Of a DNA stretch of 64,000 nt, positions 1-64,000 are shown one piece after another. A program made the position numbers and the translations under genes. The stretch is taken from contig JAITKV010000049.1 in the NCBI GenBank assembly GCA_031278215.1, forward strand, positions 1 through 64,000. Direction: 5' to 3'. The number at the start of each line of letters is the position of its first letter. The stretch's first letter is position 1. Origin of the DNA: Spirochaetaceae bacterium (lineage in GTDB: Bacteria > Spirochaetota > Spirochaetia > Treponematales > Breznakiellaceae). Under the pieces are notes generated by a model. The model made no database searches and was not told the origin of the DNA. It worked only from the letters and a program-made list of their open reading frames with translations.

Positions 1-1318
1 CGCTTATTCCTTTTGCATATTCATTTTTAAGTTTTTTATAGTCCGCGATAAGCCGCTCCATTGCGGCGCCAAGGTTATTTACGACCTGAATTGTTGAATG
101 TGACGGAATTTGAAAAAGTTTTATCAATGAAAAAATATCTTCCGGGCGGTTGTTGAACGGCGTTGCGGAAAGCAGCAGGACTTTGTTGCCAACACAAGTT
201 CGATGCAGCAGGCCGTAATCCGCCGTATTTTCGTTCCGGTAACGGTGGGCCTCGTCAATGATAATAAGTTTTTCATCACTGCTTGCGGAAGCGGCGGCGA
301 GGGCGTCTTCGATTTTGCCGGAGGAAATAATTTTATACCGTATCAGGCCAAAGTCAAAGGCAAAATCTTCCCATTGGGACTTGAGATGCGGCGGGCAGAT
401 GATAATGGTTACAAGGTTCAGGTTGGCGGCAATGGTAACACCGATGATACTTTTACCCAAGCCTACCACATCGGCCACGATACAGCCCGAGTGCCGCCTG
501 ATTTTTTCAAGCCCCTCGCTGATGGCATCGGTCTGGTATGCGAGGTTCATGTATTGTACATCGCTGGTATGGGTAAGCTCCGCCGGTTTTTTTATCGTTT
601 CGCTGTAGGTCTTAAAATATTCGTGCAATACGCGGACATACATCAAATAGGGAGCGGGGTATTTGTCAACCCAAACACGCTTGACTACTGATTCAAGAAA
701 ATCGTCTTTGGTGGACTGGTCCACAAGGGGTATGGCGTTGTTCCAGAGCTTATTGAAAATCCTAGCGGCCTCGTTATAGTCTGATTCATCGCGGAAAGTC
801 GCGTTTACTTCGGTACGTCCCTGCAAGCCCTGAAAAGACAGATTGCTTGAACCCATGATCACCTTTCCGGGATAATGGCCGCCTTCGCTGTGTTCATCGC
901 TGTTGGTAAAAACATACATTTTGGCGTGGGCAGGATCTTTGGTCTTGCGGACTTCCAGGGTTCCGTTTTTGAGTTTTTCCACAAAGAACCGGAAAGCGTC
1001 TTCGCCTTCTTTGGTATCGGCTATATCAGCCTGATTGATAATTTTTTTAGTGGTTTCATAAAACGCCTGCCGGGTTTTCAAGTTTGAGGAGGGGCCTTGA
1101 ATCGTGTCGGCATATTCCCGTATGGCGTGTTGGACGGTAACATCTGCCTCCATGCCGACGAGAATTCGTAAGTCTCGTCCGGCGATCTCCCTGTAGATGC
1201 TGTAAAAGCCGGAAAAATAAAAATAACCGACCAGAAAATCAAGCCGTTTGGAATTGGGGATATAGGTTTTCAGTAATTCCGAAAGAAGATCGCTCTGGTT
1301 GGTGATGAATCTAGACAT
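1..1318 (-). CDS. PLD-domain/SNF2-like helicase, 5' part (runs off window)
   Basis: Open for 439 codons from an ATG at 1318 to the window edge, so the C-terminal half is missing. Residues about 1-200 form a phospholipase-D-like domain with one HxK motif (HAKMYVFTN) followed by GSSNLSFQGL. Residues about 270-440 are the first half of a superfamily-2 helicase: Walker A VVGLGKSIIG near residue 287, DEAH box in LIIIDEAHRYRNENT near 354, and motif III LLLSATPFNNRP near 380. A GGGGGA ribosome site lies just upstream of the ATG. Proteins of this build (PLD domain plus SNF2 helicase, usually about 1000 residues) act on DNA or RNA and are often found in defence or restriction-modification loci; that role is inferred here. 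An IS256 remnant lies upstream. The missing part would decide the subfamily. Confidence 0.85.
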   Translation of the reverse strand, partial: MSRFITNQSDLLSELLKTYIPNSKRLDFLVGYFYFSGFYSIYREIAGRDLRILVGMEADVTVQHAIREYADTIQGPSSNLKTRQAFYETTKKIINQADIADTKEGEDAFRFFVEKLKNGTLEVRKTKDPAHAKMYVFTNSDEHSEGGHYPGKVIMGSSNLSFQGLQGRTEVNATFRDESDYNEAARIFNKLWNNAIPLVDQSTKDDFLESVVKRVWVDKYPAPYLMYVRVLHEYFKTYSETIKKPAELTHTSDVQYMNLAYQTDAISEGLEKIRRHSGCIVADVVGLGKSIIGVTIAANLNLVTIIICPPHLKSQWEDFAFDFGLIRYKIISSGKIEDALAAASASSDEKLIIIDEAHRYRNENTADYGLLHRTCVGNKVLLLSATPFNNRPEDIFSLIKLFQIPSHSTIQVVNNLGAAMERLIADYKKLKNEYAKGIS

Positions 1319-1444
1319 TTTCCCCCTTCATTGATAATCTTCGGAAAAGCAGAGTTGTTTCTTGACCTTTTTTGAAGCACTCCCCTACAAGATTCACGGA
1401 TGGGAAATAGGGCTTGAAGGGAATCGGGGAAATTTTACAGTATA

Positions 1445-1458
1445 AAAAGTATACTTTT
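1445..1458. promoter_or_regulatory. 14-bp perfect palindrome upstream of helicase
   Basis: AAAAGTATACTTTT is a perfect palindrome in the otherwise gene-free stretch between the helicase start (1318) and the IS256 remnant. It overlaps one of two TATACT boxes on the minus strand, so it could be an operator for the helicase gene, although no good -35 box was found. The rest of 1319-1590 shows nothing recognisable. Confidence 0.3.
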
Positions 1459-1590
1459 AGAATTATGCTCTGATAGTTCCTCCGAAAGCGGCAAGGCAAA
1501 TATAGCCGGGAAACTCAAAACAGGTCCGGCAGAAAACTCATAACAAATTTTGTGTAAACGCATACTGCCACAAGGATAAAGTATGGCCTT

Positions 1591-1800
1591 TTCAAAAAAC
1601 TTCCGGATGAAATTCTAAAGGACTACCACGGACCGGAAAGGAAGCTTTGAGCCGCAGGCGGCGCCCAAATACCATGGGAAACGGAGTTTCCACGGGGTTC
1701 CGGGGAGAACTGACGATAAAATCCTGTCGATGTACGCCCTGGGGTTTACGACCCGGCAGATACAGGATCGCCTGAAAGACATCTATGCGGTTCGTAACCG
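1591..1800 (+). pseudogene. IS256-family transposase remnant
   Basis: Two pieces of an IS256 (mutator-type) transposase in different frames. At 1591-1647 frame 1 reads KLPDEILKDYHGPE, like the N-terminal LLDELLKDYKGPEDL of the family. From 1631 frame 2 reads DRKGSFEPQAAPKY and then DDKILSMYALGFTTRQIQ (1712-1765), like the NRKGTFEPQ...DDKILSLYARGMTTREIQ segment about 70 residues further on in an intact transposase. The join is thus an internal deletion with a frame change, and similarity ends near YAV at about 1790. No inverted ends were identified. It is dead and is the only IS trace seen in the window. Confidence 0.75.
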
Positions 1801-1892
1801 CATGTTCTCTCGCCCTTATTTTCGGCTGTTTCCTCCTGCGGTATTTGCCTTTCCGCCGGTTGCAAAAAGACGCCGCCTGGTTCGCGGCGGTT

Positions 1893-2486
1893 TTAAAAGC
1901 CGTATAAATGGTTGAATTCGTGGAGCAGCTCAAGGGCCTTGGTTTTACAGCTTCCGCAGGCCGTGCCGATCTTGGTGGCGGCCTGAAAATCTTCCCAGTT
2001 CCGGGCGCCGTTTTTGTACGCCTGTTCCAGATCCTTGTCGGTAATTCCCAGGCAATTACAGATAGTTACCGCCTCTTCCTTAAAAAGCCCTGCCCGGCCT
2101 GTTTTTTCCAGATAATCGTCGATGGCGGCCCGCAGGGCCTTGTCCCCCAGCACCGAACAGTGGATTTTATTTTCCGGCAGGCCGCCGAGTTTTTTAACCA
2201 GGTCTTCGGGTTTTATTTTATACGCGTCGGCGATGGTCATTCCCTTTATGATCTCCGAGAGCATGCTGGTAGACGCGATGGCGCTGGCGCAACCGTAGGT
2301 TTTCCAGCGCACGTCGAAAATTACATCGTCCCGGATCTGTAGCAGCATCAGCATCTGATCCCCGCAGCGTATATTTCCCGTCTCCCCCCGGGCGTCGGCG
2401 GGAAAAGCCGACTCGTCGTCAAAAAGGACGTTCTTGGGATTGGTAAAATGTTCCTTCACCGTATCTGAATATAACCAGGTAGTCAT
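1893..2486 (-). CDS. nifU: NifU-type Fe-S cluster scaffold (IscU-like + [2Fe-2S] domain)
   Basis: 197-residue two-domain scaffold for iron-sulfur assembly. Residues 1-125 are the IscU-like domain with cluster ligands Cys41 (RCGDQM), Cys66 (YGCASAIAS) and Cys110 (HCSVLGDKAL), and the conserved Asp43. Residues 138-190 are a bacterioferritin-ferredoxin-like [2Fe-2S] domain with Cys143, Cys145, Cys177 and Cys180 (TICNC...ACGSC). The C-terminal Nfu domain of diazotroph NifU is absent, as is common in anaerobes. It lies 100 bp downstream of nifS on the same strand and should be co-transcribed. NifS would deliver sulfur to it and the clusters would serve Fe-S enzymes such as the PFOR in this window. 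No other nif genes are seen, so a nitrogenase link cannot be claimed. Confidence 0.93.
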   Translation of the reverse strand: MTTWLYSDTVKEHFTNPKNVLFDDESAFPADARGETGNIRCGDQMLMLLQIRDDVIFDVRWKTYGCASAIASTSMLSEIIKGMTIADAYKIKPEDLVKKLGGLPENKIHCSVLGDKALRAAIDDYLEKTGRAGLFKEEAVTICNCLGITDKDLEQAYKNGARNWEDFQAATKIGTACGSCKTKALELLHEFNHLYGF

Positions 2487-2519
2487 ACTTCCTCCACACC
2501 AATGCGGGATCTATTCGCA

Positions 2520-2575
2520 GTGGGGTTTAATACCCCGCCGCAAGCGCAGCCTGCGAACCCTGCGGCGGGCCGGTT
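2520..2575 (-). repeat. GC-rich REP-like repeat, copy 1 (between nifS and nifU)
   Basis: On the minus strand it reads GCAGGCTGCGCTTGCGGCGG and continues into the hairpin GGGGTATTAAACCCC. The same core (GCAGGCTGCGCTTGCG followed by a GGGGTAT..ACCCC hairpin) recurs at 47618-47670 on the plus strand. It lies in the untranslated gap between nifS and nifU, where the hairpin could attenuate or stabilise the downstream message. Confidence 0.6.
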
Positions 2576-2586
2576 GATTCCGGAAT

Positions 2587-3759
2587 TTATACTATAGTTG
2601 ACATACTCCTAAGCCGCTTAATGATCGCCGGCAGGGTTTCAACTACATAGTCAATATCGGCCTCGCTTACCCCAAGGCCCAGGCTAAAGCGGATGGAACC
2701 GTGGGCCAGTTCCGGCCCGGCCCCAATGGCCAAAAGCACGTGGGAAGGATCCAGGCTGCCGGAAGCGCAGGCGGATCCGGTAGAAACCTCGATTCCCGCC
2801 AAATCCATGGAAAGCAGTATAGCCTCTCCTTCGGCCCCGGGAAAGGATATATTAAGGGTATTGGGAAGCACATCCTGCGGATGCCCGTTAATCTTTATAT
2901 GGGGTATCTTCTCTACAAGCCCGTCCCGCAGTCTTCGCCGCAGAATGTCCATGGTTTTGCCGTACCGTTCCAGATCTTGTCTTGCCAGTTCCGCCGCCGT
3001 ACCCAGGCCCAGGATGCCGGTATTATTGTAGGTTCCCGCCCTCATTCCTTCTTCTTGATGCCCCCCGTGAACCAGGGGGAAAAGGGGGGCGTGCTCCTTT
3101 ACATAGAGGGCCCCTATGCCCTTGGGGCCGTAGATCTTATGGGCCGATATGGTAAGGTAATCCACCCCCAGCTCCGCGGCGTTGACGGGAATTTTCCCCA
3201 CCGCCTGAACCGCATCGGTATGCACCCATGCCCCCGCGGCCTTGGCCAGGGCGGCAATTTCCTTTATATCCTGAATAGTACCGATTTCATTATTGGCCAT
3301 CATAATCGATACCAGGAGGGTTTCCGAAGTAAGGGTTTTCTTGAATTCATCCATGCGGACCTTGCCGTCCCCGTCCACCGGCAGAAAATAAACCGGAAAA
3401 CCCAGGGATTTAAGGTATTTGGCGGAATTAAGCACACAGGGATGCTCAATGGCGCTGGTAATAATGGTCCGTCTTCCCGATTCCAGGGGGGCCCCCCGGG
3501 GATCCGACGCCAGATGCCGCATGGTGTTAAATACCGTGTTGTTTGACTCAGAGCCCCCGGATGTAAAAACTATTGTTTTAGCCGGAACCCCCAGCAGTTC
3601 CCCCGCCTGCCGCCGGGCTTTTTCCACCCTGTTCCGGGCTTCCCGGCCCGCGGCGTGCATACTGGAGGCGTTGCCGTATACCGCCAGATCTTCTATAAGC
3701 GAAGCCCGGACTTCTTCCCGCAGGGGGGTGGTGGCGTTGTAGTCCATATAAATTTTCAT
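2587..3759 (-). CDS. nifS: Cysteine desulfurase NifS
   Basis: 390-residue PLP enzyme that converts cysteine to alanine and passes the sulfur to NifU. Visible landmarks are His105 (SAIEHPCVLN), the PLP lysine Lys208 in SAHKIYGPKG, and the catalytic Cys331 in STGSACASGSLDPSH, a short active-site loop typical of the NifS/IscS group rather than SufS. Start ATG at 3759 is preceded by AAGGA at a good distance and by a clear promoter (3798-3825). nifU follows downstream. No IscR/SufBCD genes are adjacent. Length and motifs are complete. Confidence 0.95.
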   Translation of the reverse strand: MKIYMDYNATTPLREEVRASLIEDLAVYGNASSMHAAGREARNRVEKARRQAGELLGVPAKTIVFTSGGSESNNTVFNTMRHLASDPRGAPLESGRRTIITSAIEHPCVLNSAKYLKSLGFPVYFLPVDGDGKVRMDEFKKTLTSETLLVSIMMANNEIGTIQDIKEIAALAKAAGAWVHTDAVQAVGKIPVNAAELGVDYLTISAHKIYGPKGIGALYVKEHAPLFPLVHGGHQEEGMRAGTYNNTGILGLGTAAELARQDLERYGKTMDILRRRLRDGLVEKIPHIKINGHPQDVLPNTLNISFPGAEGEAILLSMDLAGIEVSTGSACASGSLDPSHVLLAIGAGPELAHGSIRFSLGLGVSEADIDYVVETLPAIIKRLRSMSTIV

Positions 3760-3797
3760 TTATATAATCCTTACCTTTCCTATAATAACAATATACT

Positions 3798-3825
3798 ATT
3801 ATATACATATACAGATCAATATCAA
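3798..3825 (-). promoter_or_regulatory. nifS promoter
   Basis: On the minus strand TTGATA (3820-3825), 16-bp spacer, TATAAT (3798-3803), about 38 bases before the nifS ATG. The surrounding sequence is strikingly AT-rich compared with its neighbours. The divergent phosphohexomutase promoter lies about 75 bp away. Confidence 0.7.
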
Positions 3826-3899
3826 ATTTCCTGATAAAAAAAATCAGGTACTACCGGCGGGCCCTCTGCGGGGGGATATCCCTGTAAAGTTCCTTCACA

Positions 3900-3928
3900 T
3901 AGACTATCCCCCCAGTCTTATATATAAT
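3900..3928 (+). promoter_or_regulatory. Promoter giving a leaderless phosphohexomutase message
   Basis: TAGACT (3900-3905), 17-bp spacer, TATAAT (3923-3928); the ATG at 3935 begins 6 bases after the -10 box, about where transcription should start. No ribosome site precedes the ATG. Confidence 0.6.
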
Positions 3929-3934
3929 GGGTTC

Positions 3935-5860
3935 ATGCTCAATCCCCAGGATCCACGCCTGACGGAGGAAAATCTAAAAAAAACCCTGGAAACGATGATT
4001 TTTTCTCTTTCCGGCTGGCGGGGGATTTTTTGCGCGTCGGGGAACGGAGAGGACCCCGAAACGGAGCTTTTCCCCCCCTGCGGGATCATCCTTTGCGCGG
4101 GGGCGGCGGTGTTTACGGATTTTCTTAAAACCCAGGGTTCCGGCTCTCCCCTGCTTATTCTGGGACGGGACACCCGGCCCACGGGGAAAGAGGCGGCGGA
4201 TCTGATGCTCCGGGCCTTCCTGGCTCTGGGCTGCACCCTTCGCCTGGCGGGAATTGTCGCGGCTCCGGAAATCATGGCCTATGCGCGGGCCGCGCCCGGT
4301 TCGGGGCCGGGCGGTTTTTGTTATATCTCCGCCAGCCACAATCCCATAGGCCATAACGGTCTTAAATTCGGCGGCCGCGACGGAGGGGTCCTGGACGAAG
4401 CGGCGGCAGACAGGCTCATAGCGGCCCTGGGGGATTTTCTGCGGGAGAAAGATCCCATCCGGCGGGTACTGGATTTGCTGGGCCGGGTAGAAGAAGACCG
4501 GGTCCGGCGGGTATACGAAGAAGCGGGGGCGGTTAAAAGAAAAGCCCTGGAAGCATACCGGCTTTTCAGCGGGGAACTAATCGCCGGTTCCGGTCCCGCC
4601 GCGGAGGGGGTTATGGAAGCCCTGGCCGAGGGCCTGGCCGCCCGCCCCCTGGGAGTTGCCGCAGACTTTAACGGCTCGGCCAGGACGCTCAGCATAGACC
4701 GGGAATTTTTCGAATCCCTGGGAATAGGGTTTTGCTCCATCAACAGCGGCCCCGGCGAAATCGTCCACGAAATCGTCCCCGAAGGGCCCTCCCTGGAACA
4801 GTGCCGCCGGTTTCTGGAGGATCTCCATTCCCGGGACCGGTCTTTTATCCTGGGCTATATGCCGGACTGCGACGGAGACCGGGGCAATCTGGTTGTTTGG
4901 GAGGGCCGCGGGGCCCGAAACCTGGAAGCCCAGGAGGTATTCGCCCTTTCCTGCGCGGCGGAACTGGCCTATCTGGTCTGGACCGGCGAACTGCGCTACA
5001 ATGAGGATGGGGGCGCCGTTAAGGCCGCGGTGGCGGTCAACGGCCCCACCTCCATGCGTATAGACCGCATTGCCGAAGCCTTCGGCGTCCGGGTATTCCG
5101 GGCGGAAGTGGGGGAAGCCAATGTGGTCAGCCTGGCCCGCCGGCTGCGGAGTCAGGGATACCTGGTGCGGATCCTTGGGGAAGGTTCCAACGGAGGAAAC
5201 ATCACCCACCCTTCCGCGGTTCGGGACCCTTTGGCCACGGTTTTTTCCCTGGTAAAATTGTTAAGCATCCGCCGGGGTTTTAACAGGAAGGATCCTTTGG
5301 GCCTTTTTGATATATGGCGGGAGCGGTCCGCAAAGATCCGCTTCGGCCCCAAGGACAAAACCGCCGGGGGGCCGGGAGACTTTGGCATTTCGGACATCCT
5401 TGGCGCCCTTCCCGTTTTTGCCACTACCCCGGCAAGCGCGCCGGAGGCCAAGCTTAGGATTTCCACGGAGGATCATGTCCTGCTTAAAGAGAAGTACCAG
5501 GGGATCTTCCTTCGGGAATGGGAGCGGAAACGGAAGGAGCTTCTGGACCGCTGGGACATCGCCGCCTGGGAGGGGCGGGCCTGCATCGGCGCCGAAGAAC
5601 TGCGGAACCTTTCCCTCTTTAGCCAGGCAAAAACCGGAGGCCTTAAAATAGTGTTTAAAAACCGCGGGAACCGGGAAATTGCGTTTATCTGGATGCGGGG
5701 TTCCAAGACGGAACCGGTATTTCGTATCACCGCCGATGCCGAAGGCAGCCCGGAACTGGAACGGGAACTGATCCGGTGGCAGCGAGACATGGTGCATAAA
5801 GCGGACGCCAAAATCGGCGTCGCCAAAATCGGCGTGCCGATTAATCGGCGTGCCGATTAA
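3935..5860 (+). CDS. Phosphohexomutase family protein (phosphoglucomutase/phosphomannomutase type)
   Basis: 641-residue alpha-D-phosphohexomutase. The phosphoserine loop is ISASHNPIGHNGLKFGG (Ser134), the metal loop reads DCDGDRGN near residue 312 (the family usually has DGDGDR, so one residue differs), and the sugar-specificity loop GEGSNGGN lies near residue 415. It is longer than the usual 450-550 residues. Whether it acts on glucose-, mannose- or another hexose-phosphate cannot be told from the sequence; glycogen genes elsewhere in the window make phosphoglucomutase plausible. The last 17 codons (AKIGVAKIGVPINRRAD) come from short tandem repeats, and the stop codon falls inside the second copy of a palindromic repeat. 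The start is supported by the promoter directly upstream. Confidence 0.85.
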   Translation: MLNPQDPRLTEENLKKTLETMIFSLSGWRGIFCASGNGEDPETELFPPCGIILCAGAAVFTDFLKTQGSGSPLLILGRDTRPTGKEAADLMLRAFLALGCTLRLAGIVAAPEIMAYARAAPGSGPGGFCYISASHNPIGHNGLKFGGRDGGVLDEAAADRLIAALGDFLREKDPIRRVLDLLGRVEEDRVRRVYEEAGAVKRKALEAYRLFSGELIAGSGPAAEGVMEALAEGLAARPLGVAADFNGSARTLSIDREFFESLGIGFCSINSGPGEIVHEIVPEGPSLEQCRRFLEDLHSRDRSFILGYMPDCDGDRGNLVVWEGRGARNLEAQEVFALSCAAELAYLVWTGELRYNEDGGAVKAAVAVNGPTSMRIDRIAEAFGVRVFRAEVGEANVVSLARRLRSQGYLVRILGEGSNGGNITHPSAVRDPLATVFSLVKLLSIRRGFNRKDPLGLFDIWRERSAKIRFGPKDKTAGGPGDFGISDILGALPVFATTPASAPEAKLRISTEDHVLLKEKYQGIFLREWERKRKELLDRWDIAAWEGRACIGAEELRNLSLFSQAKTGGLKIVFKNRGNREIAFIWMRGSKTEPVFRITADAEGSPELERELIRWQRDMVHKADAKIGVAKIGVPINRRAD

Positions 5861-5866
5861 TCGGCG
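5807..5866 (+). repeat. Two tandem duplications at the end of the phosphohexomutase gene
   Basis: GCCAAAATCGGCGT is repeated with a 15-bp period at 5807 and 5822. TGCCGATTAATCGGCG is repeated exactly at 5835-5850 and 5851-5866, and each copy contains the perfect palindrome GCCGATTAATCGGC. The gene's TAA (5858-5860) lies in the second copy. The palindromes can form hairpins between this gene and the next. Confidence 0.85.
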
Positions 5867-5881
5867 CATAAAGGATTAGCT

Positions 5882-6277
5882 ATGGGTATACGGGGTGAAC
5901 TTTTTTCTACCAGGTTAATACTTCCCAACAGGACGTATTTTTTTAACGTTAAAGAAAACCGCATGGGGGATCTGTACCTTAATGTGGTAGAGAGCAAAAA
6001 CCGGGAAACCGGAGGCTTTGAACGCCAATCGGTTATCGTCTTTGCCGAAGACCTGCAGGGTTTTCTGGGGGAATTTGAAAAGGCCCTTAAGGTGCTGGAA
6101 AAATCGGTGCGGGAACAAAAACGGGGCGGCGGAAAACACCGGGAAGAAGGCCGCGGCAAAGAAAACGCCCGGGAAGGAAAACCCCGGTTTTCGGGGAAAG
6201 ACCAGGAGGGGGATCCCGAATACGGAGAAAAACGGGTGGTGGTCCGAAAACGGGAAGACCCACAGAACGGCCTATAG
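5882..6277 (+). CDS. PUR-domain (DUF3276/BpuR-like) nucleic-acid-binding protein
   Basis: 131 residues. Residues 1-78 match the PUR domain of spirochaetes: RGELFSTRLILPNRTYFFNVKENRMGDLYLNVVESKN, close in pattern to Borrelia BpuR, a single-strand DNA/RNA-binding regulator. Residues 80-131 are an added tail rich in Lys, Arg, Glu and Gly (EQKRGGGKHREEGRGKENAR), probably disordered and nucleic-acid binding. AAAGGA is 7 bases before the ATG. It follows the phosphohexomutase gene by 21 bp, probably in one transcript. The function as a nucleic-acid-binding regulator is known for the family; its targets here are unknown. Confidence 0.88.
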   Translation: MGIRGELFSTRLILPNRTYFFNVKENRMGDLYLNVVESKNRETGGFERQSVIVFAEDLQGFLGEFEKALKVLEKSVREQKRGGGKHREEGRGKENAREGKPRFSGKDQEGDPEYGEKRVVVRKREDPQNGL

Positions 6278-6296
6278 AACAAACATCCCTTGCGCA

Positions 6297-6325
6297 TGGA
6301 CAGAACTACGGTTCTGTGGTACAGT
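6297..6325 (+). promoter_or_regulatory. Promoter of HbpS-like gene
   Basis: TGGACA (6297-6302), 17-bp spacer, TACAGT (6320-6325), followed by GGGGGA as ribosome site and ATG at 6343. Confidence 0.5.
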
Positions 6326-6342
6326 GGGCCGGGGGATATGCC

Positions 6343-6765
6343 ATGGGTGATTTTGTTTTAACCGAAGAAATTTGCGAAGATCTGGCCCGGGCGGCCAAAC
6401 AAAAGTCCCGGCTGCTGGGGGTGGGGGTAAGCTTTTCCGTCTGCGACGAAAACGGCAATTTACGGCTGCTCCAGCGCTTTGGAGACGCCATTCTTCCCAG
6501 CCTGGAGATCTCTCCCAAAAAAGCCTATACCGCCGCAGTGCTGCGCCAATCCACCGCGGAATTTGGCAAGATCGCCCAGGTAGGGGGCAGCGCGTTCGGC
6601 ATTAATGTAACCAACGATAGGCTGGTTATTTTCGGCGGCGGCTTTCCTCTGCAGGTAAAGGGTAAAACCGTGGGGGGCATCGGGGTAAGCGGCGGCAGCG
6701 TAGCGGAGGACGAAGAAGTGGCCCATGCGGTGCTGGATGCCTTTGCGGACCTGGAGAAACGCTGA
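6343..6765 (+). CDS. HbpS/GlcG-like (DUF336) protein
   Basis: 140 residues from ATG 6343, chosen because GGGGGA sits 6 bases upstream and a promoter ends at 6325; an earlier GTG at 6316 lies inside that promoter. The sequence carries the family signature GGFPLQVKGKTVGGIGVSGGSVAEDEEVA. Relatives include the haem-binding HbpS of Streptomyces and the C-terminal domain of PduO and GlcG, and are often of unknown ligand. No signal peptide is seen, so it is cytoplasmic. The stop codon lies in an inverted repeat (6753-6790) that can act as terminator. Confidence 0.8.
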   Translation: MGDFVLTEEICEDLARAAKQKSRLLGVGVSFSVCDENGNLRLLQRFGDAILPSLEISPKKAYTAAVLRQSTAEFGKIAQVGGSAFGINVTNDRLVIFGGGFPLQVKGKTVGGIGVSGGSVAEDEEVAHAVLDAFADLEKR

Positions 6766-6790
6766 TAAAGCGGCTTAATCGCGTTTCTCC
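6753..6790 (+). terminator. Inverted repeat over the HbpS-like stop codon
   Basis: GGAGAAACGC (6753-6762) pairs with GCGTTTCTCC (6781-6790). The arm AAACGCTGAT resembles the ends of the dispersed element described at 53161-53302, so it may be a shortened relative of that element as well as a terminator. Confidence 0.5.
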
Positions 6791-6823
6791 AAGGTAACGC
6801 CTACAAGATTGGGGATGTCGATT

Positions 6824-6861
6824 GGGGATGTCCGGAAAGTTTGTTACTTTTCGGACACCCC
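6824..6861 (+). terminator. Hairpin upstream of pfk promoter
   Basis: TGTCCGGAAAG (6829-6839) pairs with CTTTTCGGACA (6847-6857), extended by GGGG/CCCC. A GGGGATGTC motif is also directly repeated at 6811 and 6824. It probably ends transcription from the gene before; an operator role is possible. Confidence 0.5.
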
Positions 6862-6887
6862 CGGGTTTCCTTATAGCATAATTGGAC

Positions 6888-6916
6888 TTGGTTGATTCTT
6901 CCGGGCAGTATATACT
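6888..6916 (+). promoter_or_regulatory. Promoter giving a leaderless pfk message
   Basis: TTGGTT (6888-6893), 17-bp spacer, TATACT (6911-6916); ATG at 6924 begins 7 bases later. This supports 6924 as the start rather than the in-frame ATG at 6882, which lies upstream of the -10 box. Confidence 0.6.
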
Positions 6917-6923
6917 TATACCT

Positions 6924-8009
6924 ATGGAAACCAAAGAGCACAGTGTTACGAAAACCTTCGGGATCCTTACCGCCGGAGGGGACTGTCCGGGCCTGAATGC
7001 CGCTATCCGGGGGGTATGCCGGGCCGCCTACGACCGGTACCACATGAATATTCTGGGAATAGCCAACGGCTACCGGGGCTTGATCGACGGGGATGTGCGG
7101 CCCCTGGCGCCGGTGGATTTTTCCGGAATCCTTACCCGGGGGGGGACTATCCTGGGAACAAGCCGTGAAAAACCCTTTAAGTCTTCGGAGATAGGCGAAG
7201 ATAAAGTTAGGGCGATCAAAGAAAACTACAATAAATACAAACTGGATTGTCTGGTGGTTTTAGGAGGAAACGGAACCAATACCACCGGGTATCTTCTTGC
7301 CCAAGAAGGACTTAATATCCTGGGGCTTCCCAAAACCATTGACAACGACATCGAAGGGACCGAACGAAGCTTTGGTTTTCATTCCGCCATAGCGATCTGT
7401 ACCGATGCCATAGACCGGCTTCATTCAATCGCCGCAAGCCACAACCGGGTTATGGTGATCGAAACCATGGGGCACAAGGCCGGCTGGCTGGCCCTTTACG
7501 CGGGCATAGCCGGCGGCGGGGACGTGATCCTTATACCGGAAATTCCCTACAACATTAAAGCCATAGGCCGGCACCTAAACAGCCGGGCCGGGGAAGGAAA
7601 AAGTTTTTCCATCGTGGTGGTGGCCGAGGGGGCCCTTTCGGCGGAAGAAGCCAAAATGGAAAAAAAGGACCGGAAAAAATACAGGATGGAGGCGGGGTTT
7701 CCCTCCATTGCCTACCGGGTAGCCCGGGAAATTGAAGAAGAAACGGGAATGGAAACCAGACCCACGGTACTGGGCTATGTCCAGCGGGGGGGCATACCCA
7801 GCGCGTCGGACCGGGTCCTTGCAACCCGGCTGGGGACCGCTGCCGCGGGCCTGTTGGCCCGGGGGGAATACGGAAAAATGGTAGCCCAGCTTGGCAGCGG
7901 GATCGGGCCGGTGGATCTTTCGGTCCCCGCGGGAAAGATAAAAAAAGTTCCCCGGGACGATCCTCTGCTGGACACCGCCATAGCCGTAGGAACCTGTTTG
8001 GGGGTCTAG
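6924..8009 (+). CDS. pfkA: 6-phosphofructokinase (group III type)
   Basis: 361 residues; phosphorylates fructose 6-phosphate in glycolysis. The N-terminal phosphate loop is LTAGGDCPGLNAAIRG. Donor-site motifs are VLGGNGTNTT near residue 113 and LPKTIDNDI near 135. Gly in GGxGT with Lys in PKTIDND is the combination described for the mixed 'group III' ATP enzymes; PPi-dependent ones have Asp instead of that Gly. Donor use should still be called probable ATP. MVIETMGHKAGWL and GYVQRGGIPSASDR complete the family signatures. The start is set by the promoter. The stop TAG directly abuts the inverted-repeat element at 8010. Confidence 0.9.
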   Translation: METKEHSVTKTFGILTAGGDCPGLNAAIRGVCRAAYDRYHMNILGIANGYRGLIDGDVRPLAPVDFSGILTRGGTILGTSREKPFKSSEIGEDKVRAIKENYNKYKLDCLVVLGGNGTNTTGYLLAQEGLNILGLPKTIDNDIEGTERSFGFHSAIAICTDAIDRLHSIAASHNRVMVIETMGHKAGWLALYAGIAGGGDVILIPEIPYNIKAIGRHLNSRAGEGKSFSIVVVAEGALSAEEAKMEKKDRKKYRMEAGFPSIAYRVAREIEEETGMETRPTVLGYVQRGGIPSASDRVLATRLGTAAAGLLARGEYGKMVAQLGSGIGPVDLSVPAGKIKKVPRDDPLLDTAIAVGTCLGV

Positions 8010-8133
8010 GGAAACGCCGATTATTCCCTGACAATTTTAAATTGTCAGGGCACTCCGATTGTAATTGTTTGTCAGGCAAAGAATTAGCTGTTCCTTGCCT
8101 GACAAACCAAAATCGATTGTGTATAAATAACGT
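8010..8133 (+). repeat. Dispersed hairpin/promoter element, copy A
   Basis: Begins GGAAACGCCGATTATTCC right after the pfk stop. Hairpin 1 is at 8026-8050 (CCCTGACAATTT and its complement). Hairpin 2 has 13-bp perfect arms, GTTTGTCAGGCAA (8067-8079) and TTGCCTGACAAAC (8095-8107). Then CTGACA (8099-8104), 17-bp spacer, TATAAA (8122-8127), an outward promoter. It matches the reverse complement of 53161-53302 over nearly its full length but lacks the far inverted end. Confidence 0.85.
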
Positions 8134-8178
8134 TAACCGCGCATGATGCCGGCCATTCCTGCGGTTATACGTTTTTTT
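8134..8178 (+). terminator. Rho-independent terminator
   Basis: TAACCGC (8134-8140) pairs with GCGGTTA (8161-8167), followed by seven T (8172-8178). It would stop read-through from pfk and from the promoter of element copy A. The remaining 8180-8317 holds a GCCGGCGCCGGC palindrome (about 8293-8304) just beyond ecfT and nothing else I recognise. Confidence 0.7.
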
Positions 8179-8317
8179 CGGAACGGCGCTTTGCAGGCAG
8201 ACGCAGACATGTTTGTGGTATTTTATGGCCCCCGGCCCGCCGTTTTTTACCGCAATTATTCCTAAAATCAGCGATGCAAGGCGCGCAAACTGCCGGCGCC
8301 GGCGGGCCGCAGATCGA

Positions 8318-9142
8318 TCACCGGAAAGGGTTGTAAAAACGGTCCCCGTCTTTAAACGTAAACCACATGGCCGCGGTAAAAAAAAGGGCGCTGCAGATCA
8401 TGGCCCCCAGGTCTATCCTGCTAAAGGGGCGGGACGAATACCATGTACGTTTTTTATTCTTGCCGAAACCCCGAAGTTCCATGGCATGACTTATAATGTC
8501 GATCCTGTCCAGGGATAAAAAAATCAGGGGCAGCAAAAGGGGAACGGTCCGCTTAAGCCGTTTTATCCAGGATGCCTTACGGGAAAGTTCTATCCCCCGG
8601 GCCTGCTGGGCCTGGGAGATTGCCTCGTAGTCCCGCTGAACGTCGGGAATGTACCGCAGGGTAAGGCTTACCGCATAGGACACCGTATACGGCGCCCCGA
8701 TACGGTTAAGGGATGCGGCAAATTCGCTTGGGTGGGTGGTAACCATAAGCAATACCGCCGGGGGTATAATAGTAAGGTATTTTAAGAACACATTAAATTC
8801 GTAAAAAAGCTGTTCCTGGGTAATGGTAAAGCGGCCTATCCCTTCAAAAATCACATGCCGGGTTTTATAGATAAGCACCCCCTGTTCAGGGGCAAAAAGA
8901 TAAATTGCCCCCAGGTTAAGCATAAGAAAGAACGTTATCATCTTAAAAATAAACGAAACGCTCTGCAGGGGGATTTTTGACAGGAAAAAAAGAATTATCC
9001 CCAGCGCCGCCAATGAACATAAAATCGGGGTTTTAAAAGTTACCATTACCAGGATCGACCACAGTAAAAACACCACCAGCTTGGCCGCGCCGGTAAGGGC
9101 ATGTATGGGGGTGTTTCCTTCGATGTACGAAAGCATCCTCAT
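8318..9142 (-). CDS. ecfT: ECF transporter transmembrane subunit EcfT
   Basis: 274-residue integral membrane protein with several hydrophobic segments (for example LVVFLLWSILVMVTF, SLAALGIILFFLS, MITFFLMLNLGAIYLF). The coupling helices carry the family signatures QAQQARGIELSRK and ISHAMELRGFG, which dock onto the ATPases. Its start overlaps the end of the ATPase gene by 4 bases, so the two are translationally coupled. Works with the fused ATPase and the S component upstream to import a vitamin or related micronutrient. Confidence 0.92.
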   Translation of the reverse strand: MRMLSYIEGNTPIHALTGAAKLVVFLLWSILVMVTFKTPILCSLAALGIILFFLSKIPLQSVSFIFKMITFFLMLNLGAIYLFAPEQGVLIYKTRHVIFEGIGRFTITQEQLFYEFNVFLKYLTIIPPAVLLMVTTHPSEFAASLNRIGAPYTVSYAVSLTLRYIPDVQRDYEAISQAQQARGIELSRKASWIKRLKRTVPLLLPLIFLSLDRIDIISHAMELRGFGKNKKRTWYSSRPFSRIDLGAMICSALFFTAAMWFTFKDGDRFYNPFR

Positions 9143-10941
9143 GCGCCGCCCCCGGAAAGGGTTTCGAATTCCCGGCGGCGGCGCTCATAGCCAATGTACC
9201 GGGCCACAAAAGACCGGGGGTCCTGAAGGCCCGCCTTAAGCGCCAGGCCGTACAGGCTGGTCCGTTTAAGGCGGGCCTGTTCAATTACCCCGTCGTCGGT
9301 CAGCACTTTAAAGGGTTCCGCGTCCGCCACGGGGTTTCCCCCGGAAAGAACCACCGCCCGCAGGGAATATTCCAGCATCAGGTGCATGTCGTGGGTAATA
9401 AGGAGCAGGGCTATTCCCCGGCGCTGGTTAAGGCTTAGAAGAAATTCCATAAATTCCCTGTAGTGCCGTAGATCCTGGCCCGCGGTGGGTTCGTCAAGAA
9501 TTATAAACGATGGATCCAACACCAGAATGGACGCGATGGTAAGCCGCTTTTTTTGCCCGTAGCTTAGGGCGCTTACCGGCCAGTTCCGAAAAGAATACAA
9601 ACCGCAGATCCTAAGGACGTCGTACACCCGGTCCCGGACTTCCGCCTCCCCGGCGCCCCGGGTTCGAAGGCCCAGGGCAATTTCGTCGTAAATTAACGGA
9701 AACGAAATCATCTGGTTGGGATTTTGCATCACATAGCCGATCTTTTCCGCCCGTTCCATAATAGAAAGTTCCGCCATATCAAGGCCCTCGAAACGCATTG
9801 TCCCCGAATCGGGCCGGACAAAACCGCAGATACACTTGGCCATGGTGGATTTACCCGAACCGTTCTTGCCCACCAGGGCTATACATTCCCCCCTGTCCAC
9901 GGAAAAGGAAATTCCCCTAAGGGCCTCTTCGTCCCCCGGGGAATACCGAAAGCGGATATTTCGCACTTCAAGAAGATTAGGCCGCGTCTTTCCGGCCCCC
10001 GGTTCCCCCTCCGTATCTTCCGGCCGCGCTTCGCCCCCCGCCGCTTCCACCCTGCTTCCCGCCGCCGGCCCCCGGGCAAGGGACCTGTCCCAGTCCCGAA
10101 GGGGGCCGTAGTCCAGGTCCAGGGTGTCCAGGCTTTGGGGGCCCATGCGGGGATCTACTGTAATTCCCGCATACCGCAGGGCGCTAAGGTAAAGGGGTTC
10201 CCGGATACCGGTTTTTTTAAGGAGTTCCGACGAAAGCAGTTCCTCCGGGGGCTGGTCGGCGGCAATGCGGCCCCCGTCGATAACCACGATGCGGTCCACC
10301 GGCCGGTGCAGCACATCCTCCAGGCGGTGCTCCACTATGATGATGGTCTTGCCCCCCTCCCGGTGCAGTGAATCGATAAGCTCCACCGCCTCTTCCCCCG
10401 CGGCGGGATCAAGGTTTGCCAGGGGCTCGTCAAAGAGCAGAATTTCCACATTATCCACCAGCACCCCGGCGATGGAAACCCGCTGTTTCTGCCCCCCCGA
10501 AAGATCCTGGGGGGCCTTGGCCAGGTGCTCTTCCATGCCTACCAGTGCGGCGGCGTTCCGGACCCGGCGGTACATTTCCGCGGCGGGCGTACAGTCGTTT
10601 TCCAGGGCAAAGGCAATGTCTTCGGCGGCGCTAAGACCCACAAACTGGCCGTCCGTATCCTGCAGGACCGTCCCTGCCTTTTTGGAAATCTCGAAGCTTC
10701 CCAGGCTGAATATATCTTTCCCCAGAAGAGTCAGGGTTCCGGTATATTCTCCCCTAAAGGCGTGGGGAATAAGGCCGTTAATGCAATGGATTAGGGTGGA
10801 TTTTCCCGAACCGGAAGGCCCCAGGATAAGGACCTTTTCGCCCCGTTCAATCCGAAGGTTTATGTTCCGCAGGGTAGGCTCGGACTGGGACCTGTACCGG
10901 AAGGAAAAATCCTTAAATTCCAGGGCGGTATTGTTCACCAA
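9139..10941 (-). CDS. ECF transporter double ATPase (EcfA-EcfA' fusion)
   Basis: 600 residues with two ABC ATPase domains in one chain. Domain 1: Walker A GPSGSGKST (near 40), signature DLSGGQKQRV, Walker B ILLFDEPLANLD. A linker rich in Gly, Ala, Glu and Arg (about 280-320) separates it from domain 2: Walker A GKNGSGKST, signature ALSYGQKKRLT (a variant of LSGGQ), Walker B FIILDEPTAGQD. Fused EcfA pairs of this sort are known (YkoD type). Start is TTG at 10941 or GTG at 10938; AGGA lies just upstream. Middle gene of the three-gene operon S-A-T. Confidence 0.93.
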   Translation of the reverse strand: MVNNTALEFKDFSFRYRSQSEPTLRNINLRIERGEKVLILGPSGSGKSTLIHCINGLIPHAFRGEYTGTLTLLGKDIFSLGSFEISKKAGTVLQDTDGQFVGLSAAEDIAFALENDCTPAAEMYRRVRNAAALVGMEEHLAKAPQDLSGGQKQRVSIAGVLVDNVEILLFDEPLANLDPAAGEEAVELIDSLHREGGKTIIIVEHRLEDVLHRPVDRIVVIDGGRIAADQPPEELLSSELLKKTGIREPLYLSALRYAGITVDPRMGPQSLDTLDLDYGPLRDWDRSLARGPAAGSRVEAAGGEARPEDTEGEPGAGKTRPNLLEVRNIRFRYSPGDEEALRGISFSVDRGECIALVGKNGSGKSTMAKCICGFVRPDSGTMRFEGLDMAELSIMERAEKIGYVMQNPNQMISFPLIYDEIALGLRTRGAGEAEVRDRVYDVLRICGLYSFRNWPVSALSYGQKKRLTIASILVLDPSFIILDEPTAGQDLRHYREFMEFLLSLNQRRGIALLLITHDMHLMLEYSLRAVVLSGGNPVADAEPFKVLTDDGVIEQARLKRTSLYGLALKAGLQDPRSFVARYIGYERRRREFETLSGGGA

Positions 10942-11009
10942 ATCCTAAACCCCTTACGATGACTCCCAGGGCCGGCCCGCGGAGCCTATCCTGCGGGTAC
11001 AATGCAAAC

Positions 11010-11561
11010 CTATTCGGCCTTAAGGCTTCCGGCTTTGACCCGGGTGGCGGAGTATCCGAATGCTAAAAGGGTCCCCAGAATCAGCACCACCCCGGCATTA
11101 AGCCCCCCCGCCACAATGCCCTGTAGAAAGGCCTTGTCCACCGGTTCCTTGTGGATCAAAATATCCAAAGCCGGGGCTATTCCTATCCAGGCCGCGGCGT
11201 TAACAACAATCTGGATTAGATTAAAATATACCGCCTGGAGGACGGCGAATTTTCCCTCATTGATTTTATAGATCTTCCAGAAAAGGCCGATGGCAAGCCC
11301 GTAAAAGGCATCGGCAATGACCCAACTCCACCACACCCCGCCAAAGGTCAGGTCGTTTAGGGTATGGCCGATCAGACCGATTAAGAACCCCGCGAGGGGC
11401 CCGAAGATCGCCGCAAAAATAGTCAGTATGGCAATGCCCAGATTAAGGTTCGTGTTGGGAACCCCCGAAGGGATCGCCACAAAACGCATCAGCACAAACA
11501 CCAGGGCGGCGCCGATTCCGATGGCTACCACCGTTCTAACGGAAATGCCTTTTTTCCCCAT
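11010..11561 (-). CDS. ECF transporter S component, UPF0397 family
   Basis: 183 residues from ATG 11561, chosen because GGAGGG lies 5 bases upstream; an in-frame ATG at 11600 has no such site. The chain has five to six hydrophobic helices. The family signature is ISVRTVVAIGIGAAL, VPNTNLNLGIAILTIFAAIFGPLAGFLIGLIGH and GGVWWSWVIADAF. UPF0397 proteins bind the substrate for ECF transporters, but the substrate of this family is uncertain to me. It is the first gene of the operon and so likely dedicated to this ATPase/EcfT pair. Confidence 0.88.
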   Translation of the reverse strand: MGKKGISVRTVVAIGIGAALVFVLMRFVAIPSGVPNTNLNLGIAILTIFAAIFGPLAGFLIGLIGHTLNDLTFGGVWWSWVIADAFYGLAIGLFWKIYKINEGKFAVLQAVYFNLIQIVVNAAAWIGIAPALDILIHKEPVDKAFLQGIVAGGLNAGVVLILGTLLAFGYSATRVKAGSLKAE

Positions 11562-11761
11562 TTTTACCCTCCAAACATATATAAAATGATCCCGGAACAA
11601 CGGTTTTACAAACCGCCGGGACAGTATACTATACTACGGCGGAATAATAAATGCAATATATAATTATAGTTCTCCTATCGAAATAGTATATTTTACCCCC
11701 GGGCCCCGGCTGAATTCGGGACGCCGGAAGATCCGGATATGGAAAAGCCCCGGAAAACCGT

Positions 11762-11785
11762 GTACTGTATACAGGTATACAGTAC
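11762..11785. promoter_or_regulatory. Palindromic operator candidate upstream of argG
   Basis: GTACTGTATAC (11762-11772) and GTATACAGTAC (11775-11785) form an 11-bp inverted repeat around two bases, ending 6 bases before the GGAGG ribosome site of argG. It does not look like the usual ARG box. A weak promoter TGGAAA (11740-11745)-17-TACTGT would overlap it, so a bound regulator would block argGH. Confidence 0.6.
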
Positions 11786-11799
11786 AGAGTGGAGGCGCC

Positions 11800-13092
11800 A
11801 TGAAAAAGAAGATAGTGCTGGCCTATTCCGGGGGTCTTGACACCACGGTGATTATTCCCTGGCTTAAAGAAAACTACGACTGCGATATCGCGGCGGTCTG
11901 CGTGGATCTGGGGCAGGAGGCGGACTGGAGGGCCATTAAAAAGCGGGCCCTGGACACGGGGGCCCGTTCCTGTGTGGTGGTGGATGTAAAGAAAGAATAC
12001 GTAGAACAGTATATATGGCCGGCCCTTAAGGCCCACGCCCTGTACGAAGACAAGTACCTGCTGGGAACCTCGACGGCCCGGCCCTTGATTGCCAAGGTGC
12101 TGGTGGAAGCGGCCCGCAAAGAAAAGGCCGCCGCCATAGCCCACGGCGCCACCGGCAAAGGAAACGATCAGGTCCGCTTTGATCTGGGGATCATGGCCCT
12201 CGCGCCGGAATTGGAGATCATCGCCCCCTGGCGGACCTGGGAATTAAAAAGCCGGGAAGATGAAATCCGGTACCTGGAAGAACGAAAATTTCCGGCGCCC
12301 ATGACACGGCAAGAATCTTACAGCCGGGACGACAACCTGTGGCATATCTCCCACGAGGGCCTGGAACTGGAGGATCCCGCCAAAGAGCCGGATCTGGACA
12401 ACATGCTTAAAATGTCCGTATCCCCCGACCGGGCCCCCGCCGGGGCAAGCTATGTGGAGATAGGCTTTGAAAAGGGCATACCGGTCTCTTTGGACGGGAA
12501 AAAAATGGACGGGGTGTCTTTGATCCTGGCCTTGAATAAACTGGGGGGCGCCAACGGCATAGGAATTTCCGATATTGTGGAAAACCGGGTGGTGGGGATG
12601 AAGAGCCGGGGGGTCTATGAAACCCCCGGAGGCAGCATCCTGTACTACGCCCACCAGGAACTGGAACACCTTTGTCTGGACCGGCAAACCTACGCGTTCA
12701 AGCAGATTGTCGCGGCAAAACTGGGAGAGGTAATCTATGGCGGCCTGTGGTTTACCCCCCTGCGGGAAGCCCTTTCGGCCTTTGTCGATTCCACCCAGGA
12801 AACCCTTACCGGCACGGTCCGGGTTAAGCTTTGCAAAGGTTTAATCTCCTCCGCCGGCGCCGTATCGCCCTACTCCCTGTACAATGCGTCTATTGCCAGC
12901 TTTACCACCGGCGAACTGTACAACCACGCGGACGCGAAGGGATTTATCCGCCTGTACGGCCTGCCCATCCTGGTCCGGGCCTTAATGCGGCGTTCTTCCA
13001 AACCGGGAAAGAAGCGCGGCGGCGAACCGCAAAATACCGAAGGTAAAATTTTCCGGCCCGGGGATGCCAAGTCCAAGGGAACCGCCGGATAG
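11800..13092 (+). CDS. argG: Argininosuccinate synthase
   Basis: 430 residues. Joins citrulline and aspartate with ATP. The N-terminal ATP-pyrophosphatase loop is [16 protein letters not shown]. Further landmarks are [12 protein letters not shown] near residue 116 and the family segments [14 protein letters not shown] and [23 protein letters not shown] precedes the ATG by 5 bases. argH follows after 27 bp in the same operon. The last 25 residues or so ([18 protein letters not shown]) are a basic tail not needed by the family. A palindrome upstream suggests dedicated regulation. Confidence 0.97.
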
Positions 13093-13119
13093 GCCGGAAG
13101 AAAACAAAGGATAGGGAGC

Positions 13120-14547
13120 ATGAACCATAAACCCGATACGCCGCGCCGGATCCCGGTACTGTGGGGAGGCCGCCTGGAAGAAAGGCCCGGCGCGGAGGCC
13201 TTTGCGTTCCAGGCTTCGATAGGGGTGGACGGCCGCCTGGCCATGGAAGATATTGAAGGCAGCCGGGCCCATGCCGCGATGCTGGCTAAGCAGGGCGTCA
13301 TTCCCCCGGAAACCGCCGCCGCCCTGGACGGGGAACTGCGCCGCATCGGCGAGGAACTGGCGGCGGGGACCCTGGCCCTTGATCCCGAAGCCGAAGACAT
13401 TCATTCGTTTATTGAAGGGCTTCTTACCGAACGGCTGGGAGATTCGGGCCGCATGGTCCACGCGGGCCGCAGCCGGAATGATCAGATCGCGGTGGATCTA
13501 CGGCTGTATATAAAACGGGCCATTTCCCTTTTGAGGGGGGAATTGGCGGAAACCCTGGGGACCCTGCTGGACACGGCGGAAGACCATCTGGATACAATCA
13601 TGCCCGGCTATACCCACCTGCAGCGGGCCCAGCCGGTTACCCTGGCTTACCACCTAAGCGCCTGGGCCTGCGCCCTAAACCGGGACCGGGACCGGCTTTG
13701 GGACGCCCTGGAACGGCTGGACGAATGCCCCCTGGGATCCGGGGCCCTGGCCGGATCAACCCTGCCCCTGGACAGGGACCTTACCGCCCGGACCCTGGGT
13801 TTTAAACGGCCCACCCTAAACGCCATGGATTCGGTGGCGGACCGGGATTTTGCCCTTGAATGCGCCGGGGCCCTTTCTATCCTGATGGTGCATCTTTCCC
13901 GGTTTTGCGAAGACATAAGCCTTTGGGCCGGGGAAGAATTCAATTTTATCCGCCTCGCGGAAAGCTGGAGTACCGGTTCTTCTATCATGCCCCAAAAAAA
14001 GAACCCCGATTTTGCCGAGCTTATCCGGGGCAAGGCGGGGCGGACCACGGGGAACCTCGTAAGCCTCCTTACCTTGCTCAAGGGGCTTCCCTACGCCTAC
14101 AACAAGGACCTGCAGGAAGATAAGGAAGCCCTTTTTGACAGCATCGATACGGCCCTGACATGCCTGCGGATGTTCCGGGGCATGATTTCTTCCGCGGCCT
14201 TTAACCGGGAACGGATGAAGGCCGCCTGTACCGGGGGTTTTTTGGAAGCCACCGATGCGGCGGAGTACCTGGTCCGAAAGGGCATGCCCTTCCGCCGGGC
14301 CCACGAAACGGCGGCCCTGCTTGTCCGGGATTGTATTGCCGCGGGCCAGAAGTCCATAGGCCAGCGGACCCTGGAGGAACTTCGGGGGCGATCGGAACTG
14401 TTTGACGGGGACCTTTACGCCCTGCTGGATCCGGTAAGTTCCGTCCAACGCCGGAAGCTTCCCGGCGGACCGGCGCCGGAAGAAGTCCGCCGCCAGATCC
14501 GGGAACTGCGAAAACTGCTGGGGCGGCGCCCCGGCGGTTCCCCATAG
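13120..14547 (+). CDS. argH: Argininosuccinate lyase
   Basis: 475 residues. Splits argininosuccinate to arginine and fumarate. The fumarase/aspartase superfamily signature is GSSIMPQKKNPDFAELIRGK, holding the catalytic serine loop. HAGRSRNDQIAVDLRLY and GYTHLQRAQPVTLAYHL are also present. Start ATG 13120 follows GATAGGGAG (ribosome site). Completes the argGH operon; argD lies 3.5 kb downstream on the other strand. Confidence 0.97.
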   Translation: MNHKPDTPRRIPVLWGGRLEERPGAEAFAFQASIGVDGRLAMEDIEGSRAHAAMLAKQGVIPPETAAALDGELRRIGEELAAGTLALDPEAEDIHSFIEGLLTERLGDSGRMVHAGRSRNDQIAVDLRLYIKRAISLLRGELAETLGTLLDTAEDHLDTIMPGYTHLQRAQPVTLAYHLSAWACALNRDRDRLWDALERLDECPLGSGALAGSTLPLDRDLTARTLGFKRPTLNAMDSVADRDFALECAGALSILMVHLSRFCEDISLWAGEEFNFIRLAESWSTGSSIMPQKKNPDFAELIRGKAGRTTGNLVSLLTLLKGLPYAYNKDLQEDKEALFDSIDTALTCLRMFRGMISSAAFNRERMKAACTGGFLEATDAAEYLVRKGMPFRRAHETAALLVRDCIAAGQKSIGQRTLEELRGRSELFDGDLYALLDPVSSVQRRKLPGGPAPEEVRRQIRELRKLLGRRPGGSP

Positions 14548-14583
14548 CATTATTTCCCGCAAGTATGGTACATTTTAGTCCGC

Positions 14584-15327
14584 ATGTCGGAACTACGGTA
14601 TACCCTGGGGTTCTTTGCCAGAACCATTAGGGGTGTTCATTATTTTGTCTTTAAGGGTCAGGCTTCTTACAAGATCCTGATTATGCAGATCCTGTTTACC
14701 TTTGTAGACGCCCTGGGAATCGCGTCCCTTCTGGCCATGGGGATCGGGGCCGCGGTAAACGTTATCGGCATTCCCTTTCTGTCCAACCTGGGGCAGGACC
14801 GGATGATCTACCCTCTGCTTATCGCCATAATTACCCGGGAACTGGGGCCCCTGCTAACGGCCTTTATTATCATAGCCCGGTCCGCGACGGCTATTGCCAC
14901 CGAAATGGCCACCATGGTAATTTCCCACGAAGTCGAAGCCTACATTTCTGTGGGGGTGGATCCGATTGAACATCTGGCGGTTCCCCGGTTTCTGGGGGTA
15001 ACAATTTCCCTGTTCCTGCTGAACGTATATTTTTCTATTTTTGGCCTGGCCGGCTCCTTCGCGGTGGCCCAGATTTTTAACCCCCTGCCCCCGTCGATGT
15101 ATTTTAACTATATCCTGCAAAATTTAACCCTCCAGGACATACTTATTTCGGTAATAAAAAGCATCAGCTTTGGCATGATTATTTCTATTATGGCGGTGAT
15201 GCAGGGCTTTGGGGTCGAGCGGGCCAGTACCGAGGTTCCCGTCGCGGGGCTTCGGGCGGTGGGGAATTCCTTTCTTTGGTGCATCCTGGCGGATATTATC
15301 ATTTCCGGCCTCTACTATATGCGATAA
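14584..15327 (+). CDS. mlaE: MCE/Mla-type ABC transporter permease
   Basis: 247-residue membrane protein of the MlaE family. It has about five hydrophobic segments and the family signature ITRELGPLLTAFIIIARSATAIATEMATM. It forms the inner-membrane channel for phospholipid or other lipid traffic with MlaF and MlaD. First gene of a four-gene operon (permease, ATPase, MCE protein, TPR lipoprotein). No clear ribosome site; a weak -10 box (TACATT, 14569-14574) ends 9 bases before the ATG. Confidence 0.92.
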   Translation: MSELRYTLGFFARTIRGVHYFVFKGQASYKILIMQILFTFVDALGIASLLAMGIGAAVNVIGIPFLSNLGQDRMIYPLLIAIITRELGPLLTAFIIIARSATAIATEMATMVISHEVEAYISVGVDPIEHLAVPRFLGVTISLFLLNVYFSIFGLAGSFAVAQIFNPLPPSMYFNYILQNLTLQDILISVIKSISFGMIISIMAVMQGFGVERASTEVPVAGLRAVGNSFLWCILADIIISGLYYMR

Positions 15328-15390
15328 ATTATCTACGGGATAAAAGCGCCCTATGACGGTACGGAAGATCCTGGCGGACGGCGGCAAAAA

Positions 15391-16122
15391 ATGGAAAATT
15401 TACTGGAAGTAAAAGACATTTCCTTTTTTACTCAAAACATTAGGATTATCCAGGGCGTAAGCATCAGATTCGAAGAAGGAAAAGCCACCGCTCTGGCCGG
15501 TCCTTCGGGCTGCGGAAAAAGCACCCTCCTTAAACTTAGCGCCGGTTTAATTATCCCCACAGAAGGGGAGGCCTTGTATAAAGGAAAAAGCATCGCCGCG
15601 ATGAACCGTTCCCAGAACCTGGAGTTCCGCAAAGAAAGCGCCTTTGTGTTCCAGGACTCGGCGCTGTGGGCAAATCAGACCCTGCTTCAAAGCCTGGATC
15701 TTCCCCTGCGCGTTCACTTTCCCGAAATGTCCAAAGCCCAAAGGGAAAGGCGGATAGAAGAGGTCGTGAATATGGTGGGGTATAAGCGGAGCCTTACGAT
15801 CCGCCCCGCCAGCCTTTCCATGGGGGAACAGAAGCTTATTGCCTTTGGCCGTTCCATGCTGTGCAAACCTTCCCTGCTGTTCCTGGACGAATGGACCGAA
15901 TCTTTGGACGATAACGCCGCCCAGCGGCTTATAACCCTTGTAAAACAGCAAAAACTGCGTAATAATACGCTTGTATTTGTAAGTCATAATCCCCATATTA
16001 TTAGGGAACTGGCGGATTATGTGATCGTGCTGGCAGAGGGCCGCATCCTCACCCGGTTAACAAGTGAACAGATAAAATCCGGCCAGGAGCTTGTAGAATT
16101 GCTCGAGAAGGACAGTACCTGA
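15391..16122 (+). CDS. mlaF: MCE/Mla-type ABC transporter ATPase
   Basis: 243 residues, one ABC ATPase domain. Walker A is GPSGCGKST near residue 37, the Q-loop FVFQDSALW, and the H-loop FVSHNPH. The signature is LSMGEQ instead of LSGGQ and the Walker B is LLFLDEWTESLD, where most family members have DEPxxxLD. These are departures but the catalytic Lys, Glu and His are kept. Its stop overlaps the start of the MCE gene (TGATG), so the two are coupled. Confidence 0.9.
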   Translation: MENLLEVKDISFFTQNIRIIQGVSIRFEEGKATALAGPSGCGKSTLLKLSAGLIIPTEGEALYKGKSIAAMNRSQNLEFRKESAFVFQDSALWANQTLLQSLDLPLRVHFPEMSKAQRERRIEEVVNMVGYKRSLTIRPASLSMGEQKLIAFGRSMLCKPSLLFLDEWTESLDDNAAQRLITLVKQQKLRNNTLVFVSHNPHIIRELADYVIVLAEGRILTRLTSEQIKSGQELVELLEKDST

Positions 16123-17012
16123 TGAAATTTAAAATGCGTTTTGCCGATCAAATCGTGGGCCTTTTTATTATCATCGCAATCCTGGCTTTGATTTTTGTAA
16201 TCTTTATGCTGGGCAAGACCCAGCGCTGGTTTTCCAGAACCTATTCCTACAAAACCTTCGCGGCGTCGGCTTCGGGCCTAAACCAGAATATGCCCGTAAC
16301 CCTTAAGGGCATTCCCATCGGCAATGTTAAATCGTTCCGGCTTACCGCCGGCGACCAGGTGGAGGTGATCTTTGCCATTCAAGACGAGTACAAAGACAGG
16401 GCAAAGCTAGGCTCCCTGGTGGAGATTCTGGTAAGCCCCATAGGCCTGGGAAGTCAATTTATCTTTTATCCCGGCCTGGGCCAAACCGTTATGGACGAAG
16501 GATCCCTGGTGCCCATGCATAATTCTGCGGAGGGCAAGGAATACCTTAAACAGGGGCTGGCCTACATTCCGGCCCACGAAGATTCCATCGCGGTCCTGAT
16601 GGGCAACGCCCAGGCGGTGCTGGATAATTTGCTGCAAACCACGGCGATGATAAACTCCGCCTTTGTCGGGGACGAACTTACCACCCTGGGGCAGACCCTG
16701 GATAATATCAGAGAGATCACCGCGGATTTGTCCAGCCCCCGGGGAATTTCAAAGCTCCTAAGCGGAGAGGGTTCCCTGGAAGCGTCCTTTATCTCCCTCG
16801 CGAAGACCCTGGATCACATAGAAGAGGCCACCCGGTATATTCCCCGGGAAATGCCCCAGATCCTTAACTTGTTAAGCAAGGCCAGAACGGCCCTTCAGGA
16901 CGCGGAGGATGTGCTTATCGCCCTTAAGAATAATCCTATCCTGCGGGGGGGGATCCCCGAACATGTGGAAGTCGATTCCAGCGGCACCAACCCCAGAAAT
17001 ATTGCATTTTAA
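16122..17012 (+). CDS. mlaD: MCE-domain (MlaD-like) substrate-binding protein
   Basis: 296 residues. One N-terminal membrane helix (IVGLFIIIAILALIFVIFMLG, residues about 8-30), then an MCE domain (residues about 38-120; SASGLNQNMPVTLKGIPIGNVKSF). The C-terminal half is probably helical, ending with a TALQDAEDVLIALKNNP segment. It would sit in the periplasm as a hexameric ring handing lipids to or from the permease. Coupled to the ATPase gene by overlap; the lipoprotein gene follows after 24 bp. Confidence 0.92.
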   Translation: MKFKMRFADQIVGLFIIIAILALIFVIFMLGKTQRWFSRTYSYKTFAASASGLNQNMPVTLKGIPIGNVKSFRLTAGDQVEVIFAIQDEYKDRAKLGSLVEILVSPIGLGSQFIFYPGLGQTVMDEGSLVPMHNSAEGKEYLKQGLAYIPAHEDSIAVLMGNAQAVLDNLLQTTAMINSAFVGDELTTLGQTLDNIREITADLSSPRGISKLLSGEGSLEASFISLAKTLDHIEEATRYIPREMPQILNLLSKARTALQDAEDVLIALKNNPILRGGIPEHVEVDSSGTNPRNIAF

Positions 17013-17036
17013 CATCGGGCCGGGCAAGGAGAATCC

Positions 17037-17969
17037 GTGATTAAAGATACCATGCAAAAGACAAAAAACACCGGGGCCCTTTTTCTTTCCTGGCCGTTTC
17101 TTTTGCTGTGGATCCTTGCCTCCTGCTCCTCTGTCCCCAAACGGCCCGCGGAAATTTTTTCCGTCCTGTCCATGACGGAAACCCAGTTAGGCTTGGCCAA
17201 TAAAGAAGCGGATCAGGGTAATTATGCCGAAGCGCTGAACCTTCTTGCCGAAGCGTGGCGGCTTGCGATGTTAAGCGATCGGCCCCAACTGCGGATTAGG
17301 GTGAACCTGTCCCGGGGAAACGTGCTCTACGCCCTGGGCCGGATAACGGAGGCGGAAAAAACCTGGAAAGAAGCCGAGGCCGAGGCGGCATTCGCCCAGG
17401 AGCCGTCCCTGATCGCCGCCAGCCGGGCCTACAAACTTAGGAGCCAGCTTCTGGCGGGAAGAATAGATCCCCAGGAAGCCAGGGCCCTGATCATGACCGA
17501 ACAAGACGCCCTTAAATCCGACAAACTGCTTTACGCTATGAGTTGGACCGTCAAGGGCCTGGCGGAAAAAGAGATGGGCCTTTACGGGGATGCGGAAAAG
17601 TCGGTGAATAACGCCCTTTCGATCCACGAAAAAGAACGGTATCTGGAACAGGCCGCCTATGACTGGTATCTAATCGCTTCGATCCGGTCGGTAGACGGAA
17701 ACTATGCCGCGGCCATAGCCGCCTTAAATCAGGCTATCAACTTTGATCGCCGGGCAGAAAACTCCTTTGGGCTGGCCATGGATTGGGCGGCCATGGGCAA
17801 TGTGTTCCTTAAAATGGGGGACGAAGATTCCGCCGTCATATCCTGGCGCCGGGCCGCGGATATTCTGCGGGCCATGGACAAAACCGCCCAAGCCAGGGAA
17901 ATAGAAAGCCGCATTAAGACCGATAGACAGGGCCCGGAAATCAATAAATTCAGGCAGGGCCCCCTTTAG
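17037..17969 (+). CDS. TPR-containing lipoprotein of the MCE operon
   Basis: 310 residues. A signal peptide ends at the lipobox LASC (Cys about 30). The mature part is made of tetratricopeptide-like helical repeats (GNYAEALNLLAEAWRLA, GRITEAEKTWKEAEAEA, GNYAAAIAALNQAINFD, GDEDSAVISWRRAADIL). Start GTG 17037 has AAGGAG at a good distance. Its place directly behind the MCE gene suggests a partner role in lipid transport, perhaps in place of MlaC or MlaB, which are not seen. The stop codon TAG abuts a mini copy of the dispersed element. Confidence 0.85.
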   Translation: MIKDTMQKTKNTGALFLSWPFLLLWILASCSSVPKRPAEIFSVLSMTETQLGLANKEADQGNYAEALNLLAEAWRLAMLSDRPQLRIRVNLSRGNVLYALGRITEAEKTWKEAEAEAAFAQEPSLIAASRAYKLRSQLLAGRIDPQEARALIMTEQDALKSDKLLYAMSWTVKGLAEKEMGLYGDAEKSVNNALSIHEKERYLEQAAYDWYLIASIRSVDGNYAAAIAALNQAINFDRRAENSFGLAMDWAAMGNVFLKMGDEDSAVISWRRAADILRAMDKTAQAREIESRIKTDRQGPEINKFRQGPL

Positions 17970-18010
17970 GGAAACGCTGATTGGCGTCATTTAACCGGCG
18001 CTTCCTTAGG
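17970..18010 (-). repeat. Dispersed element, mini copy C
   Basis: GGAAACGCTGATTGGCGTCATTTA, then a jump to CCGGCGCTTCCTTAGG. The ends GGAAACGC (17970-17977) and GCGCTTCC (17998-18005) are inverted. The first 24 bases match the promoter-side end of the full copy at 53161, the interior is deleted. It lies between the convergent TPR-lipoprotein and argD genes and may serve as their terminator. Confidence 0.7.
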
Positions 18011-18035
18011 AACCCCGGGCGATCCGGCGCGGCTT

Positions 18036-19235
18036 TCAGGAACCTTGCGGACGATCCAGCGCGGCCCTAAGCAGGCTAAGGCCCTGATCGATTTCTTCGT
18101 CGCTGATAATATAGGGCGGAAGAATTCGCAGGGTTTTTAATCCCGCGCTCAGGATAAGAAGACCCGGCCCCGCCCCGCCCCGGGGACCCGCCAGACAGGA
18201 TTCCAGCATGGGCCAGGATTCCCCGTTAATATCGATCCCCGCCATAAGGCCCCGGCCCCGGACCTCCTGTACCCCCGGATGATTCCAGGCGCGGACGGCG
18301 TCCATAAGCCGGCCGCCCTTTCGGACAATTTCCCCTAAAAAGGCCGGATCCGTCACCGTATCCAGCACCACTATCCCCGCCGCCGCGGCCAGGGCGTTGC
18401 CCCCAAAGGTAGAGCCGTGGTCGCCGGTTTGGAGCGCCTCCGCGGCCTTCTCTCCCGCGAGGACCGCTCCCACGGGGATCCCCCCGGCCAGGCCCTTGGC
18501 CAGGGTAACCACATCGGCCTTTACCCCGCAGGATTCCATGGCCAGGAAAGTTCCGGTCCTGCCCAGGCCGCACTGTATTTCGTCAAACATAAGAAGAATG
18601 TCCCTGTCCGCGCAGAGCTTTGCCGCGGTCCTGATATACCCGGGATCCTGAAAAAGAATTCCGCTTTCGCCCTGAATTGCCTCTACCAAAAACCCCGCGG
18701 TGGTTTTTTGATCCAGCGCCCGGTCAAGGGCTTCCGGATCGCCGCGGGGAACAAATGTAAAGCCGGGGGTAAAAGGACCAAAATCTCTGTGGAATTTTTC
18801 CTGCCCCGTGGCCGAAAGGGCGGTGATGGTTCTGCCGTGAAAACTGTCCCGCAGGCTTACGATGGTATGGCGGCCGGGGCCGTACTTTTTAAAAGAATAT
18901 TTTCTGGCAATCTTTATGGCCCCTTCGTTGGCCTCTGCCCCGGAGTTGCCAAAAAACACCTTCCGCATCCCCGCGCCCGCACAGGCCCTTACCAGCTTTT
19001 CTGCAAACGCCGCGCTTACATCGTTTTGGTAATAATTGCAGACGTGGATAAGCCTGGCGGCCTGATCCGAAAGCGCCTTAACCAGGGGGGGGTAATTATG
19101 CCCCAGACAGTTTACCGCGATGCCGGAACTAAAATCCAGATATTTTTTTCCCGCCCTATCGTACAGCCAGACCCCTTCCCCCCTGACAAAAGTTACGGGC
19201 AGTCGGTGGTAGGTATTCATAAATACGCCGGGCAT
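18036..19235 (-). CDS. argD: Acetylornithine aminotransferase
   Basis: 399 residues from ATG 19235 (MPGVFMNTYHRLPVTFVRGEG). Class-III PLP aminotransferase. Conserved FFGNSGAEANEGAIKIAR binds the cofactor phosphate, LLMFDEIQCGLGRTG carries the PLP Asp, and VVTLAKGLAGGIPVGAVL the PLP lysine. With ornithine/acetylornithine-type active-site spacing and the nearby argGH it is best called ArgD; other omega-aminotransferases cannot be fully excluded. The start is taken from a promoter whose -10 ends 10 bases before it. An upstream in-frame ATG at 19343 is before the promoter, and ATG 19220 is a close alternative. Confidence 0.9.
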   Translation of the reverse strand: MPGVFMNTYHRLPVTFVRGEGVWLYDRAGKKYLDFSSGIAVNCLGHNYPPLVKALSDQAARLIHVCNYYQNDVSAAFAEKLVRACAGAGMRKVFFGNSGAEANEGAIKIARKYSFKKYGPGRHTIVSLRDSFHGRTITALSATGQEKFHRDFGPFTPGFTFVPRGDPEALDRALDQKTTAGFLVEAIQGESGILFQDPGYIRTAAKLCADRDILLMFDEIQCGLGRTGTFLAMESCGVKADVVTLAKGLAGGIPVGAVLAGEKAAEALQTGDHGSTFGGNALAAAAGIVVLDTVTDPAFLGEIVRKGGRLMDAVRAWNHPGVQEVRGRGLMAGIDINGESWPMLESCLAGPRGGAGPGLLILSAGLKTLRILPPYIISDEEIDQGLSLLRAALDRPQGS

Positions 19236-19245
19236 AGATAGAAGC

Positions 19246-19274
19246 ATCATACCAGGGATCCGCAGGAACATCAA
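19246..19274 (-). promoter_or_regulatory. argD promoter
   Basis: Minus strand: TTGATG (19269-19274), 17-bp spacer, TATGAT (19246-19251). ATG at 19235 begins 10 bases after the -10, giving a leader of a few bases at most. Confidence 0.6.
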
Positions 19275-19391
19275 TACGTACCGCGTAGGACCCTGCTCCC
19301 TTCGAATATGATCCCCAAAGTTGATTCCTTGCAATGTAAACAATCATGGCAGGGCAATTTTTTCCGGGGCAAGGGCGCCTTTACGCGCAAC

Positions 19392-19420
19392 TTGACAAAG
19401 CGCCATGGCTTTAACATAAT
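19392..19420 (+). promoter_or_regulatory. Promoter giving a leaderless DUF3298 message
   Basis: TTGACA (19392-19397), 17-bp spacer, CATAAT (19415-19420), then 6 bases and ATG 19427. No ribosome site. Confidence 0.75.
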
Positions 19421-19426
19421 TAGAAC

Positions 19427-20221
19427 ATGAAATTTTGTATAAAACCCCCCGTTCTTATGTTTGCGGCGGCGCTGCTTATAAGCGTCTGCACCGGCCTTCC
19501 GGCACAAGGAAACGATTCGGTTCGTTTTAAAATGTATACCCTTAAGAAGTCGTTCCCCTCGGGCACAAAAAAAAGTTCGGTGGATCTGGCTTTTAAAATC
19601 GTTGCATGTTCCCGGCCCGGCCCCGTTCAAGCCCTGGTGCAAAAGATTCTTTACAACGGCCGAAGCCCCGAAGAATACGGAAAGCTCCTGACGGCGGACT
19701 GGAAAAATGAGTTTATCGCCTTTACAAAAGACGATCCTGAATACGAGCAAAGCTGGACCTACACCGAAGAACACCGCCTGGTCTTAAAGGGAAACTACGC
19801 GGTCATTAGCCAGGGAATTTCTTATTACCGGGGGGGCGCCCATCCTAACTGGCTTGAAAATAATTACATCCTGGATACGGAGGCGGTCCGGCAGCTTCAA
19901 CGGGGGGACATAATTCCCCAAAGAAACATATCCGCCCTCAAGGACCTGGTGGACCGGAAGCTTAGGGTCGTCTCGGAAGAAAAAACCGGAGAGTCCCTGC
20001 CGCCGGGAACGCCTCTTTCCGGGGGCATTTATTTTGAAGACGCCGTGGACTTATCGGAAGATTTCTATCCCACCGAGAAGGGCCTTAGCTTTCAGTGGGA
20101 TCCCTACGAAATCACTCCCTATGCCGTGGGGGGCGTTGAAATTACCCTAAGCTGGCAAGAACTGGAAAATTTCTTAAGCCCCGAAGGAAAAAAGCTGGCC
20201 GCGGCTTTTGCCCCTAAATGA
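19427..20221 (+). CDS. Exported DUF3298 (RsiV-like) protein
   Basis: 264 residues. A signal peptide covers residues 1 to about 27 (VLMFAAALLISVCTGLPAQG). The C-terminal half carries the DUF3298 hallmark FQWDPYEITPYAVGGVEITLSW, preceded by GAHPNWLENNYILDTE. Family members are extracytoplasmic; the best known are the RsiV lysozyme-sensing anti-sigma factors, but this one has no membrane anchor or sigma gene beside it, so its role is open. Confidence 0.82.
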   Translation: MKFCIKPPVLMFAAALLISVCTGLPAQGNDSVRFKMYTLKKSFPSGTKKSSVDLAFKIVACSRPGPVQALVQKILYNGRSPEEYGKLLTADWKNEFIAFTKDDPEYEQSWTYTEEHRLVLKGNYAVISQGISYYRGGAHPNWLENNYILDTEAVRQLQRGDIIPQRNISALKDLVDRKLRVVSEEKTGESLPPGTPLSGGIYFEDAVDLSEDFYPTEKGLSFQWDPYEITPYAVGGVEITLSWQELENFLSPEGKKLAAAFAPK

Positions 20222-20260
20222 AATTCCGGTAAACCGGCCCTTGGTTTCTTCCGATAATAA

Positions 20261-20300
20261 AGGGAGCTTCCGGAACCCGGCGGGTTTTTGGAAGCTTCCT
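20261..20300 (+). terminator. Hairpin between DUF3298 gene and small ORF
   Basis: AGGGAGCTTCC (20261-20271) pairs with GGAAGCTTCCT (20290-20300); the loop holds AACCCGGCGGGTTTTT. Likely a terminator or attenuator before the small gene at 20317. Confidence 0.5.
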
Positions 20301-20316
20301 AAAGACGGAGGAAAGC

Positions 20317-20538
20317 ATGAAGCGGTATTGTATAAAAAGCCGGCCCGGCAGAGAAGAGTACCTGGACATCCTTAACGAAACCGGCGACGGATACAAGATC
20401 AGGCTTACCAAATACAGCGACGGGAATAAAAAGATCCGGGAAGATTTTATTAACCATCATCTTTTTGACATGTGCTTAAAAACCGGATACCTTTCCGAAT
20501 TGGCAAACGCCGAATTAACCGCCCTGTCAACGGCCTAA
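20317..20538 (+). CDS. Small conserved-looking hypothetical protein
   Basis: 73 residues (MKRYCIKSRPGREEYLDILN...), with a strong GGAGGAAAG ribosome site at 7 bases, which argues that it is real. Mixed charged composition, no membrane segment, no motif I recognise. Its message would start before or at the hairpin 20261-20300. Confidence 0.6.
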   Translation: MKRYCIKSRPGREEYLDILNETGDGYKIRLTKYSDGNKKIREDFINHHLFDMCLKTGYLSELANAELTALSTA

Positions 20539-20544
20539 TTTCTA

Positions 20545-20573
20545 TTGCCAGGGGAAGGGCGATGGGTTAGACT
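20545..20573 (+). promoter_or_regulatory. Promoter giving a leaderless adenylate cyclase message
   Basis: TTGCCA (20545-20550), 17-bp spacer, TAGACT (20568-20573), then 6 bases and ATG 20580. No ribosome site is present. Confidence 0.55.
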
Positions 20574-20579
20574 GTTTGC

Positions 20580-22313
20580 ATGAAGATCCGTGCAAAAATC
20601 TTTCTGGTAGTCCTGCCGGTTATTGTTGTTACCCTTACGGTGGCGGCGGCCACCTCTTATTTTAACGCCGTCAATGGCGTTACCCGCATAGCCCAGCGGC
20701 TCCTTAACTTTAAGTCCGAAAGTCTGCGAAAATACGCCGAAAGTCAATGGAAGCTCCTGGTGGATAACAACTACGATTCCCGGCCAGACATGATCCTGGC
20801 GGCCCAAACCGCGGTGGCGGCCTATGCGGAAAGCATGCTGCTTAGCGACACGGAAATTATCCTGGCCCTGGACGGCGATGCGGAACTTGCCATGAGTACC
20901 GCCCCCGTTGATATAAGCGGCGCCGAAAAGGCCCTGCTCCTGCCTTTGCTGGAAGAAGAAAATCCGCTCCTCCTGGAGGCGGCCATGGGGGGAAAGCTCC
21001 GGGTCTTCCGGCATTTTTATTTTACCCCCTTCCGCTGGCGGGTGCTTCTAACGGAAGAACGCGGCGTTTTCTATGCGGATGCGGAAAAAATAAAAACCCA
21101 GGCGCTTATTACCCTGGCCTTTTCCCTGGCCGCGGCGGCGCTGGTTTTGATCGTCATTACCCGGCGCCTAACCAAACCCCTGGGCCGGGTGATCGCCGCC
21201 ATGAGCGGAATTATCGCCGGAGGAAATTTAAACGAACGGGTCCGGGTGGAGTACCGGGACGAAACGGGACATTTGGCCCTAACCTTCAACACCATGCTCC
21301 GGGAGCTTGAAAAAGCCTATGGGCGGATCAAGGGACAGGCCTTTGAGGCGGTGCTGGCGCAAAAGAAAGAAGAACGGATACGCAAAATATTCCAAAAGTA
21401 TGTACCCAAGGATCTAATCGATAAATTCTTTGCATCCCCCGAATCCATGCTGGTGGGGGACAACCGGCAGCTGGCGATTCTTTTTTCTGATATCCGCAGC
21501 TTTACCACCATTTCCGAAGGGCTAAGCCCCGACGAACTGGTAAAAAATCTTAACCGGTATTTTTCAGGCCAGGTTGATATTATCATGAACCGCGGCGGCA
21601 TTGTGGATAAATACATCGGGGACGCCATAATGGCCGTCTGGGGGGCGCCGGTACAACATGACGACGACGCGCTGCAGTCGGTGCTTTCGGGGCTGGATAT
21701 GATAGAGGCGGTGAAGGAATTCAACAAAAAGCAAGGGGCGCTGGGGAAGCCGGAATTCCATATCGGCATCGGCATTAACTACGGCATTGTTACCGTGGGC
21801 AACATCGGCAGTGAACGAAAGATGGATTATACGGTAATCGGCGACATGGTAAATCTGGCAAGCCGCATGGAGGGCCTTACCAAGACCTATCACCAGGAAA
21901 TACTGATAAGCGAATCCCTTTTTGACAAACTTAAAGACCAGGGGGCCATAGGGGCCCTGCCCTTAGCCGGAACTGCGGCCGGCGGCCTTATGGGCGCGGC
22001 CGCCTCCTGCCAAACCATTTTGGCCAGACTCCTGGATACCGTTGCGGTGAAGGGCAAAACCCGGGGGGTTAAAATTTACACGGTACGCCGCCGGCTGGAC
22101 GAAGCCGAGGCCCGGGGCTGGGCGGCCCACAATGAAGGGATGGAACTGTACTATAACCGGGCCTTTACCGGGGCCGCGGAAAAATTTGAGCGGGCCCTGG
22201 CGCTTCTGCCCGGAGACCACAATGCCCAAAGCCTGCTTGAAAGATCCCGCGACTATGCGGTTAATCCGCCCCCCGAAAATTGGGACGGCGTAGAGGTAAT
22301 GAAAACCAAATGA
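20580..22313 (+). CDS. Membrane-bound class III adenylate cyclase with HAMP domain
   Basis: 577 residues. TM1 (IFLVVLPVIVVTLTVAAATSY), a periplasmic region of about 130 residues, TM2 (LITLAFSLAAAALVLIVIT), HAMP (RRLTKPLGRVIAAMS...), then the cyclase domain (about 290-500). Metal aspartates are in LAILFSDIRSFTT and IGDAIMAVWG. The purine-recognition Lys is in ERKMDYTVIGD with the Asp that favours ATP, and the transition-state Asn/Arg in MVNLASRME. It should make cAMP in response to an external signal. The C-terminal 70 residues resemble a TPR pair (GMELYYNRAFTGAAEKFERALALLPGD). Confidence 0.9.
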   Translation: MKIRAKIFLVVLPVIVVTLTVAAATSYFNAVNGVTRIAQRLLNFKSESLRKYAESQWKLLVDNNYDSRPDMILAAQTAVAAYAESMLLSDTEIILALDGDAELAMSTAPVDISGAEKALLLPLLEEENPLLLEAAMGGKLRVFRHFYFTPFRWRVLLTEERGVFYADAEKIKTQALITLAFSLAAAALVLIVITRRLTKPLGRVIAAMSGIIAGGNLNERVRVEYRDETGHLALTFNTMLRELEKAYGRIKGQAFEAVLAQKKEERIRKIFQKYVPKDLIDKFFASPESMLVGDNRQLAILFSDIRSFTTISEGLSPDELVKNLNRYFSGQVDIIMNRGGIVDKYIGDAIMAVWGAPVQHDDDALQSVLSGLDMIEAVKEFNKKQGALGKPEFHIGIGINYGIVTVGNIGSERKMDYTVIGDMVNLASRMEGLTKTYHQEILISESLFDKLKDQGAIGALPLAGTAAGGLMGAAASCQTILARLLDTVAVKGKTRGVKIYTVRRRLDEAEARGWAAHNEGMELYYNRAFTGAAEKFERALALLPGDHNAQSLLERSRDYAVNPPPENWDGVEVMKTK

Positions 22314-22376
22314 TCCCCGCGCAGAACCTAAGGCGCGCAGGACTTAAGGCGCTGCTTACACCCCTGCTCTGGAAGG

Positions 22377-23579
22377 CTATTCCCCCAGGGCTGCATTCAC
22401 ATTAGAAATGGTTCTTTGCAGGGATTCAATTTTCTGAAGGTTCGCCGCGTTCTGAGCCTGGAGGCTTTCTATCTGCCGTTCCCGTTCCGCCATGGCCTGC
22501 TGGGCCGCGGTATTTTTTTCCTGCAGGGCGTTGAAGTTTTTTTCCAGTTCCGCCAGGGCCCCTTCCCGGGCGATCAGGGCGGCATTCCGCTCGGCAAGCT
22601 GCCGCCGCAGTTCCGCTTCCGATCCGGCGCCCGGACCTGCAGTGGAAAGCCCCGCCGGAGAAACCGTTTCTACCCGGGTCCCGGCTGTTTCCCTCTCCAC
22701 CAGGGCCGTAAGGGCGGCAATGGCGGCGGCGTCGCTTTCCCTGCGAATTTGAATGATCCCCATATCCCGGAAAGCCGGGGTGGACAGATATTCCCGAAGG
22801 GCGGCAATGGTTTCCGCCGCCTCCCGGTACCGGCCCCCCTGTATCTGCCGGGCGGCATTGGCATAATACGCCGAAAGCTGCGTTTCCACCAGCGCGGATT
22901 TTTCTTCCGCGCTGCCAAGCCGCTCCAATTCGTCTTGTGCGGCCCGTATTTCTTCCCTGTCTTCGGCGGAAAGATTTTCCGGAGACCCCGGCGGAACCCC
23001 GGGCCGGGTCTGGGGGCCCGCCTCTTCCCGGCGGGTTTCCATTTCCCGCTGCCAGGCCGCCGCCAGAATCCGGGCCCGTTCCACATGGAGCCGGCTTAAT
23101 GAATCCCGGTAGCTTTCCTGCCGGCGGCGGAGATCTTCCATCAGGGCCCGCTGTTCGCCGGTTAGTTCTTCCAGGGAATCAAGCCGCTTTAGTTCTTCAT
23201 CAATCCCGGCAATCCGGCCGGTCATCTCGTTAATGGCCTGGTCTTTTTCGTTTATCTGCAGGTCCACCTCCCGGCGGATCTCCTGGATTAAAGCCTGGGC
23301 GGTGATGCCCAAAACAGAGGCGGATCTGCGAATTTCCACCATGCCGGATTTTTGAAAATTAAAAAGGAAAAAAAGGCCGCCCCCCAAAAACAGGGCCGCC
23401 GCGGCATTAACCAGCAGGGGAAACAGGCTTCGTTTGGCGGCTTCTCCCTTTGCCGGAGGCCGGGGCGGTTCAACCGCTTCCCGGGCAGAAGCGGCCTCTA
23501 TCCGTGCGTTGATTTCGTTCCGTTCCTCTTCAGAAAAAACTTCAATTTCCGTTTCTTTGGAAACCTTCGTATCTTCCAT
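22377..23579 (-). CDS. Coiled-coil membrane protein downstream of parC
   Basis: 400 residues. Cytoplasmic N-terminus of about 50 residues, one membrane helix (LFPLLVNAAAALFLGGGLFFLFNF), then long coiled coil (about 85-180 and 310-400, with heptads such as LAERNAALIAREGALAELEKNFNALQ). GGGGGG at the ribosome site lies 8 bases after the parC stop, so the two share a transcript. No enzyme motif. Its coupling to a chromosome-segregation topoisomerase gene makes an envelope or segregation role possible, but that is only inference. Confidence 0.75.
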   Translation of the reverse strand: MEDTKVSKETEIEVFSEEERNEINARIEAASAREAVEPPRPPAKGEAAKRSLFPLLVNAAAALFLGGGLFFLFNFQKSGMVEIRRSASVLGITAQALIQEIRREVDLQINEKDQAINEMTGRIAGIDEELKRLDSLEELTGEQRALMEDLRRRQESYRDSLSRLHVERARILAAAWQREMETRREEAGPQTRPGVPPGSPENLSAEDREEIRAAQDELERLGSAEEKSALVETQLSAYYANAARQIQGGRYREAAETIAALREYLSTPAFRDMGIIQIRRESDAAAIAALTALVERETAGTRVETVSPAGLSTAGPGAGSEAELRRQLAERNAALIAREGALAELEKNFNALQEKNTAAQQAMAERERQIESLQAQNAANLQKIESLQRTISNVNAALGE

Positions 23580-23587
23580 GTTCCCCC

Positions 23588-25510
23588 CTATCTTGCATCC
23601 ACCGCCAGCGTTTCTTTGGCGGCCAGCCGCACCCCCCCGGCCTTAAGGCCCTTTACCAGATAATCCTGGGCCCTAAAGGTTTCGGCAAACACCTTAAGCC
23701 GGGGTTTGGGTTTGTACTTTACGGTAAAACTAAACTTGGCCCTGGTGTCGCTGTGGAGCACCGTCGAACCATCCGGCAAAAGGGCATAGTCCTTGTTGAT
23801 AATCCATCCGGTAATTTGAAACCGTTTAATGCAGGGAAAGAGCGTCTTGGGCTCCGTGTAGATGAGGGTGAAAATTATCGAAGAAAGGGCGTCCTTGTCT
23901 GCGATCCCTATGTAGCAGGCGCGGGGGCCCACAAAGGCCTTGTCGGGAATGCCGGTAACCGACCACACCCCGTTACTGCGGATCACCAGGATCCGGTCAA
24001 AGGGGGAAAGCTCCGCCACCACTTCACCGCCGGAAACGGAACTGCCCAGATATCCGGTGGTTTTGTCGTATTTTAGCTGCAGGTCCCGGCGGACCACCTC
24101 TTTTACATCCACCTTTTTAAAGTTTTCAATTATGGTCCGCCGTTTGCCCCCGCCGATTTCGGCGTCGGCCTTTATCTTAGCGATGATCCCGTCCAAAAAA
24201 CTTAACGCATAGAGGGTGATGTTTTTTAGGTGATGGTTAATCTGTTTAATCCGGCCCCGGACCGCTTCCATTTCTTCCCTGGCCCTGTTGATATCGTACA
24301 AAGAAATTCGGCGGATGGGAATTTTAAGAAGCTGCTCCACATCTTCGGCGCTTACGCCCCGGTCTCCTATTTCTTTAAGAAAGGGCTTAAACCCCGCCGT
24401 TACCGAATCGCTTACCCCCTTGGCGGTCTTCATTTTTTCGATGCCCTTGTAGATCCTTTCTTCAATAAAGATCCGTTCCAGGGTTCGCAGATGAAGTTTA
24501 TCCAGTAATTCGCTTCGTTCCAATTCCAGTTCTTTTGTAAGGATCTTTACCAGCAGTTTGGAATGGTACTTAATTACCTCGGTAACGCTTATCACCGTGG
24601 GAAGGCCGTTTTTAATCACCAGAAAGTTTACCGAAACAGACTGTTCACATTCGGTAAAGCCAAAAAGGGCGTCTACGGTTTCTTCCGAATACACCCCCCG
24701 GGCAAGCTTAATCTCTATTTCGACGTTTTCTGTGGTATAGTCGTTAATTCCCTGTATTTTTATCCGCCCCGCCTTGGCCGCGGCCTCTATGCTGTTGATG
24801 GTACTCTCGGTGGTAGAACCAAAGGGCAGTTCCCGGATTACAATACGCTTGGGATCGGAGGTGTCAAGCTTTGCCCTAACCAGAACCTTTCCGTTTCCGT
24901 CCTGGTAGCCCGATACATCCACCAGGCCCCCGGTAAGAAAATCCGGATACAGCTGGAATTTTTTCCCCTGGAGGCAGGCCTTTTCCGCCTCCAGCACTTC
25001 CAGGACATTGTGGGGCAGCACCTTGGTGGACATGCCCACGGCTATTCCCTCCGCCCCTATGATCAAGAGCACCGGAATCTTCGCGGGAAAAAGCACCGGT
25101 TCTTTTTTTCTGCCGTCGTAAGAATCCACCGTGGGAGTAAGCTTGGGGTTATAAAAAATCTCCTTAGCCAGGGAAGTACAACGGCATTCAATATACCGGG
25201 CCGCCGAAGCTTCGTCTCCCGTATAGATATTTCCAAAATTTCCCTGCCGGTCTACAAACAGCTCCTTGTTTGCCAGCACCACCAGGGCGCTTCCTATGGA
25301 GGCGTCCCCATGGGGATGGTACTGCATGCAGTGGCCCACCACATTGGCAACTTTGTGAAATTTGCCGTCATCCATCTCGAAGAGGGAGTGGAGTATACGC
25401 CGCTGCACAGGTTTTAGGCCGTCTTCCAGATCGGGAATGGCCCTGTCTTTAATTACATAAGAAGCGTATTCAAGAAAATTTCTGTCAAACAGGTTTTTGA
25501 TGTATGCCAC
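23588..25510 (-). CDS. parC: DNA topoisomerase IV subunit A (ParC-type)
   Basis: 640 residues from GTG 25510 (AYIKNLFDRNFLEYASYVIKDRAIPDLEDGLKPVQRRIL). The active-site tyrosine is in ASAARYIECR near residue 112; the breakage-reunion domain and coiled coil follow. The C-terminal beta-pinwheel is much reduced, giving a length close to other spirochaete ParC (about 620-640) and shorter than GyrA, so ParC is the better call. Subunit B is not adjacent. The reading frame stays open to 26449 but that part lies under the gntR gene and a promoter ends at 25525, so it is not coding. Divergent from gntR. Confidence 0.88.
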   Translation of the reverse strand: MAYIKNLFDRNFLEYASYVIKDRAIPDLEDGLKPVQRRILHSLFEMDDGKFHKVANVVGHCMQYHPHGDASIGSALVVLANKELFVDRQGNFGNIYTGDEASAARYIECRCTSLAKEIFYNPKLTPTVDSYDGRKKEPVLFPAKIPVLLIIGAEGIAVGMSTKVLPHNVLEVLEAEKACLQGKKFQLYPDFLTGGLVDVSGYQDGNGKVLVRAKLDTSDPKRIVIRELPFGSTTESTINSIEAAAKAGRIKIQGINDYTTENVEIEIKLARGVYSEETVDALFGFTECEQSVSVNFLVIKNGLPTVISVTEVIKYHSKLLVKILTKELELERSELLDKLHLRTLERIFIEERIYKGIEKMKTAKGVSDSVTAGFKPFLKEIGDRGVSAEDVEQLLKIPIRRISLYDINRAREEMEAVRGRIKQINHHLKNITLYALSFLDGIIAKIKADAEIGGGKRRTIIENFKKVDVKEVVRRDLQLKYDKTTGYLGSSVSGGEVVAELSPFDRILVIRSNGVWSVTGIPDKAFVGPRACYIGIADKDALSSIIFTLIYTEPKTLFPCIKRFQITGWIINKDYALLPDGSTVLHSDTRAKFSFTVKYKPKPRLKVFAETFRAQDYLVKGLKAGGVRLAAKETLAVDAR

Positions 25511-25524
25511 GTTATCTTTGTACA

Positions 25525-25554
25525 ATGCTACAGCAAGATGCCGGGGGATGTCAA
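25525..25554 (-). promoter_or_regulatory. parC promoter
   Basis: Minus strand: TTGACA (25549-25554), 18-bp spacer, TAGCAT (25525-25530). GTG 25510 would lie about 8 bases after the transcription start. Confidence 0.55.
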
Positions 25555-25576
25555 GAAAAGGGCCCGCGGTTGGATA

Positions 25577-25605
25577 TTGACATATTGTACTAGTGCATTT
25601 ATCAT
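25577..25605 (+). promoter_or_regulatory. gntR promoter with operator-like spacer
   Basis: TTGACA (25577-25582), 17-bp spacer, TATCAT (25600-25605). The spacer contains TTGTACTAGTGCA, an imperfect palindrome that resembles the GTACTA-type sites of YtrA-family GntR repressors, so self-regulation is plausible. Confidence 0.6.
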
Positions 25606-25669
25606 GGGCGGGGGGTAAACCTTCCGGAGGGTTCTCCGGGGGCGTTCCCGCAGACAAAAGACCGGTACA

Positions 25670-26182
25670 ATGATGGAACCGAAAGCAGCGAAGATCAATA
25701 AGCTTAGCTTTTCCCTGGACCCGGCCAACGGGGCGCCGGTTTACCGGCAGATCATTCAGCAGATAGAATACGCCGTCCTTTCTAAACGGATACGCCCCGG
25801 AGACCGGCTTCCCACCATCCGGTCCCTGGCGGTGGAACTTAAGATCAATCCCAACACCATCGCCAAGGCCTACGGGGAACTGGAAATCCGGGGGATCCTG
25901 TCCACCCAGGTGGGAAGCGGGACCTATGTATCCGACAAGGGGCCCCTGCTGGAAAAAGAAGCCTCCGCCGCGGAGGGGCTCAACCGGAAAATCCAGGAAC
26001 TGCTGGGCCGTTTTGTGGAGGATATGAAGGCCCTGGGGGTGGACGGGGAAGAGCTTGTTGCCATTGTAAAAAATTACGGGAAGGGGACGCGGACGCCTTC
26101 GCCCTTGGGATCCCGGACCCTTCACCGGCGCCTTAACCTTAAAAGGAGGAACAAGACAGATGGACCTGATACGGCGAAATAG
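25670..26182 (+). CDS. GntR-family (YtrA subfamily) transcription regulator
   Basis: 170 residues. Winged helix at about 17-85: APVYRQIIQQIEYAVLSKRIRPGDRLPTIRSLAVELKINPNTIAKAYGELEIRGILSTQVGSGTYV, the standard GntR pattern. The effector domain is short, as in the YtrA subfamily. It overlaps the next gene by 23 bases, so the two form an operon; the slipin is the likely target together with itself. The ribosome site is weak. Confidence 0.88.
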   Translation: MMEPKAAKINKLSFSLDPANGAPVYRQIIQQIEYAVLSKRIRPGDRLPTIRSLAVELKINPNTIAKAYGELEIRGILSTQVGSGTYVSDKGPLLEKEASAAEGLNRKIQELLGRFVEDMKALGVDGEELVAIVKNYGKGTRTPSPLGSRTLHRRLNLKRRNKTDGPDTAK

Positions 26183-27131
26183 CCGGAATAAAATCCGGAA
26201 ACAAGCCCCGGCATCTCCCCCTTCACCGGGGAAGAAAGCCGACAGGATCGGGATAAAACTCCTGGCCCTGCTCTTTTGCGCGGCGGGGATCATTGCCGCC
26301 CCGGGCCTGCCCCGGTCCTGGCCCCTGGATCCCCCGGCGTTGACGGCCCTTTCTGCGGTTTTGGCCGCGGCGGTACTTTTTATCCCGTCGATCCGCAAGC
26401 TCGACGAATGGGACCGGGCCATCGTACTCCGGCTTGGCCGGTTCCACAAGGTAAAAGGACCGGGGCTCTTCTTCCTCGTTCCCTTGGCGGACCGGATCGT
26501 CCAAACCGTGGACCTCCGGATCCGGGTAACGGACTTTTCCGCCCAGGAAACCCTAACCCGGGATTCCGTTACCGTTACCGTGGACGCCCTCTGTTTCTGG
26601 CTGGTCTGGGATCCGGAAAAGGCTATCCTCGAGGTGGAGCAGTACCAGGAGGCCGTGGTGCTTTCCGCGAAGACCGCCCTGCGGAACGCCGTAAGCAGCC
26701 ACGATCTTTCCGTCTTTCTGGAACACGGGGAACTTATCCAAAAGCAGATTCAGGAAGAGGTAGACCGCAAAACCACCGAATGGGGCATTACCATCCAGCA
26801 CATTGAAATCACCGACATCCAGATCCCCGGGGGGCTCCAGGACTCCCTTTCCCGGCTGGCCCAAGCGGAACGGGAAAAGAAGGGCCGCATACTCCTGGCC
26901 GAGGCGGAAATTGAAATCGCCAAAAAGCTGGAAGAAGCGATCGGTATCTACGAAAAAAACGAGCCGGCCATGAGGCTTAAGATCCTTTCGATATTAAACG
27001 AGGGCCTTAAGGCGGGAAACTCCATGATGCTGGTCCCCAATTCCATTACCGAGGAACTGAAGGCAAAGGACATCTTCGGCCTGGAAGCGCTGGCGGAACT
27101 GCGGAAAAAGAAAAGCGAAGACCCCCGGTAG
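26160..27131 (+). CDS. Slipin/stomatin-like SPFH membrane protein
   Basis: 323 residues. Two hydrophobic segments (LLALLFCAAGIIAAPG, LTALSAVLAAAVLFIP), then the SPFH/band-7 domain beginning IRKLDEWDRAIVLRLGRFHKVKGPGLFFLVP. The C-terminal part is helical (REKKGRILLAEAEIEIAKKLEEA). AGGAGG precedes the ATG. SPFH proteins form large membrane rings or scaffolds and are often made with a partner NfeD protease; none is seen here. Co-transcribed with gntR. Confidence 0.9.
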   Translation: MDLIRRNSRNKIRKQAPASPPSPGKKADRIGIKLLALLFCAAGIIAAPGLPRSWPLDPPALTALSAVLAAAVLFIPSIRKLDEWDRAIVLRLGRFHKVKGPGLFFLVPLADRIVQTVDLRIRVTDFSAQETLTRDSVTVTVDALCFWLVWDPEKAILEVEQYQEAVVLSAKTALRNAVSSHDLSVFLEHGELIQKQIQEEVDRKTTEWGITIQHIEITDIQIPGGLQDSLSRLAQAEREKKGRILLAEAEIEIAKKLEEAIGIYEKNEPAMRLKILSILNEGLKAGNSMMLVPNSITEELKAKDIFGLEALAELRKKKSEDPR

Positions 27132-27181
27132 GGCCCGGCGTGCATATCCTTCCGCCCCGGCCCCCGGTCAACGGGCGGCCA

Positions 27182-27210
27182 TTGCTTAAATGCCGGCAAT
27201 GCGCTATGCT
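27182..27210 (+). promoter_or_regulatory. PFOR promoter
   Basis: TTGCTT (27182-27187), 17-bp spacer, TATGCT (27205-27210); leader of about 22 bases with AGAGGAAA before ATG 27240. Confidence 0.5.
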
Positions 27211-27239
27211 GTAAACATCCTAGTAAACAGAGGAAAATA

Positions 27240-30200
27240 ATGTCAGACAAAAAAATGGTTATGATCGACGGGAATACCGCCGCCGCGTATGTGGCCCATG
27301 CTCTTAGTGAAGTAATCGCCATATATCCGATCACGCCCTCCAGTCCCATGGGGGAAGTTTCAGACGAATTTTCCGCCCAGGGCAGAAAGAACCTTTGGGG
27401 AACCGTTCCAGAGGTGGTAGAAATGCAGTCCGAAGCAGGGGCCGCCGGGGCCGTGCACGGCGCCCTTACCACCGGGGCCCTGTCCACAACTTTTACCGCC
27501 TCCCAGGGGCTTTTGCTTATGATTCCCAATATGTATAAAATTGCCGGGGAGCTTACTTCCACGGTATTCCATATTGCCGCCCGGGCCCTGGCCACCAGTT
27601 CCCTTTCGATTTTTGGGGATCACCAGGATGTAATGGCGTGCCGTCAGACCGGCTGGGCCATGCTTGCCAGTAACAGCGTGCAAGAGGTAATGGACCTGGC
27701 GGTGATCGCCCACGCTTCTACCCTTCGCTCCCGGATACCCTTTCTCCATTTTTTTGACGGCTTTCGCACCAGTCACGAGCTTCAAAAGATCGAAGAAATT
27801 TCTTACGAAATTATGAAGCAGATGATCGACGATACCCTGGTTAGGGCCCACCGGGAACGGGGGCTTAGCCCGGAAAAACCCCTGATCCGGGGAACCGCCC
27901 AGAATCCCGATACCTATTTCCAGGGCCGGGAGGGGGTAAACAAGTATTATGACGCCGTTTCCGGCCTGGTTCAGGCAGAAATGGATAAATTTGCCAAACT
28001 TACCGGCCGGCAATACCGGCTCTTTGATTATTTTGGTTCCAAAGATGCGGAAAAGGTGATCGTCATCATGGGATCCGGGGCGGAAACCTGCGAAGAGACC
28101 GTGGAGTACTTGGAAAAAACCGGTGAAAAAGTGGGGGTCCTTAAGGTTAGGCTTTTCCGGCCCTTTGACGCCGCCGCCTTTGTAAAGGCCCTGCCCGCGA
28201 CGGTTAAGGCTATAGCGGTCCTGGACCGGACCAAAGATCCCGGCGCCCTGGGGGAGCCCCTGTACGAAGATATCCGGACCGCCCTGGGCGAAACCATGGC
28301 CGCCGGCGCCGCCCCCTTTACGGATTATCCCCTGGTGCTGGGGGGGCGCTATGGTCTTGGATCAAAGGAATTTACCCCCGCGATGGTTAAGGCGGTTTTC
28401 GAGAACCTTACGGGAAAGAAGATTGCCCGCTTTATGGTGGGGATTACGGACGATATACAGGGGAAAAGCCTGGCTTATGACGACTCCTTTGTTATTCCGG
28501 AAGAGCACATGAACGAGGCGATGTTCTACGGTCTTGGTTCGGACGGCACCGTGGGGGCCAATAAAAACTCCATTAAAATCATCGGGGACGCCAAGCCGGA
28601 ACTTAATGCCCAGGCGTATTTTTCCTACGACTCCAAAAAGTCCGGCGGATTTACCGTTTCCCATCTGCGGTTCGGAAAAAAGGCAATCCGCCGGCCCTAC
28701 CTTATTACCAAGGCGGACTTTCTGGCCTGTCATAAGTTTTCGTACATGGAAACCTTTGATATGCTGGCCAATATCAAGGAGGGGGGCACCTTTCTTCTTA
28801 ACAGCCCCTTTAGGGCCGCCGAAGTATGGAAGGAAATTCCCCTGGAAGCCCAAAAGCGGATTATCGACAAGAAGATCCGGTTCTTTGTCATCGACGCGGC
28901 GGAGATAGCCCGGAGCAGCGGCATGGGCAGCCGGATCAACACGGTTATGCAGGCCGCCTATTTTAAAATCTCCGGGGTCCTTCCCCAGGACGAAGCGGTT
29001 AAGTACATGAAGAAATTCATCGAAAAGTCTTACGGAAAAAAGGGCGCCGACGTGGTGGAAAAAAACTTCAAAACCGTGGATGCCGCGCTGAACGCCGTGG
29101 AAGAAGTAAAGTACCCCTCCTCTCCCGAAGGGGATCTGCACATGAAGAAACCCTTTGGGGGCGCGAAGGACAGTTGGATCCGGGAAGTGCTGGGAACCAT
29201 GTCTATCCAGGAAGGGGACAAGCTTCCGGTGTCGAAGATCCCCGCGGACGGAACCTTTCCTACCGCGACCACCCAGTACGAAAAGCGGGCCGTGGCGGAA
29301 CGGGTGCCCAGCTGGGATCCCGGGGTCTGCATCCAGTGCGGCCGGTGTTCCGCGGTATGTTCCCATGCGTGCATCAGGATGAAGTACCTAAACGCCGATG
29401 AAGCGGCCCGGGCGCCCAAGGGCTTTAAGACCGCGGAGATTAAACCAAAACCGGTAGAGAATAAGAAAGTAAGCCTTATCATCGCCGCGGAGGATTGTAT
29501 GGACTGCGGGCTTTGTATCGCCAACTGTCCGGTGTCCAAGGATTCTTCCAAACCCTGCGCCCTTTCCCTGGTATCCTACGCGGATGACCCGGTTTACCAT
29601 GCGGAACAGGCGGAGGCCTGGGATTATTTTCAGTCCCTGCCCGAAGTCCCCGCGGCGGAGCTTAACCTGGGTTCCTTTAAAGGACTGGCCTTTAAGCGGC
29701 CCCTCTTTGAATTTTCCGGGGCCTGCGGGGGCTGCGGCGAAACTCCCTACATAAAGCTAATTTCCCAGCTCTTTGGCGACCGGATTATCATAGCCAATGC
29801 CACGGGTTGTTCTTCCATTTACGGCGGCAACCTGCCCACCACCCCCTACGCCCAGCGGGCCGACGGCCGGGGGCCGGTGTGGTCCAACAGCCTGTTTGAG
29901 GACGCGGCGGAATTTGGCCTTGGCATGCGGCTGACCAGCGACAAACTGGCAATCCATGTCCGGGAAGTGGCGGCCCAGGCAAAAAATGAGGGTATCGCGG
30001 CGGCGCTTATCGATAAGCTTCTGTCCAATACCCAGGCCGACGACGCGGCCATAGAAGAACAGCGAAAGAATGTGGAGGAACTTAAGGGGACCCTAAAGAG
30101 CCAGGGAAGCCCCCTGGCCCAGATGCTCCTTTCTTTGGCGGATCATTTTATTAAACGGTCGGTGTGGATTCTTGGCGGCGACGGCTGGGGTTACGACATC

Positions 30201-30803
30201 GGCTACGGGGGGCTGGATCATGTCATTGCCTCGGGAAGGGATGTGAATATCCTTTGTATGGATACGGAGGTGTACTCCAATACCGGGGGCCAGATGAGCA
30301 AGGCCACCCCCATAGGGGCCATCGCCAAGTTTGCCGCCGCGGGCAAGGAGATCACCAAAAAAGATCTGGGCGCCATGGGGATAAGCTACGGCTATGTGTA
30401 TGTGGCCAAGATAGCCATGGGGGCCGATATTAACCAAACCATTAAAGCCGTCCGGGAAGCGGAAGCCTACGCGGGGCCCTCCCTTATTATTGCCTACAGC
30501 CATTGTATTAACCACGGCATTAACATGGCCCAGGGTATGGAACAGCAAAAGGCGGTGGTGGGCTGCGGCCTGTGGCCCCTTTACCGCTACGATCCCCGGC
30601 TTAAGGATCAGGGGAAGAACCCCTTCCTGCTTGATTCCCGGGAACCCTCCGTGGATCTGGAAGACTTTATGTACAAGGAAGTGCGCTTTAAGAGCCTTAA
30701 AGCCGCCAGCCCTGACCGGGCCGACGCCCTTTTGGCCAAAGCCAAGGCCCAGGCGGAACGGCTCTATAAGGAGTACAAGTACTTAGCCGAACGGCCCTTC
30801 TAG
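27240..30803 (+). CDS. nifJ: Pyruvate:ferredoxin (flavodoxin) oxidoreductase
   Basis: 1187-residue single-chain PFOR. Oxidises pyruvate to acetyl-CoA and CO2, reducing ferredoxin. N-terminal TPP half (YPITPSSPMGEVSDEF), transketolase-like and gamma parts, then a two-cluster ferredoxin domain (CIQCGRCSAVC and CMDCGLCIANCP, about 700-775). The C-terminal TPP-binding part has GDGWGYDIGYGGLDHV and NTGGQMSKATP. A third Cys-rich motif, FSGACGGCGETPY, contributes to the proximal cluster. Length is typical. Stand-alone gene with its own promoter; a tandem repeat follows. Key enzyme for fermentative acetate or H2 metabolism. Confidence 0.97.
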   Translation: MSDKKMVMIDGNTAAAYVAHALSEVIAIYPITPSSPMGEVSDEFSAQGRKNLWGTVPEVVEMQSEAGAAGAVHGALTTGALSTTFTASQGLLLMIPNMYKIAGELTSTVFHIAARALATSSLSIFGDHQDVMACRQTGWAMLASNSVQEVMDLAVIAHASTLRSRIPFLHFFDGFRTSHELQKIEEISYEIMKQMIDDTLVRAHRERGLSPEKPLIRGTAQNPDTYFQGREGVNKYYDAVSGLVQAEMDKFAKLTGRQYRLFDYFGSKDAEKVIVIMGSGAETCEETVEYLEKTGEKVGVLKVRLFRPFDAAAFVKALPATVKAIAVLDRTKDPGALGEPLYEDIRTALGETMAAGAAPFTDYPLVLGGRYGLGSKEFTPAMVKAVFENLTGKKIARFMVGITDDIQGKSLAYDDSFVIPEEHMNEAMFYGLGSDGTVGANKNSIKIIGDAKPELNAQAYFSYDSKKSGGFTVSHLRFGKKAIRRPYLITKADFLACHKFSYMETFDMLANIKEGGTFLLNSPFRAAEVWKEIPLEAQKRIIDKKIRFFVIDAAEIARSSGMGSRINTVMQAAYFKISGVLPQDEAVKYMKKFIEKSYGKKGADVVEKNFKTVDAALNAVEEVKYPSSPEGDLHMKKPFGGAKDSWIREVLGTMSIQEGDKLPVSKIPADGTFPTATTQYEKRAVAERVPSWDPGVCIQCGRCSAVCSHACIRMKYLNADEAARAPKGFKTAEIKPKPVENKKVSLIIAAEDCMDCGLCIANCPVSKDSSKPCALSLVSYADDPVYHAEQAEAWDYFQSLPEVPAAELNLGSFKGLAFKRPLFEFSGACGGCGETPYIKLISQLFGDRIIIANATGCSSIYGGNLPTTPYAQRADGRGPVWSNSLFEDAAEFGLGMRLTSDKLAIHVREVAAQAKNEGIAAALIDKLLSNTQADDAAIEEQRKNVEELKGTLKSQGSPLAQMLLSLADHFIKRSVWILGGDGWGYDIGYGGLDHVIASGRDVNILCMDTEVYSNTGGQMSKATPIGAIAKFAAAGKEITKKDLGAMGISYGYVYVAKIAMGADINQTIKAVREAEAYAGPSLIIAYSHCINHGINMAQGMEQQKAVVGCGLWPLYRYDPRLKDQGKNPFLLDSREPSVDLEDFMYKEVRFKSLKAASPDRADALLAKAKAQAERLYKEYKYLAERPF

Positions 30804-30824
30804 CAGCCTGTGGCGCTAAAGCGG

Positions 30825-30878
30825 CCTAGGTCGCTTTGGCGGCCTAGACCGCTTTGGCGGCCTAGACCGCTTTGGCGG
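30825..30878 (+). repeat. Three tandem 18-bp repeats after the PFOR gene
   Basis: CCTAGGTCGCTTTGGCGG (30825-30842), then CCTAGACCGCTTTGGCGG twice (30843-30860 and 30861-30878). Partial units flank it (GCGCTAAAGCGG before, TCTGGTGCGG after). The unit is nearly self-complementary across CTAAAGCGG/CCGCTTTGG, so it can fold into hairpins and may end the PFOR message. Confidence 0.85.
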
Positions 30879-30909
30879 TCTGGTGCGGAATTCCGGGCGC
30901 TTCGTGTAC

Positions 30910-30937
30910 TTGTAAAAATTCCGGGAACTGCTATACT
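30910..30937 (+). promoter_or_regulatory. Promoter giving a leaderless glycosyltransferase message
   Basis: TTGTAA (30910-30915), 16-bp spacer, TATACT (30932-30937), 7 bases, ATG 30945. It excludes in-frame starts further upstream, which lie in the repeat. Confidence 0.65.
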
Positions 30938-30944
30938 TGAGTTT

Positions 30945-32222
30945 ATGTACCTAACCCGATCTTCTAAAATTTGCAGAGTTGGTTTTGTTTCCACCCGTTT
31001 CCAGGGAGCCGACGGGGTCTCCATGGAAACCCGCAAATGGCAGCAGGTTTTAGAAAGAATGGGATACGACTGTTATTTTTTTTCCGGCCTTTCGGACTGG
31101 AAGCCGGACGGTTCCATGGTGGTGGATGAAGCTTTTTTTAACCATCCCCTGATCAAGGATATCCAGGATCGGTGTTTTGGAAGCAGGGTCCGGTCCGAGA
31201 GCCTTACCGGGGAAATCCAGGCGGTGCGCTTCCAGCTTAAACGGGCCCTGTATGAATTTGTAGAAACCTTTGGCATAGACCTCATCATTGCCGAAAATGC
31301 CCTGACCATACCCATGCATATACCACTGGGCCTGGCCATAACGGAATTGATTGCGGAAACAGGAATACCGGTCCTGGCCCATCACCACGACTTTGCCTGG
31401 GAACGGCAGCGGTTTGCCGTTAACTGCGTGGAAGATTATCTGTCCATGTCCTTTCCCCCCCGGCTGCATACCATTAACCATGTGGTAATTAACTCCGAGG
31501 CCCGGCAGAAACTTTCGTTCCGCTGCGGCCTTGCTTCTACAATTATTCCCAATGTGTTTGACTTTGATACGGAACCCCCGGTGTTGGATGATTACGGCCG
31601 GGGCCTCCGCGGGGATTTGGGAATCGCCGATGACGAGGTCCTGCTTCTTCAGCCCACCAGGATGATTGCCCGCAAGGGCATTGAGCACGCCATCGAGCTG
31701 GCAAGCCGGCTTAGGGACAAGGGGGTTAAGCTTCTTATCAGCCATCAGGAACGGGATGAGGGATCCGAGTATTTTCAGCGTACCATGGATTATGCGGAAC
31801 TTTTAGGGGTGGACGTGATCGTCCGGCCCGACATTATCGGCGCCGAACGGGGGATCTCCGAAACGGGACAAAAAAAATACAGCCTTTGGGACTGTTACCT
31901 TAATGCGGATTTTGTAAGTTACCCCTCAAGCTACGAAGGATTCGGCAATGCGTTTTTGGAGGCCCTGTGGTTCAGAAAGCCTATCCTGGTAAACCGGTAC
32001 TCGATTTTCCAACAGGACATTGAACCCCTGGACTTTGATGTGGTAGTTATGGACAACTACATTACCCCCGAGACGGTGGATACGGTAAGCGCCATTCTGG
32101 AAAACCCCGGAGCCGCAGAGGTAATGACCGCCAGGAATTTTGAAATTGGCAAACGATTCTTTTCGTACAAACTTTTAGAACAGCGGCTTCATCAGTGTTT
32201 TATGAATTATGGCCAACTGTAA
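30945..32222 (+). CDS. Family 4 glycosyltransferase
   Basis: 425 residues, GT-B fold. N-terminal acceptor domain (VGFVSTRFQGADGVSMETRKW), then the donor domain with LLLQPTRMIARKGIEHAIELA and the retaining-enzyme E-x7-E motif in YPSSYEGFGNAFLEALWFRKP. Hydrophilic, cytoplasmic. It heads a run of five plus-strand genes leading into signalling genes. The sugar donor and acceptor cannot be read from the sequence; a role in envelope glycolipid or solute glycoside synthesis is likely. Confidence 0.87.
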   Translation: MYLTRSSKICRVGFVSTRFQGADGVSMETRKWQQVLERMGYDCYFFSGLSDWKPDGSMVVDEAFFNHPLIKDIQDRCFGSRVRSESLTGEIQAVRFQLKRALYEFVETFGIDLIIAENALTIPMHIPLGLAITELIAETGIPVLAHHHDFAWERQRFAVNCVEDYLSMSFPPRLHTINHVVINSEARQKLSFRCGLASTIIPNVFDFDTEPPVLDDYGRGLRGDLGIADDEVLLLQPTRMIARKGIEHAIELASRLRDKGVKLLISHQERDEGSEYFQRTMDYAELLGVDVIVRPDIIGAERGISETGQKKYSLWDCYLNADFVSYPSSYEGFGNAFLEALWFRKPILVNRYSIFQQDIEPLDFDVVVMDNYITPETVDTVSAILENPGAAEVMTARNFEIGKRFFSYKLLEQRLHQCFMNYGQL

Positions 32223-32253
32223 ACGAGGGTAAGATAAAAAACAGGAAGGAGCG

Positions 32254-33429
32254 ATGATAAAGGTTTTTACCGCCCATACAAATGAAATTGATGATGAAGA
32301 AAAAGCCCTGGGGGAAATTTTAGAGCAGTTGGACCCTTCGCGGCTGCTTCGCCATTCATTGGGCCTGTTGTACTATCATCCCGATTTTTCCGGAACCGGG
32401 ATTATGAAAAAACTTTACGAGCGTTTAAAATTTCCCGTGGTGGGGGGAACCACTTCGATCTCCACCGTTCCGGGGGTTACGGCGTTTATTAACCTAACCA
32501 TTACGGTTCTTACCAGCGAGGACTGCGCCTTTACCGCCGTTGCCAGTGAACCCCTGGGGGAAGATCCCTTCCAGCCCCTGGAAAAGATCTGTAAAACTAT
32601 CCTCCGCGAAAACCCCGAAGGCATGGACAGGCCCGAAATGTTTTACATTGTTACCCCCTATTTAAAGACCATTCCAGGGGATGAGTATATCGCGGCCCTG
32701 GACGCCACCAGCGGCGGGGTTCCGATTTTTGGCCTAAGCGTGTTTACCGACGATGTGGAAAGCCGAAATATTAGAACCTATTTTAACGGCCAGGAATATG
32801 CCGATGTTTTTATCCTGGCGGCTTTTTGGGGAAACCTCAAACCCCGGTTTTTTCGTTCCACTATTCCGGAAGAACGGATGCTCAGCTACCGGGCGGTTAT
32901 TACGGATTCCTACAAAAACCGGGTTAGAAGGATCAACGGCATCCCCGCGTTACAGTACCTGGAAACCACCGGTCTATCCAGGGACGGCAAATTACTGGGT
33001 ATCTCATCTTTCCCCATTGTCCTCCATTCCGGGGATAATTCCCGGCTGATTAGGACTATTTACAGGGCCGAAGAAGGGGAATTGTTATGCAGCGGCGCCA
33101 TGCCTATCCACGCGTCCTTGGGAATTTCCTTTTGCGACAGGGACTTTGTTATAATCTCCGCGGCAAAAACCGCGAAGGAAACCATAGAGTGCCTGGCCGC
33201 CGCTCCCGAAGCTCCCGGCAGTATTGCCCTGGCTGTTTCCTGCGCCGCCCGGGGCTGGACCCTGGGGACCGAGTTTTTTTCCGAAATCCGGGAATTGACC
33301 GCGCAGTTTAAAGATAATTTGCCCTACCAGTTTGTCTACTCCGTCGGGGAATTCTGCCCTGTGCCGGATAAAAATCAAAGGTGCGGTAATTACTTTCTTA
33401 ATTATTCCCTGTGCATTTGTATTCTATGA
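32254..33429 (+). CDS. FIST-domain sensory protein
   Basis: 391 residues with FIST N (about 20-215; [24 protein letters not shown]) and FIST C (about 225-375) domains. FIST proteins are presumed small-ligand sensors linked to signal transduction. AGGAAGGAG precedes the ATG. Its TGA overlaps the ATG of the hybrid kinase (ATGA at 33426), so the two are made together. It may detect the ligand and control the kinase, which itself has no recognisable external sensor. Confidence 0.88.
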
Positions 33430-35867
33430 GCGAAGAAAAAGAGCCGGCAAAGCTGGAATTAAAAATACGGGAACTGGAACGAAAGCTGCAGGCCCTTTCT
33501 AATAATGCGATACTTTCGGAACGGGCTTTCCAGGCTCAGCTTCGCTTCTTGAACGTTTTGCATAGCGAAAAGGTCCGGCAGGAACGGTTTCTTTATATGC
33601 TGCTGGAAAACAACATCAACATTATTCTGCTTCTGGACAAAGATAAGTGCATAAATTACTGTACCGTGGCGCTGCTGGACAAATTCAATATCCCCCATTT
33701 TGACATGATCCGGAATAAGCCCCTGATTGGGGTAATTAAACAATACGGGGGCGCGGCAAACTTTTCGCGGCTCCTGCGGATCATGGGGGAGTACAAAGAT
33801 ACCCGGGAGCCGGCGGGAATAGAATTGCCGCTGCAAATCCCCTCCCAGAACGAGGTGCGGAATTACACCATCCAGATTATCCCCGCCATCGAAGGGGCCA
33901 GTTTGGAAGGGTATACAATCCTGGCCTATGACACCACCGAAATTATCCGGGCCAAAGAAATGGCCGAAAAGGCCAACAGCGCAAAAAGCCGTTTTCTTGC
34001 CACCATGAGCCATGAAATCCGCACCCCCCTGAATACGATCATCGGTATAAGCGATCTGGTTCTGCGGGAACAGGTAAACCCCCGGGTGGCCGAATACCTT
34101 ATGGATATCAGACAGGCCGGCCATAACCTGCTGACAATTATTAACGATGTCCTGGATTTTTCAAAAATTGAATCCGGAAATATCCAGGTTGTGGAATTTC
34201 CCTATGAATTCAGCTTTCTAATAAACGATATAATAAACGTTATGCGGATCTACATCCATGACAAGCCGATCCGGATTCTGCTGGAAATAGGTTCTAAAAT
34301 TCCCCGGGCGCTTTTTGGAGATGAAGTAAAAATCCGGCAGATACTTTTTAATCTAATTAGCAATGCCGTTAAATACACCAACTCGGGTTTTGTAAAAATC
34401 CGGATTACCGATAAAAGGGATGTGGAGACCCTGGAGCTTCTTATAGAAGTAAGCGACAGCGGTATCGGCATCAAGGAGGAAGACATGAACATCCTCTTTG
34501 ACGCCTTTGTCCGCCTGGACATGAAACGGAACATCGGCATAGAAGGAAGCGGCCTTGGGCTTTCCATTACCTACGGCTACTGCAAGGCCATGGGGGGGAC
34601 TATTGCGGTAGAAAGCGAATACCAGCGGGGTTCAACTTTTACGGTTACTATTCCCCAGCATATTGTGGACCCTAACCCCACGGTAAGCTTCGAGGCAAAG
34701 GGTAAAAAAGCCCTTTTTTATTGTCCGGATCCGCTGCTGGCCTCTTCCTTTGGCTGGACCTTGGAAGATCTGGGCCTGGAGGCGGCTTCGGCGGCAAATG
34801 AAGAAGATCTGCTGCTGCAGTTTGAAGGCGGCCAATGGGACTATGTGTTCTTTCCCGGAAAATTGGCCGGGTTGTTTAGCCGCGGTCTTGCCGCCCATCC
34901 GTCGATTGCAACGGTACCGGTTCTGCTGGAAGAACAAGCCCTCTTGTCCGGGGAAAAAGCAGGGGCCCGGGAATGGAACGGCTTAGCCATAAGCCCCCCC
35001 TATTATGCCGGGACCATAGTTAATACCATTCAAGGAAAGCGGGTAAGCCCTACGCTGAACCGGCAGATCCCCTTTATTTGCCCGGACTTTAGGGTCCTGG
35101 TGGTGGACGATCTGGCTATCAACTTAAAAATTACCCAGGGCCTGCTTGCCCCCTACCGGATGCAGATTACCCTTTGCGGCGACGGCCGGGAAGCCCTGGA
35201 ACTGGTTCGAAAAAGCAGCTTTGATCTGATCCTGATGGATCACATGATGCCGGGTATGGACGGCGTTGAAACCACCAGGGAAATCCGGGCCATGGAAGGG
35301 GGCAAATACAAGAATGTGCCCATTATAGCCATGACCGCCAATGCGGTGGCGGGGATCCGGGAGCAATTTTTAGAAATGGGCTTTTCCGACTATTATACCA
35401 AACCCCTGGAAATCCACCGGATCAACGCCCTGATGGAAAAATGGACCCCCCGGGGGCTCCGGCAGCAGATAGAAGAGGAACAGGAAGAGATTCTGAACCT
35501 GAAGGTGGAAGGGCTGGACGAATATCAGGGCCTTGCCAATTGCTCAAATTCCAAAGAAGAATACCATGCGCTGCTTAAGCTTTACTGCATCGACACGGAA
35601 AACCGCCTGCGGATCCTGGGTAAACTGGCGGCGGATCCCGGCCAGGAAGGGGACCCCGCGATCCCGGGGATTTTGCGGATCCTTAAAAACGCCTCGCGGG
35701 TTGTGGGGGCCCCGTCCTTGGCCGCGGCCGCGGAGGGCCTGGAAAGCGCCGCGGGAACAGGAAAAATCCTCCGGTCCGAGCTGTTCCATTTTATTGGGAA
35801 CCTGGACGCCTTTAGGGAAACGATTCTGTCCCGGCTGCCCCCGGATGTTTTCCAGGGCCTTACATAG
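33426..35867 (+). CDS. Hybrid histidine kinase with receiver and degenerate HPt domain
   Basis: 813 residues from ATG 33426 (overlapping the FIST stop). Order: coiled coil (5-60), PAS-like domain (60-180), dimerisation domain with phospho-His in [11 protein letters not shown] (about 195), HATPase (about 295-410; [14 protein letters not shown]), a receiver-like region without the Asp (about 430-540), and a true receiver (about 555-680; [11 protein letters not shown], Asp in [12 protein letters not shown]). The C-terminal domain aligns with HPt ([24 protein letters not shown]) but has Arg where the phospho-His should be. No membrane helix, so cytoplasmic. The next gene encodes an intact HPt. 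Confidence 0.92.
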
Positions 35868-35959
35868 GGGAGCCTCCGGAAACCCCGGCGGGCCGGAGCT
35901 TTCGGTTGCGGCCGCCGGACAAATTGCTGTTTCTTTAGCCCGGATGCCTCTGCCATGAC

Positions 35960-35988
35960 TGGACGAATAAGACGCCCTCTACTATACT
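35960..35988 (+). promoter_or_regulatory. Promoter of the HPt gene
   Basis: TGGACG (35960-35965), 17-bp spacer, TATACT (35983-35988), then GGGGG near the ATG at 36005. The HPt/HD-GYP pair can thus be made independently of the kinase. Confidence 0.5.
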
Positions 35989-36004
35989 AAGTTATTGGGG
36001 GTTT

Positions 36005-36349
36005 ATGATGGCTAAAATTGTCTACGTTGATCAGGAAGACGGGAAAAGGCGGGTCATGGACAACAAAAAGCTTTATGCCAGGCTTTTAACCAAATTTAAA
36101 GACGAAACCCGGATCGAGCCTATCTTTGCGGCTCTTGATGCGGGAAACTATGAAGAGGCCCAGGGGCTTGCCCATACGCTTAAGGGGGTAACCGCAAACC
36201 TTTCCATTATAGGGCTGCATGCCAAGGTGGTGGAATTGGAAGCCCAAATTAAAGCAAGGTCCGTAAAGCCCAAGACCGTGAAAGCAGTTAAGACCGTCTT
36301 TGCCCAGACTCTGCCGGAACTGGAAAGGGTTATTGAGGAAAATGGCTAG
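36005..36349 (+). CDS. Stand-alone HPt phosphotransfer protein
   Basis: 114 residues, four-helix HPt with the phospho-His in GLAHTLKGVTANLSIIGLHAK (about residue 58) followed by the conserved LKG. Start 36005 or 36008 (ATGATG). It would accept phosphate from the receiver of the hybrid kinase and pass it on. The next gene starts inside its last codons (8-base overlap). Confidence 0.9.
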   Translation: MMAKIVYVDQEDGKRRVMDNKKLYARLLTKFKDETRIEPIFAALDAGNYEEAQGLAHTLKGVTANLSIIGLHAKVVELEAQIKARSVKPKTVKAVKTVFAQTLPELERVIEENG

Positions 36350-37409
36350 GGTAAAAGACCTTCCCCTGGTATTGGTGGTTGATGATGTAGAGATGAACCG
36401 CCTTATACTGGAAGAGATCCTTAAGGACGGGTATACCATTCTTACCGCCGAAAACGGCAAAAGGGCGCTGGAAGTACTTAAGACCACGACGGTGATCCCT
36501 AAAATTATCCTGCTGGACGTATTCATGCCCGAAATGAACGGCTATGAACTTTTAAAAGTTCTAAAGTCCGATGAATCCTTTAAGCGTATTCCTGTTATTT
36601 TTATCACCACCTCTGATTCCGAAAGCGAAGCCCTTACCGCAGGGGCGGTAGATTTTATCAGCAAGCCCTTTCTGCCGGAGATAGTAAAACTCCGGGTAAA
36701 AAATCAGGTGGAGCTTAAAAATTACAGCGACAACCTGGAACAAATGGTCGCGGAAAAAACCGCCGAGGCCACTTCTACCCTGGACAATACCCTTCAGGCC
36801 ATTGCCAACATCATTGAGTACCGTAATCTGGAATCGGGAAGCCATGTTAAGCGGACCCAGTTTTTTTGCCAAGCCTTAATTGAATATCTTATTGAATCCA
36901 ACTCTCCCTATGCAGAGTCCCTTAAGGCCATGCATCCGGATATCATTGTCAAGGCCATGGCCCTTCACGATGTGGGTAAAATCGGAATTCCCGATAAAAT
37001 TCTGCTAAAACCGGGAAAGCTTGATCCGGACGAATACGAGATCATGAAAACCCACGCCACCGTGGGCAAGAATATTATTAAAGAAATGATGAAGGCGGTT
37101 GCAGACAAGGACTCCATTTACCTTCGTCACTGCTATGATATAACCTATTCCCACCATGAACGGTACGACGGCAAAGGCTATCCCCAGGGCTTAAAGGGAA
37201 CCGACATTCCCCTGTCGGCCCGCCTTGCGGCCCTTTCGGACGTATACGACGCCCTGGTTTGCGCCAGGGTATACAAGGCCGCCATGTCGTATGAAGAGGC
37301 GCTTAAAATTATCAGCGACGGCCGGGGCACCCAGTTTGACCCCATTCTTACCGATGCGGTTATTCAGATCCAGGACCGGTTTAAGGAAATTTCCCAGAAC
37401 TATAGATAG
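36342..37409 (+). CDS. Receiver/HD-GYP c-di-GMP phosphodiesterase
   Basis: 355 residues from ATG 36342, which follows GAGGAAA. Receiver domain (about 5-125; Asp in IILLDVFMPEMNGYE, Lys in ISKPFLP), then HD-GYP (about 145-345). That carries the HD in MALHDVGKIGIPDKILLKPGKL and the second motif HHERYDGKGYPQGLKG. The family breaks down cyclic di-GMP. It is the probable output of the FIST-kinase-HPt relay. A strong hairpin follows at 37433. Confidence 0.93.
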   Translation: MARVKDLPLVLVVDDVEMNRLILEEILKDGYTILTAENGKRALEVLKTTTVIPKIILLDVFMPEMNGYELLKVLKSDESFKRIPVIFITTSDSESEALTAGAVDFISKPFLPEIVKLRVKNQVELKNYSDNLEQMVAEKTAEATSTLDNTLQAIANIIEYRNLESGSHVKRTQFFCQALIEYLIESNSPYAESLKAMHPDIIVKAMALHDVGKIGIPDKILLKPGKLDPDEYEIMKTHATVGKNIIKEMMKAVADKDSIYLRHCYDITYSHHERYDGKGYPQGLKGTDIPLSARLAALSDVYDALVCARVYKAAMSYEEALKIISDGRGTQFDPILTDAVIQIQDRFKEISQNYR

Positions 37410-37432
37410 GCCCCGCCAATCCCCTGCCGCGG

Positions 37433-37464
37433 CCCTTTGATCCCGCGTCCGCCGGATCAAAGGG
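37433..37464. terminator. Strong hairpin between HD-GYP gene and tmRNA
   Basis: CCCTTTGATCC (37433-37443) and GGATCAAAGGG (37454-37464), 11-bp perfect stem with a 10-base loop, followed by GGTTTTG. It lies between two convergent genes and can end both. Confidence 0.75.
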
Positions 37465-37492
37465 CGGTTTTGCGCCAAGGGCCGGGCGGCCC

Positions 37493-37853
37493 TGGAGGTG
37501 GCGGGAATTGAACCCGCGTCCTAATACGCGGCACACAGACATCTACAGGTTTAGCCGCCTGTTAAATTGTCGGGAAAGGCTTGGCTAGACAGCACGCGGC
37601 CCCTCCGTATTCCGGGTAATCTTACCGTTTCCCCTCCGGACGCGAAGAAACAGCCAGCCTTGTTTGCGACGGAAATTCGGCCCCTCAAGGCGGCGGGGCC
37701 GGTTTCCGCGTTCCCGCGCTTACGCGGCGAGAGCGTAACTGTCGTTGTCGGCAGTTAAATTTTTTGCCGAGTTAAGGAGATCGGCATGGACTTTCGTCCG
37801 CTCCACCTGCAGCCTGTATCCCGAACCGTACCAGTCGAAACCGGTGCACCCCC
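37493..37853 (-). ncRNA. ssrA: Transfer-messenger RNA (tmRNA)
   Basis: About 361 bases. The 5' end GGGGGTG (37853-37847) pairs with CACCTCC (37500-37494), followed by discriminator A (37493). CCA is not encoded. The T-arm reads GGGTTCAATTCCC, typical of tmRNA. The tag frame runs from 37767 to the stop at 37720 and encodes AKNLTADNDSYALAA, ending in the protease-recognised ALAA. Rescues stalled ribosomes with SmpB. ClpC elsewhere in the window may help degrade tagged proteins. No plus-strand protein gene is supported here. Confidence 0.95.
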
Positions 37854-37861
37854 ATTCTTAT

Positions 37862-37890
37862 AGTATACTCATCCGCGGGCGGTAAATCAA
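37862..37890 (-). promoter_or_regulatory. ssrA promoter
   Basis: Minus strand: TTGATT (37885-37890), 17-bp spacer, TATACT (37862-37867), 8 bases before the first G of tmRNA. Confidence 0.7.
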
Positions 37891-38000
37891 GGTCCCATGG
37901 TTTGGCTCTGTATAGTATAGCGCCCCGCCCGATAGCGCCCGGTATAAAATTTTACATCCCTCAAAATTTTCTCCAAATCCAAAGGGGGGCTAGATAATTC

Positions 38001-38029
38001 TTGATATTTGATGAAATTAAGGTTATTTT
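38001..38029 (+). promoter_or_regulatory. Promoter of the hypothetical gene at 38039
   Basis: TTGATA (38001-38006), 17-bp spacer, TATTTT (38024-38029). ATG 38030 directly abuts the -10, ATG 38039 follows after 9 bases and is the better start; either way the message is leaderless or nearly so. Confidence 0.4.
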
Positions 38030-38038
38030 ATGTGTATC

Positions 38039-39046
38039 ATGACACTTGATACAATAGAGAAGCGAAACCCCCATGTTTTGCATTCCACCGGCGAGGACCT
38101 TTCTTTTTTAAATGAATTTGAGGTATCCCTGGTGCAGAACGCCGAAGCCCTGCTGGATACGAAAAATCCATCGGAGGCAAAAATTGTCAGGCGCCGCTTT
38201 GACTGTCTTAGATCCTTTGGCGCCACCGTTGCGCTTTTTCCCACTATTCGGGAAAATCAAATGCTTAGGGGCTGTGTCCGGAATGAACAGCAGCTTATCA
38301 AGGCGCTGGTGGGGCTTGCCCCGTCTTCTCATCTGCTCCGGATCCCCGCCCGGATCCAGGCGGTCCGGAGTTTTTTAGTAACCAAGTTCCACAGTTTTTC
38401 CCTGTTAAGCAAAATTTTGCCGCCGGATTCCGGTCTGCATAAATCGGTCCGTTCTGTTCTTTTTTCTACCATGTTTGTCATTATGATAGAGGATGTTTAT
38501 TTTTCATGTCTGGACAAACCTTCTTTCCCCGAAGACATTAAGGCGCGGCTGGCGGATGAACTTATTTCGCTCTGGGATTCCGGCGCCGAACCGGCCATGA
38601 TTCGCCATTTTTCCGCCCTGGAAACCCTGTGGCAGGTTAGGAACGATTCGCCCCCCAGTTTTGGAACCATGGACGGCACCAGCGAACTGCTTCGTATTTC
38701 TATGGACATGGAAGAAGTATGGCATGATTTTCTGCTGAACCAATCGGCCAATGAAGAAACACAATGGGCCCTGGATGAATTTCTTTTTGGCCTTTCATAT
38801 GAAGAACTGCTGGCGGTGCGCTTTCGGCTTAGGCGTTTTGGGATTAACGCGGTGGATTTTAACGAGATCCGTTCTTATTTGGGAACAACTCCCGCATACA
38901 CTAAAATCGACGATTCCGATCCCCGGTATATTTATGATTTTTACGTTGAACGCAAAGAGGCGACGCTGTTCCGTAAACGCCTTAACACCCCCGGCCCCCG
39001 GAAAACCCTGGAAGAAATATACCTCGAATACCGCATGACCCTGTAG
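38039..39046 (+). CDS. Hypothetical protein, cytoplasmic, no known domain
   Basis: 335 residues from ATG 38039 (MTLDTIEKRN); an in-frame ATG three codons earlier is inside the promoter. Rich in Leu, Phe and Arg with no signal or membrane helix. I do not recognise any motif. The central part (GATVALFPTIRENQMLRGCVRNEQQLIKALVGL) and the C-terminal DPRYIYDFYVERKEATLFRKRLNTPGP look well ordered. It stands alone between tmRNA and the convergent chemoreceptor-like gene. Probably lineage-specific. Confidence 0.7.
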   Translation: MTLDTIEKRNPHVLHSTGEDLSFLNEFEVSLVQNAEALLDTKNPSEAKIVRRRFDCLRSFGATVALFPTIRENQMLRGCVRNEQQLIKALVGLAPSSHLLRIPARIQAVRSFLVTKFHSFSLLSKILPPDSGLHKSVRSVLFSTMFVIMIEDVYFSCLDKPSFPEDIKARLADELISLWDSGAEPAMIRHFSALETLWQVRNDSPPSFGTMDGTSELLRISMDMEEVWHDFLLNQSANEETQWALDEFLFGLSYEELLAVRFRLRRFGINAVDFNEIRSYLGTTPAYTKIDDSDPRYIYDFYVERKEATLFRKRLNTPGPRKTLEEIYLEYRMTL

Positions 39047-39103
39047 CCCTGCAGGATCCGCCGTTCCGCCAAAACCTTCCGCGGCCCGAATAGGCGAAGG
39101 CCG

Positions 39104-40771
39104 TCATACCGTCCGGGGCGGTTCTTTTACCCTAACCGCCCTGCTGTCCGAAATCCGAACACTTGGGGCGTTCTGCGGCGGTTCCCCGGAACCCGGTGCG
39201 GCGGCGTGCTCCGGCGGTTTCCCGAAGCCCGGCGCTGCGGCGTGCGGCGGTTCCCCGGCGCCCGGTACGGCGGCGAGTTCCGGCGGTTCTTCGGCGCCCG
39301 GTGCGGCGGCGAGTTCCGGCGGTTCCCCGAAAGCCGGCGCTGCGGCGTGCGGCGGTTCCCCGGCGCCCGGTGCGGCTGCGTGTTCCGGCGGTTCCCCGGA
39401 ACCCGGTGCGGCGGCGTGTTCCGGCGGTTTTCCGAAAGCCGGTGCGGCGGTCTGCAGTGGTTCCCCGAAACCCGGCGCGGCAGCGTGTTCCGGCGTCTTT
39501 TTTTCTTCTTCCACCAGGGCGCGGATGGAACTAGTAAGGCATCCGGCGTCTTCCACGGCTTTTTCCAATTCCGTTTTTAGCCGGGTATATTCCGGCTCGT
39601 ATTTCTCCGTGATCCGGGTAAGCTGTTCCGCCAGCGCCGCGGCGTATTCCCGCCACTCCGTAAGATCCGGGCCGCTGCCGGGGGCCCCTGCGGGGCTGCG
39701 GGAATATTCGGAAGAAAGGGCGGTTAAAAACTGCCCGATTGTCCCCACGGTCCGCCCGGTTTTTTCCATGGTTTTTGACAGGGCTTCTCCGGCTATTACT
39801 CCGGCCTTTGCTTTTTCCCCTATGGTTTTAACTTCCACCTGGATCTGCTTGGCGTTGGTTTCGGTGGATTCGGCAAGTTTTTTTATTTCTTCCGCGACCA
39901 CCGCAAAGCCCGCCCCGGCGGATCCGGCGTGGGCGCTTTCTATGGCGGCGTTCATGGACAGTATGTTGGTCTGGGCGGAGATGCGGTTTATCATTCCCGC
40001 AAGGCCGGTAATTTTTTCCATGCTCCCCGCAATGCCGTTTATAAGTTCCCTTACCGCCTTGCTTTGAATGGTTCCTTCGGCGATCTTCATTTGAAGCTCA
40101 TCGGTCCCGCGAAGGGCCCCGGCAAATTCCGCGGTCCCGGCGGTACTTTTTTTCGCGGAGGGCTCCGGCGGGGCTAAGGATTCCATCCGGGGCTTTCCCA
40201 AAACTTCAGTCATCTGTATCCGGATTTCTTCCACCGTATCCAGGGCGTTTTTAAGGGCCCCCTCAATGGCCGGTGTTTTATCCGCGATTTGCTCCAGGCT
40301 GTTTCTGGTTTGGCCGGCCCTTTGCCTAGCCCGGGATCTGATGTCCTGCAGCTCCTCCAGGGCCCTTTCGCTTTCCGCGTGCTTGTTTGTAACTTTGGCA
40401 AGCTCTTCCCGGAGCAGGGTCTTTTCATCCTCGAGCCGGGCCTTTTCCGCATTAAGCTGTTCTTTTTCTTCCCATGCCCGTGTTGTTTCGGCCCGGAGGG
40501 TCCGCAGAAGGGCAAAAAGGACCGTAAGCCCCAGCAGCACGATACAGGTTTCTCCCAGGGCAATGCGAAGGATCCCGATTCCGCCCTGGTTCTGTACCGC
40601 GGCGCCGTCTATGGACCGAAAGAACGGGTAAGTTAAGGCCCATGAAGCGGCTACGGCCGCCAGGATCATAAGGGCCGCGGCAAAAAACGGTATTTTTATC
40701 TTCATTCGCGGCGGGCTTTGGGGCTCTGGAACCCGCCCCTCGGCGGGGGGGCCTTGGGTGGAAAGGTTCAT
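39104..40771 (-). CDS. Chemoreceptor-like (MCP signalling domain) protein with proline-rich repeat tail
   Basis: 555 residues. Two membrane helices near the N-terminus ([18 protein letters not shown] and [20 protein letters not shown]) enclose only about 30 periplasmic residues, so there is no ligand-binding domain. A coiled coil follows, then the MCP hairpin tip region [23 protein letters not shown] and [23 protein letters not shown]. The last 130 residues are about ten copies of a 12-residue Gly-Glu-Pro-Pro-x-x-Ala-Ala-Ala-Pro unit. It overlaps the dCMP deaminase stop by 4 bases and shares its promoter. Confidence 0.88.
39163..39495 (-). repeat. 36-bp coding tandem repeats in the chemoreceptor-like gene
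   Basis: About nine to ten degenerate 36-bp units encoding [12 protein letters not shown] variants ([36 protein letters not shown]). All length changes are multiples of three, so the frame is kept. The opposite strand shows an open frame of Arg/Val/Pro repeats that is only its mirror. Confidence 0.85.
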
Positions 40772-41271
40772 TGGCCGTCGTATTCCTGTACTTCCTGGTG
40801 TATGTATTCCAGTTTAATGCCCGCCATGGTAAACATCGCTTCGGAATCTGCCGCATCGTGGTAGCGGCGCTGGCAGACCACCCTGACTATGCCGCAGTTA
40901 ATAATCAGCATGGCGCAGGTCCTGCAGGGGGTCATCCGGCAGTACAGGGTACCCCCGTTGACGGCAATTCCCCGCTTCGCGGCCTGGCATAGTGCATTTT
41001 GCTCCGCATGGACGGTTCTAACACAATGGGTGGTAACACTGCCGTCTTCGTGGACCAGTTGTTTAAACTGGTGTCCCACTTCATCACAGTGGGGCAGCCC
41101 CGCAGGGGCTCCCACATAGCCGGTAACCAGGATCTGGTTGTCCCGGGCAATAACACAGCCGGATCGCCCCCGGTTACAGGTGGCCCGTTTGGAAATGGCT
41201 TCGCAGACTTCCATAAAGTATTCGTCCCAACTGGGGCGGCGGTACTTTTCGGGGGGAGGGTTTATTTCCAT
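40768..41271 (-). CDS. Deoxycytidylate (dCMP) deaminase
   Basis: 167 residues from ATG 41271 ([23 protein letters not shown]). Zinc deaminase motifs: HAEQNAL (His and Glu) and PCRTCAMLI (two Cys). The ComEB/dCMP deaminase pattern [26 protein letters not shown] is present. It makes dUMP for thymidylate synthesis. The start is taken from the -10 box 6 bases upstream; a longer frame to 41364 runs through the promoter. First gene of an operon with the chemoreceptor-like gene. Confidence 0.93.
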
Positions 41272-41277
41272 GTTTCT

Positions 41278-41305
41278 ATTGTAACACCTATAGGTTTCTT
41301 GTACA
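41278..41305 (-). promoter_or_regulatory. Promoter of dCMP deaminase (face-to-face with next entry)
   Basis: Minus strand: TGTACA (41300-41305), 16-bp spacer, TACAAT (41278-41283), 6 bases, ATG 41271. Occupies the same 30 bp as the plus-strand promoter at 41279-41307. Confidence 0.6.
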
Positions 41306-41307
41306 GT
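41279..41307 (+). promoter_or_regulatory. Promoter of PfkB-type kinase (face-to-face)
   Basis: TTGTAA (41279-41284), 17-bp spacer, TACAGT (41302-41307), 6 bases, ATG 41314. Each -35 box overlaps the other promoter's -10 box. Confidence 0.65.
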
Positions 41308-41313
41308 AGATTC

Positions 41314-42258
41314 ATGGAAAAGCCCCGCACTTTTCTTACGGTTTGCATGAATCCGACCCTGCAAAAAACCCTTGTCTTTTCCAGGCTAATTCCCGGTAAG
41401 GTAAACCGCACCGCGGTCCACCGGATCGATGTATCCGGCAAGGGGATCAACGTAACCAGGGTCTTGACCCAGTTAAAAAGAGATGCCATTCACCTAACCG
41501 GCTTAGGAGGACCCCTGGGCCCCCTTTTTTTACGCCTCTGTGAACAGGATAGGCTTGCCCTGCGGTGGGTGGAAAGCGGCAGCCCGATCCGGTTTTGTTA
41601 CACCCTGCTCACGGAGGAAGGGGCGGGCCATAGGGTGACGGAACTGGTAGAAGAAGGAGAACCGGTGGCGCCGGGGACCGAAGAAAAATTGCTTGGGGCC
41701 TACGGGGAACTGCTTCCCCTGGTAAAGACGGTGATTATTTCCGGCGCCAAAGCCCGGGGCTATACTGACGCGCTGGTTCCCGAAATGGTCCGTCTGGCCC
41801 GGGCGCAGGAAAAGCGGATTATCCTTGATATCCGGGGAAAGGATCTGCGGCAAAGCATGGTCCACGGGCCCGACATAATTAAACCGAATCTTTTTGAATT
41901 TGCCGGCACCTTTGCGCCGGAGTTTAAGGGCTTGGGGGAACTTTCCGGGGATGAACAGGGTGTTCGGGACAGGATCGCTTCCCTGGCCTTGGAGCTGGCG
42001 GCCCGGTACGGCGGCGAAATTATCCTTTCCCGGGGAACGCTTCCGCTGTGGTATACCTGCCGCGGCGTCTTTACCGAAGCGCCGGTGGAAAAACAAAGGA
42101 CCCTAAACAGTACCGGATCCGGGGACGCCTTTACCGCGGGGCTTGCCGCCGCCCTGGACGGGGGCCTTTCCCTGTCGGACGCAATCGCCGAGGGAATGCG
42201 CTGCGGCAGCCTTAATGCGGGCCTTCTTAAACCGGGGGTAATTGAAGAAACGGTGTAA
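41314..42258 (+). CDS. PfkB-family sugar kinase (1-phosphofructokinase-like)
   Basis: 314 residues from ATG 41314. N-terminal TVCMNPTLQKTLVFSRLIPGKVNR and GKGINVTRVL resemble FruK/LacC. The C-terminal signature NSTGSGDAFTAGLA carries the catalytic Asp and anion hole. Substrate is likely a phosphorylated hexose; fructose 1-phosphate or tagatose 6-phosphate cannot be told apart. No PTS genes nearby. The start is set by the promoter ending 6 bases before; the frame extends upstream to 40999 but that part lies over the deaminase gene. Confidence 0.88.
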   Translation: MEKPRTFLTVCMNPTLQKTLVFSRLIPGKVNRTAVHRIDVSGKGINVTRVLTQLKRDAIHLTGLGGPLGPLFLRLCEQDRLALRWVESGSPIRFCYTLLTEEGAGHRVTELVEEGEPVAPGTEEKLLGAYGELLPLVKTVIISGAKARGYTDALVPEMVRLARAQEKRIILDIRGKDLRQSMVHGPDIIKPNLFEFAGTFAPEFKGLGELSGDEQGVRDRIASLALELAARYGGEIILSRGTLPLWYTCRGVFTEAPVEKQRTLNSTGSGDAFTAGLAAALDGGLSLSDAIAEGMRCGSLNAGLLKPGVIEETV

Positions 42259-42271
42259 GCGGCGGCGGCTT

Positions 42272-42907
42272 TTACCCCTTCCCAAAAAGTAATTGCGAAT
42301 AATAGCGGGGTTCTATTTTTTCTTCCGGGATGCCGATCCTGGCAAGGAATTCCAAAAGCTCCGCCTTGACGGCGGCAAATTCCGCTTCCGCCGGATCGCT
42401 AAGGACCTCCAGTTCCACAAACCAGCCCAGGCGCCTGGAAGGTTCCGGCAGGACGGCGCCGTCCACCTCCGCCAGTTCCGCGCAGATGTTTTCGTATTTC
42501 CATTTCCATCCCCGCTTGCGCTTGCAGACACCCTTTTTTAGCCCCAGCCGCACCAAAAGATCCTCAAAGCCCGATCCGTCGGAGACCTCAAATTCATGTT
42601 CGTCGTTAACCTCGATGTCCCGTTTGTCCGGGCTGGATTTCCGGATTTTATAGGTAACCCAGATTTGTTCCGGGGCCCCGTCTTCGCCGCCGCTATAACG
42701 TTCCCGGCGGACCCGCAGTCCCGATGGGGGCAGGGCCCCGGGCCCTTCCAAGGCGGCTTCCCCCGCGGACCTCTCCGGGGAAAGAAACCAGTACGAGTCT
42801 TCCTTTATAAAGGCGGTTCCCTTTCCCGCAATGCCCTCCAACCGGGCCTTACAGTCCACCTGATCCTCAATCCGGGCCTTCACTTCTATTTCGGTATTGT
42901 TTCCCAT
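42272..42907 (-). CDS. CYTH-domain protein (class IV cyclase/triphosphatase-like)
   Basis: 211 residues from ATG 42907. Signature EIEVKAR (the ExExK motif) at the N-terminus, GLRVRRERY, YKIRKSSPDKRDIEVNDEHEFEV and the late FVELEVL supply the charged tunnel of a CYTH fold. Relatives are adenylate cyclases (CyaB) or inorganic/thiamine triphosphatases. A TATAGT box (42916-42921) ends 8 bases before the ATG and no ribosome site is visible, so it is probably leaderless; ATG 42913 is an alternative. Convergent with the PfkB gene. Confidence 0.85.
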   Translation of the reverse strand: MGNNTEIEVKARIEDQVDCKARLEGIAGKGTAFIKEDSYWFLSPERSAGEAALEGPGALPPSGLRVRRERYSGGEDGAPEQIWVTYKIRKSSPDKRDIEVNDEHEFEVSDGSGFEDLLVRLGLKKGVCKRKRGWKWKYENICAELAEVDGAVLPEPSRRLGWFVELEVLSDPAEAEFAAVKAELLEFLARIGIPEEKIEPRYYSQLLFGKG

Positions 42908-42959
42908 GTGCATCCACTATACCATATAATCGGGAATGTATAGAGTGGCGCTGGGACTG

Positions 42960-43313
42960 GAACGGCGAAACCGGTGATTCAGAGACTGCGGCCGATCCCG
43001 CGGCAGCCACTTCCTCCAGCGAAAGACGGTTGTCAAGATTGCCGGTAGTATGGTCATAACGCGCCATCATAATATAATCAGTTACGGTTCTGATCTTATG
43101 TGCTTGACCCCAATTCAGGACATCGACGGAGCAGTTTTTGTTTTGTTTCATAACCGGACAACTTATTTGGACAGGAATATCATTTTTTATCAATTTTTGA
43201 ATGGCATTCCGGGTTTTTATAAATGATCCGGGAAGATTTGCAATACTGTCATGAATTTCAGGTTCCATGCTGTAAAGGGAGGCCTGTACACTTGACAGGC
43301 GGTTTTCCTTCAT
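42960..43313 (-). pseudogene. Fragment of a radical-SAM/SPASM peptide-modifying enzyme
   Basis: The open frame 42867-43313 shows about 100 residues of clear family sequence: LSSVQASLYSMEPEIHDSI, NAIQKLIKNDIPVQISCPVMK, RTVTDYIMMARYDHTTGNLDNRLSLEEV. This is the middle of the radical-SAM barrel of RiPP-maturase-type proteins. The CxxxCxxC cluster motif upstream and the SPASM domain downstream are missing, and the sequence after LEEV does not continue the family. The gene is therefore truncated at both ends and dead. It starts 7 bases from the divergent WYL regulator. Confidence 0.75.
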
Positions 43314-43319
43314 TAAGCC

Positions 43320-44315
43320 ATGGATACGAGAAAAAACCTGCCCAGAACGGCGCTTGCCCGGATTTACTTTATTGACCAGCAGATTGCGTCGGGGAAATAC
43401 CCCAATGTCAATTATTTGGCAAAGGAATACGAAGCCGGCACGGCGACCATTTACCGCGATATTGAGTATATGCGGGATATGCTCGGCGCCCCTATTGAAT
43501 ACTGCGCGAAAAACCGGGGCTGGTTTTATGCGGAAAAATCCTTTCGCCTGCCCGCCCGCTTTGCCGCGGCCAATGATATGCTGGCCCTGGGCATGGCAAA
43601 GAACCTCCTCTCCCTCTATCGGGATACGCCGCTCTACAATTCGGCCAAACGGCTTTTGGACGATATTACCGCCCCGTTAACAAAAGACAATTTTGAAAAA
43701 GACGATTCCGTCCCCTGGTATGAAAACCGCATTGTTGTCCCGCCCGTGGCCTCCGCCCCGGTTAACCCCGGTACATGGGAGCGCGTCATTTCCGCCATGC
43801 GCGAAAACCGCCTGCTTGCCTTTGAGTATTACGGGATATGGGATGACCGGTATAAGAGCCGGCTGGTCCGGCCCTATCAGCTTCTTTTTGACAACGGGGT
43901 CTGGTTTCTCTACGGGTATGCGGAAGAACGGGCCGGCATCAGGATATTTAATCTTTCCCGGATGAAAAACGTGTCTTTGACCAATGAAACCTTTACACTG
44001 CCTGAGGATTATGATTATATCGCCCGGACCGATGGCAGCTATTTCGGCGTTTTTGCCGGCAAGAAATACCGGTTCAAAATCGCTCTTAATAAAGCCGGCG
44101 CGCAATGGGCCGGGGAACGGAAATGGGCGGCGGATCAGACGATTAAAGAAAAAGATACGGGGTTTATCGTTGAGTTTACGTCGACCCAATACAACCGGGT
44201 GCTTGAATGGGTTCTTTCCCGGGGCGCCGACGCGTATCCCCTTGAGCCTGCGGCGCTGGCATCGGAATGGAAAAAACACGTCCGGGGAATGATGAAAAAG
44301 TTTGAAGGATCATGA
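43320..44315 (+). CDS. YafY-type HTH/WYL-domain transcription regulator
   Basis: 331 residues. N-terminal winged helix (about 10-70; LAKEYEAGTATIYRDIEYMRDMLGAPIEY), WYL domain (about 160-235; ENRLLAFEYYGIWDDRYKSRLVRPYQLLFDNGVWFLYGYAEER) and a C-terminal WCX-like domain. WYL regulators bind nucleic-acid-like or small ligands and often sit in defence or DNA-repair loci. The start has no evident ribosome site; TTGACA occurs at 43292 without a matching -10. Codon choice looks less CCGG-rich than its neighbours, in line with transfer together with the radical-SAM fragment. Confidence 0.88.
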   Translation: MDTRKNLPRTALARIYFIDQQIASGKYPNVNYLAKEYEAGTATIYRDIEYMRDMLGAPIEYCAKNRGWFYAEKSFRLPARFAAANDMLALGMAKNLLSLYRDTPLYNSAKRLLDDITAPLTKDNFEKDDSVPWYENRIVVPPVASAPVNPGTWERVISAMRENRLLAFEYYGIWDDRYKSRLVRPYQLLFDNGVWFLYGYAEERAGIRIFNLSRMKNVSLTNETFTLPEDYDYIARTDGSYFGVFAGKKYRFKIALNKAGAQWAGERKWAADQTIKEKDTGFIVEFTSTQYNRVLEWVLSRGADAYPLEPAALASEWKKHVRGMMKKFEGS

Positions 44316-44327
44316 TTTCCGGTCAAC

Positions 44328-44437
44328 GGGGAACATATTCCTTGACAATTTTAAATTGTCAGGGGCCCTTTTCGCAAACACTTTTTATGGGTGTAATTTG
44401 TTGCATTGACAAACCCTTTACGGTTTTTTATAATAAG
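44328..44437 (+). repeat. Dispersed hairpin/promoter element, diverged copy D
   Basis: GGGGAACATATTCC, hairpin 1 (TTGACAATTT...AAATTGTCAGG, 44342-44364), GGTGTAATTTGTT, then TTGACAAACC followed by a TATAATAA box. The order and core sequences match copy A (GGAAACGCCGATTATTCC, hairpin 1, TTGTAATTGTTTG, CTGACAAACC, TATAAATAA), with most of hairpin 2 deleted. Confidence 0.65.
44406..44434 (+). promoter_or_regulatory. Consensus promoter of the Cas2-like/prfB operon
   Basis: TTGACA (44406-44411), 17-bp spacer, TATAAT (44429-44434), both perfect, then 5 bases and ATG 44440, so the message is leaderless. It corresponds to the outward promoter of the dispersed element. Confidence 0.85.
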
Positions 44438-44439
44438 CT

Positions 44440-44802
44440 ATGTTTGTATCAATTGCCGTAGATCCCGGTTCGGAGGGAAGAGCAAAAGAATTGGCGGAAC
44501 TGCTTATTCAGTACGGATTTGATAAGGTTCAGCGGGGTCTTTGGGAGTCCACCGTGGTTTCTCCGGAAACCCTAAGCCGTATCAAACGGGATCTGGACCG
44601 GGCCACCGACGCCTTTGACCGGCTTAGGATATTCCAGTTTCCCGTGGACGGTACGCTGGTCCTAAGCACCCTGCGGGAAAAAAAGTGGCGGCGCCTGGTT
44701 GCCCGGGGCGGGGAGGCGCCGGTACAGCCGGTTCGGGCAGTACAGACCCCGCCGTCGCGTAGTCAAGTCAGGCCCGTGCGGATGGCGCGCCGGGGCAGAT
44801 AG
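44440..44802 (+). CDS. Cas2-like small protein upstream of prfB
   Basis: 120 residues. The pattern matches the Cas2 ferredoxin-like fold: strand 1 MFVSIAVDPGSEGRAKELAELL with an Asp at position 8, YGFDKVQRGLWES, then a helix SRIKRDLDRATDAFDRLRIF and a strand ending FPVDGTL. The last 35 residues are basic and Pro/Arg-rich (RSQVRPVRMARRGR), unlike Cas2. No CRISPR array, cas1 or other cas gene is in the window. It is 17 bp upstream of prfB and shares its promoter. A housekeeping or solitary nuclease role is possible; the assignment rests on pattern alone. Confidence 0.6.
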   Translation: MFVSIAVDPGSEGRAKELAELLIQYGFDKVQRGLWESTVVSPETLSRIKRDLDRATDAFDRLRIFQFPVDGTLVLSTLREKKWRRLVARGGEAPVQPVRAVQTPPSRSQVRPVRMARRGR

Positions 44803-44819
44803 GCCACAGGGGAAATGAC

Positions 44820-45948
44820 ATGTTGTTGAATGAGCTGGGAAGTCCCGTGGCGGAACTTTCCGCAAAAATCCTTGATACCTGGAGGCGTCTTTGAAGAGCC
44901 CCAGGGGGCTCCTAATTCAAAAAAGACCATAAAAGAACGCATTAGGGAACTGGAAGATGAGTCCGGAAAGGCTGGTTTCTGGAACGACAGTTCCAGGGCA
45001 GAAAAATGCATGGGAGAACTTAAGGCCCTAAAAAGCCGGTATGATCCCTGGCGGCTTTTAAAGGCCGACGTGGAGGATCTTTCGGCCCTGCTGGAACTGG
45101 CAAACGAAGCGGGGGACGAATCCCAGAGCCGCGAAATCGAAGAAACCCTAAAAAACATATCCCTGCGCTATACAAAGCAGAATTTGCTGGAACTTATGTC
45201 CGGGGAAGTGGACAAGAACGGCTGCTTCCTTTCGGTCCACGCCGGCGCCGGGGGCACCGAAGCCTGCGACTGGGCGGGAATGCTCTACCGCATGTACCTG
45301 CGCTGGGCCGAACGCCGGGGTTTTGCCGTAGAAGAGGTGGATATGCTCGAGGCCGAGGGGGGAATAAAATCCGCCACCTGCAAGATCGAGGGGGCCTATG
45401 CGTACGGTTACCTTAAGGGGGAATCGGGGGTTCACCGGCTGGTACGGATTTCTCCCTTTGACGCCAACGCCCGGCGGCATACCTCCTTTGCATCGGTCTA
45501 TGCCTTTCCTGTCCTGGATGATTCCATCGAGGTGGAAATTAAGAGCGAGGATCTGCGGGTAGACACCTACCGTTCCGGCGGCGCCGGGGGGCAGCATGTA
45601 AACAAAACCGACAGTGCGGTGCGGTTTACCCATCTGCCCACGGGAATTGTGGCGGCATGTCAAAGCGAGCGGAGCCAAACCATGAACCGGGCTACCGCCA
45701 TGAGTATGCTTAAGGCCCGGCTTTATGAACACTACCGGCAGGAAAAGGAAAAAGAAAACGAACGCTTTGCCCAGGAAAAAAAAGATATTTCCTGGGGAAA
45801 CCAGATCCGGTCTTATGTGTTTCAACCCTATACGATGGTTAAGGATTACCGGACCAAGGCTGAATCGGGAAATATCCAGGCGATTATGGACGGGGACATT
45901 GATATGTTTATCGAAGAATATTTAAAATATACAATTAATAACGGATAG
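44820..45948 (+). CDS. prfB: Peptide chain release factor 2, with programmed +1 frameshift
   Basis: Frame 0 starts ATG 44820 and reads MLLNELGSPVAELSAKILDTW then RRL, stopping at TGA 44892-44894. A +1 shift at CTT-TGA (44889-44894) continues as EEPQGAPNSKKTIKERIRELE to 45948, for a total of about 375 residues. GGAGG (44881-44885) precedes CTT by three bases, as in the known autoregulatory prfB site. SPF anticodon-like motif in VRISPFDANARRH and GGQ in GGAGGQHVNKTDSAVR are present. Reads UGA and UAA stops. A downstream-only start at 44830 in the second frame lacks a ribosome site. Confidence 0.95.
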
Positions 45949-45952
45949 GACG

Positions 45953-47611
45953 GTGAAAAAAAATATGCCGCGGGGCGCTTCGGCCTGCAGATCCTGGAGA
46001 CGGTATCTCTTGTTGTTTGCCGTGCTGTGCCCGGCGCTTTCCCTTTTTGCCCGGGGAAAACAAGAAGAGCCGCCGCCGGCGCCCATCCATGGAGAATTTG
46101 TCCTTTGTGTTACCGCCTTTGACGTATCCGATCTGCCCCCTTCCCAGAAAACCCTGGGCTTTGTACTACAGCGTGAACTGGTCCGGGATTTGGGCGCTAT
46201 TCCCTACCGGCTGCGCAGCGGGGAAGAACTCCTCCGTTACCGGGAACTTGCCCGGCTCGCGGCAATGCAGGGCGCGGCAAGCCGCCTGGCAGAAAAGCGG
46301 TCGGAACGGGACGCCCTGTTATACCAGGGCCTTCCAAACTGGAAATACAAAAAAGAACTAAAACGGGTGGCGGAGGAACTTCGGGTGCTGGAAGAAGATT
46401 TTGCCAAAGCCGAAGAACAGGACCCCCCGATCGAAGCCAAGCCCCTTTTTACAATAAGCGCCGTCAATACCGGCGAAGGCTCCGGGCCGCCGGAGGGAGA
46501 AGATGACCCGGCGGCGGCCTTTCCCCCGCCGCCGGCCCGGGGAGACGAGGAAGCGTTTCTGTGGGCCCATAATGCCGATGCGGTGCTAACCGGGACGCTG
46601 CGTTTTTTTTACGGCCGGATCTATGCGGAGTTTCGGATCTTTACCCGGGGCGGTTCCTTTGTGTACGAAGATTCGACGATCTTTTCTCCCGAAGATTTTA
46701 ACGAAGCTTCGGATGAATTAAAGGCCCGGTTCCTCGCCGCCCTGTCCAACACCGAACCCGCCCGGCTTGTGGTTCATACGGAACCGGAACAGGCCGGGAT
46801 CCTGGTAAATGAAAGAGCCGTAAAAAGCGGGGAAGAACTGATACTTTTTCCCGGACCGGTATCTATCTCTGTTACTGCGGAGGATTATTACCATGAGCTA
46901 AAGGATGCGGAATTGGCGGAAGGGGAAAAAGCCGAATACTCGTTTACCCTTAGCCCCAAGCGCATGGAAACCCTGGGCCTGGCCCTTACCGGGCTTGACG
47001 CGTCCGTATATCTGGGGGCCCTGTACCTGGGGGGCGGCGGGACGGAAAAGAACGAAGATGGGGCGGAAAGCGCCGGAGCGGAAGCGGCGGAAACAGAAAC
47101 GGCGGATCCAAGGACCGCGGAACCCGGAGGGCCGGAGATTTTTATTCTGTCCATTCCCGCCGGAGAGTACCGGTATATCCGGGTCGATACCGAAGACGGG
47201 CTTACGGGGGAAGTAATTGTAAAGGGTTCCCTTGAGGACCTGGAACGCCGGTTTTTACAAGCGGATCCTTCCGCCGGGGATCCGGGGATTCGGACCATAA
47301 CCCTTAATCCCCGGAGGCTGCCGGGGCCGGATGATAAACCGGTGGAGCGGCGGCGGCAAAAATTTTACGGCGCCTATGGCAGGTTTTGGGTAACCCTGCC
47401 GCTGGCGTTTATCATCAACGGCGTCTACCAATCCTACGCCAATTCGTATAACACCTCCGGGGCACAGGATCTGTACGACAAGGCCATGACATCCTACTAC
47501 GTTTCCATCGGCGCGTGGGTTGTGGCCGGCGCCTTCCTTGTGGAATCCCTAATACGTTTGGGCGTCTATGTACATACCGCGAACGAAGAATCGATTCCCC
47601 TGTGGGAATAA
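45953..47611 (+). CDS. Exported PEGA-domain protein
   Basis: 552 residues. Start GTG 45953 close behind AGGA, or ATG 45965. Signal peptide about 1-35 (RRYLLLFAVLCPALSLFARG). A charged helical region follows, then a PEGA-like beta domain near residue 265-320 (PARLVVHTEPEQAGILVNERAVKSGEELILFPGPVSISV). An acidic linker (about 365-385, many Ala/Glu) and two late hydrophobic stretches (FWVTLPLAFIINGVYQSY, YVSIGAWVVAGAFLVESLI) suggest membrane anchoring at the C-terminus. Common in spirochaetes; function unknown. It begins 4 bases after prfB, so the operon continues. Confidence 0.82.
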   Translation: MKKNMPRGASACRSWRRYLLLFAVLCPALSLFARGKQEEPPPAPIHGEFVLCVTAFDVSDLPPSQKTLGFVLQRELVRDLGAIPYRLRSGEELLRYRELARLAAMQGAASRLAEKRSERDALLYQGLPNWKYKKELKRVAEELRVLEEDFAKAEEQDPPIEAKPLFTISAVNTGEGSGPPEGEDDPAAAFPPPPARGDEEAFLWAHNADAVLTGTLRFFYGRIYAEFRIFTRGGSFVYEDSTIFSPEDFNEASDELKARFLAALSNTEPARLVVHTEPEQAGILVNERAVKSGEELILFPGPVSISVTAEDYYHELKDAELAEGEKAEYSFTLSPKRMETLGLALTGLDASVYLGALYLGGGGTEKNEDGAESAGAEAAETETADPRTAEPGGPEIFILSIPAGEYRYIRVDTEDGLTGEVIVKGSLEDLERRFLQADPSAGDPGIRTITLNPRRLPGPDDKPVERRRQKFYGAYGRFWVTLPLAFIINGVYQSYANSYNTSGAQDLYDKAMTSYYVSIGAWVVAGAFLVESLIRLGVYVHTANEESIPLWE

Positions 47612-47617
47612 AGCTCT

Positions 47618-47672
47618 CCGCCGCGAGTTTGCAGGCTGCGCTTGCGCGGGGTATGACCCCGCCGCGGCTGAA
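47618..47672 (+). repeat. GC-rich REP-like repeat, copy 2 (upstream of ftsY)
   Basis: CCGCCGCGAGTTTGCAGGCT, GCGCTTGCGCGGGGTATGAC, then CCCGCCGCGG. Shares GCAGGCTGCGCTTGCG and a GGGGTAT..CCCC hairpin with copy 1 (2520-2575). It lies between the PEGA gene and ftsY. Confidence 0.6.
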
Positions 47673-47699
47673 TCGAAATTTTGCAAAGGTTTGAAAAAC

Positions 47700-48584
47700 A
47701 TGGGTTTTGCCGCTAAGATAAAAGATTTTTTTGGATTTACCGGCCCCCTGCCGGAAGGGTTTTTTGATGATCTGGAGGATCTGCTGGTAGAGGGGGATCT
47801 GGGCCCCGGCCTGGCGGTAAAACTGGTAGGCCGGCTTCAGGAACTTTCCAAAAAAGAAAAAATCACCGAACCCGGCCCCCTGCGGGAACGGTTTGCAAAA
47901 CTGCTTGAAGACGGACTTAAGGTCCTGGATCCCGATACGCTGCTTAAGGGGGAATCTCCGGCGCTTATTCTGCTCTTGGGGGTAAACGGCACGGGAAAGA
48001 CCACCACCGCCGCCAAACTTGCCGCCCGGTACCGTGCCCGGGGAAGGAATCCGATTCTGGCGGCCGCGGACACATTTAGGGCCGGGGCGGTGGATCAGCT
48101 TAAAATACACGGCCAGCGGCTTAAGATACGGGTGGTGGCCCACCGGCAGGGGGGGGACCCGGCGGCGGTGGTCTACGACGCGATGGAAGCGGCCCTGGCC
48201 GGCGGGGGGGACCTTGTTATTGCCGATACCGCGGGACGGATGCACACCAGGACCGCATTGGTGGAGGAATTAAAAAAAATAGACCGGGTCCTGGAAACGA
48301 GGCTAAAGAAGCCGGAAACGGCGGCGCGGTGCATTAAATGGCTGGTGCTGGACGCTACCACGGGCCGCAATGCCTTGGCCCAGGCGGAGATATTTCACGG
48401 CGCCGTGCCTTTGGACGGGGTAATCCTAACCAAGTACGATTCCGGCGCCAGGGGGGGGGTGGTTTTTTCGCTCAGCGAGGAATTAAAGCTTCCTACGGTT
48501 TTTATTTGTGACGGGGAAGGGTATGAACATATTAGGCCCTTTGATCCGGCCGCCTTTGCCGAACGTTTTGCGGGCCGGAACTAA
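47700..48584 (+). CDS. ftsY: Signal recognition particle receptor FtsY
   Basis: 294 residues from ATG 47700 (MGFAAKIKDFFGF). N domain (about 1-75) and G domain: P-loop GVNGTGKTTTAAKLA, DTFRAGAVDQL, DTAGRMHT, TKYDSGARGG. The long acidic N-terminal A domain of E. coli FtsY is absent, as in many bacteria. With SRP it targets membrane proteins. The frame stays open to 47568 but that part spans the PEGA gene's end and a repeat. The ribosome site is weak (AAAGG). Confidence 0.94.
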   Translation: MGFAAKIKDFFGFTGPLPEGFFDDLEDLLVEGDLGPGLAVKLVGRLQELSKKEKITEPGPLRERFAKLLEDGLKVLDPDTLLKGESPALILLLGVNGTGKTTTAAKLAARYRARGRNPILAAADTFRAGAVDQLKIHGQRLKIRVVAHRQGGDPAAVVYDAMEAALAGGGDLVIADTAGRMHTRTALVEELKKIDRVLETRLKKPETAARCIKWLVLDATTGRNALAQAEIFHGAVPLDGVILTKYDSGARGGVVFSLSEELKLPTVFICDGEGYEHIRPFDPAAFAERFAGRN

Positions 48585-49755
48585 GCAGACCTTTTTTTGC
48601 GCGATGTTTTTCCTGGCAACCCTGGGAAAAGCGGAAGCCCAGGATTGGTACCGATCCAATCCTTCGGGCATGGCGCTGGAACGGCTTCCTTCTTCTATGG
48701 TGGCGCTTCACCATGAATGGGCCCTTTCGGTGGAAAAGCCGGCCCCCGAAACAATTCCGTCCTTCCTGCGCCGGTACTACGCCTCTTCCTATTCCGTGGA
48801 ACAAAGGATGCTGTACAAGCGGGGGGCGCTTAAAAGGCGGCAGTGGATCTTTAGGGATAGAAACGGGGTAACCCGGATCAACGCGTCCCTGCCGGCGGAT
48901 CTTGCTTTTATGGAGGCCGGAGAAACCACGGACAGGGAAGCCGCCGAAGACGGGGGTTCCGCGGCGGAAGGAGAAATCCCTCCCTTTGTGGAGGTCTTTG
49001 CATCCGATCGGACCTTAACGGAAATACACCAATACCTTGTTTCGGGTATCCATACCACCCGGTACCGGTACCGGGAGAACCTGCTTATCCGGGCCGATGC
49101 CTTTTTGGATGCCACGCCCCTCTGGACCGATCGGTACCGGTATACCCGATCCTTCCTGCTTCGGGGCGTGGAACGGACTTACCATGAGGGGGCCGCCGGG
49201 TTCCTGGCGGCCCTTGAAAACCGGCCTCCCGCAGCGCCGGCCCCGGCAGGACAGGCCCCGGCAGGACAGGCCCCGGCAGAGCGCGCCTCGGCAAATTTGC
49301 CGCCGCCGGCGCTGGACCTGCGGGATTCTCCGCTGATTCCCGGCTTTGCCGGGTTTTCGGATCCCTACGATTACAGCATTATGGTAAACGTCCTTTCCGA
49401 GGTTTATGCTATACCTGCGGCCAAGGTGATCTACGACACGGACAGCCGGGGCAGGGTCCTGAGCGAAACCAGGTACGACGAAGAAGGCGCGGTACTGTCG
49501 GTGATCAACAACGAATGGCTTGGCGACAGGATCTCCGAAATCCGCTGGACCGCGGGATCCGATCAGGGACGGATCGTGTTTTTTTATTCCGGCGAAGATC
49601 GTATCGGAGAAGAGGATTATAGAAACGGAATTTTGGAACGGAAGCTAAGCCGGCAGGGAGAAGAGGAAATCGAGGAAATTTATATGAACGGCAGGGCCAT
49701 ACTCCGGGCGGTATGGCGCGAGGGCAGAAAAATTTCAGAAGAGAGGCTGCGATAG
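48568..49755 (+). CDS. Exported hypothetical protein upstream of the Lol operon
   Basis: About 395 residues. Likely TTG start at 48568, giving a signal peptide LRAGTKQTFFCAMFFLATLGKAEAQ with cleavage after AEA; ATG 48523, 48508 or 48604 are alternatives. The start overlaps ftsY. The mature protein has a Pro/Ala/Gln linker (15-bp repeats at 49246-49290) and a C-terminal part with antiparallel RGRVLSETRYDEEGAVLSVINN-type repeats. No enzyme motif. It abuts the LolC-like gene (stop TAG then ATG), so it may be a periplasmic helper of lipoprotein export; that is inference from position. Confidence 0.7.
   Translation: MRAGTKQTFFCAMFFLATLGKAEAQDWYRSNPSGMALERLPSSMVALHHEWALSVEKPAPETIPSFLRRYYASSYSVEQRMLYKRGALKRRQWIFRDRNGVTRINASLPADLAFMEAGETTDREAAEDGGSAAEGEIPPFVEVFASDRTLTEIHQYLVSGIHTTRYRYRENLLIRADAFLDATPLWTDRYRYTRSFLLRGVERTYHEGAAGFLAALENRPPAAPAPAGQAPAGQAPAERASANLPPPALDLRDSPLIPGFAGFSDPYDYSIMVNVLSEVYAIPAAKVIYDTDSRGRVLSETRYDEEGAVLSVINNEWLGDRISEIRWTAGSDQGRIVFFYSGEDRIGEEDYRNGILERKLSRQGEEEIEEIYMNGRAILRAVWREGRKISEERLR
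49246..49290 (+). repeat. 15-bp coding repeats
   Basis: GCAGGACAGGCCCCG at 49246-49260 and 49261-49275, then a diverged third unit. Encodes AGQAP in a flexible linker. Confidence 0.75.
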
Positions 49756-51123
49756 ATGGGGTGGATTGGGTTTATTGCGGGAAGGCTGGTAGCGCGAAAA
49801 CGGGGCGCCCCGGCGCCGGTGCTTTCTATTCTGGGCATAGCCGTGGGCGTCCTGGCTTTGACGGTGATTATCTCGGTAATGAACGGTTTTCAGCTAAGCT
49901 TTATCGAAAGCATTCTGGAAATTTCTTCCTATTATGTCAGAATAGAAAATCTTGCTTCGGAAAAAAATGACGGGGCCCTGGCCGACAAGGTTAAGGCCCT
50001 GCCGGAGGTAAGCGCCGTGGTTCCCTTTCGGGAGGTCCAGGCTCTGGTTCGGGGGGTATACGGTCAGCAGGCGGCGCTGATCCGGGGCTTGCGGAACAAC
50101 ACTGTTACCGAGGACCCGCGGATGATGGAAAAACTTGTTTTTGAAGAAGGATCCTTTGACCTGGAGGAGGAGGATTCGATTCTGCTGGGGGCGGAACTGG
50201 CGGCCCGGCTTCAGGTGGAACTGGGGGACCGCATACAGCTTATCTCCGTCGGCGGGCCCTTGACGGATCCGGCCGCCGCGGCGGGAGAGCCGGCGGGAGA
50301 GCCGGCGGGAATTCCGGCGGGAGAGCCGGCGGGAGAGCCGGCGGGAGAGCCGGCGGGAGAGCCGGAGGCCGAAACCGGGCCCCGGGAAATTTTCTTTACC
50401 CTCCGGGGCATTTTTCGGTCCGGGTTTTATGAATACGATCTGGGCTGGGGTTTTATTAACTTTGACAGGGCCGGGGAACTGGAAGGGCCCGGTTATACCC
50501 TGGGGCTTAAGCTTCGGGATCGCTGGCAGGATAGAAAGGCCGCGGCGGCCATGGCGGAGTTGACCCGCGGCGATCCCCTTGCCGGCCATATCAGGATACG
50601 AACCTGGCGGGACTTTAACCAGGCCTTTTTCGGCGCCCTAAGAACCGAAAAGCTTTTTATGTTTGTTCTGGTGGGGCTTATCTTTGTGGTGGTGGGCCTT
50701 AACATTTATCAGGCCCAGCGCCGGGTTGTTTTGGAACGGCGGGAAGAAATTGGACTGCTGCGGGCCCTGGGCGCCGGAGACCGGGCGGTAAGGCTTATTT
50801 TTGTGTGGGACGGATTTATTATCGGCATTACCGGCGCCGGTATAGGGATAGCCCTGGGGCTTCTTATCAGCCTTAATATTTCTACTTTTTTTTCGCTGCT
50901 GGAAAAGGCGGTAAACGGGATCCTGCTTCTGGTACGCCACGAGGGGGATTTTGCGGTTTTTTCTCCGGCGGTTTTTTATGTCAAAGAAATACAGGGCCGG
51001 GTAATTCCCCGGGAGGCGCTTTTAATCTTCTTCTTTGGGCTGTTTTCCGCCCTGGGAGCGGCATGGTTTGCATCGGGCCGGATATCTTGCATTAGACCGG
51101 CGGAGGTACTGCGGGATGAGTAA
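49756..51123 (+). CDS. LolC/LolE-type lipoprotein-releasing permease with Ala-Gly-Glu-Pro repeat
   Basis: 455 residues. N-terminal membrane helix (APVLSILGIAVGVLALTVIISVMNGFQ), large periplasmic domain, then three helices near the C-terminus (LFMFVLVGLIFVVVGLNIYQ, IIGITGAGIGIALGLLISL, ALLIFFFGLFSALGAAWFA). RRVVLERREEIGLLRALGAGDRAV is the FtsX/LolE loop. A seven-fold AGEP repeat is inserted in the periplasmic domain (residues about 176-205). It works with the ATPase and second permease that follow to extract lipoproteins from the inner membrane. It overlaps the ATPase gene by 8 bases. Confidence 0.9.
   Translation: MGWIGFIAGRLVARKRGAPAPVLSILGIAVGVLALTVIISVMNGFQLSFIESILEISSYYVRIENLASEKNDGALADKVKALPEVSAVVPFREVQALVRGVYGQQAALIRGLRNNTVTEDPRMMEKLVFEEGSFDLEEEDSILLGAELAARLQVELGDRIQLISVGGPLTDPAAAAGEPAGEPAGIPAGEPAGEPAGEPAGEPEAETGPREIFFTLRGIFRSGFYEYDLGWGFINFDRAGELEGPGYTLGLKLRDRWQDRKAAAAMAELTRGDPLAGHIRIRTWRDFNQAFFGALRTEKLFMFVLVGLIFVVVGLNIYQAQRRVVLERREEIGLLRALGAGDRAVRLIFVWDGFIIGITGAGIGIALGLLISLNISTFFSLLEKAVNGILLLVRHEGDFAVFSPAVFYVKEIQGRVIPREALLIFFFGLFSALGAAWFASGRISCIRPAEVLRDE
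50281..50364 (+). repeat. Seven 12-bp coding repeats in the LolC-like gene
   Basis: GCGGGAGAGCCG repeated at 50281, 50293, 50305 (variant GCGGGAATTCCG), 50317, 50329, 50341 and 50353. Encodes AGEP units in the periplasmic domain. Confidence 0.9.
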
Positions 51124-51793
51124 CATTATTGTGGTGGAAAATCTGGTAAAAAATTATCAGTCCGGCGCGGAGGTTCTTAATATTCTGCGGGGCCTTTCTT
51201 TTTCGGTTTCCCGGGGAACCACCGTCGCGGTACAGGGAAAAAGCGGCTGCGGAAAAAGCACCCTCCTTAATATTTTAGGGGGCCTGGACCACAGCGACTC
51301 GGGGCTTGTGGAAGTGGGGGGGCTGGATATTTCGGGGCTTTCCGAAAAAGACCTAACCGAATACCGCAGAAAAAAAGTGGGTTTTGTGTTTCAGTTCCAT
51401 TACCTGCTTAGGGATTTTACCGCCCTGGAAAATGTCATGCTTCCCGCGTACATAGGAAGGCAGAAAAAGAAGGACGCCCTAAAAAAAGCGGCTTTTTTGC
51501 TGGAAGAGCTGGGGCTTTCCGGCCGGGCCCACCATTACCCGTCCCAGCTTTCCGGGGGGGAACGGCAGCGGGTTGCGGTGGCCCGGTCCATGGTAAATGA
51601 TCCGGACCTTATTCTGGCGGATGAGCCCACGGGAAATCTTGACCGGCAGAACAGCCTGGCGGTGGTGGAGCTTTTGTACCGGGCCGTGGAAAGCCGGAAG
51701 ATCAGCCTGGTGGTGGTAACCCACGACGAAAAAGTAGCCGAACGGGCCCATGTCCGTTTCGAGCTGGCCCAGGGGGTTTTAAACGAGGCATGA
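51116..51793 (+). CDS. lolD: LolD-type ABC ATPase
   Basis: 225 residues from ATG 51116 (MSNIIVVENLVKNYQSG), inside the end of the first permease. Walker A QGKSGCGKST, signature LSGGERQRVAVARS, Walker B LILADEPTGNLD, H-loop VVTHDE, all canonical for the LolD/MacB group. Energises the two flanking permeases. It overlaps the next gene by 4 bases. Confidence 0.94.
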   Translation: MSNIIVVENLVKNYQSGAEVLNILRGLSFSVSRGTTVAVQGKSGCGKSTLLNILGGLDHSDSGLVEVGGLDISGLSEKDLTEYRRKKVGFVFQFHYLLRDFTALENVMLPAYIGRQKKKDALKKAAFLLEELGLSGRAHHYPSQLSGGERQRVAVARSMVNDPDLILADEPTGNLDRQNSLAVVELLYRAVESRKISLVVVTHDEKVAERAHVRFELAQGVLNEA

Positions 51794-53049
51794 AATCTTC
51801 TTTTTTTATCGCCCTTCGGTACCTGTGGGGACGGGCCGGAGAGGGGGGGCGGTATCTTCGGGGCGCCGCCGCCAGCATAGCCCTAAGCCTGGTGCCGATC
51901 ATCGTAACCCTTATCGTGGCCGACGGGATGATCCGGGGCATCACCGACCGGTATCTGGAACTTGGGACGGGACATCTGGAGGTATACGACTATATCGGCG
52001 CCGGGGATTTTTCCCCGGAACTACAGGAGAATATTCTTGCCCTGGACGGGGTTAGGGGGGCCTGGCGGGAACGGCAGGGTCTGGGGATTATCCTGGGCAC
52101 GGAGGGCCGTACCGGCGCCACCATCCGGGCGGTGGAACCCGGCTTTTGGGAAGATTCCGGAAGCAGCGCGTTCCTGGAGGTGGTGGCGGGCACGGCGGCC
52201 CTTGAATCCGACCGGGAACTACTGCTGGGCCGGGGCCTGGCCGAAACCCTGGAACTGGAGCCGGGCTCCCGGGTCCGGCTTATGACGGTCCGGGCCGGCA
52301 AGGAGAACCAGAGCCTTCCCCGGGTAACGATTTTTACCGTCAAGGGGATTATCTCGTCGGGCTACCGGGAACTGGATTCCCTGTGGTGCATCATGACATA
52401 CCAGGCGGGATTGGAGCTCCTTTCCCCGGAACTGTACCGTTCGTTCCTTACGGTAAAGATCCGGAACCCCTACGGGGGCGCCGCCGAAGCCGCAAACCGC
52501 ATAGGGTTTACCGCCGGTCCGGGGTATATGGTCTATACATGGATGGAACTGCAGCAGGCCCTGTACCGCTCCTTTGAATCTACCCGGCAAATGCTGCTCT
52601 TTATTATGGCCCTGTTGGTACTGGTCGCGGCGGTGAGTGTTTCTTCCGCCACCTCCATGCTGGTTATAGAACGGCAGCGGGATATAGCGGTTCTTAAAAC
52701 CGGCGGAAGCAGCCCCGCTTTTATCCAAAGAATTTTCCTCTGGGGTTCCTTTCTTACCGGCCTGGCGGGGGCCCTGGCCGGCGGAGCCCTGGGGCTTTGC
52801 ATTGGCCGTTTTATCAACCCCATTATCAGGAAGCTTGAGGGGATCCTGCAATTCCTTACAAGCCCCTGGGGGGGAGAGGTAAAAATCCTTGATCCGGACT
52901 ACTACCTTGAGGCGATCCCCGTGATCATCGACTGGCGGATGATCCTTCTTATTGTAGTGTTTACCCTGGGTTCCGCGATCCTCGCTTCTATTCCCCCCGC
53001 CCGGCGGGCGGGGAAGCTTAAACCCCTGGATATCCTTAGGCGGGTATAG
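51790..53049 (+). CDS. LolE/FtsX-type lipoprotein-releasing permease
   Basis: 419 residues. N-terminal helix (AAASIALSLVPIIVTLIVADGMIRG), periplasmic domain to about 265, then three helices (MLLFIMALLVLVAAVSVSSATSMLV, GSFLTGLAGALAGGALGLCIG, MILLIVVFTLGSAILASIPPARRA). The cytoplasmic loop IERQRDIAVLKTGGSSPAFIQRIF is typical. Pairs with the LolC-like protein around LolD. A hairpin at 53084-53113 closes the operon. Confidence 0.9.
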   Translation: MKSSFFIALRYLWGRAGEGGRYLRGAAASIALSLVPIIVTLIVADGMIRGITDRYLELGTGHLEVYDYIGAGDFSPELQENILALDGVRGAWRERQGLGIILGTEGRTGATIRAVEPGFWEDSGSSAFLEVVAGTAALESDRELLLGRGLAETLELEPGSRVRLMTVRAGKENQSLPRVTIFTVKGIISSGYRELDSLWCIMTYQAGLELLSPELYRSFLTVKIRNPYGGAAEAANRIGFTAGPGYMVYTWMELQQALYRSFESTRQMLLFIMALLVLVAAVSVSSATSMLVIERQRDIAVLKTGGSSPAFIQRIFLWGSFLTGLAGALAGGALGLCIGRFINPIIRKLEGILQFLTSPWGGEVKILDPDYYLEAIPVIIDWRMILLIVVFTLGSAILASIPPARRAGKLKPLDILRRV

Positions 53050-53083
53050 CCCTTTACGCCGGCGGGTTTTAAAGCGCGGCCCG

Positions 53084-53113
53084 GCCCCCGGTAATTATCA
53101 TACTACCGGGGGC
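53084..53113 (+). terminator. Terminator after the Lol operon
   Basis: GCCCCCGGTA (53084-53093) pairs with TACCGGGGGC (53104-53113), 10-bp stem with a 10-base loop; only a short T-rich stretch follows. Confidence 0.6.
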
Positions 53114-53123
53114 ATATTTGCTA

Positions 53124-53152
53124 TTGTCAACTTTTGTTTATGGTCCTATATT
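53124..53152 (+). promoter_or_regulatory. clpC promoter
   Basis: TTGTCA (53124-53129), 17-bp spacer, TATATT (53147-53152). Transcription would start just before the dispersed element, leaving about 160 bases of hairpin-rich leader before the TTG start. Confidence 0.6.
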
Positions 53153-53160
53153 TATTATTA

Positions 53161-53302
53161 AGGAAGCGCTGATTGGCGGCATTTATACACAATAGATTTT
53201 GGTTTTTCAGGCAGGGAATTAGCTAATTCTTTGCCTGACAAGCAATTACCATCGGAGCGCCCTGACAATTTGTAAATTTTCAGGGAATAATCAGCGTTTC
53301 CT
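53161..53302 (-). repeat. Dispersed hairpin/promoter element, full copy B
   Basis: 142 bp bounded by AGGAAGCGCTGATT (53161-53174) and AATCAGCGTTTCCT (53289-53302), inverted ends with one mismatch, flanked by TTA and AAG. Reading the minus strand it has hairpin 1, hairpin 2 and then CTGAAA (53205-53210)-17-TATAAA (53182-53187) pointing outward to the left. It matches copy A at 8010-8133 over about 120 bp. No open frame, so it is a non-autonomous, MITE-like element. Confidence 0.85.
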
Positions 53303-53316
53303 AAGGAGATTCCTTC

Positions 53317-55923
53317 TTGTTTAAAGGTCTTACCCGGCGGGCGCAGCGGCTGTTAACCGTGGACGCTCAAAATGAAGCACGGCGGAATAATTTTGACGAG
53401 ATCCTCCCCGAACATGTGGTAATTTCCTTGCTTAAGGAAGGAGCGGGCACGGCCTGCAAGGCCCTGCTGTTCCTGGGCATAGATTTGGGTGAATTCCGGA
53501 AATCCCTGGAACACGAGCTGCTCAGCCTCCGCGGAAGCAGGCGTGACGGCGGAAGCATCGCCCTGCTTCCCGGGGATGTGCCCCCGGCAAAGCGGACCCG
53601 GCAGCTCCTGGAAAACGCCGCCGAAGAAGCCCGGGTACTGGGCAAGGAGTATATCGGAACCGAACACCTCCTATTTGCCGCCATGAGGGAACAGAATATG
53701 CCCGTCCGTAATTATTTGTCTTTTCGGGCGGTGGATACGGAAATGCTTAGGGTGGCGGTGGAAACCACCGTTAATCCCGTCCGGGCCAGCCGGGACACCG
53801 CAGCCAGGGCGCGGCCTGCGGTATATCCGGTTCTTACGCCGATGCTGGATGAATATTCCCGGGATCTAAGCGCCCTGGCAAAGCAGGGAAAGCTGGACCC
53901 GGTAATTGGCCGGGAGCGGGAAATTCAACGGGCGGTGCGGATCCTTGCCCGGCGGACAAAAAACAATCCCATTTTGGTGGGAGAAAGCGGGGTAGGAAAA
54001 ACCGCCATTGTGGAAGGACTGGCCCTGTACTTTGCGGGAAAATCCCTGCCCGCAAACGGCCTGTTGCCGCCGGATGTTTTCTTAAACCGGCGCGTGCTGC
54101 TCCTGGACATAGGGTCCATAGTCGCGGGGACCAAGTACCGGGGGGAATTCGAAGAGCGGCTAAAAAAAATTATGAAAGAGATTTCCCAGGCGGGAAACGT
54201 TATTCTTTTTATCGACGAGATCCATACCATCATCGGCGCGGGGGGGGCGGAGGGTACCGTGGACGCCTCCAACATGCTTAAACCGGCCCTTTCCCGCGGA
54301 GAAGTCCAGTGCATAGGGGCCACCACCCTGGCGGAGTACCGGCGGTACTTTGAGCGGGATTCAGCCCTGGAACGGCGCTTTCAGCCGATTTTGGTGGAAG
54401 AGACGGGGCTGGATGAAACCGTAAATATCCTCCGGGGGATTCAGCGAAAATATGAAGAACATCACCGGGTATGCTTTAGTTCCCCTGCGGTAAAAGCCGC
54501 GGCCCGGCTGGCCCAGCGCTATATCTCGGGCCGCCACATGCCCGACAAGGCCATTGACGTACTGGACGAAGCGGCGGCAATGAAAAAGCTGGAGTTTTCC
54601 GTGGAGCCCGAAGGAATTGCAGGCATTGAACGGGAAATCCAGCGGCTTTCGGAAAAGAAAATTACCATGGTAAGCGCCCAGAACTACGAGCTCGCGGCGA
54701 AATTCCGGGATCAGGTCCGCAGCCTTCGGCAAAGGCTGGAACAGATCCGCAGTTCCTGGGAACGGGCGGAACACCCCGTAACGGTGGAAGAAGATGACAT
54801 ACGCCGGGTAATCTCGGAAATTACCGGCATTCCCCTAAACCGCCTGAACGAGGGGGAATCCCGGCGGCTTCTTCATATTGAAGAGGAACTCCACAAAACC
54901 GTGGTGGGCCAGGACGAGGCGGTACGCCGGGTAAGCCAGGCGGTGCGCCGTTCCCGGGCGGGCATCGCTTCTCCGGGCCGGCCCCTGGGCTCGTTCATTT
55001 TTCTGGGCCCCACGGGGGTGGGAAAAACCTTGCTGGCCAAGGCCCTGGCGGAATACCTTTTCGGCTCCGCCGATTCTCTGGTGCGGATAGACATGTCGGA
55101 CTTTATGGAAAAACATAACAGTTCCAGGCTTACCGGTTCTCCCCCGGGTTATGTGGGCTACGAAGAAGGGGGTCTTTTGACCGAGCAAATACGGCGAAAT
55201 CCTTACCGCGTGGTTCTTTTTGACGAGATCGAAAAAGCCCACCGGGATGTGTTTAACCTTCTGCTTCAGGTTCTGGAAGAGGGGGAACTAAAAGACAACC
55301 TGGGGCACACGGTGAATTTTAAAAATACGGTGATCATCATGACCAGCAACGCGGGGGTGCGGGAGATTTCCCAAGATGCCAGGGTAGGTTTTTCCACCGC
55401 CTCCGGATTAATGAACCGCGCCGAGATAGAAGCGGCGGCCCTGTCGGAACTGCGGCGGCTTTTTAACCCCGAATTTATTAACCGGGTGGACGACATTATT
55501 ATCTTTAATGCCCTTTCCGAAAAGGAAATCGAGGCGATTTTGGAAATCCAGATCAAGGAGCTTTCAAGGCGGCTGGAAGAACAAAAGTACACCCTTGTTC
55601 TTAGCCCCGCAGTCCGGCATGTCCTTATTGAAAAGGGCTGGGATCCCAAGTACGGCGGCAGACCCCTGCGCCGGGCGGTACAGAAGGAACTGGAAGATCC
55701 CCTGTCCGTACTGCTTTTAAAAGACAATTTTCCGCCGGGCACGGTTTTCTGCGCCGAAAGAAGGAACGACAAAATCGTCTTTAAGGTAAAAGAAGGGGAG
55801 AGGGCGCTTGCGGGCATGATAAGCCAGGCGGTTCAAAAACCGGCGGTTCAAAAGCCGGCGGTTCAAGAGCCGGCGGTTCAAGAACCGGCGGTTCAAGAGC
55901 CGGCGGTTCAAAAACCGGTATAG
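53317..55923 (+). CDS. clpC: ClpC-type AAA+ protease ATPase
   Basis: 868 residues. Start is TTG 53317 with AAGGAG 8 bases upstream. Clp-N repeats (1-145), first AAA module (Walker A GESGVGKT near 221, Walker B VILFIDEIHTI near 294), UVR/M domain (about 440-480; NYELAAKFRDQVRSLRQRLE). The second AAA module has Walker A GPTGVGKT near 563, Walker B VVLFDEIEKAH and a D2-small C-terminus. Unfolds proteins for ClpP, or acts alone. The last 30 residues are six copies of a Val-Gln-Lys/Glu-Pro-Ala unit, absent from other ClpC. Its leader contains the full dispersed element. Confidence 0.94.
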   Translation: MFKGLTRRAQRLLTVDAQNEARRNNFDEILPEHVVISLLKEGAGTACKALLFLGIDLGEFRKSLEHELLSLRGSRRDGGSIALLPGDVPPAKRTRQLLENAAEEARVLGKEYIGTEHLLFAAMREQNMPVRNYLSFRAVDTEMLRVAVETTVNPVRASRDTAARARPAVYPVLTPMLDEYSRDLSALAKQGKLDPVIGREREIQRAVRILARRTKNNPILVGESGVGKTAIVEGLALYFAGKSLPANGLLPPDVFLNRRVLLLDIGSIVAGTKYRGEFEERLKKIMKEISQAGNVILFIDEIHTIIGAGGAEGTVDASNMLKPALSRGEVQCIGATTLAEYRRYFERDSALERRFQPILVEETGLDETVNILRGIQRKYEEHHRVCFSSPAVKAAARLAQRYISGRHMPDKAIDVLDEAAAMKKLEFSVEPEGIAGIEREIQRLSEKKITMVSAQNYELAAKFRDQVRSLRQRLEQIRSSWERAEHPVTVEEDDIRRVISEITGIPLNRLNEGESRRLLHIEEELHKTVVGQDEAVRRVSQAVRRSRAGIASPGRPLGSFIFLGPTGVGKTLLAKALAEYLFGSADSLVRIDMSDFMEKHNSSRLTGSPPGYVGYEEGGLLTEQIRRNPYRVVLFDEIEKAHRDVFNLLLQVLEEGELKDNLGHTVNFKNTVIIMTSNAGVREISQDARVGFSTASGLMNRAEIEAAALSELRRLFNPEFINRVDDIIIFNALSEKEIEAILEIQIKELSRRLEEQKYTLVLSPAVRHVLIEKGWDPKYGGRPLRRAVQKELEDPLSVLLLKDNFPPGTVFCAERRNDKIVFKVKEGERALAGMISQAVQKPAVQKPAVQEPAVQEPAVQEPAVQKPV
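55831..55920 (+). repeat. Six 15-bp coding repeats at the ClpC C-terminus
   Basis: Units of GTTCAARARCCGGCG at 55831, 55846, 55861, 55876, 55891 and 55906, the last ending in GGTA before the stop. Encodes VQ(K/E)PA. Confidence 0.9.
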
Positions 55924-55931
55924 GCGGGGGC

Positions 55932-57203
55932 TTAAATTACCGTGCCGGGGTACAGGACGATATTTTTTGGGATGACGATAATGCCGTCCACAATGTAATA
56001 GTGGCCGTAATTACCGTCGGTCCGGGTAATGTTATCGATGCCTATCCGGCAGCCTTCGCCTATACATGCGTTCTTGTCGATAATTGCCCCCTTAATAATG
56101 CTGCCCTTGCCTATGCCGATATTGGGGACCCTTTTTTCTTCGTTGATCTTTTTTTCTTCTTCCGTTTCGTAGTAATCTGCGCCCATGCAGATTACCCCAT
56201 TCAGGCTTGCCCCCGATTCAATAGTCGTTCTAACCCCCACGATGGAATTGGCGATTGACGCGTTGGTAATAATGCAGCCCTCCGCGGCCAACGATTGATT
56301 CATATTGCTAAAATTCATCTTTGAAGGGGGCAGGGCCCGGACATGGGTATAGATGGGCATGTCTTCGTCGTAAATATCAAACCGGGGCCGCAAAGATGTA
56401 AGCTCCAGGTTTGCCTGGTAAAAGCTTTTTATGGTACCTATGTCTTCCCAGTAGCCGTTAAAGACATACGCATTAACCTTTAATTTATTAATTGACTGGG
56501 GAATAATCTCCTTGCCAAAGTCGGTAAGTTCATTGGCCAGGCATTCTTCCATGGCGGCGGCGTTGAACACGTAGATCCCCATGGACGCCATGTACTCGTC
56601 CCGGCCGTTTCTTTCCCGTTTAAGTTCCGGGGGAACCTTATAGTCCTGGATATCCCTGTGGGGGCCCGGTTTTTCCAGGAATTCGGTAATCGCCGAATTT
56701 TTGTTGACCTTAAGGATCCCCAGCTGATTGGCCTCTTCCCGGGATACGGTGGTACAGGCAATGCTAATGGCCGCGCCGGATTCCCGGTGCTTGGCAAGAA
56801 AATCCCGAAGGTCCATACGGTACAGCTGATCCCCCGACAGGATTAGATAGTAGGACGGATCCTGGGTCCTAAAGTGGATAAAGTTTTTTCTAATGGCGTC
56901 CGCGGTTCCCTCAAACCAGCTGGTATGCTCGAAGGTTTGTTCCGCCGCGAGGATCTCCACAAAACCCTTGGAAAAGGTGTCAAAAATATAGGTTTGGGCA
57001 ATGTGCAGATTAAGGGAAGCGGAATTAAACTGGGTAAGAACGTAAATCTGCCGAAGATTGGCGTTAATGCAGTTGGACAGTGGAATATCTACCAGCCGGT
57101 ATTTTCCCCCAAAGGGTACGGCTGGTTTTGCCCTGGCTTGGGTCAGCGGAAACAGCCTGGTTCCTTTCCCGCCTCCCAGTACAATTGACAATACTTCCGA
57201 CAT
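55932..57203 (-). CDS. glgC: Glucose-1-phosphate adenylyltransferase
   Basis: 423 residues. Makes ADP-glucose for glycogen. The nucleotide loop is LGGGKGTRLFPLTQARAKPAVPFGG, with YRLVDIPLSNCINANL, the substrate site IEFLEKPGP-like segment (ITEFLEKPGPHRD) and a C-terminal left-handed beta-helix (ISNS-type INNAS repeats, IGEGCRIGIDNITR). GGGGGG precedes the ATG at 57203. It is convergent with clpC; glgA starts at 63909, so glycogen genes are split. Confidence 0.95.
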   Translation of the reverse strand: MSEVLSIVLGGGKGTRLFPLTQARAKPAVPFGGKYRLVDIPLSNCINANLRQIYVLTQFNSASLNLHIAQTYIFDTFSKGFVEILAAEQTFEHTSWFEGTADAIRKNFIHFRTQDPSYYLILSGDQLYRMDLRDFLAKHRESGAAISIACTTVSREEANQLGILKVNKNSAITEFLEKPGPHRDIQDYKVPPELKRERNGRDEYMASMGIYVFNAAAMEECLANELTDFGKEIIPQSINKLKVNAYVFNGYWEDIGTIKSFYQANLELTSLRPRFDIYDEDMPIYTHVRALPPSKMNFSNMNQSLAAEGCIITNASIANSIVGVRTTIESGASLNGVICMGADYYETEEEKKINEEKRVPNIGIGKGSIIKGAIIDKNACIGEGCRIGIDNITRTDGNYGHYYIVDGIIVIPKNIVLYPGTVI

Positions 57204-57473
57204 GACGCCCCCCTTTTTTATACTTCACAGGTTTAGGCCCTGTACCTTGGCTAGGAGCCTGCGGCGCTTGTAGGCTTTTGCGCCCTGCGCCGCAAAACCA
57301 CGATAAATGGGCGCCTGCGGAAACTTCGTTTCCGGGGGAGCTTGCGCGGGGAGGTTTATTCTATAACCCTGCACAGTATCCCTGCCCATGCGGACCCGGG
57401 TTCCAGGCCGGTCCGGGTAATCACGCGTACGTCAACAGTATAAGATAATTTTTTGCTTCTGTCGATAGGGAAG
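57204..57473. other. Gene-free stretch between glgC and the helicase
   Basis: GC-rich and full of short inverted repeats: GCCTGCGGCGCTTG near 57257, a GCGCCCTGCGCCGC palindrome near 57281, GGAAACTTCGTTTCC hairpin near 57319, and GCTTGCGCGGGGAGG near 57340, which resembles the head of the REP-like repeats at 2520 and 47618. No open frame or RNA gene recognised. Confidence 0.5.
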
Positions 57474-57502
57474 TCGACTTTTTTGTTTCCAGGGGCTACA
57501 AT
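57474..57502 (+). promoter_or_regulatory. Promoter giving a leaderless helicase message
   Basis: TCGACT (57474-57479), 17-bp spacer, TACAAT (57497-57502), 6 bases, ATG 57509. No ribosome site. Confidence 0.55.
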
Positions 57503-57508
57503 CGGTCT

Positions 57509-59995
57509 ATGGACGGCGGCGTTTTTGCGGAACCCGGAGGCTTCATGGACGGTTCTTCCCAAGGGGATGCGCTGGATCGGATCCTGGCAAGCCCCGAATT
57601 TGCTCCGCATATCGTGGTAAACCGGCTTATCCCTGCCGCGGGGGGAACCTATGCCCCCTTTCCCCGGAATTTAGATCCCCGGATAGCCGGGGCCCTTCAG
57701 TCCCGGGGCATTTCCCGGCTCTATACCCACCAGGCGCAGGTGTGGGAGCGATCCGGAGAAGGCCGGAATGTGATTGTGGTTACCCCCACGGCGTCGGGAA
57801 AAACCCTTTGCTATAACCTTCCCGTCCTTCAGGCCCTGCTGGAGGACGAAGAGGGCCGGGCCTTATATCTTTTTCCCACCAAGGCCCTGTCCCAGGATCA
57901 ACAGGCGGAATTAGGAATATTGGTTTCCGGGGAACCGGATTCCCCGGGGGGGGATTTTTTCGGCCTGCCGGTTAAGGTTGTTACCTACGACGGAGACACC
58001 CCGGACAGCCTGCGGATTGCCGCCCGGGACGCGGGGCGGATTGTGATCAGCAATCCCGACATGCTCCACAGGGGAATCCTTCCCAACCATCCCAAATGGA
58101 TACGGTTTTTTTCCCGGCTTAAATTTATTGTGATCGACGAGATTCATACGTACCGGGGGGTTTTGGGAAGCCATGTGGCAAACGTGATCCGGCGGCTGCG
58201 GCGTATCGCCGCCTTTTACGGGGCCCGGCCCCGGTTTATTCTTTGTTCCGCGACCATCGCCAACCCCCGGGAACTGGGGAGCGCCCTTATCGGGAACGGG
58301 GACCTGGTTTTGGTGGATAAAAACGGCGCCCCCCGGGGAGAAAAGCGGGTGATCCTCTACAATCCTCCCCTGGTAGACAGCGCCCAGGGGATACGGAAGT
58401 CTGCCGTGGCCGAAAGCCGCCGGTGGACAACGGCCCTGCTCCGGGGAGGGATTAAGACGATCCTCTTTGCCCATTCCCGGGTTAAAACAGAAGTAACCGC
58501 GGCCTATATCAACGAGGACCTGCAAAACCTCTACACCGGCAACCAGGGTATCCGGGTGGAACCCTACCGGGGGGGCCTTCTTCCCCATGAGCGAAGGGAC
58601 ATAGAGCGGGGCCTTCGGGAGGGGACAATCCGGGGAGTGGTAAGTACCAATGCCCTGGAACTGGGAATCGACATCGGGGGCCTGGACGCTTCGGTGGTGG
58701 CGGGGTTTCCCGGTTCCTTTAACAGTTTTTGGCAGCAGTCGGGCCGGGCGGGGCGGCGGGGCGGAACCTCGGTTTCGGTCTTTGTGGCCTCTTCAAGCCC
58801 CATGGACCAGTTTATTATGGATAACCCCGAATGGTTCTTCGGAAAGGGGGCCGAAGAGGGGCGGATCGATCCTGATAATCCCTACATACTTACGGACCAT
58901 GTAAAATGCGCTTGTTTTGAGCTGCCCTTTCGGGATCGGGAGATTGCCGAAAACCGGGAACCCTTTGGGAAAGCCGTCGCCGCGGTGCTGGCGTATCTGG
59001 AAGAAGACGGCATTGTCCGGCATACCCCGGCCGCTCCGGGAAGCGCCCCGGAGCTTCCCGGCGAAAGCCGCGGTGGTCCGGGGCCGCAGTACGGCGGGCG
59101 CTGGCATTGGTCGGACAGATCTTTCCCGGCGGAAGGAATAAGCCTTCGTTCCGCGACCACGGACAATGTGGTGATTGTGGACGTAACCCAGGGCCGGAAC
59201 GCCGTTATCGGCGAAATGGACCGGCCCAGCGCAAAGGAACTGATTTTTAAGAACGCCGTGTATATTCACCGGGGGCGGCAGTATTTGGTGGAAGAATTAG
59301 ACATTCCCAACCGGAAATGTCTGGTCCGGGAGGCGGAGGTTAACTACTTTACCGACGGGCTTGTTAAAACGGACATTAAGGTCCTTAGCGAAGATGAAGT
59401 CATAGAAGGCGGCGCCCGGTCCGCGGAAGCGCAGGCGCCGGTTCTTCCCCCGCCCCCGGTACGTTCCGGTTCGTCGTCCTACTATGGCGTTGTGGGAGAT
59501 GTGCTGGTTCGTTCCCAGATTTCCAAATTTAAAAAGATCCGGTTCCATACCCATGAAAATATCGGCTATGGCGACATAGATTTGGGTGAAGAAGAAATAC
59601 AGACCCGGGCCCTAATGCTGCTCTTTCCTCCGGAAAACGCCGGGGGAAAATTTCTGGCGGCCCTGGACGAGGCGGGGGCCGGATCGGTACTGTCCGGAGC
59701 GGGGACGCTGATAAAAAACATCGCCCCCGTATACCTTCTCTGCGATCCCCGGGACCTGGGAATTGCCGAGCGGGTCCGGGATCCTCACTTTGGCATGCCG
59801 GCCCTGTATATCTACGACAAATACCCCGGCGGAACCGGCCTGGCGGAAGCCCTGGGGCAAAAAATTCCCCGGGTCTTCGCCGCGGCCGCGGCCGCGGCGG
59901 CCCGCTGCCCCTGTAGATCCGGCTGCCCTTCCTGCGTGGGCCCCGGCGGCAACAAGCAGGGAACCGTAGACTTTTTGGCGGCCCTGGCGGACTAA
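57509..59995 (+). CDS. YprA/MrfA-type DEAD/DEAH helicase with DUF1998 domain
   Basis: 828 residues. Helicase core: VTPTASGKTLCYNLP (motif I, near 95), VIDEIHTYRG (motif II, near 210), ILCSATIANP (III), TNALELGIDIGGLDASVVAGFPGS and QQSGRAGRRGG (V, VI). The C-terminal DUF1998 domain ends with a Cys cluster CPCRSGCPSCVGP near residue 803-815. In Bacillus the relative MrfA works with MrfB in repair of mitomycin damage; no MrfB partner is adjacent here, so that role is inferred. The start is set by the promoter; ATG 57545 is an alternative. Confidence 0.9.
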   Translation: MDGGVFAEPGGFMDGSSQGDALDRILASPEFAPHIVVNRLIPAAGGTYAPFPRNLDPRIAGALQSRGISRLYTHQAQVWERSGEGRNVIVVTPTASGKTLCYNLPVLQALLEDEEGRALYLFPTKALSQDQQAELGILVSGEPDSPGGDFFGLPVKVVTYDGDTPDSLRIAARDAGRIVISNPDMLHRGILPNHPKWIRFFSRLKFIVIDEIHTYRGVLGSHVANVIRRLRRIAAFYGARPRFILCSATIANPRELGSALIGNGDLVLVDKNGAPRGEKRVILYNPPLVDSAQGIRKSAVAESRRWTTALLRGGIKTILFAHSRVKTEVTAAYINEDLQNLYTGNQGIRVEPYRGGLLPHERRDIERGLREGTIRGVVSTNALELGIDIGGLDASVVAGFPGSFNSFWQQSGRAGRRGGTSVSVFVASSSPMDQFIMDNPEWFFGKGAEEGRIDPDNPYILTDHVKCACFELPFRDREIAENREPFGKAVAAVLAYLEEDGIVRHTPAAPGSAPELPGESRGGPGPQYGGRWHWSDRSFPAEGISLRSATTDNVVIVDVTQGRNAVIGEMDRPSAKELIFKNAVYIHRGRQYLVEELDIPNRKCLVREAEVNYFTDGLVKTDIKVLSEDEVIEGGARSAEAQAPVLPPPPVRSGSSSYYGVVGDVLVRSQISKFKKIRFHTHENIGYGDIDLGEEEIQTRALMLLFPPENAGGKFLAALDEAGAGSVLSGAGTLIKNIAPVYLLCDPRDLGIAERVRDPHFGMPALYIYDKYPGGTGLAEALGQKIPRVFAAAAAAAARCPCRSGCPSCVGPGGNKQGTVDFLAALAD

Positions 59996-60103
59996 AGCCC
60001 GGTCCGGCCACGGCAAAAAGGCCGGCGGTCCCGGTGATCCGCGCTTATTTTGCGTGTTGTCCTAAGGGGGCCTTAATTTGCGGAATATCCGGGCCCCGCG
60101 GCA

Positions 60104-61966
60104 TCAGCGGATTTGTTTTTCCCGGGGCAGCCATTTTCGGATCACCCTGTCCACATCGGAAACATCTATGGGTTTTGAAAGGTAATCGCTAAATCCCTGG
60201 GACAGGAACATTTCTTTCATCCCCGCCACGGCGTTGGCGGTTAGGGCAATAACGGGCAGGTCTTTGCGTATTTTTTCGGAGGAACGAATTTTTGCGGTGG
60301 TTTCTATGCCGTCCATGCCGGGCATAATATGATCCATAAAAACAAGATCATAGGGGCGTTCTTCCGCCAGGCGTATGGCCTCCTGGCCGCCGGTACAACA
60401 GTCAATTTTCATTTTGTAGGGGGACAAAAGGCCCTCGGCCACCATCAGGTTGATCGAAATATCATCCACAATCAGCACCCGGGCGTCCGGAGCGGTAAAC
60501 TTTACCGTCGTACCGGTCTGCGCGGGGGAATAATCCTCGTTACCGGGGCCGGCGTACTTCATCGGCGCGGCGTCGAGGATCTTCTGGGGCAGCGTAATGG
60601 TAAAGGTGCTGCCGGACCCATAGACCGACGAAACCGAGACGGAGCCCCCCATAAGGCGGCACAGGGTATAGGTAATTGCAAGCCCCAGGCCGGTTCCTTC
60701 AATATCCCTGTTTTGATCCAGATCAAGGCGGACAAAGAAACGAAAGAGTTTATCCAGGTCTTCTTTCTTAATGCCAATACCGGTATCGGTAATGCCGAAT
60801 TTTAAAATAACCGTATCATCCTTTACCTCGCCGGAAACGGTAAATTCAATGTACCCCTCTTGGGTGTATTTTACCGCATTGGTAAGCAGGTTAAGCAGCA
60901 CCTGCCGTATCCGTATTTCATCGCCCTGGAGGGTTCCCGGCAAAGAATCGGCCACGATCACCCGAAGGTCCAGGGGTTTTTCGTGGATCCAAACGCCGAT
61001 AATCGTTACCACATCGTTTACAAGCGACGCCAGATCATAGCGGCCGGGGTTTATTTCCATCTTTCCCGCTTCGATTTTGGAAAGGTCCAGAATATCGTTG
61101 ATAATGGCCAAAAGGCTGGTTCCCGCCTGTTTAATCTTAGTGATGTACTGGATCACCCTGGGGCTTATGTCCTGCTCTCTAAGGGCAAGCTCGCTAATGC
61201 CGATAACGGCGTTCATGGGGGTTCGGATCTCGTGGCTCATGGTAGAAAGAAACTGGCTTTTTGCTATATTGGCGCTTTCGCTTTGAATGGCCTTTTTCCG
61301 GTAGAACCGTATGCCCACTCCCCCCGCCAGCAGAGAAAGCAGCAGGGACACCACCAGAAGGACCCTAAAGACAATGATATTCCGGCGTTGGGCGGTAATA
61401 ATGGCGTCGCTTATATCCACCCCCGCGGCGCAGTACACCGACCCGTCAGGGTTAAACACCGGTACTATGGCCGAGATAAGGCCGTCCCAGCTTTCTGTAT
61501 AACTGCCCAGATCGGATGTATAGACATTCCCCGCCAGGATGTAGGGCGCCGCGGTCGAGGTAATCGGGTCATTCGGGTTATTAATGTCAAAAAACACTTC
61601 CGGGGTCGCCTGTGTTTGCGGATCCGGATCGTTATCAATGATGTACTGTATCCGCCCATCCCCGTAGTCCCGCCAGTAGTATACGTACAGGGCCTCGTAT
61701 TGTTCCGCAAAGGCCGCAAGCCGCCGGCGGATGCTTTCCCATTCGCTTTTTTTCATATCCTCCGCCGTATGGAACAGATCCAGCTCTTCCACCGTAAGAA
61801 AGCTTGCCGCCGCACTGGCCGAGGCCACAAGATGATTTTGAATGGCCCTTTCCACAATTTTTGCCGCGTTATTCATGGTAATGGCCGCCGCGATGCAGAT
61901 CACAAACACCAGGAATGTGGAAAGAAAAAAGAGGGATGATACAATATTAAGCCGGAACGATTTCAT
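60104..61966 (-). CDS. Membrane hybrid histidine kinase with receiver
   Basis: 620 residues. TM1 (IVSSLFFLSTFLVFVICIAAAITM), a periplasmic sensor of about 150 residues ending in the Cache-like GLISAIVPVFNPDGSVYCAAGVDIS, and TM2 (VFRVLLVVSLLLSLLAGGVGIRFY). Dimerisation domain with the phospho-His in [11 protein letters not shown], HATPase (GTGLGLAITYTLCRL), receiver with Asp in LVFMDHIMPGMDG. No HPt domain of its own. Receiver and kinase are close paralogues of the hybrid kinase at 33426, so it may use the same HPt. Promoter at 61983-62011 derives from a copy of the dispersed element. Confidence 0.93.
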   Translation of the reverse strand: MKSFRLNIVSSLFFLSTFLVFVICIAAAITMNNAAKIVERAIQNHLVASASAAASFLTVEELDLFHTAEDMKKSEWESIRRRLAAFAEQYEALYVYYWRDYGDGRIQYIIDNDPDPQTQATPEVFFDINNPNDPITSTAAPYILAGNVYTSDLGSYTESWDGLISAIVPVFNPDGSVYCAAGVDISDAIITAQRRNIIVFRVLLVVSLLLSLLAGGVGIRFYRKKAIQSESANIAKSQFLSTMSHEIRTPMNAVIGISELALREQDISPRVIQYITKIKQAGTSLLAIINDILDLSKIEAGKMEINPGRYDLASLVNDVVTIIGVWIHEKPLDLRVIVADSLPGTLQGDEIRIRQVLLNLLTNAVKYTQEGYIEFTVSGEVKDDTVILKFGITDTGIGIKKEDLDKLFRFFVRLDLDQNRDIEGTGLGLAITYTLCRLMGGSVSVSSVYGSGSTFTITLPQKILDAAPMKYAGPGNEDYSPAQTGTTVKFTAPDARVLIVDDISINLMVAEGLLSPYKMKIDCCTGGQEAIRLAEERPYDLVFMDHIMPGMDGIETTAKIRSSEKIRKDLPVIALTANAVAGMKEMFLSQGFSDYLSKPIDVSDVDRVIRKWLPREKQIR

Positions 61967-61982
61967 AGGTTCTCTTAGGAGT

Positions 61983-62011
61983 AGTATATACCATAATTTT
62001 GGGTTTGTCAG
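61983..62011 (-). promoter_or_regulatory. Promoter of the hybrid kinase
   Basis: Minus strand: CTGACA (62006-62011), 17-bp spacer, TATACT (61983-61988); 16 bases later the ATG at 61966, preceded by AAGAGA. Confidence 0.7.
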
Positions 62012-62042
62012 GGAGTTAAGAGACCGCTTTGCCTGACAGCCT
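61983..62042 (-). repeat. Dispersed element, partial copy E with promoter
   Basis: Minus strand: TGTCAGGCAAAG, a shortened loop, CCTGACAAACCCAAAATTAT and a TATACT box. This is the hairpin-2 and promoter half of copies A and B. The two CTGACA arms face outward and serve as -35 boxes for genes on both sides. Confidence 0.65.
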
Positions 62043-62061
62043 TAAGCGTCTGTGGTATACT
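62033..62061 (+). promoter_or_regulatory. paaK promoter
   Basis: CTGACA (62033-62038), 17-bp spacer, TATACT (62056-62061). Leader of about 95 bases with a GGTTTCGGCAAAAACC hairpin, then AAGGAAGG before ATG 62162. Confidence 0.55.
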
Positions 62062-62161
62062 GGCAAATTAGTCTTGGAACAGCCTTTATGACTAGCGGTT
62101 TCGGCAAAAACCGGCTATACTCCTGGCAGCAACGGGTTTATGTTATCCTAAGGAAGGCGCC

Positions 62162-63463
62162 ATGATTTACAATATTGAATATGAATGTATGGAAGCCGGG
62201 GCCCGAAAGAAGCTTCAGCTTGCGAATCTTAAAAACCTGGTAGAAATACTGTACGACCGGGTACCCTTTTACCGGGAAAAAATGGCCGCCCTGGGCGTTA
62301 GCTCCAAGGACATCCACTCCCTGGAGGACATCGAAAGGCTTCCCTTTACCACCAAGGACGACCTGCGGGAACTGTATCCCCACGGCCTTCTGGCCTGTCC
62401 CAAAGACCGGATCGTGGAGGTCCACATGAGTTCCGGCACCACCGGCAAGCCCGTGGTGGACGAATATACCCAAAACGACATCAATATCTGGCGGGAATCC
62501 ATGGCCAGGACCATGGCCGCCGCGGGCTGTACCAGGGACGACATTGTCCAGAACTGTTACGGTTACGGCCTCTTTACCGGCGGTCCCGGGGCCCATTACG
62601 GCGCAATGGCCCTGGGGGCCGAAGTGCTCCCCATGTCGAGCGGCAATACCGCCCGGCAGCTTATGGTTATGCAGGATTTCGGCTCCACCATGCTTACCTG
62701 TACCCCCAGCTACGCCCTCTATATGGCCGAAGAAGCCGCGGAGGCGGGGGTGGACCTGCACAAGCTCCCCGTTTCCAGGGGCTGTTTCGGCGCCGAGCCC
62801 TGGAGCGAAAACATGCGAAAGGAAATCGAAGGCCGCTACGGAATGAAGGCCTACGACATTTACGGCCTTACGGAGATTATTGGCCCCGGGGTATCCTTTG
62901 AATGCGAAGCCCAGAACGGCCTCCACATTAACGAGGATCTGTTCTACCCCGAGATTATCGACCCCGAATCGGGAAAGATCCTGCCCAGGGGCGAAAAGGG
63001 AGAGCTGGTGTTTACCACCCTGACCAAGGAAGGGACCCCCCTGCTCAGGTTCAGGACCAGGGACATTACTTACTTTATGGACGAACCCTGCCCCTGCGGC
63101 CGGACCACGGTCCGGATGCACCGCCTCTTTGGCAGAACCGACGATATGCTGATCATCCGGGGGGTGAATGTCTTCCCCAGCCAGATCGAACACGCGCTTT
63201 TTGAAATCGAAGGCGCCGAGCCGGCCTATCTGATTGTGATTAACCGGGAGGCCACGCACCTTGACGAAGTGGAACTCCAGGTGGAGGTAAAAAAAGATCT
63301 TTTTAGCGACGAAACCAGGGGCCTTGAAGCGCTCCGGGCCAAAATCGAGAATGTAATGAAAAGCAAACTGCAGATAGCGGTAAAGGTTAAACTGGTGGAA
63401 CCCAAAACCATAGAACGCTCCATGGGCAAGGCAAAAAGGGTTATTGACAACAGAAAAATTTAG
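62162..63463 (+). CDS. paaK: Phenylacetate-CoA ligase family protein
   Basis: 433 residues of the ANL superfamily. Phosphate loop [16 protein letters not shown], then [15 protein letters not shown], the aromatic-acid pocket [16 protein letters not shown]-like segment ([12 protein letters not shown]) and the C-terminal [20 protein letters not shown] hinge. Activates an aryl- or arylacetic acid to its CoA thioester using ATP; in anaerobes it often serves amino-acid fermentation with indolepyruvate oxidoreductase, which is not seen here. Co-transcribed with the ACT protein 29 bp downstream. Confidence 0.93.
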
Positions 63464-63492
63464 CGGACAAACACTTAGGGGGGACAGACAAT

Positions 63493-63909
63493 ATGGAAAT
63501 AAAACAAATTTCGGTTTTTCTTGAAAATAACGCCGGCCGCCTGGGAGAGGTAACCAGGGTCCTGGCCGATGCGGGGATTAACCTTAGAGCCATATCCATT
63601 GCCGACACCGCCGATTTCGGGATCCTCCGGCTTATTGTGAATAATTACGAAAAGGCGGTGATGGCCCTAAACGACGCAGGTTTTACTACCCGGATTACAA
63701 ATGTGGCGGCGGTGGAAATCGAGGATACCCCGGGAAGCCTGGCCAAGGTAATGGACCTGTTCCGCCGGTCGAATGTAAACATCGAGTACCTCTATGCATC
63801 CTTGGAGGGCAATGCCGGAAAAGCGGTGGTGATCTTTAAGCTGGAAAATCACAGCCAGGGATTAAAAATAATCGAAGAACACGGCCTTTCCATGGTTGAG
63901 ACGTTCTAA
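63493..63909 (+). CDS. Tandem ACT-domain protein
   Basis: 138 residues with two ACT domains (QISVFLENNAGRLGEVTRVLADAGINLRAISIADT and VEIEDTPGSLAKVMDLFRRSNVNIEYLYA). Such proteins bind amino acids and commonly follow paaK; this one likely senses an aromatic amino acid. Weak ribosome site. Its stop overlaps the glgA start by one base (TAATG). Confidence 0.9.
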   Translation: MEIKQISVFLENNAGRLGEVTRVLADAGINLRAISIADTADFGILRLIVNNYEKAVMALNDAGFTTRITNVAAVEIEDTPGSLAKVMDLFRRSNVNIEYLYASLEGNAGKAVVIFKLENHSQGLKIIEEHGLSMVETF

Positions 63910-64000
63910 TGGCCCCTTCGACGTCCCGGTTAAAAATCTTAATGTGTACCAGCGAGGCGGTGCCCTACGCGAAGACCGGGGGCCTGGCCGACGCGGTTTC
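63909..64000 (+). CDS. glgA: Glycogen synthase, 5' end (runs off window)
   Basis: Thirty codons visible: MAPSTSRLKILMCTSEAVPY then AKTGGLADAV, the KTGGLADV ADP-glucose-binding motif of GlgA. It would use ADP-glucose from GlgC (55932-57203). Translationally coupled to the ACT gene. Confidence 0.88.
   Translation, partial: MAPSTSRLKILMCTSEAVPYAKTGGLADAV

Follow-up and report, generated by a model that had tools for sequence, protein, structure and literature searches.

A CRISPR-independent Cas2-superfamily gene, predicted to be leaderless, at the head of the prfB operon in Treponematales

CRISPR-free proteins of the Cas2/VapD type are already known, namely BPSL1038 and VapD. Nucleases of the Cas2 and VapD type are considered to work via a pair of beta-1 aspartates across the dimer (PMC10491678). 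Cleavage of RNA or DNA is known for VapD and some Cas2 proteins (PMC11980593), and BPSL1038 shows that CRISPR-free Cas2-fold proteins can be nucleases (PMC10491678). Why Cas2 has a nuclease site that is unneeded for CRISPR adaptation is a standing question (PMC3506569; PMC11980593). Leaderless mRNAs, which are relevant to the gene considered here, are initiated mostly by 70S ribosomes and are sensitive to initiation-factor levels (PMC9031893); the spirochaete terms searched for were not found in that review. The open literature searched, in which few subscription journals were covered, contained no solitary, orphan or solo Cas2, no combination of Cas2, prfB and Treponema, and no CRISPR-free Cas2 subfamily that heads the prfB operon throughout an order as a predicted leaderless cistron.

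Gene cas2L was found in the window, i.e. the whole stretch of 64,000 nucleotides that was analysed (Table 1). We consider it to belong to the Cas2/VapD group, independent of CRISPR and inherited vertically, to form the leaderless first cistron of the prfB operon and to encode a probable homodimeric nuclease; the chances of this reading as a whole appear about even.

Table 1. Features of the cas2L-prfB region (window coordinates)
Feature	Position	Strand	Remarks
Dispersed 29-bp palindrome TATTCCTTGACAATTTTAAATTGTCAGGG	44336..44364	.	near-identical copy at 8022-8050
Sigma-70 promoter of the operon	44406..44434	+	TTGACA 44406-44411, 17-bp spacer, TATAAT 44429-44434
5-nt discriminator and start codon	44435..44442	+	predicted leaderless start; no Shine-Dalgarno
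cas2L	44440..44802	+	120 aa; core residues 1-90, variable Pro/Arg tail 91-120
prfB (release factor 2)	44820..45948	+	Pfam PCRF and RF-1; +1 programmed frameshift
RF2 frameshift site TGGAGGCGTCTTTGA	44880..44894	+	CTT TGA at 44889-44894
Downstream operon gene	45953..47611	+	no Pfam match; homologues after prfB in same-family relatives
ftsY (SRP receptor GTPase)	47568..48584	+	next gene downstream

The translation of the cas2L reading frame starts with MFVSIAVDPGSEGRAKELAELLIQYGFDKVQRGLWES. An earlier note, made from the sequence alone, had called the product a Cas2-like protein of 120 residues, and this superfamily assignment was borne out by orthologue profile matches, predicted fold and beta-1 aspartate. 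The profile search proposed there had a divided outcome: most orthologues matched Cas2 models, and the window protein alone stayed just under both curated cut-offs (Pfam PF09827: E 6.8e-5, 23.4 bits for a cut-off of 23.8; TIGR01573: 20.7 bits for a cut-off of 24.5). Several orthologues, including some from other families, exceeded the Pfam Cas2 cut-off, the best reaching 44 bits. PADLOC Cas2 models matched all 28 aligned orthologues (E<=0.1), TIGR01573 matched 26 of these 28 and Pfam Cas2 22 (E<=0.01). Comparison of the cas2L family with CRISPR Cas2 of the same phylum by hhalign gave 97.0 % (E 1.1e-10) over residues 1-66, and the matches of the family profile in the PDB were Cas2 or Cas2-like chains; a single-sequence phmmer search of the PDB with the window protein returned chance matches only. 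By these profile matches, the product of cas2L is a Cas2-superfamily protein. Since the hhalign match ends at residue 66, the C-terminal strand (KKWRR) is without counterpart in the aligned CRISPR Cas2s. The serine of the Cas2 QxSVFE motif is replaced in the cas2L family by a position that is mostly Ala, Gly or Ser.

An AlphaFold2 model of the protein, built with 28 sequences, displayed a core with pLDDT above 85 up to residue 90 and a disordered tail. Core elements were ordered strand-helix-strand-strand-helix-strand, followed by two further strands. Nearly all of the best 30 Foldseek matches were Cas2 structures, the top ones with probability 1.00 and a target TM-score of up to 0.72; VapD from H. 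influenzae was also among these 30. A single-sequence fold of one distant relative reached a pLDDT of 50 and was of no use. The predicted fold is thus ferredoxin-like and of the Cas2 type; a model of any other kind would have spoken against the earlier proposal.

Gene prfB was visible at 139 of 150 cas2L loci, a count that includes repeats of the same genome, and it lay downstream on the same strand within 900 nt in 137. Among distinct genes with prfB in view, the prfB start was located -8 to +198 nt past the cas2L stop in 105 out of 106 (median 23). The 17 bp measured between the cas2L stop and the prfB ATG in the window agree with the distance given previously. The pair was conserved across Treponematales and in two other orders, as had been suggested for checking. 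Same strand, short gap, shared promoter and cross-species conservation mark cas2L as a member of the prfB operon. Exceptions were few. In one genome (G009, locus L150) cas2L and prfB were 1.4 kb apart; an ORF with a P-loop-like stretch (HAPRQTGKTTFLL) lies in that gap (L150 5303-6142, counted on the cas2L strand). In a dolphin oral Treponema (L070) and in G275, prfB was not the next gene, and none was present within 14 kb in the latter. An OLD/AAA-defence-like ATPase is found at the expected place of prfB in G275 (L138, 1773-3185, minus strand), convergent with and directly after cas2L. Six distant relatives were located away from prfB and mostly displayed Shine-Dalgarno starts, which is why the tie between cas2L and prfB should be regarded as genomic and lineage-specific.

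The prfB gene reads from its ATG through 24 codons and then TGGAGGCGT CTT TGA (CTT TGA 44889-44894; TGA 44892-44894); a plain ORF listing places its start at 44830, which is too late and in the shifted frame. The RF2 frameshift site was present at 136 of 139 loci with cas2L and at 24 of 24 loci without it. As its presence does not depend on cas2L, the site is not specific to this gene, and a link between cas2L and RF2 frameshifting was rejected. The functional tie to translation termination envisaged in the earlier note drew no support from the frameshift site or from the distant relatives, which are separated from prfB. Neither the leader nor the intercistronic region matched a known RNA element at E<=1.

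The promoter matches the sigma-70 consensus perfectly, as previously claimed. A consensus promoter followed by ATG after 5-8 nt occurred once in the window, for 0.02 expected. Of 118 distinct orthologues, 98 had a promoter of the TTGACA-17-TAnnnT type whose end was 5-9 nt from the AUG, versus 13 of 2360 shuffles; the spacer was nearly always 17 bp and the distance to the AUG most often 6 nt. Motifs resembling a Shine-Dalgarno sequence preceded four of 118 cas2L genes versus 100 of 105 prfB genes of the same loci. The initial methionine is anchored by homology, the Shine-Dalgarno-led starts of relatives falling on the same residue. Because the -10 box mostly ends 5-9 nt before the AUG, a Shine-Dalgarno is nearly always absent and the methionine is anchored, transcription is predicted to start on the A of the AUG or no more than 1-2 nt away, and the mRNA to be leaderless. 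At a few loci (L045, L047 and L051), the leaderless promoter is replaced by a GC-rich, hairpin-like stretch that carries GGAGAG ahead of the cas2L ATG.

Counted genome-wide, the promoter-ATG pattern occurred 14 times versus once in the reversed control in this genome, and 48 times versus once in G037. These counts led to rejection of the leaderless promoter as a feature of cas2L only. The pattern was many-fold above the reversed control in this genome (G000) and in G030, G031, G037, G040, G039 and G057, and leaderless genes therefore seem, from such pattern counts, to be a general class in treponemes.

The promoter had also been attributed to a dispersed element. The element concerned, a near-perfect palindrome (TATTCCCTGACAATTTTAAATTGTCAGGG) matched at about 40 other sites of the genome, resembles a REP or small palindromic intergenic element by its sequence. 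It ends 41 bp short of the -35 box, and the promoter geometry spans the order, so this attribution was abandoned; the palindrome is outside the promoter and no part of the cas2L-prfB system. Other features of the surroundings were recorded. A transcriptional regulator with WYL/WCX domains (43320-44315) is found directly upstream of cas2L in this genome; as a conserved neighbour it was rejected, being beside cas2L only here among the first 28 loci. A tmRNA gene (37493-37853, minus strand, tag ADNDSYALAA), which serves ribosome rescue, is located 7 kb from prfB. Low-complexity repeat units occur in a methyl-accepting-chemotaxis-like protein (39104-40771, minus strand), and AGEP repeat units in a LolC/E-like permease (49756-51123, plus strand).

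Gene cas2L was present in 114 out of 204 good genomes of the Treponematales sample. Positive genomes harbored one copy each, the single exception being a gene divided between two contig fragments. Among the named carriers are Breznakiella homolactica, Brucepastera parasyntrophica, Gracilinema caldarium and Treponema parvum. In the phylum sample, cas2L was also found in two other orders (G140 and G279), adjoining prfB in both; the six more distant relatives belong to two families from another part of the phylum. Viral contigs and plasmids searched contained no relatives, and an origin from phages or plasmids was rejected on these grounds. Being absent from nearly half of the order, cas2L is dispensable. 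Loci without cas2L still have prfB, and at several of them a promoter of the same kind is found directly on prfB, such as TTGACA-17-TATTCT six bases 5' of the prfB ATG in G245 (L154). This suggests that the cas2L promoter is the operon promoter. A divergent gene, which to our reading has an FN3/TPR-like look in its sequence, lies next to cas2L at 87 of 129 carrier loci and directly precedes prfB at eight loci lacking cas2L. As judged from this gene order, such loci fit a first cistron that is dispensable and has repeatedly been deleted in place. Vertical inheritance at a constant site would be the best reading of the distribution.

Selection on the coding sequence was uneven. Pairwise dN/dS over codons 1-90 was ~0.02 (e.g. 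dN 0.005 versus dS 0.273), and dN equalled dS in the Pro/Arg tail (dN/dS ~1, one pair measured). These ratios indicate very strong purifying selection on the core and a neutral tail, which argues that the folded protein matters and the tail does not. The basic tail had been listed as a feature of the protein; it proved variable and without conservation across relatives. Residues E36, K49, D60, R63, P68 and W83 were invariant in all 113 non-redundant members and Q66 was present in 112. The strand-1 aspartate pointed out earlier (D8) was confirmed in 107 of 113, with Glu in five.

In the mechanism that we propose, one strong sigma-70 promoter would produce the prfB operon transcript with cas2L as its leaderless first cistron. 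Because of this position, the supply of cas2L product would follow transcription of the RF2 operon and 70S availability. Output of cas2L would track ribosome state, and RF2, further along the transcript, would be set by its own Shine-Dalgarno and frameshift; sharing the RF2 transcript might be of benefit. The product would form a homodimer of ferredoxin folds with a D8 pair and act as a D8-dependent, metal-dependent nuclease, on RNA more likely than on DNA, and without Cas1. A D8-dependent nuclease is the likeliest activity by analogy, since nucleases of the Cas2/VapD family are considered to act in this way. Counted against the preferred reading were the five members with E8 for D8, the altered QxSVFE serine position, the end of the hhalign match at residue 66, the absence from nearly half of the order and the sites away from prfB (G009, L070, G275 and the six relatives). 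A more specific version, in which a leaderless housekeeping nuclease from a CRISPR-free branch kept by spirochaetes acts in step with RF2 on ribosome-bound or stop-codon-stalled mRNA, is a long shot.

The residue pattern also bears on a different proposal, namely that the protein has a Cas2 fold, does not cut, and binds nucleic acid or the ribosome, for instance as an RNA-binding autoregulator of the prfB operon. Autoregulators are commonly encoded as the first cistron of an operon, the place that cas2L occupies. The strictest residues are K49, D60, R63, Q66, P68 and W83 together with the basic C-terminal strand, not the classic catalytic set, and D8 is replaceable by Glu. Several points speak against it: D8 is retained in all but six members, neither leader nor intercistronic region offers a known RNA element, a leaderless mRNA provides no 5' UTR to bind, and distant relatives keep the protein away from prfB. 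This proposal deserves consideration and is on the unlikely side.

The pattern of inheritance raises another possibility: a small VapD-like defence or dormancy nuclease that came to lie by chance between promoter and prfB, in which case the linkage would be historical and prfB irrelevant. Passed on vertically at a constant site and repeatedly lost there, cas2L looks like a stress or defence gene that can be dispensed with. Relatives of the VapD and Cas2 type act as RNases or toxins (PMC3506569, PMC11980593), and unlinked relatives exist that are mostly Shine-Dalgarno-led. Against this stand the lack of an adjoining antitoxin gene, the absence from plasmids and viral contigs, and a purifying selection and slow change that are unlike those of fast-evolving defence genes. 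We regard such an origin as rather improbable.

Independence from CRISPR was judged on cas1 and its neighbouring Cas2. In keeping with what the earlier note had stated for the window, a search of this 80 % complete genome yielded no cas1. Presence of cas1 in some carriers would allow cas2L to be an out-lying Cas2 serving a Cas1 from another genomic site. Among the tested carriers that were at least 90 % complete, about half had no cas1, however, and nearly all carriers with cas1 displayed a separate Cas2 adjoining it; cas2L hence does not behave as the out-lying member of a distant CRISPR locus. In a tree based on 95 columns, prfB-linked and solo proteins grouped apart from type I/III Cas2. 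Rows of type II Cas2 joined the prfB side on a long branch in this poorly resolved tree, which is why strict monophyly of the prfB-linked proteins is not claimed. The service to a remote Cas1 is highly improbable on these grounds, and the independence of cas2L from cas1 is shown by sequence comparison. An upstream ORF that is non-functional or serves regulation only, so that its translation and not its product would matter, is suggested by a leaderless first cistron beside an autoregulated gene. This idea is hardly credible, being refuted by selection on the protein (dN/dS ~0.02 for 90 codons; six invariant residues among 113 sequences).

Under the preferred reading of cas2L as a CRISPR-independent nuclease of the prfB operon, a strongly selected Cas2 branch in a fixed place across an order would allow its own activity to be studied apart from Cas1, and a relative of a supposed immunity protein may have an everyday job. 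For spirochaetes, the gene also provides a case of a predicted leaderless mRNA that crosses family borders, with natural losses after which a promoter of this kind lies directly on prfB. A functional link with RF2, should there be one, would tie a CRISPR-family fold to the termination of translation.

Compared with CRISPR Cas2 (PF09827, TIGR01573), cas2L shares the ferredoxin-like fold, the beta-1 Asp, the VQ...FE motif and the D..R motif. It differs in having no cas1, and no array or effector noted in the window, in its C-terminal strand with KWRR, and in being distinct from the CRISPR-locus Cas2 of the same genomes. The BPSL1038 sub-family of Cas2/VapD nucleases from Burkholderia (PMC10491678) is likewise CRISPR-free, chromosomal and conserved, with Cas2 fold and Asp pair; its own D(X20)SST motif and C-terminal helix were not seen in the cas2L family, which in contrast heads the prfB operon. 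VapD of the VapXD, VapWD and VapYD systems (PMC11980593; PDB 6zi1, 6zn8) has the superfamily fold and beta-1 Asp in common with cas2L and is the weaker structural match (TM 0.63 versus ~0.7 for Cas2). No antitoxin-sized partner of the vapX, vapW or vapY type was seen beside cas2L at the loci read, unlike in those systems, and a VapD toxin-antitoxin was rejected for this reason. With respect to autoregulation of prfB by +1 frameshifting, the linked prfB possesses the standard site, which is kept whether cas2L is there or not. Described leaderless mRNAs (PMC9031893) and cas2L share the lack of a Shine-Dalgarno and an AUG that coincides with, or adjoins, the predicted 5' end; cas2L differs as one gene that keeps this geometry across a whole order.
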